Assembly (NCBI RefSeq): GCF_000371805.1
Contig: NZ_AQUK01000001.1
Coordinates: 942,268-1,006,267, forward strand
Direction: 5' to 3'
Origin: Methanocaldococcus villosus KIN24-T80
GTDB lineage: Archaea > AGJL01 > Methanococci > Methanococcales > Methanocaldococcaceae
DNA: 64,000 nt
The notes below the pieces were generated by a model that was given only the letters and a program-made list of their open reading frames with translations, was not told where the DNA came from and did not search any database. The position numbers were made by a program, and so were the translations under genes. This document shows, piece after piece, positions 1 through 64,000 of this stretch. Each line of letters opens with the position of its first letter. The first letter of the stretch is position 1.

Positions 1-969
1 AATGAAGCTATATCAAATTTTTTAATAGCTAAATGTATAGAAGTTGAAGATTTTGGTGGATTGAAATTAGAAGATCTCTGGGAGATTCATAATAGTATTA
101 AAGTCAAAGAAAAATACTTTGATGGAGAATTTAAAAAACCAAATTTATTAGATTTAAAGATAGAAATAGCTAGAAATATTTTTAAAAACTGCCACTTCTG
201 TGAGCATAGGTGTTATGTCAATAGAGAAAAAGATAGAGGGTTTTGTAAAATTAGAAAGAGTTATTACTCTTCTGAATTTTTACATATGGGGGAGGAGAGA
301 ATATTAATTCCATCACATACAATATTTTTCTGTGGATGTAATTTTAAATGTGTCTTCTGCCAAAATTGGGATATATCTCAAGTCTATTTTGAAAAGATAC
401 CTTGTTATTGTCATCCTTATAATCCAAAAGATATGGCTAAGATAATTGAGAGAAAGAGAATTTATTCCAAAAATGTTAATTTTGTTGGTGGAGAACCTAC
501 ACCACATTTGTTATCCATCTTAGAAACATTGAAATATGTAAATTTAAATATTCCTGTTGTTTGGAATTCTAATATGTATCTAACTATTGAAGCATTGAAA
601 TTGTTAGATGGGGTAGTTGATTTGTATTTGACAGATTTTAAATTTGGAAATAACACTTGTGCTGAAAGACTCTCAAAGGTTAAAAACTATTTTGATATTG
701 TAAAGAGAAATCACATTTTTGTTAAAGAATATGATATGATAATTAGGCATCTTGTAATGCCAAACCATTTACAATGTTGTACAGAAAGAATATTTAAATT
801 TATTAAAGAAAATTTAGATAGGAAAAATATTTTAGTTAATGTAATGTTTCAATATAGGCCAGAATATAAAGCAAAGTTTTATAATGATATTAATAGGCCA
901 TTAACTTATGAAGAGATGGATATGGCTATGGAATTAGCTAAGAAATATAAATTGAACTTAATTTTATAA
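1..969 (+). CDS. Radical SAM protein, PflX/COG1313-like (5' end outside window)
   Basis: The frame is open from base 1 with no stop, and the first start-like codon is a TTG at 61 without a good ribosome binding site, so the true start is probably upstream. The radical SAM CxxxCxxC motif is plain (CNFKCVFC, bases about 346-369) and is followed by a GGEPT motif that binds S-adenosylmethionine. An N-terminal cysteine set (CHFCEHRC, then GFC) could bind metal or a second cluster. The overall pattern fits proteins related to pyruvate formate-lyase activating enzymes. The substrate is unknown. cbiJ follows 11 bp later, so the two may be cotranscribed. Confidence 0.8.
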   Translation, partial: NEAISNFLIAKCIEVEDFGGLKLEDLWEIHNSIKVKEKYFDGEFKKPNLLDLKIEIARNIFKNCHFCEHRCYVNREKDRGFCKIRKSYYSSEFLHMGEERILIPSHTIFFCGCNFKCVFCQNWDISQVYFEKIPCYCHPYNPKDMAKIIERKRIYSKNVNFVGGEPTPHLLSILETLKYVNLNIPVVWNSNMYLTIEALKLLDGVVDLYLTDFKFGNNTCAERLSKVKNYFDIVKRNHIFVKEYDMIIRHLVMPNHLQCCTERIFKFIKENLDRKNILVNVMFQYRPEYKAKFYNDINRPLTYEEMDMAMELAKKYKLNLIL

Positions 970-980
970 GGGTAGTGGTT

Positions 981-1733
981 ATGATACTATTGATGGGAGG
1001 AACTAGAGATAGCAAAATTATTGGAGAAAAATTAAAAAAGTATAAAATTATATACACAGCCACTACAGAGTATGGAGCAATGTTAGGTAAGGATTTTGCC
1101 TATAAAATAATAAGTAAACCATTAGATAAGGAAGATTTAAAGAAAGTTATAGAAGATTATAAGGTTAAACTACTAATTGATGCTACCCATCCATTTGCTG
1201 TAAATGCTAGTAGGAATGCTATTGATGTTTGTAAGGAGTTAGGGATTGAATATATAAGATTTGAAAGAGAGTGTGAAAAAATAAATCATGAAAATGTTAT
1301 ATATGTGAAAAACTTTGAGGAGGCTTTTAATATAGCTAAAAATTTCAATAGAATATTTTTTATGGCAGGTATTAAGAACTTAAAAAGGGCTGTTGAAGTT
1401 CTTGGGGATAAAATAATTGCAAGAGTTTTGCCTATTTCTGTTATGGAAGCCTTAAAGTTACTGCCACAGCAAAACATTGTGGCAATGTATGGAACTTTCT
1501 CAAAGGGTTTAAATAGAGAGCTTATTTTAAACTATAAATGTGATGCTATAATAACAAAAGAAAGTGGGGAATTTGGGGGATTTAAAGAGAAAGTTTATGG
1601 AGCTATAGAAGCTAATGCTAAAGTTATTATTGTGGAAAAGCCAAAATTGGATTATCCTAAAGTGTTTTATGATATTGATGAGTTAGTTAAGGAAGTTAAT
1701 AAAATTTATATTAACTCTTATCAATCTTTTTAA
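981..1733 (+). CDS. cbiJ: Cobalt-precorrin-6A reductase CbiJ/CobK
   Basis: This NAD(P)H-dependent reductase reduces cobalt-precorrin-6A in the anaerobic cobalamin pathway, which methanogens need for corrinoid methyltransferases. The protein has the family's N-terminal nucleotide-binding GGTRDS stretch, the central DATHPFA motif and a late TKESG motif, and at 250 residues it has the usual length. ATG 981 is preferred; a GTG at 975 would add two residues. The last codons (YQSF and the stop) fall inside a block shared with the leader of the second CRISPR array, so the C-terminus may have been altered when the CRISPR element arrived. That last point is inference. Confidence 0.88.
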   Translation: MILLMGGTRDSKIIGEKLKKYKIIYTATTEYGAMLGKDFAYKIISKPLDKEDLKKVIEDYKVKLLIDATHPFAVNASRNAIDVCKELGIEYIRFERECEKINHENVIYVKNFEEAFNIAKNFNRIFFMAGIKNLKRAVEVLGDKIIARVLPISVMEALKLLPQQNIVAMYGTFSKGLNRELILNYKCDAIITKESGEFGGFKEKVYGAIEANAKVIIVEKPKLDYPKVFYDIDELVKEVNKIYINSYQSF

Positions 1734-2071
1734 TTAACTTTTCTTGCCTTTATATACCCTCTTGTTAAAATTTGTATGAGAAAATCGGGAAAAAGTAATA
1801 ATGATTTTTTCTAATTAAAATTGAGATTTTTTAATTATTTTAGATATTTATTTTTATTTTTATAGTTTTATGTTTAATTTGTTTTTATTTTAGTTAGATA
1901 AGCTATAATTGTTTATATTTTATAATACAGTTGTGCGTTATATTTATAAATAATTTGCATAATCTTTCTTAACTTTATAAAGGTTTTAATAATTGGGTAG
2001 TAAGAAAAATCTTGTTGAAAAAGAAAGATTTATATAGGAGTTTTGGCGAATATAGTTAGTAGTTGCATAGG
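1719..2071 (+). promoter_or_regulatory. CRISPR leader 1 with crRNA promoter
   Basis: This A+T-rich block lies directly before the first repeat of array 1. From base 1731 it aligns without gaps to 8831-9171, with about 14 differences in 341 bases, and weaker similarity reaches back to 1719. A TATA box (TTTATATA, 2029-2036) sits about 40 bp before the first repeat, so pre-crRNA transcription should start near 2060 on the plus strand. No gene is seen in this stretch. A second TATA-like string at about 1750 is also conserved between the two leaders. Confidence 0.85.
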
Positions 2072-2618
2072 GTTTGAATCGCTTATCCATTAAAACAAGG
2101 ATGGAAACTCTTCTTTTCTGATCTCGATTAATGCGTATTCTAAGTGTTTGAATCGCTTATCCATTAAAACAAGGATGGAAACTTAGTTCACTATCGTCTG
2201 GGATCTTCCCTTGTTTGGTTTGAATCGCTTATCCATTAAAACAAGGATGGAAACCTTCCCAGCCCCCGAAAGTGGGGCTGTATTGCAACGTTTGAATCGC
2301 TTATCCATTAAAACAAGGATGGAAACTATTTCCTCATTTAACCACTCCATTTTTTCACCCCGCCGTTTGAATCGCTTATCCATTAAAACAAGGATGGAAA
2401 CTCTTGTTTTTTTATTTTTTTCATCCCTGCGGTGCTGAGTTTGAATCGCTTATCCATTAAAACAAGGATGGAAACTATTCATTACTATCTCTTTTTCCTC
2501 TAATATTTCGTTTGAATCGCTTATCCATTAAAACAAGGATGGAAACGCCTAGCTCCACCTCCCAAGGTGCCGGGGCAAAAGGTTTGAATCGCTTATCCAT
2601 TAAAACAAGGATGGAAAC
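2072..2618 (+). CRISPR. CRISPR array 1: 8 repeats of 37 bp, 7 spacers
   Basis: All eight repeats appear identical, beginning GTTTGAATCG and ending GGATGGAAAC. They start at 2072, 2146, 2218, 2290, 2365, 2439, 2510 and 2582. The spacers are 37, 35, 35, 38, 37, 34 and 35 bases. The 3' end ATGGAAAC resembles the 8-base crRNA handle made by Cas6 in type I and III systems. The leader is on the left, so transcription is on the plus strand and the newest spacers are at 2109. The last repeat is intact and ends 20 bp before the DUF483 start. No cas gene lies in the window. Confidence 0.98.
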
Positions 2619-2638
2619 ACAAACAGAAAGGATTTAAT

Positions 2639-3172
2639 ATGATGGAGGATATTTTAAAAAAGATTTTACAAATGAGAGAAGGAAAATCAGAATTTAAAAA
2701 ATTAGAGGAAAATATAAAAAATATGGATGATATAAAATTTGAGTATTTAATAAACAGGTTAAAAACACAAATAGAAATTGTTAATAAATATAAACCAAAG
2801 GTTAGACCTGCTCTTGATCCAGTAATTTCTTTTGAATTAGGAGTGTATAGAAGGTTAGATGACTATGAAATAGGTAAATTATTAAACTATCCATTATGTT
2901 GCATAAAATCATTTTCAGAGGATTTTAGAATAGCTATTGATAGAGAACATTTAAAAGAGGCAAAAGAGATAAATACTTATGCTATAGTTATAACTTCTGG
3001 TTTTATTCCATGTAGTTTGAAATGTAAAATGGCTATGAAGAATGGGCTTTTAGGTTATATGGATGAGGAAGAGTTTAAAAAAATATTAAAATTAGAAGAA
3101 GAATTAAAAAAGAAATTAAAACATTTCCATTCAGCTTATGATGAGTTTTATGAAAAGATAATAGTGGGATAA
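2639..3172 (+). CDS. DUF483 family protein
   Basis: This 177-residue soluble protein of unknown function is known mainly from methanococci. It is lysine-rich and helical, with four cysteines in the middle and C-terminal half: the pair in PLCCIK and the pair in PCSLKC, a possible metal site. It begins 20 bp after the last CRISPR repeat with only a weak ribosome binding site (GAAAGGA) and no visible promoter of its own, so it may be read from the CRISPR transcript or a promoter inside the array. TrkA follows with 1 bp spacing. I do not know its function. Confidence 0.75.
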   Translation: MMEDILKKILQMREGKSEFKKLEENIKNMDDIKFEYLINRLKTQIEIVNKYKPKVRPALDPVISFELGVYRRLDDYEIGKLLNYPLCCIKSFSEDFRIAIDREHLKEAKEINTYAIVITSGFIPCSLKCKMAMKNGLLGYMDEEEFKKILKLEEELKKKLKHFHSAYDEFYEKIIVG

Positions 3173-3173
3173 A

Positions 3174-6051
<2,878 letters not shown>

Positions 6052-6055
6052 AAAT

Positions 6056-6769
6056 ATGAAAGTTTTTGGAATAACCCACAGAGGTGGGAGAGATAAAAAT
6101 GAAGACCATATACTAATTAAAAAAATAGGGGATATTTATTTATTAGCAGTTGCTGATGGTTTGGGAGGGCATAATGCAGGAGATATTGCATCAAAAATAG
6201 CTATTGAGGAATTAGAAAAATTCTTTGAAAAAAACTGTTATAAATCACTTTTATATGAAGAAATAGAGACTATTTTAAAAGAAGCTTTTAAAAAAGTGCA
6301 CAATGCTATTCTAAATCAATCTTATGGAGATAGAGAGGAGATGGGAACAACACTTACATCTGTAGTTATTAAAGATAATAAAGCTATTATAGCTAATTGT
6401 GGAGATTCAAGAGCTTATATAATAAGGGATGGAAAAATAATTTTTAAAACTAAAGATCATACCTATGTACAAGAGCTTATTGATAAAGGATATTTGTCAG
6501 AAGAAGAGGCAATGTATCACCCATATAAACATGTGCTTAAACATGCTCTTGGAATAGATTTTGCAGTAGATATTTATAAAAAAGAGTTAAAAAGTGGAGA
6601 TATTTTGCTATTGAGCTCTGATGGATTACATGATTATGTGAGGGAGAAAGAGATATTGGAAGTAATTAATAAATATGAAGAACCAAAAGATATTGTTGAA
6701 AATCTGTTAAAAATTGCATTGAAAAAGACTATGGATAATGTAAGTATAATTGTTTTTAAGGTGAAATAA
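6056..6769 (+). CDS. PP2C/PPM-family serine/threonine protein phosphatase
   Basis: A complete metal-dependent PPM phosphatase of the bacterial PrpC/Stp type. Seen motifs are NED (15-17), the metal-binding DGLGGH (34-39), MGTT (96-99), GDSRAY (116-121), SSDGL with Asp189, and DNVS with Asp227. No membrane or extra domain is present in the 237 residues. ATG 6056 overlaps nothing, while an upstream GTG at 6032 would overlap the DHH gene by 20 bp. Such phosphatases are uncommon in archaea, and no partner kinase is adjacent. It is probably cotranscribed with the DHH gene (4 bp apart) and the M42 peptidase (1 bp apart). Confidence 0.88.
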
Positions 6770-6770
6770 T

Positions 6771-7790
6771 ATGGTAGTAGATTATTTAAAAAAGTTATCC
6801 CAACTACATGGAATATCTGGAAGAGAAGATAATGTTAGAGAATATATAATGAGAGAGTTGAAGGATTGTGAGATAGAAATTGATAAATTTGGTAACTTAA
6901 TAGCCAAAAAAGGAGAGGGAAATAAAAAGGTTATGTTAGCAGCACACATGGATGAGATTGGTTTAATGGTTAAATATATTGATGAAAATGGGTTTCTAAA
7001 ATTTACAAAGATAGGGGGAATATATGATCAGATGTTGTTAAACCAGAGGGTTATTGTTCATGGGGAGAGAGATATATTTGGGGTAATTGGTTCAAAACCA
7101 CCCCATAGGATGAAGGAAGAAGAGAAAAATAAGTTAATAAAATATGAGGATATGTTTATTGATATAGGAGCTGAAAGTAGAGAAGAAGCTATAGAAATGG
7201 GGGTAAATATTGGTTCATGGGTATCTTTTGTATCAGAAGTTTATGAGCTTGGAAAAAACAGATTAGCTGGGAAGGCCTTTGATGATAGGGTAGGATGTGC
7301 TATTTTATTAGATGTAATGAATAGGATAGAGCCAAATTGTGAAGTTTATGCAGTATTTACAGTTCAAGAGGAAGTTGGATTAAAAGGGGCTAAAGTTTCA
7401 GCTTATAAAATAAATCCTGATATGGCTATAGTTATTGATGTAACAATTGCTGGAGATCATCCTGGAATTAAGAAAGAGGATGCACCTGTAGAGCTTGGAA
7501 AGGGTCCTGTTATTGATATTGCTGATGCTTCTGGCAGGGGTTTAATTGCACATCCTGAAGTGTTAAAATTAATGATAGAAACTGCAAAAAAATACAATAT
7601 AGATGTGCAGCTTGAAGTCAGTGAGGGAGGAACTACTGATGCAACAGCTATACATCTTACAAGAGAAGGAGTACCTACTGGAGTATTATCAGTTCCAGCA
7701 AGATATATACACACTCCAGTTGAAGTTATAGATAAAAGAGATTTACAAAAGACTGCAGACTTGTTATATTATATTTTAAAAGAGATCTAA
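6771..7790 (+). CDS. M42-family glutamyl/TET-type aminopeptidase
   Basis: A cytosolic dinuclear metallo-aminopeptidase of the kind that forms dodecameric TET particles and trims peptides left by the proteasome. Recognisable metal and catalytic positions are AAHMDEIG (His and Asp), FDDRVG (Asp), QEEVG (Glu-Glu), [12 protein letters not shown] (Asp) and a late IHTPVE (His). The 339 residues match the family. Older databases call such proteins endoglucanases, which is wrong for this family. The gene begins 1 bp after the PP2C stop and ends exactly where the convergent FEN-1 gene ends. Confidence 0.9.
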
Positions 7791-8753
7791 TTAAAACCAT
7801 GCATCTAAAGTTTTCTGTTTAGTCATGCCTTCAATTATTCTGTATAATCTATCAGCATGCTTTTTTACTCTTTCATAGTTAAAGTCATGCTCATCTACCA
7901 AAAATTTTATTATTCCTTCTTTGTTTGGTAGTCTTAAATTTAGAGAGTAATTATCAGTAACTTTGGGATTTTTAAATATATTAACAATTTCATCATATTC
8001 TTTAACTTCTTTCTTTAATAACTCTTTAGCCATTCCACTTCTGATAATCTCTAATGCTCTTTTAAATCCTATTCCTTTTACTCCTCCAGGATTATAATCA
8101 GTACCTAAAAATATAGCAAGATCTATAAGATCATCTAAACTTATTCTAAGAGTATTGAGAACCTCATTCAATTCTACAATTTCAGGCTGATCATTTGTTG
8201 TCAAATTTCTAACAACTCTTGGAGCTCCATATAATAGAGAATCATAATCTTGACTTAAAACAGCATAAACATCTCCTTTTTTAGCCATATAACTAGCCTG
8301 TGCTTCTCCTTCAGATGGAGCTTCAACATAAGGAATACCCATCAACTTTAATAAGTATTTACAATTTTCAACCATATTATTGTTTAGATAGGCTATTCTT
8401 TTAGCATACTTTACTTTCTCTTCATCAGAAGCTTCTTTTAATTTTTCTTTTGCTTTCTCTTTCATTTCTCTTCTTATTTCTCTAATCCTCTCTTTCAATT
8501 TTGGAGCCTCCCCATCAAAAACATATATGGGTATTATTCCTTTTTCTAACAAGTTAATAGTTTTATAAAATAAACCATTGTATGCTGAGGTAATTTCTCC
8601 TTTTTTATTTTTTAATGGAGACCCATCTTTTAACCTTATTGAAGTTAAAAACTGATAAAGGATATTCATGGCATCAACAGCTATCTTTTTTCCTTTTAAG
8701 TCTTCAAATGAGATTGGTTTTTTAGGTATATAATCTCCTATAGGAACACCCAT
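7791..8753 (-). CDS. fen: Flap endonuclease FEN-1
   Basis: A structure-specific nuclease that removes 5' flaps during Okazaki fragment maturation and base excision repair. The XPG N and I domains carry the metal-binding acids: Asp27 in VDAMN, Asp80 in VFDGEAP, Glu residues in APSEGEAQA, and Asp residues in QDYDSL and GTDYNPGG. The last residues QKTLDAWF are a PCNA-binding PIP box. Length is 320. Stop codons of this gene and the M42 gene abut, with no spacer. Upstream, 8754-8818 holds only its promoter region before CRISPR leader 2. Confidence 0.96.
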   Translation of the reverse strand: MGVPIGDYIPKKPISFEDLKGKKIAVDAMNILYQFLTSIRLKDGSPLKNKKGEITSAYNGLFYKTINLLEKGIIPIYVFDGEAPKLKERIREIRREMKEKAKEKLKEASDEEKVKYAKRIAYLNNNMVENCKYLLKLMGIPYVEAPSEGEAQASYMAKKGDVYAVLSQDYDSLLYGAPRVVRNLTTNDQPEIVELNEVLNTLRISLDDLIDLAIFLGTDYNPGGVKGIGFKRALEIIRSGMAKELLKKEVKEYDEIVNIFKNPKVTDNYSLNLRLPNKEGIIKFLVDEHDFNYERVKKHADRLYRIIEGMTKQKTLDAWF

Positions 8754-8818
8754 TATATCACCTAAAAATTAATTTTTTGTTATTTATTATAAAGTTAAAT
8801 TAACTTTTCTAATAACTA

Positions 8819-9171
8819 TATCAATTTTTCTAATTAACTTTTCTTGCCTTTATATACCCTTTTGTTAAAATTTGTATGAGAAAATCGGGAAAAAGTATTA
8901 CTGATTTTTTCTAATTAAAATTGAGATTTTTTAATTATTTTAGATATTTATTTTTATTTTTATAGTTTTATGTTTAGTTTGTTTTTATTTAAGTTAGATA
9001 AGCTATAATTGTTTATATTTTATAATACAGTTGTGCGTTATATTTATAAATAATTTGCATAATCTTTCTTAACTTTATAAAGGTTTTAATAATTAGGTGG
9101 TAAGAAAAATCGCATGGGAAAAGAAAGGTTTATATAGGAGTTTTGGCGAATATAATTAGTAGTTGCATAGG
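8819..9171 (+). promoter_or_regulatory. CRISPR leader 2 with crRNA promoter
   Basis: This is the near-copy of leader 1, gap-free from 8831 with about 96% identity. The cluster of differences lies just before the TATA box (bases 9112-9118). The TATA box TTTATATA is at 9129-9136, again about 40 bp before the first repeat, and the 30 bases next to the array differ at only one position. Conservation is highest in the stretch adjoining the repeats and in the middle portion. No coding sequence is seen here. Confidence 0.85.
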
Positions 9172-9643
9172 GTTTGAATCGCTTATCCATTAAAACAAGG
9201 ATGGAAACCCGCATTTCCTTGGTCGTCTACATGTCTTTCTGTCAGTTTGAATCGCTTATCCATTAAAACAAGGATGGAAACAAGAACATTAACAATCTCA
9301 TTATTATCATTCAAGTTTGAATCGCTTATCCATTAAAACAAGGATGGAAACTTGACATTCTGACACAAACTCTCGCCTCCACAATATGTTTGAATCGCTT
9401 ATCCATTAAAACAAGGATGGAAACTAAATCCATCTTCGATATTAATATTGGATAATTCAGTTTGAATCGCTTATCCATTAAAACAAGGATGGAAACTATA
9501 GAAAATATAGGAATAAAGGAGTTTGTTAAAAATGTTTGAATCGCTTATCCATTAAAACAAGGATGGAAACTTTCATGTAACGCCGCAACTACCGGGTCTA
9601 TTTCCTGTTTGAATCACTTATCCATTAAAACAAGGATAAAAAA
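9172..9643 (+). CRISPR. CRISPR array 2: 7 repeats of 37 bp, 6 spacers
   Basis: Repeats begin at 9172, 9245, 9315, 9388, 9460, 9534 and 9607 and are the same unit as in array 1. The spacers are 36, 33, 36, 35, 37 and 36 bases and share no obvious sequence with array 1. The last repeat (9607-9643) is degenerate: GAATCG has become GAATCA and the 3' TGGAAAC has become TAAAAAA. This is expected at the old, leader-distal end. Arrays 1 and 2 point the same way, 7.1 kb apart. Confidence 0.98.
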
Positions 9644-9670
9644 CATTAAAAAATAAAAGAGCTATCTTTA

Positions 9671-9750
9671 AATTTTAAATATAAAAAATAAATTTTAAAT
9701 ATAAAAAATAAATTTTAAATATAAAAAATAAATTTTAAATATAAAAAATA
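9671..9750. repeat. Four tandem copies of a 20-bp A+T-only unit
   Basis: The unit AATTTTAAATATAAAAAATA is repeated exactly four times with no mismatch. It lies 28 bp past the degenerate last repeat of array 2 and 8 bp beyond the end of gatB, in a convergent intergenic region. It is not a CRISPR repeat. A role in ending transcription from either side is possible but not shown; replication slippage could have made it. Confidence 0.95.
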
Positions 9751-9758
9751 AAAAAAGT

Positions 9759-11156
9759 TTATTTAACTAATTTTTGTCTTAATAACTCAACAACTTTTTT
9801 TGGTTCTGCTCTTCCTTTTGTTAATTTCATTACTTGCCCTACTAAAAAGTTTAAAGCTTCTTTTTTACCACTTAGATAATCTTCAACAGCTTTCTGATTT
9901 TCATTTATAGCTTGTTCTACAGCTTTCTCTAAGAAGTTGTCATCTTTTATAACTTTAAGCCCTTTTTCTTCAACAATTTCTGTTGGTAGTTTTTTACCTC
10001 TGTTTATAACAAGTTCATCAATTAACTCTTTAGCTATTTTTTGAGATATAACTTCATCTTTTATTAATTTAATAAGCTCTATCATATGCTTCTCATTAAT
10101 CCCACTTTCATATAAATTAACTTTATGATAGTTTAATGATCTTCTAAGCTCATTTCTAATCCATGTTACTACTAACTCAACATCATTTGGAAATTCTTTA
10201 ACTACTTTCTCAAATAATTCTGCCATATCTAAATCAGCAACTAAAATTTCAGCATCTCTTTCATCTATCCCATATTGTTCAACAAATCTTTTTTTCTTAG
10301 CTAAAGGAGTTTCTGGCATCTTTTCTTCAATTTCTTTAACCCAATCACTGGTTATTACTATTGGTTGTATATCTGGGTCGGGGATGTATCTATAATCTTC
10401 AGCAGTTTCTTTTTCTCTCATTGATTTAGTTATCATCTGGCTTTCTAAAAAAGCTCTAGTTTCTCTTTTTATCTTCCCTCCTCTTTTTATTATATTTTTC
10501 TGCCTTATTAATTCATATTTTAACACTTTATAAACTCCTTTAATAGAGTTAATATTTTTTACTTCTACCCTCTCACCTTGAACACCCATGTAATTTATGG
10601 AGATATTTACATCAGCCCTCATTGTTCCTTCTCCTCTAAGACAGCCAAGATATCTAAACAAAGTCATTAAATTTTTTAAAAATTCTCTTGCCTGTTCAGG
10701 ACTCTTTATGTCAGGCTCTGTAACTATTTCTATAAGAGGAGTCCCACTTCTGTTAAAATCTACTAATCCTAAACTTGGATTATACTGCCCAGGATCTTCT
10801 TCTAAATGAATTTCTCTTATTCTAATTCCTAAAAATTCTCCATCCACACCAATAGGTGTTGAAGTTCTTTGATATCCACTTGGTAAGTCAGGGTAGTCAT
10901 AATGTTTTCTTTGGAAATAAATATCTTGATCTACAACAATGTTACAGTTTAACATTTTTGCTACCATTATGGCTACTTCTAAAGCTTTTTTATTAACACC
11001 CATTGGTTTAGCTCCAGGCAAACCCATACAAATTGGGCAAATATTTGTGTTTGGTTCAGCATCTAAATAATTTGTTGGGCATTTACAAAATAGCTTAGAT
11101 TCAGTATCAATCTGAACATGTATTTCTAACCCACATTTCATTTCTACATCTTCCAT
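9759..11156 (-). CDS. gatB: Aspartyl/glutamyl-tRNA(Asn/Gln) amidotransferase subunit B
   Basis: GatB binds misacylated tRNA and activates the acyl group with ATP in the GatCAB amidotransferase, which makes Asn-tRNA or Gln-tRNA. The N-terminal signature GLEIHVQI, the zinc-site cysteines (CKC, CPIC) and LPGAKP, and the long cradle domain with EVKNINS, DYRYIPDPD and the C-terminal YqeY-like tail are all present. Its 465 residues are typical. It is the last gene of a minus-strand operon, starting 2 bp after the ilvN stop. GatA and GatC are not in the window. Confidence 0.96.
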   Translation of the reverse strand: MEDVEMKCGLEIHVQIDTESKLFCKCPTNYLDAEPNTNICPICMGLPGAKPMGVNKKALEVAIMVAKMLNCNIVVDQDIYFQRKHYDYPDLPSGYQRTSTPIGVDGEFLGIRIREIHLEEDPGQYNPSLGLVDFNRSGTPLIEIVTEPDIKSPEQAREFLKNLMTLFRYLGCLRGEGTMRADVNISINYMGVQGERVEVKNINSIKGVYKVLKYELIRQKNIIKRGGKIKRETRAFLESQMITKSMREKETAEDYRYIPDPDIQPIVITSDWVKEIEEKMPETPLAKKKRFVEQYGIDERDAEILVADLDMAELFEKVVKEFPNDVELVVTWIRNELRRSLNYHKVNLYESGINEKHMIELIKLIKDEVISQKIAKELIDELVINRGKKLPTEIVEEKGLKVIKDDNFLEKAVEQAINENQKAVEDYLSGKKEALNFLVGQVMKLTKGRAEPKKVVELLRQKLVK

Positions 11157-11158
11157 GG

Positions 11159-11659
11159 TTATCCCCTTGGTTTCAGAACTTTTGGTCCTCTTGTTAAAGC
11201 AGTTATTCCAGTTCTTGCTATTTCTTTTATTCCCAGTGGTTTAACAAGATCTATAAATGCATTTATTTTGTCTTCATTACCTGTTATTTCTACTATTAAT
11301 GATTCATGAGAGATATCAACAATATTCCCTCTAAAAATATTTGTATATTGTATAACTTGTGATTTAGCACTTTCAGTTGGGGCATATATTTTTATTAAAC
11401 ATAATTCTCTTTGAACAGACTTCTTTTCTTGTAACTCACTAACCTTTATAACATCAATAAGCTTATTTAACTGTTTAACTACCTGTTCCAAAACTTTATC
11501 ATCTCCATTAACAACTATTGTCATCCTTGATATATTTGGGTTCTCTGTAGTACCAACTGTTATTGATGAAATATTAAAACCCCTTCTTGAGAATAAACCT
11601 GATATTCTCTGTAGAACTCCTGGTTTATTCAAAACTAGTGCTGAAATAACATGCTTCAT
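11159..11659 (-). CDS. ilvN: Acetolactate synthase small (regulatory) subunit
   Basis: The ACT-domain regulatory subunit that activates acetolactate synthase and makes it sensitive to valine, in branched-chain amino acid synthesis. The N-terminal motif [20 protein letters not shown] is characteristic, and a second ALS-ss domain follows from about residue 85. At 166 residues it is the short IlvH/IlvN type. It overlaps the upstream bpsA gene by 4 bp. The catalytic subunit IlvB is not nearby. Confidence 0.95.
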
Positions 11660-12810
11660 AATTTCTCCCTCTTAACCATCCTAAACTTTCTTGATCCACA
11701 TGAACATTTTAAATCTTCAATCCTCTCATTTAATAACTTATAAATCTTTCCACATTTTAAACATTTATAATATCTAATAACAGGCTTAACTAAGCCAGTA
11801 TATATCTTTTCAGTATCTCCTATATTTGGTTTTAAGTCTTTTCCTATTAACCTAGCTATGAATGTTGTATTAGCTATAATTTCAGAACCTTCATAATAAT
11901 TAAAATTAGGAATTAATTCAGAAATAACAAAGTTCATTTCATTTATTGCCTTCTGCACTAATAGAAACTCTTCTATGGGTTTGTGAGAATAAGAAAGATA
12001 AGCTACTCCTTCTTTACCTAATGCTTCAATACCTCTTGATAAGAACAGTCTTAACCCATTTAATGTATATGGTGGATCTGTTGATATTGTATCAAAACTA
12101 TCTTTTAAATCATTTGGTAGTGGCTTCCTTAAATCATGCTTCACTATCTTTATCTTAACATCCTCTTCTTTAGAAAATTCTTCTATTATTCTTAATATCC
12201 TCTCATCTATATCAACTACTGCAATCTCATCAGCAAAACCTGTAAGAGCTGCAGGGATGGATGTGAGGTCATCATCACCAACAAACATTATCCTTCTACC
12301 TTCTAAATCCCCTCTCTCACACATCAAAGCTACCCTATAAACAGATGTTTCTAATGTGGCAAATGATTGATCTATTAATGTATTTGGAGAAGGTCTTTTT
12401 TTAAAATATTTTTCTGCTTTATTTAAAATCTCTTTAAAAAATTCATCTAAAATTATTCCCCTACCCTTACACTTATCACATATTAATGATCCTCTATATC
12501 TCAATTTTAAATACTCCTTAGCTAATTTCTCCCCAAGATCTGTTAAAATTGCTCCCTTATTTCTCTTTAATATTTTTTCTCTTTCTAACATAGCCCTAAC
12601 TTTTGCTACTATTGGTAAAGGTAGTCTTGTTTTCTGAGCTATCTTTTTTGTTGATATTGGCTGTTCTCTAAAAATAATTCTTATTATATCCTCAACAGCT
12701 CTTCTACCTTCAGATACATTAACTTTTTTAGCTATCTTATCTAAAATAATGTTAAATTTGTCATCCTCATTAATTTCTTTCTTTCCTCTTCCAATATTAC
12801 CAATAATCAT
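11656..12810 (-). CDS. bpsA: N4-bis(aminopropyl)spermidine synthase BpsA-like (DUF43)
   Basis: A branched-chain polyamine synthase family protein. Homologs transfer aminopropyl groups from decarboxylated S-adenosylmethionine to spermidine, giving branched polyamines that stabilise nucleic acids in hyperthermophiles. An N-terminal winged helix covers about residues 15-95, the Rossmann methyltransferase-like domain has FVGDDDLTS and TDPPYT, and the C-terminus has a zinc-ribbon pattern (CLKCG, then CSCG). ATG 12810 is chosen over GTG 12819, which overlaps hypE. An acidic loop preceding TDPPYT is typical of aminopropyl donors. Overlap with ilvN is 4 bp. Confidence 0.85.
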
Positions 12811-12812
12811 AA

Positions 12813-13802
12813 TCAGCACACTCTTGGTATTGGATCTCCAATTGGATAGTCTATTATCCTTTTTCCTATTCCTGTTTCCATTAACACCCCTTTATGTTCT
12901 TTTGTAGCATAACCAATTATTTCAGCATTTTTGCCAAGTGGGTGTTCTCTAAGCCTTTCTAAACATTCTTCAGCATCTTTTTTATCAACAGCTATAACAA
13001 CTTTTCCTTCATTAGCTATTGTTAAAGGGTCTAAACCAAGAATTTCACAGACAGATGAAACTTCATCAGATATAGGGATTTTATCTTCAAAAATTGTTAT
13101 TCCTACACTACTCTTTTCTGCTAATTCATTTAAGGCTTCAGCTAATCCTCCTCTTGTAGGATCCTTCATAGCACTTATTTCAAGATCTAAAATATTTTCT
13201 ATCATTTTATTAAGAGGAGCTACATCAGATTTTATATTTGTCTCAAACTCAAACTCTTCCCTAGACAATAAAATAGCCAATCCATGTTCAGCTATGTTGC
13301 CAGACACAATAATAGCATCACCATCTTTAACCCCACTATCTTTAATTACCTTCTCAGCTACCCCTACACCAGAAGTGTTTATTATTATCTCATCTAACCC
13401 ATCAGTAACTTTAGTATCTCCAGCTATTATTGCTACTTCAGCTTCTTTAGAAGTTTTATTTATAGATTTAATAATCCTTTCTATCTTTTCTTCATCATAA
13501 CCTTCTGGAATGATAAAGGCTAAAGATAAAGCTAAAGGTTTGGCTCCTACAACAGATAAATCATTGACAGTCCCTGAAACTGCTAATCTTCCAATATCTC
13601 CTCCAGGAAAGAATATTGGTTTAACAGTATAGCTATCTGTTGTAAAAGCAATATGCTTGTCATCCAATTTAATTGTCCCTGCATCATCTAAATCATCTAA
13701 ACCTAAACCATTAACTTTCTTTAATTCAATATTTTTTAAAATCTGATTTTTTATAAATTCAATCATTAACCTTCCTCCAGCCCCATGCATCTTTGTTATC
13801 AT
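12813..13802 (-). CDS. hypE: Hydrogenase expression/formation protein HypE
   Basis: HypE dehydrates the carbamoyl group on its C-terminal cysteine to thiocyanate, which supplies the cyanide ligands of the NiFe-hydrogenase active site. The PurM-like fold shows the N-terminal HGAGGR motif, DDLDDAG, GGDIGRLAVSGTVND and KDPTRGGLAEALNE. The protein ends in PRVC with the essential terminal cysteine. Its 329 residues are normal. The start overlaps the preceding gene's stop by 4 bp. Its partner HypF is not in the window. Confidence 0.97.
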   Translation of the reverse strand: MITKMHGAGGRLMIEFIKNQILKNIELKKVNGLGLDDLDDAGTIKLDDKHIAFTTDSYTVKPIFFPGGDIGRLAVSGTVNDLSVVGAKPLALSLAFIIPEGYDEEKIERIIKSINKTSKEAEVAIIAGDTKVTDGLDEIIINTSGVGVAEKVIKDSGVKDGDAIIVSGNIAEHGLAILLSREEFEFETNIKSDVAPLNKMIENILDLEISAMKDPTRGGLAEALNELAEKSSVGITIFEDKIPISDEVSSVCEILGLDPLTIANEGKVVIAVDKKDAEECLERLREHPLGKNAEIIGYATKEHKGVLMETGIGKRIIDYPIGDPIPRVC

Positions 13803-14401
13803 TTAATATCACCAATAACTGTATAATTTATTATATCAATAATGAATCTTGCAACAGCTTTATCCATTTCTTCTAAAGAATCCCCTTCTATAATAATCTT
13901 GTTTCCTACCTTTGATATTCTTGCTTTTTTGTCACTAATATTTGCTAATATTACCAATGTATTGTTACTATTCATTATAGCCTCACATTCATTTATTTTT
14001 AATTTAGCTTCCCCTTCTTTACCATTAACTAGCTTAAATTCTAAATAAACAGTATTATTTGATCTATTAAGTTCAAGAATTATGTTATGAGGGTAAAAAT
14101 TATTTAACCATGAAATTTTTGTTAATAACTCTAATATAGCAACTCCTCCACCTTTTGGTGACACAGATAAATTTGAAATAATATAGAGATTTTTTTTAGT
14201 ATGGTAGAGATAATATATTTCCTTATCACTTGTATTTACTAACTCTGTTTCTAAAGCCATACTTATTGGAACTCTTAGTTTAACATCTATGGGATGTCCA
14301 TTATAGTAAAAAGTTAATTCATCTTTATATATATCCAAATTTTTGTTTATACATAAAGATAAGAGAGTAAAGAGAATAACAATAGCTAATAACTTTTTCA
14401 T
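13799..14401 (-). CDS. Secreted or lipid-anchored protein of unknown function
   Basis: I do not recognise a family. The 200-residue product starts with MKK and a hydrophobic stretch ending in LLSLC, which reads as a signal peptide, perhaps with a lipobox-like cysteine at residue 17. The rest is rich in beta-prone segments and asparagine-containing NNT and NIS sequons that could be glycosylated on the outside of the cell. It overlaps the signal peptidase gene and hypE by 4 bp each, so it is translationally coupled with the enzyme that may process it. Confidence 0.6.
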   Translation of the reverse strand: MKKLLAIVILFTLLSLCINKNLDIYKDELTFYYNGHPIDVKLRVPISMALETELVNTSDKEIYYLYHTKKNLYIISNLSVSPKGGGVAILELLTKISWLNNFYPHNIILELNRSNNTVYLEFKLVNGKEGEAKLKINECEAIMNSNNTLVILANISDKKARISKVGNKIIIEGDSLEEMDKAVARFIIDIINYTVIGDIK

Positions 14402-15054
14402 TTTTTCCCTCTCAATTGCTTATAAAGTATATCAAATATAATTATAAGAACTATAATATACCAATATTCCTTTGCATATATAGAGAGGTATCCTAAATAT
14501 GGGATTATTAAAGGATGTCCATCTATAGTTAACACTCTCTGCTTTATCTGATTAATTGAAACAAGTTCAGGATCATGCATATAATTATTATCCCCTTTTA
14601 TAATAAAGTATGTCCTATTATCAAACTCCACTTTATCAATCACTCTATGTATAACTGGTTTTTCAAACAATTTTGGTGTAGAGAAGTTTATAATTACAAA
14701 CTCTCCAACATCTGTTTTTAACTTTCCTAAAACTTTAGCTTCTAATTTATCATCACCTCTATTAAAAATAAATAGTGTATTATTAAAATCATAACCTAAT
14801 TTTTGAGATATGGCATATAAGATATATTGATAGGCATCCCAATGTGCTGAATAAACAACAATATCTCCAACTTTAACATCATTTGGGTTAAACTCAAAAC
14901 CTGCATTTTCAACAATTACCAAATCTCCTCTTTTCATTATAGGATACATACTGTTAGATACAACAACATTTACATGACTCCAAATCAAGAACAAAACTAT
15001 TAAAAAAACTATCCATTCAATAATTTTTTCTTTTTTAATAATAACCACCCTCAA
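14398..15054 (-). CDS. Signal peptidase I, archaeal SEC11-type
   Basis: A membrane-bound protease that removes signal peptides from exported proteins. A first membrane segment spans about residues 12-32 and a second about 195-212. The catalytic serine is Ser35 in SNSMYP and the archaeal-type catalytic histidine is His136 in VIHRV; Asp155 in GDNN and a HDPE motif complete the site, in place of the bacterial lysine. Length 218 fits. It overlaps the genes on both sides by 4 bp. Confidence 0.93.
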   Translation of the reverse strand: MRVVIIKKEKIIEWIVFLIVLFLIWSHVNVVVSNSMYPIMKRGDLVIVENAGFEFNPNDVKVGDIVVYSAHWDAYQYILYAISQKLGYDFNNTLFIFNRGDDKLEAKVLGKLKTDVGEFVIINFSTPKLFEKPVIHRVIDKVEFDNRTYFIIKGDNNYMHDPELVSINQIKQRVLTIDGHPLIIPYLGYLSIYAKEYWYIIVLIIIFDILYKQLRGKK

Positions 15055-15695
15055 TATAACTCAACATTTCTTTTCATTCTTGGAATAAGTGCCATAATTA
15101 CTGCATCTCTACAAAGATCTTCTCTTTTTATATGATTATCTGTTAAATATCCTATCATTCCTACACTTTCACCAATACCTTTTATCCCTGATATTTTTTC
15201 AGCTATTATTTTTCCTTCAATGCCTTTCATTATATGTTCAGCTACAATCTTTGGATATTCAAATCCTTGAGATAATCCAACAGTTTCTCTAATTCCATCA
15301 TAAACAACAGCTACATGTATATCCAAATAATGCCCATCTAATTCAATCATTCCTGCTTCAATACCAACAGAATAAACACACTGAATCTTTTTAAATGCTT
15401 CTTTAGCTCTATTTAAAGCACCTTTATATGTTTCTTCTAACCCAATAGGATGAGGAGAAACTTTACTATCCACATCTACAGGAATTATCTCAGAATAACC
15501 TATAACTCTTTCAAATGCTTCTTTTGTAGCTTTAACTTTAATAGGATTTTTTGATCCTAATGCTACTACTCTCATTTTATGTCTAGCTAAACTTATTTTT
15601 TTAGCTTCTTCCCAGCATTTAATATCTTTACATAAATGCATCCCATATAAGAAAATCTCAGCTTTTTTACCACAAATTTCACATGCCTTTTCCAT
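15051..15695 (-). CDS. YjjX-like inosine/xanthosine triphosphatase with N-terminal zinc-finger-like extension
   Basis: From Met about residue 41 the protein is a YjjX/DUF84 nucleotide triphosphatase (VVALGSKNPIKVKA; a later VGIEAGM motif) that would clear non-canonical ITP and XTP. Before it lies an extra 40-residue stretch with cysteines C5, C8, C22 and C27, spaced like a small zinc finger. ATG 15695 is chosen because GGTGA precedes it by five bases; TTG and GTG codons further up are weaker. The internal ATG could be a second start. It heads the seven-gene minus-strand operon ending in gatB. Confidence 0.85.
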   Translation of the reverse strand: MEKACEICGKKAEIFLYGMHLCKDIKCWEEAKKISLARHKMRVVALGSKNPIKVKATKEAFERVIGYSEIIPVDVDSKVSPHPIGLEETYKGALNRAKEAFKKIQCVYSVGIEAGMIELDGHYLDIHVAVVYDGIRETVGLSQGFEYPKIVAEHIMKGIEGKIIAEKISGIKGIGESVGMIGYLTDNHIKREDLCRDAVIMALIPRMKRNVELY

Positions 15696-15787
15696 AAAAC
15701 TCACCAAAAATAATATATCTTTTAAAGTTTTTAAGAGTTTGTCTATAAATCATTTAATTTTTATATTTAAAAACTATAGGAGAAAAG

Positions 15788-15795
15788 TTTATATA
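15788..15795 (+). promoter_or_regulatory. TATA box for tRNA-Ile and the downstream RNA
   Basis: TTTATATA preceded by purine-rich AGAAAAG (a BRE-like stretch) lies 38 bp before the mature 5' end of tRNA-Ile. Transcription would start near 15818. The same AAAAGTTTATATACTA string occurs before tRNA-Thr at 22951. Confidence 0.7.
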
Positions 15796-15833
15796 CTAGT
15801 TTTACTTATGCATAATCTACTAACTTTTATTGT

Positions 15834-15908
15834 AGGGCGGTGGCTCAGCCTGGTTAGAGCGCTCGGCTGATAACCGAGAGGTCCGGGGTTCAAATCCCCG
15901 CCGCCCTA
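15834..15908 (+). tRNA. tRNA-Ile (anticodon GAT)
   Basis: The acceptor AGGGCGG pairs with CCGCCCT, followed by discriminator A. The anticodon loop CTGATAA places GAT at 34-36. The T arm has CGGGG-TTCAAAT-CCCCG. The 3' CCA is not encoded (TCA follows), unlike the other six tRNAs in the window. Confidence 0.96.
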
Positions 15909-15940
15909 TCATTTTTTAACTAAATCATTTTTTAACTATA

Positions 15941-16062
15941 ATCCAGGTGGTGACCTTCCGCAGGGGATGACACCACCGCGGCAATCTGCCCACATGGCGG
16001 CCGGGTAGAGGAGGCATAGGCCTTCAATGAAATATCCCGGTTTTCCAAGGGCAGATACAAAC
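15941..16062 (+). ncRNA. Structured GC-rich RNA, Hgc-like
   Basis: A GC-rich island in an A+T-rich genome. It forms a 7-bp helix GGTGGTG/CACCACC (15946-15952 with 15971-15977) capped by CCTT/AGGG, and a long-range 8-bp helix ATCTGCCC/GGGCAGAT (15984-15991 with 16049-16056). The latter encloses CCGGG/CCCGG (16001-16005 with 16036-16040) and a GAGG/CCTT hairpin. A run of T follows at 16062. It lies 32 bp after tRNA-Ile and may share its transcript. It is not tRNA, RNase P or 7S RNA; the style matches the high-GC (hgc) RNAs found in M. jannaschii, but I cannot name the family. Confidence 0.75.
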
Positions 16063-16080
16063 TTTTTTAGAGAGTCTATT

Positions 16081-16752
16081 ATGAAAATAAAAAATTTAAC
16101 TTTAACAGAGGATAGGGCTATTATTTATAAAAAATATGGAATTATAGCTGATACCCATATTGGTTTTGATATTTCATTCAATGAATCAGGAGCTAATTTT
16201 CCATTAATACAAAAAGATAGAGTTATAAATAACATTCTAAAACTTATTGAGAATTATAAAATAAAATCATTAATAATTAATGGGGATCTAAAACATAATT
16301 TTTATCCTATAAAAAGAGAAATAGAGTTTGTAAATGAATTTTTAAATTTATTAAATGAACATGTTGAACTAATTTTAATAAAAGGGAACCATGATACTTA
16401 TTTAAGTAAAATTACAGAGACATATGATTATTTTGAATTAGGTAAATACACTGTAACTCATGGACACAAAGTTGTAGAAGGAGATTTTTTAATTTTGGCT
16501 CATGAACATCCTTCTATAAAAATAAGAGATGAGATTACAACATATAAATTTCCAATATATTTAGTAAATAAAAATTATATTGTTTTACCTGCTTTTAATC
16601 CTTTATCTCCTGGAAATGATTTGGTTAATAATTATCCTTCATCTCCAATAATAAAAAAAGATTATTTAGATGGGGAAGTGTTTGGAATAACAGAAATTGG
16701 ATTATTAGAATTTGGGAAATTAAAAGATTTATTAGAATTTAATAGATTATAA
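16081..16752 (+). CDS. SbcD-related metallophosphoesterase (archaeal, TIGR00024-like)
   Basis: A calcineurin-fold phosphoesterase of 223 residues. The metal-binding motifs are all visible: DTHIG, NGDLKH, KGNHD, THGH and AHEHP. Relatives are described as SbcD/Mre11-like but lack the larger nuclease scaffold, so the substrate is uncertain. The upstream ATG at 16027 falls inside the structured RNA and is rejected; ATG 16081 gives the normal family N-terminus. The gene overlaps the convergent PEP synthase gene by 6 bp. Confidence 0.82.
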
Positions 16753-19044
16753 TTTTTTGTTTTTAGTTTTTTCTTCATGTAAATCTCTTATATAATCCAA
16801 GATAACCTTTTGCTCAGTTCTTGCTACAACCCTTCTTATTGTTTCAACAGCATCTATATTTGCTGAAACACTGTCAATTCCCCATCTTACCAACTTTTCA
16901 ACAATATGTGGCCTTGATCCTGCTTGCCCACATATTGATGTCTTTACACCATGTTTTTTACATGTCTTTATAACATATTCTACCAATTTTAAAACTGCTG
17001 GATGGTCTTCTTTATAATATTTAGCTACAAGTTCATTATTTCTATCTATAGCTATTGTATATTGTGTTAAATCATTTGTTCCTAAGCTAATAAAGTCTAT
17101 ACCTTCTTTTATAAATTCTTCAATAATTAAAGCTGCAGCAGGGGTTTCAACCATTATTCCAAACTTTATATCTTTTCCAGGTTCTAAACCAACTTCTCTC
17201 ATTATTTCTTTAACTTTCCTAACTTCATCTGGGTGTGTTACCAATGGAATCATTATCTCTATATTCTTATACCCCTCTTCTCTCAATCTTTTTATAGCTT
17301 CTAACTCACATTTTAGTATATCTGGATCATCTAAACTTCTTCTAATTCCTCTCCATCCAAGCATTGGATTATGTTCTATTGGTTCTCTATCTCCACCTTC
17401 TAAGTTTCTAAACTCATCAGTAGGAGCATCCAATGTTCTGTATGTAACAGGTCTTGGGTAAAAGGCATCAGCAACTTTTCTAATTCCTTCCATTAAAGCA
17501 TTAATTAAAGCTTCTCTTCCCTCATCTTCTAATATCTTCTTTGGATGTTTTCCTAAACCTAAAATCATATGCTCTGCTCTTAACAATCCTACTCCATCAG
17601 CACCAGTCTTAGCAGCCTTTTCTGCAGCTTCTGGCATTGAAACATTAACTTTAACTTCAGTAGCAGTTATTATTGTTGGAGATTCTTTAACAATTACTTC
17701 TTTCTTCTCTTCTTCCTCTTTTTTAATAATTCCTTCATACACCACTCCTTTTTCTCCATCAACAGTAACTAACATTCCATCTTTTAATATTTTAGTAGCA
17801 TATTTTGTTCCTACAACACAAGGAACTCCTAACTCTCTGGATACAATAGCAGCATGACAAGTTAAACCTCCTTCATCAGTAACTATAGCAGCAGCTTTTT
17901 TCATAGCAGGGACCATATCTGGAGTAGTCATTTTAGTAACTAATATATCCCCCTCTTCTACTTTATCTATCTCTTCTATATCCATAACTATTTTAACCCT
18001 ACCAGATGCTATCCCTGGAGAAGCTCCAATACCTTTTAATAATATCTTTCCTTCAACTTCCTCACTAACCTTCTTTTTTCTCTTACCTAATGTAGTTATT
18101 GGTCTAGCTTGTAACATATAACATTTCTTCCCTTCATAGGCCCATTCTACATCCATAGGCATTCCATAATGCTTTTCTATTTTTATACCCATTTCTGTTA
18201 GTTCAACTATTTCATCATCTGTTAAAACTTGCTTCTCTTTCATATCTTCAGGAACTTCTACAACTTTTGTTTCTCCTTTCTCATCTCTAACATACATAAT
18301 CTCTTTTTTAGCTATATGCTTATCAAGAATCTTTAATGTGTTCTTATCTACAATGTATGTATCAGGTGACACAGCTCCACTAACCACTCCTTCTCCTAAA
18401 CCCCAAGCGGCTTCTATGACAAGTTCATTTTCTTTCTCAGTTATTGGATTAACAGTAAACATCACTCCAGCTTTATCAGCATTTACCATTTTTTGAACAA
18501 CTGCTGCTAAAGCTACTTTAAAATGATCAAATCCCTTCTGCTCTCTATAGAATATTGCCCTAGGGGTGAATAGTGAAGAAAAACATTTCTGGACATATTT
18601 AACAACATTTTCTGCTCCTTTTACATTTAAAAAAGTCTCTTGTTGTCCAGCAAAGCTAGCATCTGGGAGATCTTCAGCAGTTGCTGAACTTCTAACAGCT
18701 ACAAAAACCTCTTCCCCACACATTTCACAAAGCTTATTATATGCTTCAATTATTGCCAATCTTAAATCATCAGGCATTTTTTCTGATTCTATCATACTTC
18801 TTATCTTTTTAGAAGCTTCTTCTAAAGCTTTAGTATTGTTTATATCAAGATCTTTTAACACTTGCTTTATCTTCTCCATCAATCCAGTCTCTTTAATAAA
18901 GTATCTGTATGCATCAGCAGTAACTACAAAAGCTGGAGGTACTGGTAAGCCTGCATTCCACATCTCTCCCAATGAAGCTCCTTTACCTCCAGCTATAGAT
19001 ACATCCTTATTTGATAACTCATCTAACCATGCAATAAACTTCAT
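16747..19044 (-). CDS. ppsA: Phosphoenolpyruvate synthase
   Basis: Converts pyruvate, ATP and water to PEP, AMP and phosphate, the entry to gluconeogenesis from C1-derived pyruvate. In order, the protein has the ATP-binding domain ([29 protein letters not shown]), the phosphohistidine domain ([14 protein letters not shown], His catalytic) and the PEP-binding barrel ([19 protein letters not shown]). Its 765 residues are a complete enzyme. The phosphohistidine motif is uninterrupted, although M. jannaschii PEP synthase carries an intein. It has its own upstream region of about 60 bp after radB. Confidence 0.97.
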
Positions 19045-19103
19045 ACTTTCCCTCTTAAATATTATTAATATCTTTTCTATTAAAACATTTATATAAATTT
19101 TCT

Positions 19104-19742
19104 CTAATCTAAAATAACAATTCCATTATCAACTATTCTAAATCTAACTCTATCTTCTCCAGCAAATAAGTGTTTTTCCAAAATAGCTAATCTATCTTCA
19201 CCTAACTTCTCTAATCTTATTATACATTTACTCCAATACTCCAATAAATGCCCACCAGAAGCTTCAAATCCATTTATTGTCTCTCTTATTTGATTTGTTA
19301 TGATAACAGGAATGTTATAAATCTTAGCTATCTTAGCCAAAACCTTTAATTGATTCCCTAACATTCTATTTAAAACAATATTTTTTTCAGCTTTGTCAGT
19401 TAGCTCTAATCTGTATAAAGAAGAGATATTATCAACAACCACTAAGCTAATGTTATTTTTACATATCTCTATCAGTTCTTTTTGAATTACCTTATCTTGT
19501 TCAAAAAAATCAAATACATTATAAATAATCATATTTTTTAATACATCCTTGTAATTTTCAGTTATTTGTTTTAATCTCTCTATAGATAATCCACTCTCAG
19601 TATCAATATATACAACTTTTCCTTCTTTGGAGTAGTTTATAGTGTTTAACAAACAAATATTTGTCTTACCAGCTCCTGGCTGACCATATATTTGTGTTAA
19701 GAGTCCTTTATTAGCATAGCCCAGAATAATATTTCTTATCAT
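19104..19742 (-). CDS. radB: DNA repair and recombination protein RadB
   Basis: A RecA-family paralog that assists RadA-mediated homologous recombination in euryarchaea. The ATPase core alone is present: Walker A GQPGAGKTN near residue 20, Walker B LVVVDNISS, and the TNQIRE L2-like region. The N-terminal helix-hairpin-helix domain of RadA is missing, as is normal for RadB (212 residues). The gene overlaps frhD by 4 bp, an arrangement I also remember from M. jannaschii. Confidence 0.93.
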   Translation of the reverse strand: MIRNIILGYANKGLLTQIYGQPGAGKTNICLLNTINYSKEGKVVYIDTESGLSIERLKQITENYKDVLKNMIIYNVFDFFEQDKVIQKELIEICKNNISLVVVDNISSLYRLELTDKAEKNIVLNRMLGNQLKVLAKIAKIYNIPVIITNQIRETINGFEASGGHLLEYWSKCIIRLEKLGEDRLAILEKHLFAGEDRVRFRIVDNGIVILD

Positions 19743-20188
19743 AGTATCTCTTCTAATATAATTTTCACAGCTTTATCCACAGCTTTTTTTACCTCTTCTG
19801 ACAATCCTGGGTTTATTTCTGGGATGGGTAAATTTTTTACCTGACATCCAATAACCTTTACCTCAATCCCTTTCTCTGCCAAGTCTTTTAAAAATGGGGC
19901 TAAAGGGACAGCATGAGCATCAAAAGTATATTTTCTTATATTAGGTAACTCATCTACACTTAAAATCTTTATCTCCCCAGGTTTTAATCCATAATCAATG
20001 GCATCAACAATTATTATTTTCTCTACATTTTCATCTACTATATCCATTAAATAGTAAGCTCCACTAGCCCCAGCATCAATAAGCTTAACATTTTCAGGTA
20101 ATTTTATTTCTTCCAATCTTTTTATAACTTCATAGCCAAAACCGTCATCACCAAATAAAACATTTCCACAACCAACTATTAAGATCAT
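19739..20188 (-). CDS. frhD: Hydrogenase maturation protease, FrhD-like
   Basis: An M52 endopeptidase that trims the C-terminus of the large NiFe-hydrogenase subunit after nickel insertion; this subgroup belongs to the F420-reducing hydrogenase. GCGNVLFGDDGFG at the N-terminus, IVDAIDYG and the FDAHAVPL motif supply the nickel-sensing acids and histidine. Length 149. It overlaps korB and radB by 4 bp each. The hydrogenase structural genes are not in the window. Confidence 0.87.
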   Translation of the reverse strand: MILIVGCGNVLFGDDGFGYEVIKRLEEIKLPENVKLIDAGASGAYYLMDIVDENVEKIIIVDAIDYGLKPGEIKILSVDELPNIRKYTFDAHAVPLAPFLKDLAEKGIEVKVIGCQVKNLPIPEINPGLSEEVKKAVDKAVKIILEEIL

Positions 20189-20994
20189 TGTTTCACTTTT
20201 TCTATTAACTTATTTAACTCTTCAACAAACTCCTTCTTCTCAACATCTAAAAACTCTCCAACAATAATTTTATCTTTTAGCTCCTCTTCATCCATATTTT
20301 TAGCTTTGTTAATATTAATTGAATGATCTTTAATATACTTTAACACATCAACAGGCTTTCTTGAAATATTTAACCTTCCATAGTATGTTGGACACTGTGA
20401 AATTACCTCAATAAAGGCAAATCCTTTCTTTTTTAATCCCTTTTTTATTGATCTAACTAGCTGTATAGGATGTGCTGTTGTCCATCTTGCAACATAAGAT
20501 GCTCCTGCAGAGATTGCCAATTTACATAAATCAAGTTCATTTTCGATATTGCCATAAGGTGCTGTTGTGGCTCTTTTCCCATGTGGAGTTGTTGGAGAAA
20601 CTTGCCCTCCTGTCATTCCATAAATATTGTTATTTACACATATAACAGTTAAATCAATATTCCTTCTACATCCATGTATAAAATGGTTCCCCCCTATTGC
20701 TGCCAAATCTCCATCTCCAGTAAAAACTACAACATATTTATCAGGCCTAGCTATCTTCACACCAGTAGCAAAGGCTATAGCCCTACCATGTGTTGTATGT
20801 AGGGAATCACAGTATAAATATCCTGGTATTCTTGAAGAACATCCAATTCCAGAAACAGCTATATAATCTTCAGGCTTTATATTTAAATCTATTAAAGCTT
20901 TTACAAAACAGTTTATTACAATTCCATTTCCACATCCTGGACAAAATATGTGGGGTAATCTATCTTCCCTCAAATATTTTATAGCAAAGTGCAA
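20185..20994 (-). CDS. korB: 2-oxoglutarate:ferredoxin oxidoreductase subunit beta
   Basis: The thiamine-diphosphate subunit that makes or oxidises 2-oxoglutarate with ferredoxin in the incomplete reductive citrate pathway. Seen are the cluster motif CPGCGNG, GIGCSS, the ThDP motif GDGDLAAIGGNH with NNNIYGMTGGQ. Start TTG 20994 is preferred because GGTGA precedes it by five bases and the result (MHFAIKYL) fits the family; GTG 21003 would add three residues. KorA is not adjacent, and I recall korB as separate from korA in M. jannaschii too. Confidence 0.88.
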   Translation of the reverse strand: MHFAIKYLREDRLPHIFCPGCGNGIVINCFVKALIDLNIKPEDYIAVSGIGCSSRIPGYLYCDSLHTTHGRAIAFATGVKIARPDKYVVVFTGDGDLAAIGGNHFIHGCRRNIDLTVICVNNNIYGMTGGQVSPTTPHGKRATTAPYGNIENELDLCKLAISAGASYVARWTTAHPIQLVRSIKKGLKKKGFAFIEVISQCPTYYGRLNISRKPVDVLKYIKDHSININKAKNMDEEELKDKIIVGEFLDVEKKEFVEELNKLIEKVKQ

Positions 20995-21076
20995 ACATCT
21001 CACCCAGTGGGTTTTTATCCTTTTGTTAGAAAAATAGATTATATAATAGTTGCTATTTATTAAAGAAAATAAATAT

Positions 21077-21856
21077 TTAAAAAATTCTGATGTCTTTTGT
21101 GATAAATACTAAAATTAATAAAATAAATTCAAAGATAAAAATTAATAACACATCTTTCAATTTTGGATTTTCTATACTTTCCAATGTTCTTAACTTTCCA
21201 TCATAGCATCTACTAAGCATATATAAATAAGCTTTCTCCCCTTTTTCAAAAGCCCTAATAAAAAGCTGTGCAGCTAATATACCAAGAGATCTATATGATG
21301 TTTTTAAATCTTTATAACCTAACCTTGTTTCTTGGGCAAATTTTATTCTGATCATTTCATCTAACAATACAAAGATGTATCTATAGATCATCATTAACAT
21401 TTCAATAAACACTGATGGAAACTTTAAATCTCTTAAAACATAAAAAAGTTGAGGCATTGGTGTAGTTAAAGCTAAGAATAACATTGATGAAACTCCCCCT
21501 AACATTCTGCTAAAAACTAACAGTCCTAAATTTAATCCATATTTATGAAAAGATATTTTAAAACTAAAGATAGGAATAGAGAAGATCTCATTAGTTCCAT
21601 ACCAAATACTCATAAACACTAATGTAAATATTCCAAAGCCAATAGCTGGAGTTATAAGATAGAGATATATTTTTTTTGGTATTTTTGCTTTAAATATTAT
21701 AAGATAGCTCATTACAAAAAATATAACAATTGGAACAACTATTGATGTTGAGATAACTGAAGTTATTAAACATAAAATAGCAAACAAAACCTTCAATTTT
21801 GGATTTACATTCTTTAAATTGTTGTTATAAGCTAATGTATCTATACTATATTTCAA
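21077..21856 (-). CDS. cbiQ: Cobalt ECF transporter permease CbiQ
   Basis: The T (transmembrane coupling) component of the cobalt energy-coupling factor transporter. Several hydrophobic helices fill residues 25-135 and 235-255, and the cytoplasmic coupling region contains EMIRIKFAQETR and RAFEKGEKAYLYMLSRCYDG, which carries the conserved Ala-Arg-Gly-type ATPase contact. Length 259 is normal. CbiN is 22 bp upstream. The ATPase CbiO, expected next, is absent; the next gene is korB. Confidence 0.92.
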   Translation of the reverse strand: MKYSIDTLAYNNNLKNVNPKLKVLFAILCLITSVISTSIVVPIVIFFVMSYLIIFKAKIPKKIYLYLITPAIGFGIFTLVFMSIWYGTNEIFSIPIFSFKISFHKYGLNLGLLVFSRMLGGVSSMLFLALTTPMPQLFYVLRDLKFPSVFIEMLMMIYRYIFVLLDEMIRIKFAQETRLGYKDLKTSYRSLGILAAQLFIRAFEKGEKAYLYMLSRCYDGKLRTLESIENPKLKDVLLIFIFEFILLILVFITKDIRIF

Positions 21857-21878
21857 AAAAGATCACCAAAAAAATTTT

Positions 21879-22154
21879 TTAGTGTGTGGATTCAGCTTTA
21901 CCTTTATAGTAACCTATAAAGTATCCAATAATTATTGCCCCAATAGCAGCTTGTACTGCAAATAATAAACTCTCTATCTCTCCACTAGGTGGTTCCCATA
22001 TTGGTTGAAACCATGGATGATATTGTGGATTAACATCTTTTATTACATCCTCAGCCTGATCGTCAGAACCTTCAAAACTACCTTTAACAAATGCTAAAGG
22101 GATGACACATAGGAGAATAATTATCCCTAATAGAACAATATGTTTGGTTTCCAT
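21879..22154 (-). CDS. cbiN: Cobalt transport protein CbiN
   Basis: A 91-residue small subunit with two membrane helices (about residues 5-24 and 63-84) joined by an extracellular loop carrying GSDDQAEDVI, the acidic family motif. It helps the S component CbiM load cobalt. The stop of cbiM and the start of cbiN abut, so translation is coupled. Confidence 0.92.
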   Translation of the reverse strand: METKHIVLLGIIILLCVIPLAFVKGSFEGSDDQAEDVIKDVNPQYHPWFQPIWEPPSGEIESLLFAVQAAIGAIIIGYFIGYYKGKAESTH

Positions 22155-22847
22155 TTATTCACCTCCAGCAGGAGCTACATTTACATTAATTTCACTTTCA
22201 TCAATAACTCCCAACTTTAATAATAAGTCTGGTTTTAATTTCTTTAGATAATCCCAAATTATCATTGTTAATAAACCTTCAGCTATAGCTAATGGGATTT
22301 GTGTTATTGCAAATACTGTAGCAAATGCTGTAAATGTAGCTATAGGGTCTTTTCCAGGAAAGGCTAATGTTAGTTGAAGAGATGTTGTAGCATAAGTAGC
22401 CCAATCAGCAAACATTGCTGCTAAACCTACAACATATGTAGAATCCATTTTTCCTTTTAGAGCTTTATATATCAACCATCCTACAAATGGTCCAACAATA
22501 CCCATTGAGAAAACATTAGCTCCTAATGTTGTAATCCCTCCATGTGCTAAAAATAATGCTTGGAACAGTAGAACAATAGATGCTAACACTGCAGTAACAG
22601 AAGGACCAAATAATACTGCCCCTAAACCATTACCACATGGATGAGAACAACTTCCAGTAACTGAAGGCATTTTTAAAGAACTGAGGATAAACATATATGC
22701 ACCTGCTATAGCAACCAATGGTTTAGCTTCAGGCATCTCATCAAACAGTTTTTTCAGTTGCATAACCCCATAAATCCAAACAATACCTGACAATATATAC
22801 CAAAATGCACACCACATAGGTGGTAAGAAACCTTCCATAATGTGCAT
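22155..22847 (-). CDS. cbiM: Cobalt transport protein CbiM (substrate-binding S component)
   Basis: The integral membrane subunit that binds Co2+ through its extreme N-terminus, MHIMEGFLP, in which His2 is a metal ligand. The start is firm: GGTGATACT directly precedes ATG. The remaining 230 residues make about six or seven helices and contain [13 protein letters not shown], the second conserved metal region. Genes read cbiM-cbiN-cbiQ. Its promoter region is shared back to back with the tRNA-Thr promoter; I saw no cobalamin riboswitch. Confidence 0.95.
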
Positions 22848-22955
22848 AGTATCACCATTTCAAAAAAACTTTATAACTTCTTAAAATATTTTTAATTTAT
22901 ATATATTTTTCTATAATTTTAAGTTTAAAATATTTAAATAAACTAAATAGAAAAG

Positions 22956-22963
22956 TTTATATA
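22956..22963 (+). promoter_or_regulatory. TATA box for the tRNA cluster
   Basis: TTTATATA in the context AAAAGTTTATATACTA, 34 bp before the tRNA-Thr 5' end. The flanking sequence matches the tRNA-Ile promoter at 15785. Confidence 0.7.
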
Positions 22964-22996
22964 CTACTTATGTAATTTAATTTATCTGCTGTTGTT

Positions 22997-23073
22997 GCCT
23001 CGGTAGCTCAGCCTGGTAGAGCGCCTGACTTGTAATCAGGCGGTCGGGGGTTCAAATCCCCCCCGGGGCTCCA
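22997..23073 (+). tRNA. tRNA-Thr (anticodon TGT)
   Basis: Acceptor GCCTCGG pairs with CCGGGGC with one G-T. The anticodon loop CTTGTAA gives TGT. The T arm is GGGGG-TTCAAAT-CCCCC, and discriminator T and CCA are encoded. Confidence 0.95.
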
Positions 23074-23080
23074 TTTATGT

Positions 23081-23158
23081 GGGCCTGTGGGGTAGCCTGG
23101 TCTATCCTCTGGGATTTGGGATCCTGGGACCCCAGTTCAAATCTGGGCAGGCCCACCA
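23081..23158 (+). tRNA. tRNA-Pro (anticodon TGG)
   Basis: Acceptor GGGCCTG pairs with CAGGCCC. The anticodon loop TTTGGGA gives TGG; its stem contains two G-T pairs. CCA is encoded. It begins 7 bp after tRNA-Thr. Confidence 0.93.
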
Positions 23159-23165
23159 CTTGTGT

Positions 23166-23242
23166 CCGGCGGTAGTTCAGCCTGGTAGAACGGGGGACTG
23201 TAGATCCCCATGTCGCTGGTTCAAATCCGGCCCGCCGGACCA
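23166..23242 (+). tRNA. tRNA-Tyr (anticodon GTA)
   Basis: The C1-G72 pair of archaeal tRNA-Tyr is present (CCGGCGG with CCGCCGG). The anticodon loop CTGTAGA gives GTA; discriminator A and CCA are encoded. The sequence is close to what I remember of M. jannaschii tRNA-Tyr. Confidence 0.95.
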
Positions 23243-23265
23243 TTCAAAATCTTCTAACCGAAAAG

Positions 23266-23275
23266 TATATATATA
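23266..23275 (+). promoter_or_regulatory. TATA box for tRNA-Lys and 5S rRNA
   Basis: AAAAGTATATATATAAG lies about 40 bp before tRNA-Lys, so tRNA-Lys, 5S rRNA and tRNA-Asp may form a second transcript distinct from Thr-Pro-Tyr. Confidence 0.6.
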
Positions 23276-23309
23276 AGAAAAACATTATTTATGTAACGCA
23301 CATTAAGGT

Positions 23310-23386
<77 letters not shown>

Positions 23387-23393
23387 CTTCTTT

Positions 23394-23514
<121 letters not shown>

Positions 23515-23545
23515 TTTTTATTTTTAGGTTATCCTTGGCTTATAT

Positions 23546-23623
23546 GCCCTGGTGGTGTAGCCCGGCCTATCATACGGGACTGTCACTCCCGTGACTCGGG
23601 TTCAAATCCCGGCCAGGGCGCCA
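23546..23623 (+). tRNA. tRNA-Asp (anticodon GTC)
   Basis: Acceptor GCCCTGG pairs with CCAGGGC. The anticodon loop CTGTCAC gives GTC. Discriminator G and CCA are encoded. It ends the RNA cluster and is followed by an A+T-rich stretch. Confidence 0.95.
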
Positions 23624-23674
23624 ATTTTTAATTTTATCACATTATATTTAAAAATTTAAATTTAGTGATTTTAA

Positions 23675-24223
23675 ATGAAAATTTCTAGCTTAATAAAATG
23701 TCTATTTTTAAATGTGGATAAAAAATATTCAAAAACTAAAGAATTAGATATAAATGAATGTATAGGTTGTGGATTGTGTACAAAACACTGCCCTACAGAG
23801 GCTATAAAAATATTTAAATTTAGAAATATAATTTGTGAGCACTGTGGAGTTTGTTTAGATATATGTGATGCTATTATAGGGAATAGATTTTCTATAGATG
23901 AAAGCAAATGTAAAAAATGTGGAATTTGCCTACTTTTCTGTTCCATTCCTGTAATTAAAAATAATGTCCCAAAACCAAAAACTCCTATAATTTTAGAATA
24001 CAAATGTAATGAATGTGGTTTATGTTCATGTGAAGCTATAGATTTAAAGAATAAAAAAATTGATGAAAACAAGTGTAAATTTTGTCTAGAATGTGTTAAA
24101 AAATGTCCATTAAAAGCTATAATTACTCCTGAAGAGTATGTTAAATCTATGTTCATTAAAGTTGATGTTGAAAGTTGTATATTTTGTAGGATGTGTGAAG
24201 AGGTATGTCCAATAAAAAAATAG
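23675..24223 (+). CDS. Polyferredoxin-like protein with about six Fe-S motifs
   Basis: A 182-residue electron carrier. Six cysteine groups follow one another: CIGCGLCTKHCP, CEHCGVCLDICD, CKKCGICLLFCS, CNECGLCSC, CKFCLECVKKCP and CIFCRMCEEVCP. Pairs of such groups usually hold [4Fe-4S] clusters; the fourth is irregular, lacking the usual spacing to the last cysteine. Methanogens use similar polyferredoxins next to hydrogenases or formylmethanofuran dehydrogenase, but neither is adjacent here, so the partner is unknown. The ATG lies just downstream of the RNA cluster, and the end overlaps the next gene by 19 bp. Confidence 0.82.
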   Translation: MKISSLIKCLFLNVDKKYSKTKELDINECIGCGLCTKHCPTEAIKIFKFRNIICEHCGVCLDICDAIIGNRFSIDESKCKKCGICLLFCSIPVIKNNVPKPKTPIILEYKCNECGLCSCEAIDLKNKKIDENKCKFCLECVKKCPLKAIITPEEYVKSMFIKVDVESCIFCRMCEEVCPIKK

Positions 24224-24807
24224 AAGAGGCTAAAAAAGATTTTAAATATTTAATAAACAGGGGATATAAAAAAGAAGTGGCAATAAATTTTGTAGGAAAT
24301 CATTATAAATTGACAAAATTGGAAAGATTAAGAATTTTAAGAGAAGTGCACAGTGATAAAGAAATAGAAATTGTTAAGAATAAATTAACTCCATTAAAAG
24401 AGTTAAAAAGAGTGTATGTAGATGGATTTAATGTTCTTATAACAATTGAAGCTTTTTTAAAGAATAGAGTTTTTTTATGTGATGATGGGATATATAGGGA
24501 CTTAGAAAGGGTTTATGGAAAATATAAAATTGGAGAATATACTGAGAAAGCTATTAAATTGCTATTAAATGTTTTAAAAGATAAAGAATTTTGTATATAT
24601 TTGGATGCTCAAGTTTCTAAAAGTGGAGAGTTAGCCAGAAGGATTAGAGAAAAGATAGAAAAAATGAATTTAAAAGGTAAAGTACTCTGTGTTAAAAACT
24701 GTGATTCTATTTTAAAAACAAAGCCTGCTGTAATGACATCTGATTTATACATTATTTTAAGTGAAGATGTTAAACATGTTGTAGATATTATCAAAGAGGT
24801 GAAATAA
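24205..24807 (+). CDS. DUF434 family protein
   Basis: A 200-residue archaeal protein of unknown function that I place in DUF434 (COG2454) by the VYVDGFNVLITIEA segment and the late VMTSDLYII segment. Acidic residues at those strand ends resemble a PIN- or NYN-like nuclease core, which is only inference. It overlaps the polyferredoxin gene by 19 bp and the next gene's ATG by 1 bp, so all three are cotranscribed. Confidence 0.72.
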   Translation: MSNKKIEEAKKDFKYLINRGYKKEVAINFVGNHYKLTKLERLRILREVHSDKEIEIVKNKLTPLKELKRVYVDGFNVLITIEAFLKNRVFLCDDGIYRDLERVYGKYKIGEYTEKAIKLLLNVLKDKEFCIYLDAQVSKSGELARRIREKIEKMNLKGKVLCVKNCDSILKTKPAVMTSDLYIILSEDVKHVVDIIKEVK

Positions 24808-26066
24808 TGGAAGCTGTCATTTTATCAGCAGGTTATGGTTCAAGAATGGGAAATATCCCTAAATCTCTATTAAAAATATGTGGAAAAGAGATACTTTATA
24901 GGACAATGAAACTCTTGTCTGAGTGTGGAGTTAATAAGTTTTATATTGTTGTAAATAACATATATAGAAAAGATTTTGAAGATTTTCTAAAAAAGCATAA
25001 TTTTAATGCTCATTTAATAATAAATAATAATCCTGAAAGAGGTAATGGTTATTCTTTACATATTGTTAAAAACCATGTTAAAGACAGATTCATATTAGTT
25101 ATGAGTGACCACATCTATACAAAAGAATTTATTGAAGATGCTATAAAGGGTGAGGGGTTAATAGTTGATAAATATCCAAAATATGTTGATATAGATGAAG
25201 CCACAAAAGTGAAAGTAAAAGATGGAAGAGTTGAAAAAATTGGTAAAGAGTTAGAGAACTTTGATGCTATTGACACTGGATTTTTTATTTTAGATAGTGG
25301 AATATTTAAAATTACTGAAGAATTGGAGAAAGAAAAGGAAATTATTGAAATGAGAGAAGTTGTTGAAAGAGCTAAATTAAGAGTAACATTTGTTAATGGA
25401 AAACCTTGGACAGATGTTGATATACCAGAAGATATAAAAAAGGCTAAAAGGATGTTAATAGAAACTGCTGTTAAAGGGGATAAAGATGGGTTTATAAGTA
25501 GATATATAAATAGAAAAATATCTACAAAGATAAGTTATTTTTTAGTAGATCATTTTTCCCCAAATACATTAACTATATGGATATTCTTATTTGGGATACT
25601 ATCAGCTTTAACAGTTTTATATAATCCCATATTAGGAGCAATACTTTATCAAATAAGCTCTATACTTGATGGAGTTGATGGAGAAATAGCCAGAGCTAGA
25701 TTAGAAACTAGTAAATTTGGAGGATATTTGGATTCTATATTAGACAGGTATGTTGATGGAGCTTTTTTATCTATATTAGCTTATAAAACACTTTCAAGCA
25801 ATCTTTGGTTTTTTATAGCTATGGTTGCTTTGATAGGGTGTATAATGATAAGTTACACATCAGAGAGATTTAGAGGTGCTTATGGAAAAGATATGTATGA
25901 AAGTATAGAAATACTAAAAAAGATTCCAGGAAAAAGAGATGAGAGAATATTTTTTATCATGATTATGGTAATTTTGAATTTAATAAAACCTATGTATCTT
26001 ATTTTAGCTATATATACTAATTTAAGAGTAGCAATTATGATTTACTTATCAAAAAAATTAGTCTAA
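24807..26066 (+). CDS. Bifunctional inositol-1-P cytidylyltransferase / CDP-inositol:inositol-1-P transferase (probable DIP synthase)
   Basis: Two enzymes are fused. Residues 1-220 are a nucleotidyltransferase (LSAGYGSRM, then PKSLL). Residues 235-415 are a CDP-alcohol phosphatidyltransferase with several membrane helices and the full motif DG-x2-AR-x8-G-x3-D-x3-D around residues 290-312. This order is that of the IPCT/DIPPS enzyme, which makes the phosphorylated precursor of di-myo-inositol phosphate, a solute of hyperthermophiles. A CDP-sugar lipid synthase is the alternative. It starts on the last base of the DUF434 stop and overlaps cheF by 9 bp at the 3' end. No inositol-phosphate synthase is nearby. 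Confidence 0.75.
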   Translation: MEAVILSAGYGSRMGNIPKSLLKICGKEILYRTMKLLSECGVNKFYIVVNNIYRKDFEDFLKKHNFNAHLIINNNPERGNGYSLHIVKNHVKDRFILVMSDHIYTKEFIEDAIKGEGLIVDKYPKYVDIDEATKVKVKDGRVEKIGKELENFDAIDTGFFILDSGIFKITEELEKEKEIIEMREVVERAKLRVTFVNGKPWTDVDIPEDIKKAKRMLIETAVKGDKDGFISRYINRKISTKISYFLVDHFSPNTLTIWIFLFGILSALTVLYNPILGAILYQISSILDGVDGEIARARLETSKFGGYLDSILDRYVDGAFLSILAYKTLSSNLWFFIAMVALIGCIMISYTSERFRGAYGKDMYESIEILKKIPGKRDERIFFIMIMVILNLIKPMYLILAIYTNLRVAIMIYLSKKLV

Positions 26067-26783
26067 ATATTTTAAAATCCCTATATCCAACCCCATTATC
26101 TCCCTTAAGTACCTAAGAATAAACAACTTTACTTTCCAATCATCAGAGTAAAAATAGGAAGAAATATTTTTTATCCACATTTTTTGAACTATCTCTAATA
26201 CAGGTAAAACCCTATCTTTTATTTTGTCTTCACTAATTTTCAAGTCCTTAATATTTGTAAATAAATAGTATCTATCATTTTTTGTCTCAACTGTGATATA
26301 ATGTTCAACTCTCATAATTCCTTTATCTCTAATTTTCTTATCAACAAACTTAATTTTTCCTTTTTCCCAGTAAAAATTCTCCTTTATGTTATACCTAACC
26401 ATAACATCTTTATTATTTAAAAGTATTTGGAATAGCTTCCTTAAAAAACTTATTATTAGGGTTTTTTCATAAATCATTGATTCTGTAGCAAAAGCTATTA
26501 CAGTCTTCTCAAAATTTATATATGTGGTCACTGTTGAATAATACTCTATACCTTCAAGACAGTATTTTGAAGTTTTTATAATCTCCTCAGGTATTCTTTC
26601 CCCTATATCAATAATATTATCTAAACTTAGTTCAATCTTATTATCTCCAAAATCAAATACTATCTTATCCCTATATAATGTGATATCTAAAGGTTCCCAT
26701 TTTTTATACAAAAAACTATATAATTTTCGATGATGTTTGGTTATCACAACGCCCCTCCCTGAAAACTTTGCAACATAACTCAT
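26058..26783 (-). CDS. CheF-like archaeal taxis protein
   Basis: The 241-residue protein has the CheF (PF04283) pattern as I remember it: an N-terminal YVAKF, a WEPLDITLYRDKIVF strand pair followed by LSLDNIIDIGERIP, a central FLRKLFQILLNNKDVMVRY helix region and a WEKGKIKF repeat of the first domain. CheF links CheY, CheC and CheD to the archaellum motor. ATG 26783 is chosen because GGTGAT precedes it by four bases. No other che or archaellum gene is in the window. Confidence 0.62.
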   Translation of the reverse strand: MSYVAKFSGRGVVITKHHRKLYSFLYKKWEPLDITLYRDKIVFDFGDNKIELSLDNIIDIGERIPEEIIKTSKYCLEGIEYYSTVTTYINFEKTVIAFATESMIYEKTLIISFLRKLFQILLNNKDVMVRYNIKENFYWEKGKIKFVDKKIRDKGIMRVEHYITVETKNDRYYLFTNIKDLKISEDKIKDRVLPVLEIVQKMWIKNISSYFYSDDWKVKLFILRYLREIMGLDIGILKYLD

Positions 26784-26823
26784 TAACATCACCAACAATA
26801 TAAATAATTTAGAATCTTTAAAG

Positions 26824-26831
26824 TATAAATA
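26824..26831 (+). promoter_or_regulatory. TATA box for guaB
   Basis: TATAAATA lies 44 bp before the TTG start of guaB, implying a leader of about 20-25 bases that includes the GGTGA ribosome binding site at 26866-26870. Confidence 0.5.
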
Positions 26832-26865
26832 CCTCTTACTGAAATATAAATAAAAAGGTTATTAA

Positions 26866-28591
<1,726 letters not shown>

Positions 28592-28595
<4 letters not shown>

Positions 28596-29677
28596 TAAAA
28601 AAAGATGAGATTATAGAGATATTTAATGAATATAATAAAGATGAAATAACTATAGCTACTTTAGGTAGCCATACAGCCTTACATATATTAAAAGGATCTA
28701 AATTAGAAGGGTTTTCCACAGTATGTATAACAGTGAAGGGTAGAGATATCCCATATAAAAGGTTTAGAGTAGCTGATAAATTTATATATGTAAATGATTT
28801 CTCAGAGATAAAGGATGAAGAAGTTCAAGAGAAGCTCAGGGAGATGAACTCTATAATTATTCCACATGGATCATTTATAGCCTACTGTGGGTTAGATAAT
28901 ATAGAGAAAAACTTCTATGTTCCTATGTTTGGAAATAGAATGATATTAAGATGGGAGGCAGAGAGGGATTTGGAGAGGAAGTTATTAGAAGAAGCTGGGA
29001 TAAGAGTGCCTAAAAAATTTGAGGATCCAAATGATATAGATAGATGTGTAATTGTTAAATTTCCTGGGGCAAGGGGAGGAAAAGGATATTTCATAGCATC
29101 CTCCAAAGATGAATTCTATAAAAAAGCTAATGAATTAATTGATAAAGGTATACTAACAGATGAGGACTTAAAGAAAGCACATATAGAAGAATATATTATT
29201 GGAACAAACTTTTGTTTCCATTACTTCTACTCACCACTAAAAAATGAAGTTGAATTATTAGGAATTGATAAAAGATATGAGAGTAATATTGATGGATTAA
29301 TAAGAATTCCTGCTAAGGATCAATTAGAATCAAATATTAATCCTAGTTATGTAATAACTGGAAATATACCTGTTGTTATTAGAGAGAGTCTCTTACCAAA
29401 AGTTTTTGATATGGGTGATAAATTAGTTGAAGCTTCAAAATCTATAGTTCCTCCAGGTATCATTGGACCATTTTGCTTACAGAGTTTATGTACTGACAGC
29501 TTAGAGATAGTAGTCTTTGAAATGTCAGCAAGAATAGATGGAGGAAGTAACAGTTTTATGAATGGTAGTCCATACTCATTCCTCTATAATGGAGAACCTC
29601 TAAGTATGGGTCAGAGAATAGCAAGAGAAATAAAATTAGCTTTAAGTTTAAACATGATAGAAAAAATAATTTCATAA
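28592..29677 (+). CDS. purP: FAICAR synthetase PurP
   Basis: The archaeal enzyme that formylates AICAR with formate and ATP, replacing the folate-dependent PurH transformylase, as suits methanogens without standard folates. It is an ATP-grasp protein: TLGSHTALHILKGAK-like start (TLGSHTALHIL), RWEAERDLE, KFPGARGGKGYF for the nucleotide loop, and EMSARIDGGSN for metal binding. Length 361 is exact for the family. Coupled by 4 bp to the upstream membrane protein. Confidence 0.96.
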
Positions 29678-29685
29678 AAAAGGAT

Positions 29686-30924
29686 TTAAATCTTCATATC
29701 TTTTATTTTAGCTGCTAATCTCTTACCCATATTATAGCAGTTTTCTAATTCATCTTTTGTTGGGACATAGTAAAGTTCATATTTATCAATAACTTCAAAT
29801 CCACAAGATTTTAATTCTTCTTCTAATCTATTTACAGCTCCTCCTTCTCCACCCATAGATCCAAAGACTAAAGCTAGTCTCTTAAATCCTGCTCTATTGA
29901 ACTTCAAACCTCTTAAGTAATAAATTAAGTCTCCAACACTTGGATATGGTTCATCATAGATTGTTGGAGCTCCTAATAATAGGGCTTTACTATCTAATAT
30001 ATCTTTAACTATTTCACTTCTCTCATCATAGTGTAGGAAGTACATAACTACATCAATTCCCTCACTCATTAATCCTTCAGCAAATGCATGAGCCATTTTT
30101 TGTGTTGAGTAGTGCATTGTATCATATACAATTGTGACTTTATCTTTAGCAGCCTTTCCTGTAGCAAAGTCTTGATATGCCTTAATAACCTTCATTGGAT
30201 CTGTCCATATTTGACCATGTGAAGGAGCTATCATTTTTATTTTCTCTAATAATCCTAAGTTTTTAACCTCTTCAAATTTCTTTAATACAAGTTTTGATAG
30301 AGGTGTTATTAAGTTAGCATAGAATTTCTGATTAGCATCCATTAATACATATTCAGGAATGTCTTTATCAAATCTCTTATGGGCTGGGTAGCATAGGTGT
30401 TGTCCAAATGCATCATTTGAGAATAATATTCCTCCCTCATTGTAGAATGTGAACATACTGTCTGGCCAATGTAATAGAGGAGCTTCTAAGAATGTTAATG
30501 TCTTACCTCCTAAATCAACTGTATCCCCTGTTTTAACTACTTTAAATGGAGCATTTTCTAATGATGGGTAATGCTTCTTCAGTCCTTTAACAGCAACTTC
30601 TGTACAGTATATTGGTGCTTCAGGGAATTTTTTATGAATCTCTGGTAATGCTCCACTGTGATCTTTTTCTACATGGTTTTGTACTATAACATCTATCTTA
30701 AACTCTCTTCCTTCTTTCTCAAATGCATCTTTTATTCTTGCCCACATTTGAGCAGAAGTTCCTGGATAGGTGTTGTCTATTATAGCTACTTTCTCATCTC
30801 CAAAGACTAAATATGCATTATAAGTAGTTCCCTTTAATGTATACCCATGATAAACTCTTATATCCCAATCTAAAACTCCTACCCAATAAACTCCGTCTGC
30901 AATCTTTACAGCATCTGCTTTCAT
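29686..30924 (-). CDS. fprA: F420H2 oxidase, type A flavoprotein FprA
   Basis: A di-iron flavoprotein that reduces O2 to water with F420H2, protecting the cell from oxygen. The metallo-beta-lactamase domain has HVEKDH (His84, Glu86, Asp88, His89), LLHWPDSM and SNDAFGQH; the flavodoxin domain starts at about residue 255 ([15 protein letters not shown]) and continues with [11 protein letters not shown] and [10 protein letters not shown]. Length 412. It appears monocistronic, with a possible operator upstream. Confidence 0.95.
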
Positions 30925-30982
30925 CTTTTCACCTTGTTATATTTTACGTTTTTAATTATTGTAATTTATTAATATATTTGCC

Positions 30983-31019
30983 TTATGGTGCGTAGTTCAT
31001 AACTGTTTCATAACCATAA
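30983..31019. promoter_or_regulatory. Candidate operator upstream of fprA
   Basis: An inverted repeat TTATGG/CCATAA (30983-30988 and 31014-31019) encloses two direct copies of TTCATAAC (30996-31003 and 31007-31014) spaced 11 bp apart, one helical turn. On the minus strand this lies just before a TATA-like AAATATAT (30970-30977). The place suits a redox or oxygen regulator, but the element does not match the complete MsvR box I know. Confidence 0.35.
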
Positions 31020-31064
31020 TTACGAAAATCGGATAAGATTATTTAATTGCAGATATTAAATTTG

Positions 31065-32777
31065 TTAATTCCTACCTCTCTGTATCATATAAATCTCTTT
31101 AACATCATCTAATGTATTTATATCATCAACCCCTTTATCTTCTCTAAACCTAACAACTCTTGGAAATCTTAAAGCAAAACCACAGGGATATTTATCAGAT
31201 TTTTGGATTTCTTCATATGCTACTTCAACAACAATTTCAGGCTTAACTTCAACTTCCTCCCCAAGATCTCTAATGATGATTTTGTCAATTCTCTGTTTTA
31301 GATATTCTAAATCTTCTTCAGTTAATCCTGTTCCAACATGGCCAATAGGATAAAGATTCCCCTCCTCATCCCTAACAGCTATTTCAAAAGAACCATACCA
31401 GTCTTTTCTCTTGCCCATTCCTCTCTTAGCTTTAGTAATTACAACATCCAAACTTTCTAAAGTCGGTTTAAATTTATACATAGTTCTTACTCTACTTCCT
31501 GGAGTGTATGGTGCATTAAGATTTTTTATCATAACTCCCTCATGTCCTATAGATAAACTCCAATTGTAAAACTCTCTAGCTTCTTCAGGATTATCTGTAA
31601 CAAGCTTATAAGAAAGATCTATAATTTTATCAGCTTTTAATTCTTCTTCTATTCTTTTTCTATCCTTTTTAAAATCATTTTCATACCCAAATATACTTTC
31701 TAAAACTTCTCTCCTTTTTTTAAATGGCTCATCTATATAAGAAACACCATCTTTGTAAAGAATATCAAAGAGATACACTCTTAAATTGATCTCTTTCATA
31801 AACTTACTTATATCATACTTTCTTCTAAACCTTCTTAGTATATCTTGAAATGGCCTTGGTTTTCCTGTGTTTTTATCTATAGCTACACACTCTCCTTCAA
31901 CTATAAGTTTATCAACATTTATTCCCTTTATAGCATTGACAATCTCTGGTAAGGCATTAGTTACATCTTCTAACCTTCTACTATAAATCTTCACATTATT
32001 TCCACTTTTATGAATTTGAACCCTTGCCCCATCAAATTTTGTTTCAAACTGTGCTTTTCCCATTTCCAATATTGCCTGCTCTATAGATGGGGCTATTTGA
32101 GCAAGCATAGGTTTTATTGGTCTAAAAAGCTTTAATTTTAGCTCATCACTGTCAAGCTCATTTTTTAAAAGTTTTTCAGCTAACAAACCAATATCATTTG
32201 TAATTGCATATATCTTCTCCAACCTTTCCTTTGGTATATTAAAATAAATAGACAGTGCCTCCAATATTGTAGGGACATTCATTCCAATTCTCATATCTTC
32301 TAATATTAATCTTGCTAAATATCTAGCCTCAATAGGTGTAGCTCTTAAAAATAGCCCACTAATAAGCCGTATTTTCTTTTTTTGAGAACCTTCTCCTTCT
32401 ATTTCACCAACTCTTCTTAAAGTTTTATAAACTTCATCAACAGTTAAAGGCTGATAGAGAAGATATCCATGTTTTACCTTTCCTATAAGTCTTTCAATAG
32501 CAAAACCAATATCTCCAGTTTTTTTAATTTCTTCCAACAATTCATTTTTATTTATACCTATTGATACTACAGAGTTTATTAACAGCTTTTCTCCAATTCC
32601 TAACTCTCTCTCATCATATTCAGGATACACTCTTCCTATAGCAATGTAACAAATCTTTTTTAAATCTTCAGGATCTTTAACCATTTCAATAAGTTTTATA
32701 AAATAATCCCTTTTCTCTAATCTTTTTGTAGTTTTTTCAATATTGTCAAAAATTTTACAAACATCTTTCCAAAGCAT
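31065..32777 (-). CDS. lig: ATP-dependent DNA ligase
   Basis: Seals nicks in replication and repair. The nucleotidyl motif I is KFDGARVQ (catalytic Lys near residue 245); later motifs include RRLEDVTNALPE, EGECVAID, SIGHEGVMIKN and KFKP. A DNA-binding domain fills the first 200 residues and an OB-fold the last 140. Total 570 residues. ATG 32777 is preferred over ATG 32783 because GGTG lies at a better distance. It overlaps the UPF0282 gene by 23 bp. Confidence 0.95.
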   Translation of the reverse strand: MLWKDVCKIFDNIEKTTKRLEKRDYFIKLIEMVKDPEDLKKICYIAIGRVYPEYDERELGIGEKLLINSVVSIGINKNELLEEIKKTGDIGFAIERLIGKVKHGYLLYQPLTVDEVYKTLRRVGEIEGEGSQKKKIRLISGLFLRATPIEARYLARLILEDMRIGMNVPTILEALSIYFNIPKERLEKIYAITNDIGLLAEKLLKNELDSDELKLKLFRPIKPMLAQIAPSIEQAILEMGKAQFETKFDGARVQIHKSGNNVKIYSRRLEDVTNALPEIVNAIKGINVDKLIVEGECVAIDKNTGKPRPFQDILRRFRRKYDISKFMKEINLRVYLFDILYKDGVSYIDEPFKKRREVLESIFGYENDFKKDRKRIEEELKADKIIDLSYKLVTDNPEEAREFYNWSLSIGHEGVMIKNLNAPYTPGSRVRTMYKFKPTLESLDVVITKAKRGMGKRKDWYGSFEIAVRDEEGNLYPIGHVGTGLTEEDLEYLKQRIDKIIIRDLGEEVEVKPEIVVEVAYEEIQKSDKYPCGFALRFPRVVRFREDKGVDDINTLDDVKEIYMIQRGRN

Positions 32778-33645
32778 TATCATCCACCACTACTTTTCCA
32801 TCTTTAATATCTTTTCTATATGCCTCTAATAATAAATTCTCTTTCCCTAAAAATTCAGCAACTGTTTTAAAATCTATATTGATCTTCTTTCTAAAGTTTT
32901 TATCTCTCAACAAGTGATGATCCATTATAATCTCTGCACCAGTCTTGTCTTTAACCTCTTTTATATTAGCAACAGCCTTCTCTAAATTCTTTTTTCCATA
33001 TCTATGGATTAGATATGTAGGAGGACCACCTATAAAGATAATGTCAGGTTTTTCCTTTATAATATAATCTTTTATTTCATCAAACAAAATACCTTGTATA
33101 TCTGAAGTGTGTAAAAATGTTTGATCTTCTTTAACTGTAGTCATAATAACATACCCTAACTTATCATCCTTTCCATGAGGAAATGGAGGAGAGAATTTTA
33201 TAATTGTTTTATTAAAATCAAACATTCTGTTATCTGCAAACTCTATCTTTTTTGCTAAATCTTTAACTCTTTCTAAGAACTTCTTAGCTCTTTCTTTTTG
33301 ACTTTTATTTATATACTCCTCTGGATGTTTGATTAGAAGTATTTTATCTCTATATATCTCATTAGCATAGTCTTTTGAAGCAAGATATATATCATCAAAA
33401 AATGGGGTATAGTGATCATAATGATAATGGGAAATAACAATAACATCTGCTTTTTTTGCAAAGTTATTTATTTTTTCTCTAATTTTATCTAAAGCTTTAA
33501 ATTCAATCTTATTAGGTTTTAATCCATATCTATCTGGAGCTAAAGCAACACCTGGATCAATTAATACTTTTACATCTCTTGTATCTACATATGTAGCCAT
33601 AGACCTAACTCCTAAACTTTCTGATGCTATTGGTATGATTTTCAT
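32755..33645 (-). CDS. UPF0282 metallo-beta-lactamase fold protein
   Basis: An archaeal hydrolase of unknown substrate, 296 residues. The N-terminus MKIIPIASESLGVRSMATYV and the metal motif SHYHYDH mark the family; HTSDIQG and MDHHLLRD provide further ligands. ATG 33645, with GTGATG just before it, gives the standard N-terminus. Translationally coupled to DNA ligase, though a shared function is not established. Confidence 0.85.
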   Translation of the reverse strand: MKIIPIASESLGVRSMATYVDTRDVKVLIDPGVALAPDRYGLKPNKIEFKALDKIREKINNFAKKADVIVISHYHYDHYTPFFDDIYLASKDYANEIYRDKILLIKHPEEYINKSQKERAKKFLERVKDLAKKIEFADNRMFDFNKTIIKFSPPFPHGKDDKLGYVIMTTVKEDQTFLHTSDIQGILFDEIKDYIIKEKPDIIFIGGPPTYLIHRYGKKNLEKAVANIKEVKDKTGAEIIMDHHLLRDKNFRKKINIDFKTVAEFLGKENLLLEAYRKDIKDGKVVVDDNALERCL

Positions 33646-33748
33646 AAACATCACTTAATGATATTTAAATATACTATTAGTATAATTATAAAAATATAAA
33701 TAATACTCTACCTCTACAAAAACTAAGAGTTATAGAAGGTGAAACATT

Positions 33749-34591
33749 ATGATGGCTGTTAATAAATTAGATAAAGTAGATATAAAAACACTTGAAAAGA
33801 TAGCTAAGAGAGTTAGGTATAAAGTTGTTAAAATGATAGGTTTAGCTAAATCTGGACATCCTGGGGGGAGTTTATCTGCTGTGGACGTAATGGTAGCTCT
33901 ATACTTTGCCATAATGGATTATGATCCAAACAAAAAAGATAGAGATAGGTTTGTTTTAAGTAAAGGTCATGCTGCTCCAGCTTTATATGCTATACTCTCA
34001 GAGCTTAATATTATTGATGAAGAAGAACTCTGGAAGTTAAGAAAGTTGGAAGGAAAACTTCAAGGACATCCATCTATGGACACTCCTGGAGTTGAGATAG
34101 CTACAGGTTCATTAGGACAGGGATTCTCTGCAGCAGTAGGGATGGCTTTAGGTTATAAGATAGATAAATTAGATAAACACATTTATGTCCTCCTAGGAGA
34201 TGGAGAGTGTCAAGAAGGTATAGTTTGGGAGGCTGCAATGGCTGCTGCACACTATAAATTAGATAATCTAATTGCCATAGTTGATAGAAACTTCTTACAG
34301 ATAGATGGGCATACAGAAGATGTTATGGCTCTTGGTAATTTAGCTGAAAAATTTAAAGCGTTTGGATGGGATGTTTTTGAAATAGATGGGCATAACTTTA
34401 AAGAGATAATAGAAACAATAGAAAAAGCAAAATCTCTAAAGAATGGTAAGCCAAAGATGATTATTGCATATACAACAAAAGGAAAAGGAGTTTCATTCAT
34501 GGAAGGTAATGTAGGGTTCCATGGAAAAGCCCCTAATGAAGAACAGCTAAAAATAGCTTTAGAAGAATTAAAAGAGGGAAAAAATGATTAA
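33749..34591 (+). CDS. Transketolase, N-terminal subunit
   Basis: The thiamine-diphosphate-binding half of a split transketolase. GDGECQEG with a downstream asparagine region binds ThDP and Mg2+; [19 protein letters not shown] and TGSLGQGFS are hallmark blocks. The 280 residues match the archaeal half-enzyme. With the C-terminal half (35248-36198) it moves C2 units in ribose and erythrose-phosphate synthesis. Overlaps rpe by 8 bp. Confidence 0.94.
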
Positions 34592-35270
34592 AATTGGAGC
34601 ATCTATCTTATCAGCTGACTTCAGATTTTTAAAACATGAGATTGAGAAAGTAGAAAATGCGGGAGTGGATTTTATACATGTGGATATGATGGATGGTCAT
34701 TTTGTGCCTAACATAAGTATGGGTATAGGAATAGCAAATTATGTAAAGAAAATAACAAATCTTCCAGTAGATGTCCATTTAATGGTTGAAAATGCTGATA
34801 TATTTTTAAATGAGTTTAAGGATATGGATTTTATAACATTTCATATTGAAGCTGTAAGATTTCCATTTAGAATGATAAACAAAATAAGAGAACTGGGTGC
34901 TAAGCCAATAGTTGCTATAAATCCTGCAACCCCATTAGATATGATTGAATATATCTTAGAAGAGGTTTATGGTGTTTTACTTATGACTGTTGAACCTGGA
35001 TTTTCTGGGCAGAAATTTATAATGCCTATGCTAAAAAAGATAAAAAGATTAAAGAATTTGATAGAAGAGAATAATTTAGAAACAAAGATATTAGTAGATG
35101 GAGGAATAAATAGAGAAACAGCTTATTTAGCTGTAAAATCTGGGGCAGATTGGTTAATAGCTTCATCAGCTATCTTCAGAAATCCTGATGTGAATAGGGC
35201 TGTTAAAGAATTAAGAGAATCAGCTTTAAAAGCTTTAGGTGAGAGAAATGAAATTAACAGGAGTTTATAA
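34584..35270 (+). CDS. rpe: Ribulose-phosphate 3-epimerase
   Basis: Interconverts ribulose 5-phosphate and xylulose 5-phosphate, supplying transketolase. The barrel has SILSADF at the start, [16 protein letters not shown] with metal-binding His and Asp, [17 protein letters not shown] and LVDGGIN. Length 228. It lies between the two transketolase halves and overlaps the second by 23 bp, an order that makes metabolic sense. Confidence 0.95.
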
Positions 35271-36198
35271 AGGAATGAGAAAAGGTTATGGAGAAACACT
35301 GATAGAGCTTGGTAGGAAGTATGAGAATTTAGTTGTTTTAGATGCTGACCTTTCTAGTTCAACTCAGACAGCGATGTTTGCTAAAGAGTTTCCAGATAGA
35401 TTTTTTAATGCAGGGGTTGCTGAACAAAATTTAATGGGTATGGCTGCAGGATTAGCTACTACAGGAAAGATAGTTTTTGCCTCCTCATTTGCTATGTTTG
35501 CTGCTGGAAGACCTTGGGAGATAATAAGAAATTTAATAGCATATCCAAAGCTAAATGTTAAAATAGTAGCTACACATGCAGGGATAACTGTTGGAGAGGA
35601 TGGGGCTTCTCACCAAATGTGTGAAGATATTGCTATAATGAGAGCTATCCCTAATATGGTTGTAATAGCTCCAACAGATTATTACCATACAAAAAATGTT
35701 ATCAGAGAGATAGCAAAATACAATGGTCCAGTATATGTAAGAATGCCAAGGAGAGATACTGAAATAATTTATGAAAGTGAAGAAGAGGCAAGTTTTAAAA
35801 TAGGAGAGGGAAAAATATTATTTGATGGGGATGATATTACAATAATAGCTACTGGAGAAGAAGTTCCTGAAGCTTTGAGGGCTAGAGAGATTTTAAAAGA
35901 GCATGGAATATCCGCACAGATTATAGAAATGGCTACTATAAAACCTTTAGATGAGAAAATACTAAAGAAGAGTAATAATTTTATTGTTACTGTTGAAGAC
36001 CATAATATTATTGGTGGTTTAGGTTCAGCTGTTGCTGAGGCTATAGTTAATGATGATAAGAAACTACTAAGAATTGGAATAAATGATGTTTTTGGAAAGA
36101 GTGGAAAGGCTGAAGAATTATTAAAATATTATGGATTGGATGGAGAGAGTGTAGCTAAGAGAATATTGAAGGTGATAAAAAATGAAAAAGGGTACTGA
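35248..36198 (+). CDS. Transketolase, C-terminal subunit
   Basis: Carries the pyrimidine-binding and C-terminal domains: [34 protein letters not shown] with the catalytic glutamate, [15 protein letters not shown], and a last domain from about residue 195 ([16 protein letters not shown]). ATG 35248 has GGTGA five bases upstream; a GTG at 35239 is rejected. The 316 residues complete the split enzyme. Overlaps pdxS by 17 bp. Confidence 0.94.
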
Positions 36199-37174
36199 AC
36201 TTTTAAAAAGAGGATTTGCAAAGATGGTAAAGCATGGAGTAGTTATGGATGTAACCAATGTTGAACAAGCTCAAATAGCTGAAGAAGCTGGAGCTGTTGC
36301 AGTAATGGCTTTAGAAAGAGTGCCAGCAGATATTAGGAAAGAGGGAGGAGTAGCAAGAATGTCTGATCCTGCTTTAATAGAAGAGATAATGGATGCTGTA
36401 TCCATCCCAGTTATGGCAAAATGTAGAATCGGCCATACAGCTGAAGCTAGGGTGTTAGAGGCTATAGGTGTAGATATGATTGATGAAAGTGAAGTTTTAA
36501 CTCAAGCTGACCCATTCTTCCACATATATAAGAAGAAATTTACAGTTCCATTTGTTTGTGGAGCTAGAAATTTAGGTGAGGCTGTTAGAAGAATATGGGA
36601 AGGGGCAGCAATGATAAGAACTAAAGGAGAAGCTGGAACAGGTAATGTTGTTGAGGCTGTTAGACATATGAGATTAATGAATGAAGCTATAAGACAGATA
36701 TCAGAGATGGATGATGAGTCAATATATGAAGTAGCTAAAGTCTTTTCAATGAGATATGCTGAACTAGCAATGCAAGTTAGAGAGAGTTTGGGCTACCCTC
36801 ATGAAGTTTTAGAAAATGAGCCTATATATGAAGGATTTACTCTAAACGAGATTATAGATGGAATATATAAAATTTTATTAGAAATAAAAAAGATAAAAAG
36901 ATTACCTGTCGTTAATTTTGCTGCTGGAGGAATAGCTACACCAGCTGATGCAGCATTAATGATGAGCTTAGGATGTGATGGAATATTTGTAGGTTCAGGA
37001 ATATTTAAATCAGAAAATCCATTAGAAATGGCAAGAGCTATTGTTGAGGCTACATACAATTATGATAAACCAGAAGTTGTAGCTGAAGTTAGTAAAAATC
37101 TTGGAATGCCTATGAAAGGGATTGATGTTACAAAACTAAAAGAAGAAGAGAAGTTACAAATAAGGGGAGATTGA
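36182..37174 (+). CDS. pdxS: Pyridoxal 5'-phosphate synthase subunit PdxS
   Basis: The synthase subunit that condenses ribose 5-phosphate, glyceraldehyde 3-phosphate and ammonia to PLP, forming dodecamers with PdxT. The barrel shows [24 protein letters not shown] (catalytic Lys), [10 protein letters not shown], and [12 protein letters not shown] middle insert around residues 195-235 is the archaeal methanococcal type. At 330 residues it is complete. Its location after pentose-phosphate genes fits a need for ribose 5-phosphate. PdxT is not in the window. Confidence 0.96.
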
Positions 37175-37175
37175 A

Positions 37176-37460
37176 TTATTTAACTCTTTCAAGCTCACTA
37201 ACTATACTCCAAATTTGAGTTCTTGTGTGTAAAGGCATGTTTGGATCATTACTTATTTCATCTAAAATATGTATTGCTGTAGCACTTCTAACTATTGGTT
37301 CCTCTTTTTCATTTAAAACAACATTCTTAGCTTTCTCAGCAGCAGCTCTTATGTTTCTAGGAACTGTTGTATCATTTATTATTTCATCTAACATCATAGC
37401 TACTCCTTTTAAAATCTCTTCTGGAGATCTTTCATCTTTTGCCACAGTCCCAAATACCAT
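37176..37460 (-). CDS. UPF0147 family protein
   Basis: A 94-residue all-helical archaeal protein of unknown function. The core block DTTVPRNIRAAAEKAK and HILDEISNDPNMPLHTR identifies the family. ATG 37460 has GGTGA five bases upstream, on the minus strand. It converges on pdxS with 1 bp between the stops and is probably monocistronic. Confidence 0.85.
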   Translation of the reverse strand: MVFGTVAKDERSPEEILKGVAMMLDEIINDTTVPRNIRAAAEKAKNVVLNEKEEPIVRSATAIHILDEISNDPNMPLHTRTQIWSIVSELERVK

Positions 37461-37549
37461 CTTTCTCACCTCTTACAAGTTTTAATATTATATAGCTATA
37501 TTTAATAGTTAAGCTTAAAGAATAATATTAAGATTATGGTGAGTAACAC

Positions 37550-40339
37550 ATGTGTGGAATTATTGGATATATTGGGAACAAAAAGGCTTCTGAAGTTCTA
37601 TTAAATGGCCTTAGAAGATTGGAGTATAGGGGATATGATAGTTGTGGAATTGGGGTAATTGATGAAGATTTAATAATAAAAAAAGATGTTGGAAAAGTTG
37701 AAGAGGTTGCTAAGAAAGAAGATTTTTTAAGTGTTAATGGTAATATTGGTGTAGGACATTGTTTACATCCAGATACATATGTTGTCTTATCAGATGGGAG
37801 AATAAAAAAGATTTCTGAAATTGATGAAGATGAGGTTTTATCAGTTAATTTTAATGATTTTAAATTATATAAGAAAAAGATTATAAAATTTAAGCACAAA
37901 TCTCCAAATATATTATATAAAATAAAAACTGATTTTTCTGAGCTATTAACTACTGGAGAGCATAAGATTTTTGTTTTAGAAGAAGGAAAAATAGTAGAGA
38001 AATGTGTTAAAGATTTAAATGGAAATGAATTAGTTGGAGTTGTTAGAAAAATAGATTATAAATTTGATAATAATGAAATGAACCCCGAGCTATTACAAAT
38101 TATTGGATATACTATTATTAAAAAACACATTAAAAATGGAACACTGTTTTTAAGAGACAGGGAAAGGGAAGTTTTAGAAAAATATAGAGAGTTATTTACA
38201 AAGATTTTTAATATAAATGGAATTATTAAAAAAGAGGAAGATTATTATCTATTAGAAATAAACAGCAAAGAATTAATTAACTGGTTTAAAAATAATGTTC
38301 CAGAGCTATTTCATCAAAATGAAAAAACTCCAAGTTTTGTATTTAAATTAAGTAATAGTTTATTAGCATCATATTTAAAAGGGGTATTTGACTCATCATA
38401 TGTTGATGATAAGATTTACTTAGAAATAAACTCTGAAGAGTTTTTAAGAGAAACTCAGTTCTTACTTTTAAGATTTGGAATTTTAGCCTCATATTCAAAA
38501 AATGGGAAGTTTAAGATTATTATAGATGATAAGATATCATTAGAGTCTTTTAAAAAGTATATTGGTTTTACTTCAAAGAGTAAATTGGAGAAGTTAAATA
38601 AAATAGAAGGAAATGAAAATTTAAAATACTTTAATGGAAACATAGTTTGGACTAAATTTAAAATTGAGAAAGTAGAGTCAGATGTTGAATATGTTTATGA
38701 CTTAGAAGTTGAAGATTTTCAAAATTTTATTGGAAATTTAATAATCAATCATAACTCAAGATGGGCAACACATGGGAGAGTTTGTAAAGAGAATGCTCAC
38801 CCACATACAGACTGTAAAGATGAAATTGCTGTAGTTCATAATGGAATAATTAGTAATTACAGAGAGTTAAAAGATGAATTAATTAAAAAAGGACATAAGT
38901 TTAAATCAGAAACTGATTCAGAGATTATTGCTCATTTAATTGAAGATTTAATAGAAGATAATTCAGAAGAAGGATATATTAAAGCTGTAAAAGAAGCTAT
39001 AAAGAGATTAGAAGGAAGTTATGCTGTTGCTATTATAAATAAAAGATTTCCAAATATACTTATTGGAGCTAAAAATGAAAGTCCATTAATAGTTGGTATT
39101 GGAGAAGATGAAGCATTTTTGGGTAGTGATATTACAGCCTTCTTAGAATATACAAATAAAGCTATCCCATTATATGATGGAGATATTGTTATTATAAAAA
39201 AAGGAGAAAATGGTTTAGATATAAAAATTGAGAACAATGGAAAAGATGTTAAAAGGGAGGTTATAGAAATAAATTGGGATATTAACCAAGCAGAGAAAAA
39301 GGGTTATCCCCATTTTATGTTAAAAGAGATAATGGAACAGCCAGAAATACTGAAGATTTCATCTAAAATATCTAGTGAAGAAATAAAAAAATTAGCTAAG
39401 CTAATAAAAGATAGTGAAAAAGTATATTTCATTGGAATGGGGACATCTTATCATGCCTGTATATATGCTGAATATCTCTTTTCTAAGTTAGGGAAACTTG
39501 TCATAGCCTGTGATGCATCAGAATTTTTAAATAAAGGAGTTGTTGATGAAAAAACTTTAGTGATAGCTTTGACACAGAGTGGAGAGACATATGATACATT
39601 AAAAGCTATGAGGTATGCTAAAGAAAGAGGAGCTAAAGTTGGAGCTATAGTAAATATCCTTGGATCAACTGCCACAAGAGAGGCTGATATAACTGTATTA
39701 ATGGGAGCAGGACTAGAAATTGCTGTTTGTGCTACAAAAACATTTACTTCACAGCTGATGATAATATATAGACTATTCATTGAATTTGGAAAACTTTTAA
39801 ATAAGGATATGGCTGTTTATGAAAGAGCTATAGAGAAGATACCAAAGTATGTTAAGGAAGTTTTAAATAAAAAAGATTATATTGAAAGAGTAACAAAAGA
39901 TTTAAAAGTTAATAATTATATCTTTATATCTAGAGGAATTAATATTGTTAGTGCATTAGAAGGTGCTTTAAAGTTTAAAGAAATAACATATCTGCATGCT
40001 GAAGGGATGAGTGCAGGAATGTTAAAGCATGGGACAATATCCTTAATAGATGAAAGAATGGATACTATAGCTATTGTTCCTCCAAAAAATTCCAGAGTTT
40101 TTAACTCAATTATATCAAATATTGAAGAAGTTAAAGCAAGAAATGGAAAAGTTATAGCTATAACCCCTGTAGAAATAGAGACAGCTGATTATAATATCAT
40201 AACTCCAAATGTTATAGAGGAAATCTCTCCTATAATATATGCTCCAGCTTATCAATTATTAGCTTATTATAAGGCAGTACAATTAAATAGAGATGTAGAT
40301 AAACCAAGAGGATTGGCTAAGAGTGTTACTGTGGAGTGA
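37550..40339 (+). CDS. glmS: Glutamine-fructose-6-phosphate aminotransferase with intein
   Basis: GlmS makes glucosamine 6-phosphate for cell-envelope sugars. After Met, Cys2 is the glutaminase nucleophile (MCGIIGYIG). The N-extein runs to His70; an intein occupies residues 71-402; the C-extein resumes with SRWATHGR and carries two SIS domains (GMGTSYHA, ALTQSGETYDT). Removing the intein leaves 597 residues, the normal size. GlmM lies in the same window at 49072 but in another operon. sepF follows, 5 bp downstream. Confidence 0.96.
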   Translation: MCGIIGYIGNKKASEVLLNGLRRLEYRGYDSCGIGVIDEDLIIKKDVGKVEEVAKKEDFLSVNGNIGVGHCLHPDTYVVLSDGRIKKISEIDEDEVLSVNFNDFKLYKKKIIKFKHKSPNILYKIKTDFSELLTTGEHKIFVLEEGKIVEKCVKDLNGNELVGVVRKIDYKFDNNEMNPELLQIIGYTIIKKHIKNGTLFLRDREREVLEKYRELFTKIFNINGIIKKEEDYYLLEINSKELINWFKNNVPELFHQNEKTPSFVFKLSNSLLASYLKGVFDSSYVDDKIYLEINSEEFLRETQFLLLRFGILASYSKNGKFKIIIDDKISLESFKKYIGFTSKSKLEKLNKIEGNENLKYFNGNIVWTKFKIEKVESDVEYVYDLEVEDFQNFIGNLIINHNSRWATHGRVCKENAHPHTDCKDEIAVVHNGIISNYRELKDELIKKGHKFKSETDSEIIAHLIEDLIEDNSEEGYIKAVKEAIKRLEGSYAVAIINKRFPNILIGAKNESPLIVGIGEDEAFLGSDITAFLEYTNKAIPLYDGDIVIIKKGENGLDIKIENNGKDVKREVIEINWDINQAEKKGYPHFMLKEIMEQPEILKISSKISSEEIKKLAKLIKDSEKVYFIGMGTSYHACIYAEYLFSKLGKLVIACDASEFLNKGVVDEKTLVIALTQSGETYDTLKAMRYAKERGAKVGAIVNILGSTATREADITVLMGAGLEIAVCATKTFTSQLMIIYRLFIEFGKLLNKDMAVYERAIEKIPKYVKEVLNKKDYIERVTKDLKVNNYIFISRGINIVSALEGALKFKEITYLHAEGMSAGMLKHGTISLIDERMDTIAIVPPKNSRVFNSIISNIEEVKARNGKVIAITPVEIETADYNIITPNVIEEISPIIYAPAYQLLAYYKAVQLNRDVDKPRGLAKSVTVE
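37760..38755 (+). mobile_element. GlmS intein, 332 residues, splicing intact, endonuclease eroded
   Basis: Splicing residues are all present: Cys1 (residue 71), block B TGEH (135-138), block F VYDLEVEDFQNFIGN, and the terminal His-Asn (NHN) before Ser+1. It sits in the glutaminase motif GVGH/SRWATHG, the same place as the M. jannaschii GlmS intein, which I remember as about 500 residues. The LAGLIDADG motifs are degraded: the first reads IIGYTIIKK without its acidic residue and the second reads YLKGVFDSSY. Homing is therefore probably lost. Confidence 0.9.
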
Positions 40340-40344
40340 TAAAT

Positions 40345-40794
40345 ATGGTTTTTGAAAAAATAATAAAAAAGATAAGAGGAAATAAAGATCTTCCAAAACC
40401 TGTAGAAGTTCCTGAAGAGGAAGAGTATGAGGTAATAGGTGAAGAGACACAAACAGTAATTTTAGATGAAGAAGAGAAAAAGGAGGAGGTTAAAGAAATT
40501 ATTAAAATTGAAAAAATACTTCCAAAACTTTTTGTTGTTAGGATAAAGCATCCTTTAGACTTTAGAGAGATTAAAGGACAGATTCCTGACTATGATGTGA
40601 TTATCATAAACTTTGAAGAAGTTCCTGAAGAAGCAATTATAAAAGAGATTACAGATTTTAAAAGCTATTTAGATACAATAAATTATAGATATGGATTAGT
40701 TTCTGAAAATGTTTTATTATGCTTTAGAAATGATGTTGAATTAGATAAATATGTTTCAAAAATAAAAGAAGATGTTGAGGAGATTAAAGAATGA
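40345..40794 (+). CDS. sepF: SepF-like archaeal cell division protein (DUF552)
   Basis: Archaeal SepF anchors FtsZ to the membrane. The N-terminus MVFEKIIKKIRGNK is a likely amphipathic membrane-targeting helix, followed by an acidic linker (about residues 18-55) and a C-terminal SepF fold with DYDVIIINFEEV and the region around residues 100-145. ATG 40345 is chosen over GTG 40336, which overlaps glmS. The stop overlaps the kinase gene by 4 bp. Confidence 0.75.
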   Translation: MVFEKIIKKIRGNKDLPKPVEVPEEEEYEVIGEETQTVILDEEEKKEEVKEIIKIEKILPKLFVVRIKHPLDFREIKGQIPDYDVIIINFEEVPEEAIIKEITDFKSYLDTINYRYGLVSENVLLCFRNDVELDKYVSKIKEDVEEIKE

Positions 40795-41303
40795 GAATTG
40801 CTATAACAGGAACCCCTGGTGTAGGAAAAACAACAGTATCAAAAGTTTTAGCAAAAAGATTAAATATGGAAGTTATTGACATAACTGATGTGGTAAAGAG
40901 ATATAGGTTGTATATAGATTATGATGAAGATATGGAATCATATGTTATAGACTTTGAAAAATTAAATAATTTTTTAAAAGATAAAGATAATATTATCTTA
41001 GATGGTCATGTTTCACATCTGTTAAATCCTGATTATACTATTGTATTAAGATGTGATCCAAAGATTATAGAAGAGCGTTTAAGAAAAAGAGGTTATAAAG
41101 ATAAGAAAGTGTTAGAGAATGTTCAGGCAGAAATATTGGATGTATGTTTATGTGAGAGTAAAGGAAAAGTTTATGAAATAGATACAACTAATAGAGATGT
41201 GGAAGATATCGTTAATGAGATAATAGAAGCTATAAAAGAAGGTAAAGAGAGAAAAGGGATAGTTGATTGGTTAAGCAAATATTATGAATATTTGGAGATA
41301 TGA
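40791..41303 (+). CDS. AK6/Fap7-type adenylate kinase
   Basis: A 170-residue P-loop nucleotide kinase. Walker A is GTPGVGKTT (7-15), and LDGHVSHLL is the Walker B-like block seen in the Fap7/AK6 family, which has adenylate kinase and ATPase activity and helps mature the small ribosomal subunit. This is not the main archaeal adenylate kinase AdkA. It is the last gene before the C/D sRNA and ribosomal operon. Confidence 0.88.
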   Translation: MRIAITGTPGVGKTTVSKVLAKRLNMEVIDITDVVKRYRLYIDYDEDMESYVIDFEKLNNFLKDKDNIILDGHVSHLLNPDYTIVLRCDPKIIEERLRKRGYKDKKVLENVQAEILDVCLCESKGKVYEIDTTNRDVEDIVNEIIEAIKEGKERKGIVDWLSKYYEYLEI

Positions 41304-41321
41304 ATTAGATAGTAGAAAGAT

Positions 41322-41329
41322 TTTTATAT
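41322..41329 (+). promoter_or_regulatory. TATA box for the C/D box sRNA
   Basis: TTTTATAT in the context AAAGATTTTTATATGAAAAG, with purine-rich BRE-like bases before it. A start about 25-30 bp later would fall near 41355, just ahead of the sRNA. Confidence 0.5.
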
Positions 41330-41362
41330 GAAAAGCTTAAATAGAGATTCAAACTATTTTGT

Positions 41363-41420
41363 GAGGGATGATGAAACATCGATGTGCTGATGTATATGAT
41401 GAACACGCCCTTCACTGACC
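41363..41420 (+). ncRNA. C/D box sRNA (2'-O-methylation guide)
   Basis: All four boxes are present in order: C ATGATGA (41368-41374), D' CTGA (41387-41390), C' ATGATGA (41396-41402) and D CTGA (41415-41418). Both guides are exactly 12 bases: AACATCGATGTG (41375-41386) and ACACGCCCTTCA (41403-41414). This spacing is standard for archaeal dual-guide sRNAs bound by L7Ae, Nop5 and fibrillarin. It lies in the 193-bp gap between the AK6-like kinase and rpl30e. Ends are estimated. Confidence 0.88.
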
Positions 41421-41496
41421 TAATTTTCTATGTATTTAAAATTTTTGTTATTTGTTTCTCTATTTATAATAAAAAATATAAGGGAGGGGTAATACT

Positions 41497-41802
41497 ATGG
41501 ATGTAAATAAAGCCATTAGAACCGCTGTAGATACAGGTAAGGTTATTCTTGGATCAAGAAGAACTTTAAAATATCTCAAACACGGGGAAGGTAAGCTTGT
41601 TATAATAGCAGGAAATGTTCCAAAAGAGTTGGAAGAAGATGTTAAGTATTATGCAAAACTCTCAAATATTCCTGTTTATCAGCATAATCTCACATCTCTT
41701 GAACTTGGTGCTGTTTGTGGTAAGCCTTTCCCTGTGTCAACACTCTTGATAATTGATGAGGGATTATCAAATATCATGGATGTTTTGAAAGGTGATGAAT
41801 AA
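41497..41802 (+). CDS. rpl30e: Ribosomal protein L30e
   Basis: A 101-residue large-subunit protein of the L7Ae/L30e fold. GKVILGSRRTLKYLKHGEGKLVIIAGN and the C-terminal SLELGAVCGKPFPVSTLLI block identify it. The ribosome binding site GGGAGGGGT is stronger and different from the usual GGTGA. It opens the translation operon and abuts nusA (shared base at 41802). Confidence 0.96.
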   Translation: MDVNKAIRTAVDTGKVILGSRRTLKYLKHGEGKLVIIAGNVPKELEEDVKYYAKLSNIPVYQHNLTSLELGAVCGKPFPVSTLLIIDEGLSNIMDVLKGDE

Positions 41803-42338
41803 TGGGAAAGCTTAGATTAACTACTGAAGAGATTATGAAAATGGGATTTTTTGAAAAAATTGCTAATGTTCCTATTTTAGATTGTGTAATTACTGATGAG
41901 AGAGTAGCTTTTATTGTAAAAGAAGGTGATATTGGAGCAGCTATAGGAAAGGGAGGAGAACACGTTAAAGAAGCTGAAGAAAAGTTTGGTAAAAAGGTAG
42001 ATATTATAGAATATTCAAATGATTGGAGAAAATTTATTAGGAATATTTTTGCTCCAATAAAGTTAGATGATGTTTGGGTTAAAAGAGTAGGAAAGGATGT
42101 TGTAGCTTTTATAAAAATTAGTCCAAAAGTTAGAAAAGCTGTTTTTGGAGAAAAAGGAAAAAACTTAGAAAGAGCTTTAAATATATTAAAGAGACATACA
42201 AAAATAACAAAAATAAAAGTTATTATTAATGAAAAACAACAACAAAAAGTTAACAGAAATATAAAGAAAGAAGGGAAAGATATAAAAGAAGAAGGGAATA
42301 TTAATAATACATCACAATTAGCTGAGGCACAAAACTGA
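41802..42338 (+). CDS. nusA: NusA-like transcription/RNA-binding protein
   Basis: Archaeal NusA consists only of two KH domains, here about residues 30-80 ([23 protein letters not shown]) and 95-150 ([13 protein letters not shown]). Bacterial S1 and polymerase-binding parts are absent. The last 30 residues are a charged, low-complexity tail. Its place between L30e and S12 is conserved in euryarchaea. Exact role in archaeal termination is not settled. Confidence 0.92.
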
Positions 42339-42349
42339 AGGTGATAATA

Positions 42350-42796
42350 ATGAGTGGTAGTAAGTCACCAAGAGGAGAATTTGCTGGTAGAAAATTAAGA
42401 TTAAAAAGAAAATGGTGCAGATGGCATGATTATAGATATGTTAAAAGAGTTTTAAGATTAAAAGAGAAATATGATCCATTAGAAGGAGCTCCTATGGCTA
42501 GAGGTATTGTTATTGAAAAAGTTGGTTTAGAAGCAAAACAGCCAAATTCTGGGATTAGGAAGTGTGTAAGAGTTCAACTAATTAAAAATGGTAGGGTTGT
42601 TACTGCATTCTGTCCTGGAAACAGAGCTATAACTTTTATAGATGAACACGATGAAGTTATAATAGAGGGTATTGGTGGACCTAAAGGGCCAAGAGCTAAA
42701 GGGGATATTCCTGGGGTTAAATATAAAGTAATTATGGTTGGTAAGAACTCATTAAAAGAATTGGTTAGAGGAAGACAGGAAAAAATTAAGAGATAA
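42350..42796 (+). CDS. rps12: Ribosomal protein S12
   Basis: The decoding-centre protein S12 (uS12), 148 residues. The universal block [19 protein letters not shown] and the following TAFCPGN are present. ATG 42350 has GGTGA five bases upstream; GTG 42341 is rejected. The archaeal N-terminal extension [13 protein letters not shown] is present. S7 follows 12 bp later. Confidence 0.97.
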
Positions 42797-42808
42797 AAAG
42801 GTGAAAAT

Positions 42809-43384
42809 ATGGAATTGGATGAAATTAAGATATTTGGAAAGTGGAGTACAAAAGATGTTGTTGTTAGGGATCCAGGTTTAAGGAATTATATTAATTTAAC
42901 ACCTATTTATGTTCCACATACTGCAGGAAGATTCACAAAGAGACAGTTTGAAAAGCATAAAATGAATATTGTTGAGAGATTAGTTAATAAAGTTATGAGA
43001 AGAGAGGAAAATACAGGAAAAAAATTAAAGGCTTTAAAAATTGTTGAGGAAGCATTTGAAATTATTGAAAAGAGGACAAAACAAAATCCAATCCAAGTTT
43101 TAGTAGATGCTATTGAAAATGCTGGTCCAAGAGAAGATACAACAAGGATTCAGTATGGGGGAATTATATATTTACAATCTGTAGATTGTTCCTCCTCCAG
43201 GAGAGTTGATGTAGCATTAAGAAACATAGCCTTAGGAGCTTATATGAAAGCCCATAAGAGTAAAACACCTATTGAAGTAGCTTTAGCTGAAGAAATAATA
43301 GCAGCTGCTAAAGGAGATATACAAAAGAGCTATGCTGTTAGAAAGAAAGAAGAAACAGAAAGAGTTGCTCAATCTGCAAGATAA
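42809..43384 (+). CDS. rps7: Ribosomal protein S7
   Basis: uS7, which nucleates the small-subunit head. The blocks [24 protein letters not shown] and [13 protein letters not shown] are diagnostic. Length 191 includes an archaeal N-terminal extension and a normal C-terminus. Order S12-S7-EF2 is the archaeal str operon. Confidence 0.97.
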
Positions 43385-43412
43385 ATTCATAAATTTTTAA
43401 GGTGAATAGGAT

Positions 43413-45593
43413 ATGGGAAAAAGAGCAAAAATGATTGCTAAGATTAAAGAATTAATGGAAAAGTACGACAGAATAAGAAATATTGGAATATGTGCTCATA
43501 TTGATCATGGGAAGACTACATTATCAGACAACCTCTTAGCAGGAGCAGGAATGATTTCAAAAGAGTTAGCAGGAGAGCAATTAGCATTAGACTTTGATGA
43601 AGAAGAGGCTAAAAGAGGAATAACAATATTTGCTGCTAACGTTTCAATGGTTCATAACTATGAAGGAAAAGATTACTTAATTAACTTAATTGATACTCCA
43701 GGACACGTTGATTTTGGTGGGGATGTTACAAGAGCAATGAGAGCTATTGATGGGGCAATAGTGGTTGTCTGTGCAGTTGAAGGAGTTATGCCACAAACAG
43801 AAACTGTTTTAAGACAGGCATTAAGAGAGAGAGTTAAACCTGTATTATTCATTAATAAAGTAGACAGACTTATAAATGAGTTAAAATTAACTCCTGAAGA
43901 GTTACAAGCAAGGTTTATAAAAATAATTACAGATGTTAATAACTTAATAAAGAAAATGGCTCCTGAAGAATTTAAAGACAAGTGGTTGGTTAAAGTTGAA
44001 GATGGAAGTGTTGCATTTGGTTCAGCCTATCACAAGTGGGCTATATCTGTCCCATTTATGAAGAAAAGTGGAATAACATTCAAAGATATTATTGAATATT
44101 GTAATCAAGATAGACAAAGAGAATTAGCTGAAAAGGCTCCATTACATGAAGTTGTTTTAGATATGGTAATTAAACATCTCCCTAGCCCATCAGAAGCTCA
44201 GAAATACAGAATACCTCACCTATGGAAAGGAGATATTAATTCAGATGTAGGAAAGGCTATGCTAAACTGTGACCCTAATGGACCTTTAGCTGGAGTTGTA
44301 ACAAAAATTATTATGGATAAACACGCAGGAGCTGTTTCAGTTTGTAGATTATTCAGTGGTAGAATTAAACAAGGTATGGAAGTTTATATGGTTAATGCTC
44401 AGCAAAAAGCAAAGGTTCAGCAAGTAGCTGTCTTTATGGGTCCAGAGAGAATTCCTGTTGATAGTATAGCTGCAGGAAATATTTGTGCAATAGTTGGATT
44501 GAAAGAAGCTTCTGCTGGAGAGACTATCTGCTCTCCAGATAAGATAATAGAGCCATTTGAAGCTATTAAACACATAAGCGAGCCTGTTATTACAGTTGCT
44601 ATTGAAGCTAAGAATACAAAAGATCTACCAAAATTAATAGAAGTTTTAAGACAAATAGCAAGAGAAGATCCAACAGTAAGAGTTGAAATTAATGAAGAGA
44701 CTGGAGAACACTTGTTAAGTGGGATGGGAGAGCTACATATTGAAATTATAACAAAACTAAAAATAGAGAGAGATGCAGGAATTCCTGTTGAAGTAGGGCA
44801 ACCAATAGTTGTTTATAGAGAAACTGTAACAAAACCATCTCCAATAATTGAGAGTAAATCTCCAAACAAACACAATAAGATTTACTTAATGGTTGAACCA
44901 TTAGAAGAGGGAGTTTTACAAGCATATAAAGAAGGTAGATTAAGCAATATTGATTTTAAGAAAAAACCTGATGATAAAACAGTTGAGGAGCTAATAAAGG
45001 CTGGAATGGATCCAGAAGAGGCTAGAAGGGTTATATCTATATATGAAGGAAATGTTTTAGTTAATATGACAAGGGGTATTGTGCACTTTGATGAGGTTAG
45101 AGAGCTTTTAATTCAAGGGTTTAAAGAAGCTATGAATAATGGACCTTTAGCTGCTGAGAAATGTCAAGGAGTTAAAGTTAAGATTATGGATCTAGTATTA
45201 CACGAGGATGCTATACACAGAGGTCCTGCTCAAATGATTCCTGCAATGAGGTTTGGAATTAGAGAGGCAATGATGCAGGCAGAACCTGTATTATTAGAAC
45301 CAATGCAAATGGTTTATATAAGCACTCCTCAAGATTACATGGGAGCAGCAATGAGAGAGATAAGCAACAGAAGAGGACAAATATTAGATATGGAACAAGA
45401 AGGAGACATGGCAATTATAAAAGCAAAATGTCCTGTTGCAGAAATGTTTGGATTTGCTGGTGCTATTAGAGGAGCTACTCAAGGTAGATGTTTATGGAGT
45501 TTAGAGTTTGCAGGATATGAGAGAGTTCCAAGAGAAATGCAAGATCAACTAATTAGGCAAATAAGAGAAAGAAAAGGTTTAAAAGTTGAATAA
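43413..45593 (+). CDS. fusA: Elongation factor 2
   Basis: The translocase GTPase, 726 residues. G1 [10 protein letters not shown], switch I RGITI, G3 DTPGHVDF and G4 NKVDR are all clear. His602 in DAIHRGPAQ is the diphthamide site. The start ATG 43413 follows GGTGAATAGGAT. The EF-1 alpha gene does not follow; instead a convergent gene for the diphthamide ligase abuts with no spacing. Confidence 0.98.
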
Positions 45594-46265
45594 TTATTCT
45601 TTTTTTACTAATTTAGCTTTTTTAATGTGATAAACTCCCCAAGTTTCATGCCATTCAATTTCTGCTTCTTCAATAACAATCCTTTTTTTAAATACCGGAG
45701 AATCCAAAACAAAAGTCTCAGCTTCTCCTCCTTCAAAAGCTTTATGTATTCCATATTTATTACATATATCTATTAGTTTATCTATATTATCTTCATTAAT
45801 TACCTTACCTAACCATTCTTTTCCTAAACCGTATGCATAAACTCCTACAATAATAACTTCAAACAACTTAGAGGTCTCTCTTAAAATCCACTCAGGATCT
45901 TTTCCCCATAATGGAGCAAGAGATTTTATTTTTAACTCCTCACATATTTTATCTATTCTAGATTTTTGATACACACTTGCTACGGCTCCAGTGACTACTG
46001 CATCTATATCAAGCTCTTTCAAACCTTCTTTTAGATCTTCTACCTCTTTTTCTTTTTCTCCTTTAGTGTAAATTTTAATTAAAGGAATTCCTGAAGCTTT
46101 AGAAGATAAATTTGTTAAATGAACATTTGGAATGTGAAACATGTAACTCTCTTTATTTTCACTCTCAACATTAACTAAATATTTAACATTATGTCCCATT
46201 TTTATAGCCCAATATAAAGCATAGTTTGAATCTTTCCCTCCAGAATAGAGAACAGCTACATCCAT
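45594..46265 (-). CDS. dph6: Diphthine-ammonia ligase Dph6
   Basis: An ATP-pyrophosphatase that amidates diphthine on EF-2 to diphthamide, the last step of that modification. YSGGKDS at residues 7-13 is the PP-loop and FEGGEAET is the second family motif. Length 223. The eukaryotic C-terminal YjgF domains are absent, as usual in archaea. It faces fusA, the gene for its substrate, tail to tail. Confidence 0.88.
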
Positions 46266-46266
46266 T

Positions 46267-47169
46267 TTACATTCCTCTTTGTAATTCTTTAATAATATTT
46301 GCCATAGCTATACATCCATCTCCTACAGCTTTAGCTACTTGCATAACCCCTCCTCTAACATCTCCTACAGCATAAATACCATTAACACTAGTTTTACAGT
46401 TTTCATCTGTAATAACAAAACCATTTTTATCAAGCTCAACTACGCCTTTTAAAAAATCTGTGTTTGGTACATGTCCATAGCTAATAAATATACCATCAGC
46501 TTTAATAATTTTCTCCTCTCCATTAACTCTTATCTTCACCCCTTCAGCTCTCTCATCTCCAACAATTTCTAATATTTCAGCATTGTATATAATTTCAATA
46601 TTTTTAGCTTCTTTTAACCTATCAAACATAATAGGTTCTGCTGCCTTTAACTCTTTTTTATCTGTTATTAGTATCACTCTCTTAGCTATATCTTTTAAGT
46701 TAATAGCACTCATTATAGCAGGAGTATCTCTACCTAAAACAATAACATCTTTATTTAAATAGAAAAATGCATCACACATTGTACAATAACTAACACCTTT
46801 CCCAATAAACTTATCTTCATTGATGTTCAATTTTTTTGCTCTAGTTCCTGTAGCAATTACTATTTTCTTAGTTATATATTGACTTTTCTTTGTAATTACC
46901 TTAAAATATCCATTCTCTTTTTCAATCTTTACCACTTCATCATATATTATTGGTAGTTTAAATTTTTCAGCATGTTTTCTAAATCTCTCAGCTAATTCAT
47001 ATCCTCTTATCTCCTCAAATCCCAAATAATTTTCAACTATTCCAGCTTCAGCTATTCTACCCCCAGGGTTCTCTTTTTCTATACATATAGCTTTGAGCTT
47101 ACCTCTCATAGCATACACTCCAGCAGAAAGACCAGCAGGACCAGCACCAATTATAATAACATCATACAT
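46267..47169 (-). CDS. trxB: Thioredoxin reductase, probably F420-dependent (DFTR-type)
   Basis: A FAD flavoprotein, 300 residues, with N-terminal [10 protein letters not shown], the redox CTMC in [10 protein letters not shown], and the FAD-binding [11 protein letters not shown] near the end. The second Rossmann motif reads [12 protein letters not shown] with no arginine-rich NADPH signature. This resembles the M. jannaschii enzyme shown to use F420H2. ATG 47169 is chosen, with GGTG upstream; longer starts would overlap the next gene. It lies 1 bp from dph6. Confidence 0.85.
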
Positions 47170-48208
47170 AATTACACCTTTTAATAGCATCTACTACAGC
47201 ATTAATTATATATTCATCACTTAACCTTTCAGCATCATTTGAAAATAAATCTATTCTCAAATTTCTACTAGATCCTGGAGCACCAAAAACCAATATTGTT
47301 AATATTCCATACTTTTCTAATAAATAAAAACCTACTTCTTCATTCACATCTTTAACTACAAAACCTGTAGCAGTCCTTTCATAATTAACATCTAGTTCAT
47401 CTAATTTAGACAAATCTAAATTTTTTGCTCTATTAAACACTTTTTTTAGATGATCTAAATTAAATTTTTCTAATGCCCTATAAATACCAGCTAATATAGG
47501 TGGCTGAGCTTCCAAACCATATTTCAATGCTGTTATATATATTTCATCAACAATCTCCTTTTTTCCTGCTAAAAGGCCTGCCCTTGGGCCATGCATAAGT
47601 TTATCTGTACTTGTTACAACAAGATCTGCCCCTAGCTTTAAGGCAGGTGGCTGACCATATAGTAATCTAATCCTTGCTCCAGAAGCATCATCAACTAATA
47701 TAATAGCACTCTTCTCTTTAGCAATTTCTATAGCTTCTTTAAACAGCTCTAAGTTAATAACTTTTAAATCCATTGTAGTTCCTGTTATAACAGCTAAACT
47801 ATTCTCATTAGCTTTTTTTAATATATTTAAATTATCAGATTCTTCATAATACGCATTTACAATCTCAGCTGCTCTTCTTATAGATGGATGTCCAGGGAGT
47901 TCTGGAAGATAGTGATAAATATGCTTTGGTTTTAATGTTAGCACTGTAGCTAATATAGCTGATGTTGTTCTATTTAAGGCTATACATCTATCCCCTACTG
48001 ATCCTCCCAAATGTTTCAATCCCAAATCATTAACCTTCTCTAAAAAATATTGAGAACCAATATATGTTGTTAAAAGCTCCTTATCATTTTCCTCTATAAG
48101 AAACCCTCCAGATAACCCACTCAGATCATATAAATATTCTCTTCCTTTTTCATTTAAAATTTTTAAAATAAGCTTCTTAGCCCTTTCTAATCTTTCAATA
48201 TCTTTCAA
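47162..48208 (-). CDS. MJ0158-family PLP enzyme, SelA-related
   Basis: A pyridoxal-phosphate protein that resembles bacterial selenocysteine synthase SelA, but the archaeal family is not the Sec synthase and its role is unknown. The PLP lysine is in [13 protein letters not shown], preceded by LVDDASGAR. About 348 residues. A TTG at 48208 with GGTGG four bases upstream is taken as the start; an upstream TTG at 48232 would overlap the DUF2098 gene. It overlaps trxB by 8 bp. Confidence 0.8.
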
Positions 48209-48216
48209 AATCCCAC

Positions 48217-48465
48217 CTAACCTGCTCCACAAGCATCTCCATAATCTTTATCTTCCCAAATGTCCTCTTCCTCTTCTATTTCAATCTTTTTCTTCTCCTC
48301 TTTCTTGACATCTTTCTCATCTATTACTTTTAATAAATGTGGTCGATACATTAATCCATTATCTAAAACAACCCATAATCCATCATAGTCTTCTACAATA
48401 TCTACAACCTTTCCTTTAGTTCCAGTATTTATATACATCACATAATCTCCTATTTTAATATTCAT
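48217..48465 (-). CDS. DUF2098 family protein
   Basis: An 82-residue methanogen protein of unknown function. The first 50 residues form a KOW/SH3-like beta barrel ([20 protein letters not shown], then [12 protein letters not shown]). A very acidic stretch follows, and the protein ends in DACGAG with a single cysteine. ATG 48465 follows GGTGAAAATT. It precedes the MJ0158-family gene by 8 bp, and together they look like an operon with trxB and dph6. Confidence 0.72.
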
Positions 48466-48544
48466 AATTTTCACCAAAAATTAAACTCATATATATAAGG
48501 AAATATTATTAATGAATATTTAAATTTTGTCTTCAGTGATAAAT

Positions 48545-49066
48545 ATGGATAATAAAAAAATTAAAAAAATAGAATTATTATTTGAAAGTTTTCTATGGAA
48601 ATCAAAAGTAGTATCTATTTTAGCAGTTTTATTTAGTCTTTTGGGAGCTATAATGATATTTTTAATAGCAAGTTATGAAATAATAAGAATTTTCCCTAAA
48701 GTAATACTTTACTTATTTGGATATTATGTTAAAAATTTTCATGATCAGTTGATAGGTACAGTTATTAGTGCTATAGATTTATACTTAATAGCTATTGTAT
48801 TGCTGATATTTTCTTTTGGAATTTATGAGCTTTTCATTAGTAAAATAGATATTGCTGAATGTAGTGAGATAGGAAATAAGATACTAGTTATAAATAATTT
48901 AGATGATCTGAAAGATAAATTAGGGAAGGTTGTTATCTTAGCATTAATTGTTGGCATATTTAAAAAAATCCTTAGTATTGGAATAAAAAATACATTAGAT
49001 GTTTTACTCATGTCAATAAGTATAATAACTCTTTCAATCTCTCTCTATTATCTACATAAAAGGTGA
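48545..49066 (+). CDS. UPF0114 (YqhA-like) membrane protein
   Basis: A 173-residue inner membrane protein with four helices (about 22-47, 82-105, 122-140 and 148-168). The block VISAIDLYLIAIVLLIFSFGIYELFIS followed by KIDIAE matches the YqhA family. Function is unknown. ATG 48545 with GTGAT upstream. It overlaps or abuts glmM, whose start lies 6 bp downstream. Confidence 0.75.
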   Translation: MDNKKIKKIELLFESFLWKSKVVSILAVLFSLLGAIMIFLIASYEIIRIFPKVILYLFGYYVKNFHDQLIGTVISAIDLYLIAIVLLIFSFGIYELFISKIDIAECSEIGNKILVINNLDDLKDKLGKVVILALIVGIFKKILSIGIKNTLDVLLMSISIITLSISLYYLHKR

Positions 49067-49071
49067 TTAAA

Positions 49072-50397
49072 ATGAAACTTTTTGGAACATCAGGAATTAG
49101 GATGAGAAATCTCTCCCCAAAAATAGCCTATAAAGTGGGTTCTGCATTAGTAAGTTTAGGGTATGAAGATATAGTTATAGCTAAAGATACAAGAACTACA
49201 GGAAAATTGATAGAGTCGGCAATTATAGCAGGAATATTAAATTCTGGAGGAGAGGTTACAAAAATAGGTATAGCCCCAACACCAGTTTTAGGTTTCAATA
49301 GTAGAGAGTATGATGCAGGAGTTATGATAACAGCTTCACACAATCCACCTGAATATAATGGAATAAAAATGTTTAATAAAAATGGAGTAGCATTTAATAA
49401 ATATGAGGAGGAAAAAATAGAAAGGGTAATATTTGATAATAATTTAAAGTATGTTAATTGGAATGAAGTTGGAGAAGTTTTTGATGACAGTAAAGCAATA
49501 AAAAGATATAGAGATTTTATTTTAAATAATGTGGATTTGGAAAAAAGCTATAATGTTGTTGTAGATTGTGCTAATGGAGCAGGATGTTTAGTTTCACCCT
49601 ATCTTTTAGCTGATTTAAATTGTAAAGTTATATCCCTTAACAGCCACATAGATGGAAGATTCTCTGGAAGATTACCAGAACCTGATGAGAAAAATTTAAA
49701 GGAAACAATGAAAGTTGTTGAAGCTTTGGGTTATATTGGTATAGCTCATGATGGTGATGCAGATAGGGCTGTAATAATAGATGAAAAAGGTAGGTTAGCT
49801 GACTTTGATAAAATTTTGGCATTATTTTGTAACTACATAGTAGAAAAAACTAAGACTAAAAAAATTGTAACTACAATAGATGCATCCATGATAATTGATG
49901 AAATTTTAGATGGTAAAGCTGAAGTTATAAGGACAAAAGTTGGAGATGTTTTTGTTGCTGAAAAGATGTTAGAAGAGGGGGCAGTATTTGGTGGAGAACC
50001 ATCAGGAACTTGGATACATGGGGATATTCATTTAACACCTGATGGAATATTAACAGGGTTGAGAGTTTTAGAAATGTTAGATTACTATGATGAAAAACTC
50101 TACAAGCTTTTAGATAGATTACCAAGCTATTTTAACATAAGGGAAAAATTACCATGTAAAGAAGAAGATAAAGTAAAAGTTATAAATTATATTATTGAAA
50201 AAGGAGAAGAAGTTTTTAAAACTAAGCCAGAAACTGTTGATGGAGTGAGATTTAATTTAGAAGATGGTTGGATATTGATAAGACCTTCAGGAACTGAGGA
50301 GTTTATAAGAATAAGAGTTGAAGCTAAGAGTAGAGAGAAAGCTGAAGAACTATTAGATAAAGGAGTTAAGTTAGTTAAAGAAGCTTTAAAGGTATAA
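49072..50397 (+). CDS. glmM: Phosphoglucosamine mutase / phosphohexomutase GlmM
   Basis: Converts glucosamine 6-phosphate to the 1-phosphate for UDP-N-acetylglucosamine. Phosphoserine Ser89 is in TASHNPPEYNG, the metal loop is DGDADRAV, the sugar loop GEPSGTWIHGD and the phosphate-binding RPSGTEEFIRIR. Length 441 is right. The start ATG 49072 has GGTGA five bases upstream. The next gene follows 2 bp later. Confidence 0.93.
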   Translation: MKLFGTSGIRMRNLSPKIAYKVGSALVSLGYEDIVIAKDTRTTGKLIESAIIAGILNSGGEVTKIGIAPTPVLGFNSREYDAGVMITASHNPPEYNGIKMFNKNGVAFNKYEEEKIERVIFDNNLKYVNWNEVGEVFDDSKAIKRYRDFILNNVDLEKSYNVVVDCANGAGCLVSPYLLADLNCKVISLNSHIDGRFSGRLPEPDEKNLKETMKVVEALGYIGIAHDGDADRAVIIDEKGRLADFDKILALFCNYIVEKTKTKKIVTTIDASMIIDEILDGKAEVIRTKVGDVFVAEKMLEEGAVFGGEPSGTWIHGDIHLTPDGILTGLRVLEMLDYYDEKLYKLLDRLPSYFNIREKLPCKEEDKVKVINYIIEKGEEVFKTKPETVDGVRFNLEDGWILIRPSGTEEFIRIRVEAKSREKAEELLDKGVKLVKEALKV

Positions 50398-50399
50398 TT

Positions 50400-51329
50400 A
50401 TGAAACTGGGACTGTTTATAAAAATTGTTATTCTACTTTTTTTAATAACATTGCTAATGTATTTATTAAACCTCTACACCTATATCTCAATAATTTTGAG
50501 TTATAAAGAGCAGATAATTATCATAGGCATTATTATAATCTCTGCTATGATCTTAATTGATGTGTGCTCAGAGTTGATAGATAAATATTCAAAAAATAGA
50601 GATATAGGGGAGGTGCTTACACTTAAGATTTTAGTAAAATATTTCATATATCTTATAACTTTTTTGTTAATAATAGCTGTTTTCTATAAAAATACACCAT
50701 CTCTGTTCGTTTCCTTGGGGCTGATTGGTGCTGCTATAACATATGCCCTACAAAGGCCTATATTAAACTTAGCTGGATGGATGATTATTGTTTTTACAAG
50801 AACAATAAAGATTGGGGATAGGGTGGCTATAAAAGATGTAGGAATTGGAGATGTGTTTAACATTGATATGCAACACATATATATAAGGGAGCTTGATAAT
50901 CTATTAGATCCTACTGGAAGAGTTTTAATTGTTCCAAATTCATACATATTTGATAGAACTATTGTTAATTTTACAAAAGGTACTTCTTATATTTGGGATC
51001 GTTTAGAGGTTCATTTTACATATGATAGTAATTTAAAGAAAATAGAAGAGATAGTCTTTTCTTCAGCTTATGATGTTGTAGGAAAAACAATGGAAGAACA
51101 GTATAAAAAGTGGATTAAAAATAGATATATCTTAACTGGATTTTTAAAGGATAAGCCAATAATAAGGATAAAATTAACAAGATCTAGCATAGCTGTAAGA
51201 GTTCTCTATTTAGTTGATACTTTTGAAAAAGCCAGTGTTAAAACTGAAATATATAAAAGGATTATAGAGAGAGTTAAAAAGGAAGAAGATGTATCTTTGG
51301 CTTATCCACATATTAAGGTAGTGAAATAA
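50400..51329 (+). CDS. MscS-family mechanosensitive ion channel
   Basis: A membrane channel that opens on osmotic downshock. Helices lie near residues 5-27, 38-58, 75-95 and 100-125. The pore helix LFVSLGLIGAAITYALQ and the beta domain IKIGDRVAI and VPNSYIFDRTIVNFTKG are MscS-like. Length 309. The stop TAA shares a base with the priL ATG, so it is coupled with replication genes; this order is known from M. jannaschii. Confidence 0.88.
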   Translation: MKLGLFIKIVILLFLITLLMYLLNLYTYISIILSYKEQIIIIGIIIISAMILIDVCSELIDKYSKNRDIGEVLTLKILVKYFIYLITFLLIIAVFYKNTPSLFVSLGLIGAAITYALQRPILNLAGWMIIVFTRTIKIGDRVAIKDVGIGDVFNIDMQHIYIRELDNLLDPTGRVLIVPNSYIFDRTIVNFTKGTSYIWDRLEVHFTYDSNLKKIEEIVFSSAYDVVGKTMEEQYKKWIKNRYILTGFLKDKPIIRIKLTRSSIAVRVLYLVDTFEKASVKTEIYKRIIERVKKEEDVSLAYPHIKVVK

Positions 51330-52351
51330 TGATATTAGAGTATTTAGAAAAGTTTAAGGATAGGGATTTTTTAAATGATTTAAAGAAATATAAAAAAGAT
51401 ATTTTAAAAAAACTGAAATTTATTATTGATAAAGATAAGGAAGGGTTGGAGGTTTTAAAAAAAGTTTATGGAGAATTTTATTTTTTAATTGATTATTTAC
51501 TAATAATTTTACTGTCTCACACTCCATATTATAATTTTTTCATTAAGAGCTATTCAGAGCTTATGAAAGATTATGTTGAAATAAGTAGAAAAGTTAGAGT
51601 TTGGGAATTTATAAAAGTTGCTGGAAAAGCAAATAACAATGATTTATTTTTAGAGAGGTTAGATGTCAATAATGGATATGTTGATATAAGTGAGGTAAAA
51701 GATATTTATGCAAAAGAGATGATAAGAGTTGAACTAAAAGAGCTTGGAGAAATGGCAAGGAAGATAAAACTTCCTAATGAAGAGATTATTAAAGAGTTAT
51801 TAGATGAGATTAGTATTTATTTAAAAGATAAGGTTAAATATTCTTTTGGAGGAGTTAAAGTTGATAAAGTTGTTAAAGATATCCCATTAGAATGGCATCC
51901 TCCATGTATTAGAAAAATCTTAGAAGATATCCTAAGTGGTGGTTCTCCTTCTCATTATGCAAGAAGGAGTTTTGTAGTGTATTGGTTTGCAGCAAAATTT
52001 AACCCTAATTTAAGACCCTTAGATAAAGATGGAAATTTGGTGAATTTATCAGCATTAGATATAGCTAAGGAAGAAGAGATAGAAAAATTTATAGATGAAA
52101 TGATAGAAATATTTAAGAATGTAGATGATTTTAATGAGGAGAAAACAAGATATTATATAATGCACAACATTGGTTATAAGGTAGGGCATCAGAGATTTAC
52201 TCACTGTGAATACTGTAAAAATTGGAAAGATGATAAAGGTAAAGGTCTAAAAGAATACTGTAATCCTGATGAAATTTGTATGAAAAAATTCATAATTCAT
52301 CCATTAGACTACCTCTGCTATAAAATGAAGAGTGAGAAACATGATAAATAA
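51329..52351 (+). CDS. priL: DNA primase large subunit PriL
   Basis: The regulatory subunit of the archaeal-eukaryotic primase. The C-terminal Fe-S domain shows the four cysteines: Cys in WHPPCIRKIL, then HCEYC, EYCN and ICMKKF positions, plus HYARRSFVVYWF. Length 340. It precedes the DP1 gene and overlaps it by 11 bp. The small subunit PriS is not in the window. Confidence 0.93.
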   Translation: MILEYLEKFKDRDFLNDLKKYKKDILKKLKFIIDKDKEGLEVLKKVYGEFYFLIDYLLIILLSHTPYYNFFIKSYSELMKDYVEISRKVRVWEFIKVAGKANNNDLFLERLDVNNGYVDISEVKDIYAKEMIRVELKELGEMARKIKLPNEEIIKELLDEISIYLKDKVKYSFGGVKVDKVVKDIPLEWHPPCIRKILEDILSGGSPSHYARRSFVVYWFAAKFNPNLRPLDKDGNLVNLSALDIAKEEEIEKFIDEMIEIFKNVDDFNEEKTRYYIMHNIGYKVGHQRFTHCEYCKNWKDDKGKGLKEYCNPDEICMKKFIIHPLDYLCYKMKSEKHDK

Positions 52352-54029
52352 ATTTTTGGAAATAGAGGTTTTGCTAACCCCTGATGTTTATAAAGCATTA
52401 AAACAACTAAAAAATGAAGATATAGAGATGATAATAAAAAAAATTAAAGAGTTTAAAAGATATAATAACAAGCTTATTCTCTTAGATAAAAATTTTTTAG
52501 AGATATTTACTTTAAACTCACTTGATGAAATTATTAATAAATATAAAGATTTTGATTTTATTTCTTATTACACTGGAGAAAAAGAAGAGAAAAAAGAAGA
52601 AATAAAAGAAGAGGTTATAAAAGAAAGAGAAGAAAAAGAAGAAACTAAAGAAGAGAAGGAAGAAGTTAAAGAAGAATTACCAACAATTGAAGAGAAAGAA
52701 AAGACAAAAAATGAAAGTTTAATTGAAATAAGAGAAAGTTTTAAAAGTAGAATTAATTGGATTGCTAAAGACATAGAAACTAAAGTTAAAATTTATGAAG
52801 ACACTGATGTTTCTGGAAAATCAACATGCACAGGATCAATAGAGGATTTTATAAAGTATTTTAGAGATAGATATGAAAGGCTAAAAAAGTTTATAGAGAG
52901 AAAGGCTAAAAGGAAAGCTAAGGCAATTAAAGATATTAGGAAAGTTGAAGAGGATGTTTTTACTGTGGGTCTTGTCAGTGATGTATCCCAAAGAAAAAAT
53001 GGTGATTTATTAGTTAGAATAGAAGATTTAGAAGATGAAATATTGTTGATTCTACAAAAAGATAAGATAAATAATGGAGAACTTCCTGATGATATATTAT
53101 TAGATGAAGTTATTGGGGCTACAGGAATGGTTAAAAATGGGGTAATGTATGTTAATGAAATAATTCGTCCATCACCTACTCCAAAAGAACCTAAAAGAAT
53201 TGATGAAGAAATATACATGTGCTTTTTATCTGATATTCATGTTGGTAGTAATGAGTTCTTAAAGAAAGATTTTGAAAAATTTATTAGATTTTTAAATGGA
53301 GAAACAAATAATGGTTTTGAGGAAAGAATAGTTAGTAGATTAAAATATATCTGCATAGCTGGGGATTTGGTTGATGGTGTTGGAGTTTATCCTGGACAGG
53401 AGGAGGATCTCTATGAGATAGATATTATTAAACAGTATGAAGAAATTGCTAATTTTATTGAACAGATTCCTGAACATATAGCCATTATTATCTCCCCAGG
53501 TAACCACGATGCTGTAAGACCTGCTGAACCACAGCCAAGATTACCTGATGAAATAACTAAGCTCTTTAATAGAGATAATATCTATTTTGTAGGTAATCCA
53601 TGTGTTTTAAACATTCATGATTTTAATACACTTCTCTATCATGGTAGAAGTTTTGATGATCTTGTTAGCCAAGTGAGAACTGCAAGTTATGAGAATCCAA
53701 CAACTATAATGAAAGAATTAATAAAAAGAAGACTTCTATGCCCAACATATGGTGGAAGATGTCCAATAGCTCCTGAACACAAAGATTATTTAGTTATTGA
53801 TAAAGATATTGATATCTTACACACAGGACACATACATATAAATGGTTATGGTATTTATAGAGGAATTGTTATGGTTAATAGTGGAACTTTCCAAGAACAG
53901 ACAGACTTTCAAAAGAGAATGGGAATAAAGCCCACACCATCAATAGTTCCAATTATAAACTTATCAAAAGTAGGGCAAAAAGGGCATTATATAGAGTGGG
54001 ATAAAGGTATAGTTGAGTTGAGATATTAA
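52341..54029 (+). CDS. polB: DNA polymerase II (PolD) small subunit DP1
   Basis: The exonuclease subunit of archaeal PolD. The metallophosphoesterase motifs are LSDIHVGSNEF, AGDLVDGVG, SPGNHDAVRPAEPQP, YHGRSFDD and GHIHING. An OB domain precedes it. Residues about 75-130 are a highly charged Lys-Glu low-complexity linker. Total 562 residues. ATG 52341 with GTGA upstream. The catalytic subunit DP2 is elsewhere. It ends 4 bp before tRNA-Ser on the opposite strand. Confidence 0.95.
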   Translation: MINKFLEIEVLLTPDVYKALKQLKNEDIEMIIKKIKEFKRYNNKLILLDKNFLEIFTLNSLDEIINKYKDFDFISYYTGEKEEKKEEIKEEVIKEREEKEETKEEKEEVKEELPTIEEKEKTKNESLIEIRESFKSRINWIAKDIETKVKIYEDTDVSGKSTCTGSIEDFIKYFRDRYERLKKFIERKAKRKAKAIKDIRKVEEDVFTVGLVSDVSQRKNGDLLVRIEDLEDEILLILQKDKINNGELPDDILLDEVIGATGMVKNGVMYVNEIIRPSPTPKEPKRIDEEIYMCFLSDIHVGSNEFLKKDFEKFIRFLNGETNNGFEERIVSRLKYICIAGDLVDGVGVYPGQEEDLYEIDIIKQYEEIANFIEQIPEHIAIIISPGNHDAVRPAEPQPRLPDEITKLFNRDNIYFVGNPCVLNIHDFNTLLYHGRSFDDLVSQVRTASYENPTTIMKELIKRRLLCPTYGGRCPIAPEHKDYLVIDKDIDILHTGHIHINGYGIYRGIVMVNSGTFQEQTDFQKRMGIKPTPSIVPIINLSKVGQKGHYIEWDKGIVELRY

Positions 54030-54032
54030 AAA

Positions 54033-54121
54033 TGGCGCAGGGGCTGGGATTTGAACCCAGGCGGGGCAAAGCCCCACTGGATCTCAAGTCCAGCGCCTTA
54101 GCCGGGCTTGGCTACCCCTGC
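54033..54121 (-). tRNA. tRNA-Ser (anticodon TGA)
   Basis: Minus-strand acceptor GCAGGGG pairs with CCCCTGC; discriminator G and CCA are encoded. The anticodon loop CTTGAGA gives TGA, and the long variable arm (GGGGC/GCCCC) is class II. Discriminator G fits serine, not leucine. Confidence 0.95.
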
Positions 54122-54178
54122 ACAAAATAGTAATATGTAGTTATTAATAAGGGATATATAAATTTTTTGGTGATAGGG

Positions 54179-55885
54179 ATGGATAAGTATGAAAAAGTTA
54201 TAGATCTTTGCAAAAGAAGAGGGTATATATGGCCATCTTTTGAGATATATGGAGGTATTGCAGGTTTCTATGATTATGGACCCTTAGGATGCTTGTTAAA
54301 GAGTAACATAATAGATGAGTTTAGAAAGATTTTTATTATAAAAGAAGGTTTTTATGAAATTGAAACTCCAACAATAATGCCTTATGAAGTTTTAAAAGCT
54401 TCTGGACATGTTGATAACTTCACTGATCCTGTAGTAGAATGTAAAAATTGTTTAGAAAGTTATAGAGCAGATCATTTGATTGAAGAGGTTTTAAAAATAA
54501 ATACTGAAGGGAAATCTCTAAAAGAGTTAAATGAAATTATAAAAGAATATAACATTAGATGCCCAAAATGTAAAGGAGAGCTTGGAGATGTTAAAAGATT
54601 TAATTTAATGTTTGTTACTTTTATAGGAGCTAGTGGAAAGAGACAGGGATTTATGAGACCTGAAACTGCTCAAGGTATATTTATACAATTTAGAAGGTTA
54701 GCCCAATTTTTTAGAAATAAGCTACCATTTGGTGTAGTTCAAATAGGTAAATCATATAGAAATGAGATCTCCCCAAGACAGGGAGTTATTAGATTAAGGG
54801 AATTTACACAAGCTGAAATTGAATATTTTGTTCACCCTGAAAATAAAGATCATGAAAGATTTTTAGAAGTAAAAGACACTGTTGTTCCATTATTACCTGC
54901 TGAAAATCAGATCAACAATAAAGGAGTTATAAATATTACACTTGGAGAAGCTGTAGAAAAAGGAATAATTAGACATCAAACTATAGCCTATTTTATAGCA
55001 TTAACAAAAGAGTTTTTAGAAAGTATAGGGATTGACAACAAGAAAATTAGATTCAGACAACATCTTCCTGATGAAATGGCACACTATGCTATAGACTGTT
55101 GGGATGCTGAAGTTTATACTGAAAGATTTGGATGGATTGAGTGTGTGGGTATTGCTGATAGGACAGATTATGACTTGAAAAGTCATTCAAATCATAGTAA
55201 TACAGAGTTATCTATATTTATAGAAGAAGAAGAGAAGATTATTGAAACTTATGATATTGAGCTTAATTATAAGTTAGTTGGTAAGTTATTTAAAAAAGAT
55301 ACAAAATTAATTGATGAGTATATAAAAAACCTTAATTTAGATGAAAAGGAAAAACTGGTAGATGAGATAAATAAGAAAGGAAAAGTTATTATAAATATAA
55401 ATGGAAAAGAATTTGAAATTTTAAAAGATTATTTAAAGATAAAAAAAGTTAAAAAAGTAATAAAAGGAAAAAAGGTTATACCACATGTTATAGAACCTTC
55501 TTTTGGAATTGATAGAATAATATATTGCCTATTAGAGCATAGTTATGTTGAAGATGGGGAAAGGATATATCTTAATTTAAAACCAAAAATAGCTCCTATA
55601 AAGGCTTATGTTTTTCCTTTAGTTAATAGAGATAAATTACCTGAGATAGCAAAAGATATTGTTAGAATGTTAAGAGATAATGATATTCTAGCTGAATATG
55701 ATGATACAGGATCTATAGGTAGAAGATATATGAGAGCTGATGAAATTGGAGTGCCTTTCTGTATTACAGTGGATGGAGATACATTAAAAGATAATACAGT
55801 AACAGTTAGAGATAGGAATACTAAAGATCAGGTGAGAGTAAAGATTGATGAATTAGTAGGATATTTGAAAAAAAATCTTATTTAA
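54179..55885 (+). CDS. glyS: Glycyl-tRNA synthetase (class II)
   Basis: Charges tRNA-Gly. A 568-residue alpha2-type enzyme of the archaeal-eukaryotic family: GYIWPSFEIYGG at the start, motif 2 RNEISPRQGVIRLREF, motif 3 PSFGIDRIIYCLLEH and the anticodon domain from about residue 470 (PIKAYVFPLVNRDKL). A zinc-like CxxC/CPKC pair sits in the insert at about residues 90-140. ATG 54179 follows GGTGATAGGG. Confidence 0.96.
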   Translation: MDKYEKVIDLCKRRGYIWPSFEIYGGIAGFYDYGPLGCLLKSNIIDEFRKIFIIKEGFYEIETPTIMPYEVLKASGHVDNFTDPVVECKNCLESYRADHLIEEVLKINTEGKSLKELNEIIKEYNIRCPKCKGELGDVKRFNLMFVTFIGASGKRQGFMRPETAQGIFIQFRRLAQFFRNKLPFGVVQIGKSYRNEISPRQGVIRLREFTQAEIEYFVHPENKDHERFLEVKDTVVPLLPAENQINNKGVINITLGEAVEKGIIRHQTIAYFIALTKEFLESIGIDNKKIRFRQHLPDEMAHYAIDCWDAEVYTERFGWIECVGIADRTDYDLKSHSNHSNTELSIFIEEEEKIIETYDIELNYKLVGKLFKKDTKLIDEYIKNLNLDEKEKLVDEINKKGKVIININGKEFEILKDYLKIKKVKKVIKGKKVIPHVIEPSFGIDRIIYCLLEHSYVEDGERIYLNLKPKIAPIKAYVFPLVNRDKLPEIAKDIVRMLRDNDILAEYDDTGSIGRRYMRADEIGVPFCITVDGDTLKDNTVTVRDRNTKDQVRVKIDELVGYLKKNLI

Positions 55886-55901
55886 AAATTTTGGGGGTAA
55901 A

Positions 55902-56282
55902 ATGTCAAGAAGTATTGAAGATTATTTAGAAAAGATATATTTGTTTGTTAAAGAAAATAAACGGCCAATTAAAACTACAGAGTTAGCTAAGATGTTAAAT
56001 ATAAACCCTTCAGCTATTACAAACATGGCCAAAAGATTAAAAGAGCTTGGGTATGTTAAATATGAACCATATGTTGGAATAAGTTTAACCAAAGAGGGAG
56101 AGGAGATAGCAAAAAAAATAATAGAAAAACATCAAACAATAAAAACATTTTTAATAATTTGCTTAGGTTTAAATGAGGAGGAAGCTGATGAAGAAGCTTG
56201 TAAGTTAGAACATGTAGTATCTGATAAAGTTTTAGATAGGTTAAAAATGTTCATCGAAGATTACAAAAAGGTGAAACATTGA
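55902..56282 (+). CDS. DtxR/MntR-family metal-dependent repressor
   Basis: A 126-residue winged-helix protein. SIEDYLEKIYLF, the recognition helix NPSAITNMAKRLKELGYV, and the dimerisation segment KHQTIKTFLIICLGLNEEEADEEACKLEHVVSD with Glu and His metal ligands identify the family. The C-terminal SH3 domain is absent. It lies 16 bp after glyS and overlaps hacA by 4 bp, which suggests possible metal control of the Fe-S enzyme operon. Confidence 0.86.
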   Translation: MSRSIEDYLEKIYLFVKENKRPIKTTELAKMLNINPSAITNMAKRLKELGYVKYEPYVGISLTKEGEEIAKKIIEKHQTIKTFLIICLGLNEEEADEEACKLEHVVSDKVLDRLKMFIEDYKKVKH

Positions 56283-57535
56283 GTTTAGTGGAGGGAGTTT
56301 TATCTAAGAAGTTAGGTCAGAAGGTTGAAGCTGGAGATACTGTAGAGGTTAAAGTTGATTTAGCAATGACACATGATGGCTCTACACCTTTAGCCTATAA
56401 AGCTTTGAGAGAGATGGCTGACAGTGTTTGGGATAGGGAGAAGATTGTTGTTGTATTTGACCATAATGTCCCACCAAACACTGTTAAAGCTGCAAACATG
56501 CAAAAGATGGCTTTAGAATTTGTTAAAAGATATAATATAAAATATTTTCATAGAGGAGGAGAAGGGATATGTCATCAAATACTTATAGAAAATTATGTTC
56601 TACCAAACATGTTTGTTGCTGGTGGTGATTCTCACACATGCACACACGGAGCCTTTGGAGCTTTTGCTACAGGATTTGGGGCTACAGATATGGGATATAT
56701 ATATGCTACTGGAGAAACATGGATAAAGGTGCCAAAAACTATTAGAGTAAATATTGTTGGAAAAAATAATAGAGTTTCTGCAAAAGATATAGCATTAAAA
56801 GTTTGTAAAGAGCTAGGAACAAGAAATATATATAAAGCTATAGAGTTTGGAGGGAATGTAGTTAAAGATATGGACATGGATGGAAGATTCGTGCTCTGTA
56901 ACATGGCTATCGAGATGGGTGCTAAGACAGGGATTATAGAAGCTGATGAAAAAACTTTTGAATTTTTAAAAAAAGAAAGAAAAATGAATGAAGAAGAGAT
57001 AAACAAGCTTAAAAGGGAAGTGGTAAAGTCAGATAACAATTATGATAAAGAAATTGAAATTGATATAACTGATATGGAAGAACAGATTGCTTTACCTCAT
57101 TCACCAGCAAATGTAAAACCTATATCAGAAGTTGAAGGTTTAGAAATTGACCAAGTTTTCATAGGTTCATGTACAAATGGAAGGTTATCAGACCTGAAAG
57201 AGGCTGCTAAATATTTAAAAGGTAGAAAAGTTCATAAAGATGTAAAGCTTATTATAATCCCTGCATCAAAAAAAGTTTTTATAGATGCTTTAAGAGAAGG
57301 GTTAATAGAAATTTTTGTTAAAGCTGGGGCTATGATATGTTGCCCAGGATGTGGCCCATGCTTAGGGGCTCATCAAGGAGTTCTAGGGGATGGAGAAGTT
57401 TGTTTATCCACATCAAATAGAAACTTTAAAGGAAGAATGGGTAGTGATAAAAGCTATATATATTTATGTTCTCCAAAAGTTGCTGCTATTTCAGCAATTA
57501 ATGGATATATATCAAGTGATATTCATGAAAGTTAA
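56279..57535 (+). CDS. hacA: Homoaconitase large subunit HacA/AksD
   Basis: The catalytic subunit of methanogen homoaconitase, which isomerises homocitrate and longer homologs to make 2-oxosuberate for coenzyme B. The Fe-S cysteines are in GSCTNGRLSDL and CCPGCGPCLGAHQG. MTHDGSTP and FDHNVPPNT fit HacA better than the paralog LeuC, whose motif is MVHDITGP. It starts at TTG 56279, with GGTGA upstream. 418 residues. The small subunit is not adjacent. Confidence 0.87.
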   Translation: MSLVEGVLSKKLGQKVEAGDTVEVKVDLAMTHDGSTPLAYKALREMADSVWDREKIVVVFDHNVPPNTVKAANMQKMALEFVKRYNIKYFHRGGEGICHQILIENYVLPNMFVAGGDSHTCTHGAFGAFATGFGATDMGYIYATGETWIKVPKTIRVNIVGKNNRVSAKDIALKVCKELGTRNIYKAIEFGGNVVKDMDMDGRFVLCNMAIEMGAKTGIIEADEKTFEFLKKERKMNEEEINKLKREVVKSDNNYDKEIEIDITDMEEQIALPHSPANVKPISEVEGLEIDQVFIGSCTNGRLSDLKEAAKYLKGRKVHKDVKLIIIPASKKVFIDALREGLIEIFVKAGAMICCPGCGPCLGAHQGVLGDGEVCLSTSNRNFKGRMGSDKSYIYLCSPKVAAISAINGYISSDIHES

Positions 57536-58154
57536 ACAGTTAATGAGTAAAGATTTTGTTAAGATCTATGAGGATTATCCTATAGAGAAAGTTATTAAAC
57601 TTTTGAAAGAGCATAAAAAATTTTCTGCTCCAGTGTTAGATGAGGAGGATAGGTTATTAGGATGGATAACTACAATAGATCTTTTAGGAGTTACTGAGTT
57701 TAAAAAGTCTATAAAAGAAATAATGCTTCCTAAAGAAGAGGTTATAATTGCTTATGAAGATGAAGAAGCAAGAGAAGTTGTGCTAAAATTTGTTAAATAT
57801 AAAGTTGTTAGCATACCTGTGTTATCAAGAGATGATAGGGTTGTAGGAATTGTTAGAAACTGTGATATTGTTAAAACCCTTGCTAAGTTATATGAGATCC
57901 CTGTTTATAATATATTTAAGAAGTTGCATGAGCACCTTGATATAGATTGGAATGAATTAATGGAAGCAGCTGCTATAGTAACAAAAAAGATGAGTGGAGA
58001 AGATATTACTCCTGAAGATTATGAGAAGAGAATAAAAAACACTACATTTGGAAAGGCTATATGGGCTTGTGGAGGATTAGAAAATTTCTTTGTAGGGTTA
58101 ATTGAGATAGGAATGGTAGCCTTGGCTAGAAGATTAGCTAAAAAAAGGAGATAA
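57525..58154 (+). CDS. CBS-domain protein
   Basis: Two CBS domains at about residues 1-55 (MSKDFVKIYEDYPIEKVI, GWITTIDLLG) and 60-120 (SIPVLSRDDRVVGIV) suggest nucleotide sensing. The last 85 residues form an uncharacterised helical domain. ATG 57525 with GTGAT upstream overlaps hacA by 11 bp; the frame stays open far upstream but that part runs through hacA. In M. jannaschii a CBS protein also follows hacA. Confidence 0.82.
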   Translation: MKVKQLMSKDFVKIYEDYPIEKVIKLLKEHKKFSAPVLDEEDRLLGWITTIDLLGVTEFKKSIKEIMLPKEEVIIAYEDEEAREVVLKFVKYKVVSIPVLSRDDRVVGIVRNCDIVKTLAKLYEIPVYNIFKKLHEHLDIDWNELMEAAAIVTKKMSGEDITPEDYEKRIKNTTFGKAIWACGGLENFFVGLIEIGMVALARRLAKKRR

Positions 58155-58157
58155 AGT

Positions 58158-58556
58158 ATGAATATAAAAGAGGAGATAGAAAAACTTGTTGAAAAAAAGG
58201 AATATGATTTTTGGACATTTCTAAAAAAAGCTTATGAAAAAGATATTAAATTGGATATAGGGCATTTTATTTTATTAAACCTTCTAATTGGAGTTAAAGA
58301 TATATATAAAAAGTTGATAAATGAGATAGGAGAAGAAGAAGCTAGAAAAATTTTAGAAAAAAATAGAATATTTACAAAAAATTCTGATTATGTGTCAGGA
58401 GAATTTTTAAAAAACTATATAAATAGGAAAAGTAGAGTGGCTGTTCATAACAGAATAAAAGATCTAAAAACTTTGGGATTTAAGATAGAAAGTAAATCTG
58501 GACCATTTGGAGGATATAAGTTAATAGAATATCCAGAGTGGTTTAAAAAAGAGTGA
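58158..58556 (+). CDS. Protein with C-terminal winged-helix-like domain, function unknown
   Basis: A 132-residue protein that I do not recognise beyond likely methanococcal conservation. The last 45 residues (RVAVHNRIKDLKTLGFKI, then GGYKL) look like a winged helix. The first part is helical with FWTFLKKAYEKD. It starts 3 bp after the CBS gene and overlaps the convergent endonuclease-IV-like gene by 14 bp. Confidence 0.6.
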   Translation: MNIKEEIEKLVEKKEYDFWTFLKKAYEKDIKLDIGHFILLNLLIGVKDIYKKLINEIGEEEARKILEKNRIFTKNSDYVSGEFLKNYINRKSRVAVHNRIKDLKTLGFKIESKSGPFGGYKLIEYPEWFKKE

Positions 58557-59334
58557 GATAGTAATCTTTTAGTAATTTAGCATCATCTTCTAATAATGGG
58601 CTCTCACATATTACTGTTCCTTCAGCTTCAAAATCTTTTAAAGCTTTTAATACATCTTTATAATTAAAATCTGATTCCTCTAATGGAAGATGTTTAACTT
58701 CACCAGATTTATTAAATTCTATTCCTGTTAGGTGTATATGCATATCTTTTATAGCCTCTTTTCCTAACATATCTTCTACTTTCTCCAATATTTTATAAAA
58801 ATCATCATAACTATTTACCTTCCCTCTACTTCTTGCATAGATATGGGAAAAATCAATACAGGGTAATATGTTAAGTTCATGGCACAAATTTAGTATTTCA
58901 TCAATATCTCCAAATTGATAAATTTTTCCTGCAGTTTCTGGCCTTAAAGAAATATTTTTATCTATTTTTTCCAATATTAATTTAATGTTATCTCTTATAT
59001 TTTTGTAAGTTTCATCTTTACTCTTTTTTAAATAATATCCTGGATGAAAAACTAAATTTCTACCACAGTGTCTTAAAACTTTACTAGATTTTATAATATA
59101 ATATATACTCCTTTCAACCTTCTCTTTCTCAATAGCATTCAAATTTATGTAATGTGGAGCATGAGCTGAGAATATAATTTCAAGATCTTTTAAGAATTTG
59201 GCATAGTTTTCATTCATATAAATTCCATTAACAAACTCTAACTCCATAGCATCTAAATTAAATGATTTTAAAACTTTAGCACCATCAAACTCATTTTTAG
59301 CCCTTAAAGGAACTCCAGCAGTACCAAAGTGCAT
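58543..59334 (-). CDS. Endonuclease IV-like TIM-barrel protein
   Basis: An AP-endonuclease family 2 fold of 263 residues. Candidate zinc ligands appear in order: SAHAPHY, FHPGYY, PETAGK, IDFSHIYARS, MHIHLTG and CESP. This set matches Nfo, which cuts abasic sites, but sugar isomerases share the fold. It is slightly shorter than the usual 280. The stop region abuts the fno start by 1 base. Confidence 0.72.
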   Translation of the reverse strand: MHFGTAGVPLRAKNEFDGAKVLKSFNLDAMELEFVNGIYMNENYAKFLKDLEIIFSAHAPHYINLNAIEKEKVERSIYYIIKSSKVLRHCGRNLVFHPGYYLKKSKDETYKNIRDNIKLILEKIDKNISLRPETAGKIYQFGDIDEILNLCHELNILPCIDFSHIYARSRGKVNSYDDFYKILEKVEDMLGKEAIKDMHIHLTGIEFNKSGEVKHLPLEESDFNYKDVLKALKDFEAEGTVICESPLLEDDAKLLKDYYLTLF

Positions 59335-59996
59335 TATATCCCAGTAATCTTTATTCCTGCTCTATCAATTTTATATTTCTTATTTATTGCTATTAACAAT
59401 GCTGTTATTCCTTCTATAATCCTTGATTTCTCTAAATTTCCACAATCTATAGCCCTAGCTCCCATTTTATTTATTAAATCTATAACAACCTTCTTAGCAT
59501 CTTCATAGTCTCCACAAACTAAGATATCACATTCTATTTCACTATCTAAATCTGATAGGATCTTAGCAGAGATGTTCTGGAATGCACTTACTACTTTACT
59601 ATCTTTTAAAACTTTCTGTATCATCTCAGCCACTGAGCCATCTGGAGGATAGAGTAGTCTTGTAGGATTATCTCCAATAGCTGTAGCTAAAGGCACTGCT
59701 ATGGAAACTACTATTTTTCCTTTTAATTCATCTTTCAACTCTTTTATTGTTGATAGTATATGTTCATAAGGAATGGATATTATAACTATCTCTCCTTCCT
59801 TAGCAGCATCTTTATTTTCAAGCCCTTTAATCTCTGCTAATATATTTTTACTTTTTAATATCTCTCTAGCTTTTTCAGCAGCAGCTTCAGCTTTTTCTTT
59901 TTTTCTTGAACCAATAATAATTTCATTATCTTTAGCTAATCTTAAAGCTAGTCCAAATCCTTGATCTCCTGTTCCTCCTAGTATAGCTATTTTCAT
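59334..59996 (-). CDS. fno: F420H2:NADP oxidoreductase
   Basis: Transfers hydride between F420H2 and NADP+, supplying NADPH for biosynthesis. The N-terminal GGTGDQGFGLALRLA and GSRKKEKAEAAA bind NADPH through the phosphate; SIPYEH and the later SAFQNIS block are typical. Length 220. It is oriented with the neighbours on the minus strand, with 13 bp to the helical protein gene. Confidence 0.95.
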   Translation of the reverse strand: MKIAILGGTGDQGFGLALRLAKDNEIIIGSRKKEKAEAAAEKAREILKSKNILAEIKGLENKDAAKEGEIVIISIPYEHILSTIKELKDELKGKIVVSIAVPLATAIGDNPTRLLYPPDGSVAEMIQKVLKDSKVVSAFQNISAKILSDLDSEIECDILVCGDYEDAKKVVIDLINKMGARAIDCGNLEKSRIIEGITALLIAINKKYKIDRAGIKITGI

Positions 59997-60009
59997 ATTT
60001 TTTCACCTT

Positions 60010-60786
60010 TTACTGAGAAACTTTAATAATATTTATCCTTTCCCTTAACTTATAATCTCCAACTTTCTTAGCTATATTTAGAATTGAATTAATCTCACTG
60101 TCAAAATTATTTAGAATATTCTCCTCTATCCTATAGGTCTTTAGAGTTATGATAAATAAAGCTTCATAATCAATAGCAGATTTATATTCTTTACTCTCAA
60201 TATATTTTTTAACCATCTCTAATGTTTCCAATAATAATCTCTTTTTCTCTAAAAATTTTTCATCTAATTTCCTTTTCTTTCTACCTAATAAATAATTTTC
60301 TATTTCACTCTTCAATTCATAGCTACCAATATTTAAAGCTAAATTAGCCAAACTTCTAACTTCTGTTTTATAATCTAAAATAACCCCATCATCTAACCTT
60401 AATATCTTTAATTTAATTAGATTCAATATTAATCTGTCTCCAAAATCTTTATATGGTTTATTTTCAATATACCCCTTTAAAAGTTCTAAAATGTCAATAA
60501 TTTTTCTAATTTTTTCTTTTTTAGCTTTTGTTAATTTTTCTTTTTCTCCAAACAATAATAATTTAACTTCTCTTTTTATTTCAAAATTCCCAGATTTTTT
60601 AGCTATTTCTAAAATCTTATTGGCTATTGGTAAGATATCTTCATCTAGCATATTTCCCTTTTCTAAATACTCTAACAAATGTCTAATAATAACTTTCTCA
60701 TCTACACCTGCTACATGTTGGTTTAATATTTCTAAGATAAATATGAATCTCTCCATTACTTCAATCTTACTCTTTTCCAGTATCAT
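60010..60786 (-). CDS. Helical protein with three internal repeats, function unknown
   Basis: No family recognised. The 258-residue protein consists of three similar modules of about 75 residues (8-80, 92-168 and 180-253). Each has a LELLKxYIExK-type helix, a central helix, and an IAxKxGxYELKxEI-type helix, the first two followed by LLxG. The pattern suggests an alpha-solenoid or binding scaffold. ATG 60786 is preferred over ATG 60798, which overlaps purT. Confidence 0.6.
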   Translation of the reverse strand: MILEKSKIEVMERFIFILEILNQHVAGVDEKVIIRHLLEYLEKGNMLDEDILPIANKILEIAKKSGNFEIKREVKLLLFGEKEKLTKAKKEKIRKIIDILELLKGYIENKPYKDFGDRLILNLIKLKILRLDDGVILDYKTEVRSLANLALNIGSYELKSEIENYLLGRKKRKLDEKFLEKKRLLLETLEMVKKYIESKEYKSAIDYEALFIITLKTYRIEENILNNFDSEINSILNIAKKVGDYKLRERINIIKVSQ

Positions 60787-60791
60787 TTTTA

Positions 60792-61949
60792 TCAGCATAT
60801 TTTTATTAACTCTGCGGCTTTCTTAACAAGCTCTTTTGCCTTATCAACATTTTCAGCGTGAGCTAAAATAACACCCATTCTTCTACCTATAGTAGCATTT
60901 GGTTTTCCAAATAACCTTATTTTAACATTTTCTACTTTTAAAGCATCTTTTATATCATATTTTGGAGCATATTTATTTATATTTGCCTTTATAGCATAAG
61001 AAGCTCCAGGAGTTAGAAGTTTTGTTGATATTGGTAGGGTGAGAATAGATCTTACATGAATTTCAAACTCACTCATCTCTTGTGTGATCATAGTGACCAT
61101 TCCTGTATCATGAGGTCTTGGAGAAACTTCACTAAAAATAACCTCATCATTTTTAACAAACATCTCTACTCCAAATATCCCTCTACCTCCTAAAGCACTA
61201 ACTATCTTTTCTGCAATATTTTTTGCTTCATTTTTTAACTCATCAGGCATATTATGAGGCTGCCAACTCATTATATAATCTCCATCTTTTTGAATATGTC
61301 CAATGGGTTCGCAGAATTTTATATCCTCTGATTTTGCTGTTAGTAATGTTATTTCATAATCAAAATCTATAAATTCTTCAACTATAAGCTTTTCAGAAGA
61401 ACCCCTAGCTTCCTTAGCTTTATTATAAGCCTTTTCAATGTCTTTCTCATCTTTTATAATGCTCTGTCCTTTTCCAGAAGAAGACATTATTGGTTTAACT
61501 ACACAAGGATATCCTAATTTCTCAACAGCTTCTTTTAGCTCTTCTAAATTTGTTGCAAATTCATATTTAGCTGTTTTTAACTTTAACTTTTCAGCTGCTA
61601 ACCTCCTTAATAGTTCTCTATTCATAGTTATTTTAACTGCTTCTGCATTTGGAATAACTTCAGTAAAACTCTCTGCATCTAATAATGCATCTATATTAAT
61701 AGCTTCTATTTCAGGAATTACAAAATCTGGTTCTTCTCTTTCAATAATTGAAAAAAGAGCGTCATAATCTCTCATATTTATAACATAACTTCTATGGGCT
61801 ACTTGCATAGCAGGGGCATTCTGATATCTATCAACAGCCACACATTCTATCCCCAACCTCTGGGCTTCAATAACAATTTCCTTTCCTAACTCTCCAGAAC
61901 CTAAAATTAAAAATTTTGTAGCTCCCTTTAATAGAGGTGTTCCTATCAT
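60792..61949 (-). CDS. purT: Formate-dependent GAR transformylase PurT
   Basis: An ATP-grasp enzyme that formylates glycinamide ribonucleotide with formate and ATP, avoiding folate. [34 protein letters not shown] for the ATP lid, and [15 protein letters not shown] for metal binding are diagnostic. Length 385. With purP at 28592 it shows that purine formylation is folate-independent. Its ATG overlaps the Isf stop by 4 bp. Confidence 0.96.
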
Positions 61950-62536
61950 GGTCTCACTTCTAACATTTCCAAAAATCTTTTTAATGTCTTTCTTAAGCTT
62001 CTTAATCCCTCTTCATCTTCTTTAACACCTTCTTTACCTTTATCCCTACTCCAAAGAGATGCCCCCAAATTTGCTCCAAAAGATCCACCAGAAACGGGGA
62101 TTATACCATTTATTATAAAAAAGTCATGAATTGTTCTTAAAGCTATTTCTTGCCCACCACTTCTATCTCCACCAACAGCTATTGCCATCCCTACTTTATT
62201 TTTAAAAATATTTGGATTTTTAGCTAATATAGCTCTTGTCCTATCCATAACTGCTTTTATTTGTGCTGAAACTGTACCTTGATAAACTGGTGTGCCAATT
62301 ATAATACCATCAGCCCATTCCATAGCTTCATAAAACTCAAGCATATCATCTTTAAAAACACATCCTTCTCTTTTCTTTATACAAAAATCACAATGAATAC
62401 AAAAGTTTATTTTCTTTTTATGGACTGTTAGATATTTTACTTCAGCCCCCTTTTCTTTTAAATAGTTTAAAGCATAATTAACAGCAAAATGTGTCCCCTC
62501 TAATCTTGGACTTCCACTAATACCAAGAACTTTCAT
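61946..62536 (-). CDS. Iron-sulfur flavoprotein (Isf family)
   Basis: An FMN-binding flavodoxin-like protein of 196 residues with the compact [4Fe-4S] motif CIHCDFC-x6-[13 protein letters not shown] binds FMN phosphate, and [19 protein letters not shown] is the flavin loop. Isf proteins accept electrons from ferredoxin and reduce O2 or H2O2 in methanogens. Coupled to purT by 4 bp. Confidence 0.88.
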
Positions 62537-62547
62537 AGTATCACAGT

Positions 62548-63423
62548 TTATTTAGTAGTAATAATTACTTTTCCATCTTCATTTATATATATTGTATGTT
62601 CAGCCTGACTAACCATACCATTATTTTTTTCAATTAACATTGGATAGCCATATATGGAAGAAGAGGTTAAAAGTGATTTTAAATATATTCTCTCTTTTTC
62701 ATCCTTTATTATCCACCTTTCAGCAAATGGCAAATATGGATATTTCTTCTCAATAATATCTAATAATTTTTTAGCCTTCTGCAACCTTACAGGTCTTTTA
62801 TGTAAAAATTTATAAATATTTCCTAAATCTCCATCTCTAACCATTCCAAAACCATCTGTTGCAAATGGCTCTATAGCTACAAGATCTCCAACATCTATAC
62901 ATCTATCAGTTTTTTCATAAACATTAGGGATGCTTATCCCTGTATGAAGCTCATATTTATGCATAACATGACCAGATAGGTTAGATATTGGTTTATAACC
63001 ATAACTTTCTATAACCTCTTGAATAATCTTTCCCATTAATCCAACATTCATAGGCACTTCTATCTCTTTAATAACAGTATTTAAAGCATCTTCAGAAGCC
63101 TTTACCAGATCTCTATAACTATTAGATAGATCAACAGTTACTGCAGTGTCTGCTATATATCCATCAACATGAGCCCCTAAATCAAGCTTAACAACATCAT
63201 CCTCTTTAAAATATAGAGGATCATTTATCTTTGGAGTGTAATGTGCAGCAATATTATTGATTGATATATTACACGGAAAAGCTGGCTCCCCTCCAAGCTC
63301 TCTTATCCTACTTTCAACAAACTCTGCCACTTCTAAAAGTTTAACTCCAGGTTTTATCATTTTTTTTGCTTCTTCTCTAACAGTCTTAGCAATCTCTCCT
63401 GCTTTCAATATTTTTTCTAACAT
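62548..63423 (-). CDS. map: Methionine aminopeptidase, type II
   Basis: Removes initiator methionine. Metal ligands are visible in KLDLGAHVDGYIADTAVTVD (two Asp), SGHVMHKYELHTG (His), IEPFATDG (Glu) and SQAEHT (Glu). The helical insert at about residues 180-260 marks the archaeal-eukaryotic type II class. Length 291. It shares a 49-bp divergent promoter region with the last gene. Confidence 0.95.
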   Translation of the reverse strand: MLEKILKAGEIAKTVREEAKKMIKPGVKLLEVAEFVESRIRELGGEPAFPCNISINNIAAHYTPKINDPLYFKEDDVVKLDLGAHVDGYIADTAVTVDLSNSYRDLVKASEDALNTVIKEIEVPMNVGLMGKIIQEVIESYGYKPISNLSGHVMHKYELHTGISIPNVYEKTDRCIDVGDLVAIEPFATDGFGMVRDGDLGNIYKFLHKRPVRLQKAKKLLDIIEKKYPYLPFAERWIIKDEKERIYLKSLLTSSSIYGYPMLIEKNNGMVSQAEHTIYINEDGKVIITTK

Positions 63424-63472
63424 GCTATCACTTATATATTAATACTGTTTAAATTATAAAAAGGGGAAAGTT

Positions 63473-64000
63473 ATGATAGTGAAGTTAGGTGGGTTTGGTT
63501 ATAGTTGTAATACATACTTAATCTTAGATAAATACCATATCCTAATAGATCCTGGAATGTATGCAAATATTATTGATGAGATAGAGAAATATACAAGTAA
63601 GATAGATTTTGTTATAAATACTCATTGTCACTATGATCATGTTGGTGTAGATCATTTAATAGAGGAAATATATAACTGCCCAATTTATATAGATGATAAA
63701 GAAGTAAGACATCTTAAAAATGCTGACCATGTGGTGCTTGCAGAGCTTTTTAACTCTAAGCTCATACCTCCAAAAGAAGTGTTACCTATTTCTGAGTTAG
63801 AGGATGTAGAAATAATAAGAACTCCTGGGCATACTTATGGATCAATAACAATTTTATATAGAGATGGATTAATAACAGGAGATACTTTATTTGCCTATGG
63901 TGTAGGAAGAACAGATTTTCCTACTGGAGATATTATAAAATTAAGAGAATCTATAGCAATGTTAGAAAAGATAGCAAATCAGAGAGATATTAAACATATC
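63473..64000 (+). CDS. Metallo-beta-lactamase fold hydrolase (3' end outside window)
   Basis: The frame runs from ATG 63473 to the window end, 176 codons without a stop. The metal motif THCHYDHVG, then PGHTYGS and GDTLFAYGVGRTDFPTGD identify a glyoxalase-II-like hydrolase of the MBL superfamily. The YGVGRTDFPTGD block is common in hydroxyacylglutathione hydrolase-like proteins, but methanogens lack glutathione, so the substrate is unknown. The ribosome binding site is AAAGGGGA. Confidence 0.88.
   Translation, partial: MIVKLGGFGYSCNTYLILDKYHILIDPGMYANIIDEIEKYTSKIDFVINTHCHYDHVGVDHLIEEIYNCPIYIDDKEVRHLKNADHVVLAELFNSKLIPPKEVLPISELEDVEIIRTPGHTYGSITILYRDGLITGDTLFAYGVGRTDFPTGDIIKLRESIAMLEKIANQRDIKHI

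Follow-up and report, generated by a model that had tools for sequence, protein, structure and literature searches.

A conserved noncoding RNA of the Methanococci, probably of the H/ACA type, with an extra 5' K-turn hairpin and RNase P RNA as a candidate target

The window that we analysed is a stretch of 64,000 nucleotides from the genome of Methanocaldococcus villosus KIN24-T80, and coordinates are those of the window unless another sequence is named. On its plus strand, a tRNA-Ile(GAT) gene (15833–15910), preceded by a putative TATA-box-like sequence, TTTATATA (15788–15795), is followed by a 120-nt element (15943–16062), by a tract of six U residues (16063–16068) that from its sequence is the probable 3' end or terminator of the element, and by a phosphoesterase open reading frame (16081–16752), a chance neighbour outside the RNA whose ATG at 16081 comes 19 bases past the element. 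The tRNA-Ile and the phosphoesterase gene are the neighbours given in the original prediction, which had also singled out the element as GC-rich against an A+T background. The GC content is indeed 58% at 15943–16062 versus 30% across the window, where the only other 120-base stretches with at least 50% GC are the adjoining tRNA-Ile, a tRNA/5S cluster at ∼23 kb and a tRNA-Ser. Moreover, the minimum free energy of the element is −54.5 kcal/mol, compared with −37.3 ± 3.5 kcal/mol for dinucleotide shuffles (z = −5.0), and none of 200 such shuffles matches its stability. The window also contains two CRISPR arrays (2072–2618 and 9172–9570), whose repeats belong to the same Rfam family (CRISPR-DR7).

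The R2 model matches the whole structured RNA with 104 bits and, in the window, an E value of 2e-23; the RNA folds into two hairpins. Hairpin 1 (15943–15981), which we call the accessory K-turn hairpin, has the stem GGTGG(TG)/(CA)CCACC, in which GGTGGTG (15946–15952) pairs with CACCACC (15971–15977) over 7 bp; its K-turn consists of tandem GA at 15952–15953 and 15969–15970 and a 3-nt bulge, GAU, at 15966–15968. Hairpin 2 (15984–16059) begins with a lower stem of 8 bp, formed by ATCTGCCC (15984–15991) and GGGCAGAT (16049–16056). Above it lies an internal loop with a left (5') strand, ACA-U-GGCGG (15992–16000), and a right (3') strand, UUUUCCAA (16041–16048), and then an upper stem (16001–16040) composed of CCGGG/CCCGG, a K-turn (GA at 16008–16009, GA at 16029–16030, bulge AAU at 16026–16028) and an apical helix, GGAGGC/GCCTTC. 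An ACA box (16057–16059) directly follows the lower stem. The 7-bp hairpin and the 8-bp long-range helix had both been predicted; the third, nested helix with its K-turn, the K-turn of hairpin 1 and the ACA box are additional.

By BLAST, homologues were found in 13 of the 14 Methanocaldococcus genomes (12 besides the window genome). A first covariance model, built from 13 sequences, then located the RNA, usually in single copy, in 35 of 36 Methanococci genomes representing all five genera, the sole genome without it being 54% complete, and a second covariance model gave the same outcome. A phylum-wide search covered the same 36 genomes, as the phylum set comprised only the class Methanococci. 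When 85,000 species were scanned with a pattern, no archaeon beyond the Methanococci was detected, and the scattered bacterial matches are about as numerous as we estimate for chance. Within the element, Rfam 15 gave no match, either at the gathering threshold or at E ≤ 10, and the covariance models of HgcC, HgcE, HgcF, HgcG and SscA reached no gathering score. The RNA is thus none of these five families as modelled in Rfam 15, and the identity with HgcC that could have made it a known RNA was not found. HgcC and SscA (RF00062, RF00063) are likewise GC-rich free RNAs that were first sought in AT-rich hyperthermophiles, and neither has a cmscan match of useful score to the new RNA. Klein et al. 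2002 and Schattner 2002 reportedly proposed M. jannaschii ncRNA candidates from GC-content screening in the same genus. Since such a screen would obviously catch the M. jannaschii locus of the RNA (118057–118176, minus strand), this locus may already be among their bare candidates.

The structure was evaluated on 34 distinct sequences in an alignment fitted to the covariance model. Standard base pairs occupy 88% of the pair cells, and 27 of the 29 base pairs change on both sides, compared with 17.2 in shuffles. The covariation score is 0.543 versus 0.213 for shuffled alignments, and slid versions do not exceed 0.10; the first alignment, built without the structure, is consistent with this (12 pairs vs 4.5 shuffled). 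The lower and upper stems of hairpin 2 are paired in 92% and 93% of cells and show changes on both sides in 7/8 and 4/5 of their pairs, respectively, and the core of hairpin 1 has double changes in all five of its pairs. Both predicted helices are therefore backed by strong covariation. A K-turn (GA / NNN-GA) is present in each hairpin in all 34 homologues. In hairpin 1 it stays while the stem varies (GGUGG/CCACC, GCAGU/ACUGC, GGGGAC/GUCCCC and others), and this hairpin has neither an internal loop nor a box in any of the 34. In hairpin 2 the family loop strands read A-Y-A-N-GGCGG and UUUUCCAA, with GGCG invariant in 34 genomes and the preceding N being A, C or U. The ANA box is ACA, or AUA in some Methanococcaceae. 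In the family alignment its distance from the upper stem is 16 nt, and in 22 of the 34 homologues a U tract follows it. The pair that closes the top of the loop is G.U in most species. If this pair forms, the spacing to the ACA box is 15 nt, otherwise 16 nt, and its replacement by A-U in two species supports the value of 15 nt and yields a stem of 10 bp.

The element is a conserved, free-standing noncoding RNA gene, and its genomic context is variable. The original prediction offered two readings, a free hgc-class RNA that arises by processing of the tRNA-Ile transcript and a cis-acting leader of the phosphoesterase gene. The leader reading, or a riboswitch, drew on the 19 bases between the element and the ATG. 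However, by tblastn the phosphoesterase gene lies beside the RNA at none of the 12 other Methanocaldococcus loci, it is ∼80 kb away in M. jannaschii and, in the window, the tract of six U residues separates the two. Synteny thus refutes this reading, which we regard as extremely improbable. The first reading stands as to a free RNA gene, while the tRNA linkage is found here only. At the 12 other Methanocaldococcus loci there is no tRNA nearby, and a TATA-like box precedes the RNA at most of them, which makes the linkage peculiar to the window genome; a class of tRNA-Ile-linked ncRNA was rejected accordingly. In most of these relatives, the upstream neighbour is one common gene, presumably ribose-1,5-bisphosphate-isomerase-like, followed by the TATA-like box and then by the RNA. 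At seven loci from three genera (L074, L075, L086, L092, L182, L183 and L184), a truD-like pseudouridine synthase gene lies 31–101 nt upstream of the RNA. This adjacency is suggestive of a link to pseudouridine, but we do not count it as evidence because the neighbour differs at other loci.

In the window genome, no TATA-like box was seen in the sequence between the tRNA-Ile and the RNA (15911–15942), and for this reason the two probably form a tRNA-sRNA dicistron and are co-transcribed. The RNA would now be under the tRNA-Ile promoter and would be freed by tRNA 3' processing and by termination at the U tract that follows it. However, two further tracts of six U residues at 15907–15937 could likewise terminate the tRNA-Ile transcript, which makes the dicistron uncertain. 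The same stretch, 15907–15937, is a tandem duplication of ATCATTTTTTAACT. In M. jannaschii, a structured stretch of ∼190 nt lies 3' of tRNA-Ile(GAT) at about 873480–873690 (minus strand) and terminates in a duplicate of the tRNA 3' end (GAATCCCCGCCGCCCTACCA), resembling the scar of an integrated element. In Nanoarchaeum equitans, guide-type RNAs are said to sit directly 3' of tRNAs without a promoter of their own, and the arrangement in the window is alike. The RNAs of the N. equitans dicistrons with which we compared the pair are box C/D sRNAs (PMC3491384), whereas the window RNA is of the H/ACA type and has its tRNA arrangement in one species.

Archaeal H/ACA guides carry an ANA box 14–16 nt from the upper stem, and a 10-bp stem with 15-nt spacing has been described as productive (PMC4652768). 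Hairpin 2 has the stem-internal loop-stem organization of such guides, a K-turn with tandem GA and a 3-nt bulge in the upper stem (34/34) and an ANA box immediately after the lower stem, at a spacing within this range; a Cbf5 gene is also present. From these sequence features, the element is very probably an H/ACA-type RNP RNA. The term 'hgc class' was therefore right in kind, although no Hgc or SscA model of Rfam matches, since several of the Pyrococcus Hgc RNAs belong to the H/ACA guides (PMC4652768) and the new RNA looks like one too. It has the lower stem, internal loop, upper-stem K-turn and ANA box in common with Pyrococcus Pab21, Pab35/HgcF, Pab40/HgcG and Pab105/HgcE, its spacing being at the limits of the published range. 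It differs from these sRNAs in having no Rfam sequence match, in adding a 5' K-turn hairpin without pocket or box, and in lacking a convincing rRNA target, RNase P RNA being the best. An accessory K-turn hairpin is not known to us from any other H/ACA sRNA, and the combination of a pocket-less K-turn hairpin with an H/ACA hairpin is, to our knowledge, new among published guides. This extra hairpin is atypical of H/ACA RNAs and would fit an unrelated class of structured RNA, such as a regulatory sRNA that resembles H/ACA by chance. Against it, pocket, K-turn, ANA box and spacing are conserved jointly in 34 homologues, and the R2 model also retrieves a genuine-looking double H/ACA sRNA from the window genome, so that we hold a chance resemblance to be quite unlikely.

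That second RNA (L203:1570–1720; G000:C1 about 1071069–1071219, plus strand) is a clear double H/ACA sRNA with two hairpins, two ACA boxes and K-turns. Its second motif has a weak Rfam match to HgcE (24.4 bits, below the gathering score), and the pocket of its first motif pairs with 23S U2603, which we take to be the site or region of E. coli Psi2504. Another locus of the window genome that the model retrieved (L091:1513–1620, minus strand; G000:C1:1225312–1225419) carries a single H/ACA hairpin that resembles hairpin 2 with a changed pocket. It occurs in this genome only, has 16S U1307 as a candidate target (9 pairs) and looks like a recently duplicated, retargeted guide.

Searches of 23S and 16S rRNA by the canonical rule and by relaxed ones gave no site at which the loop does clearly better than its shuffled versions. 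Positions 343, 599, 1408, 1623 and 2723 of 23S rRNA were rejected, as pairing there draws in bases of the stem, leaves long gaps or depends on numerous G.U pairs; at 2723 (M. jannaschii) only 3 of 100 shuffles match the loop, but a 6-nt gap is required. tRNAs gave T-loop matches of 8 pairs only. The best rRNA candidate is 23S U2045 (M. jannaschii, model numbering), in the region of E. coli U1939, where GAAA-UU-CCUUGU would be bound by UUUC and ACAAGG. This is the top 23S/16S site by the canonical rule, with 10 Watson-Crick pairs in M. jannaschii, and the C/U change in the loop still pairs with G in most species. However, 106 of 300 shuffled loops do equally well, and 10 of the 34 species, that of the window among them, have a mismatch at the guide's central base. 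It is thus doubtful, though not negligible, that the RNA guides modification of an overlooked rRNA site such as this one.

RNase P RNA was tried only after the rRNA targets had failed. It provides the best pairing of the loop among the stable RNAs, with 5'-GGAAG-[U/C]U-CCGCC-3' in the 5' strand of helix P4; at −19.3 kcal/mol this is the strongest among LSU, SSU, SRP, 5S, 36 tRNAs and RNase P, the SRP and 5S pairings being weaker. Only one of 400 shuffled loops pairs equally well with RNase P RNA alone, whereas 29 of 400 (7%) do so when all stable RNAs are taken together; the strength of the pairing by itself does not settle the matter. In 29 of 29 genomes the RNA can form 9–10 pairs, in an imperfect register, with the RNase P RNA of the same genome, and each of the 30 RNase P RNAs located has the target motif, with UU in Methanocaldococcus and CU in Methanococcaceae. 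The variable loop positions N and Y fall outside the pairing, and a species that lacks a U of UUUU still has UUUCC. In M. jannaschii RNase P RNA, numbered by matching the sequence G-U-U, the unpaired target bases correspond to U41 and to U42, which is universally conserved, and both sit at the catalytic centre of the enzyme (PMC6565675). The RNase P RNA gene (window genome 678119–678373, minus strand; M. jannaschii 643504–643761, plus strand) lies ∼210–240 bp downstream of the 23S rRNA gene on the same strand in both genomes.

Several features fit this target less well. The first unpaired target base is C in Methanococcaceae, so the canonical Psi-N register cannot yield Psi there, and U42 would be reached only with a third unpaired base, which is reported to be unfavourable. 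The guide is unchanged where P4 shifts from CCGCC to CUGCC, pairing being retained by G.U only, and this pairing leaves unexplained why A residues of the loop are invariant. Given the H/ACA reading, RNase P RNA is a possible target, at somewhat below even likelihood.

Such a particle could work as follows. L7Ae would bind both K-turns, hairpin 2 with the ACA box would be the assembly site of Cbf5-Nop10-Gar1, and the loop strands GGCGG and UUUCC would pair with the target around a short unpaired stretch, in which a uridine would be isomerised to pseudouridine. With the 5' strand of P4 as the best match, the particle would act on the catalytic U41/U42, and it may either modify this region or hold the P4 strand open during folding. 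An RNP with an H/ACA fold that modifies nothing, opening or protecting the P4 strand as a chaperone or serving as a sink for L7Ae, would accommodate both the complementarity of the loop to P4 and the occurrence, in the second family (Methanococcaceae), of C where Psi would be expected. Archaeal RNase P itself counts L7Ae among its subunits, and an accessory K-turn hairpin is present in every homologue. The chaperone activity of L7Ae on M. jannaschii RNase P RNA in vitro (PMC6565675) also speaks for such a role. The proposal is nevertheless purely inferential, and the ANA box and pocket spacing fit catalytic guides, which leaves a solely non-modifying role unlikely. In sum, the locus is probably best explained as an H/ACA-type RNA with an extra 5' K-turn hairpin, for which RNase P RNA is the best target seen in sequence comparisons. 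Only tentatively do we propose the more specific reading of a dedicated Methanococci H/ACA RNP that, with its accessory K-turn hairpin, pseudouridylates or chaperones the bulged-uridine region of P4.

The RNase P idea is directly testable, given the genetic tractability of M. maripaludis and the in vitro reconstitution of M. jannaschii RNase P. For comparison, one human map of Psi lists no high-confidence site in RNase P RNA (PMC11541003). The RNA adds to the Methanococci a clade-wide gene that is new to Rfam 15. If the RNase P assignment is true, an RNA-guided machine would modify the active site of another ancient RNA-based enzyme, a new kind of target for an H/ACA-like guide, and the match could bear on the differences between native and in vitro-made archaeal RNase P.
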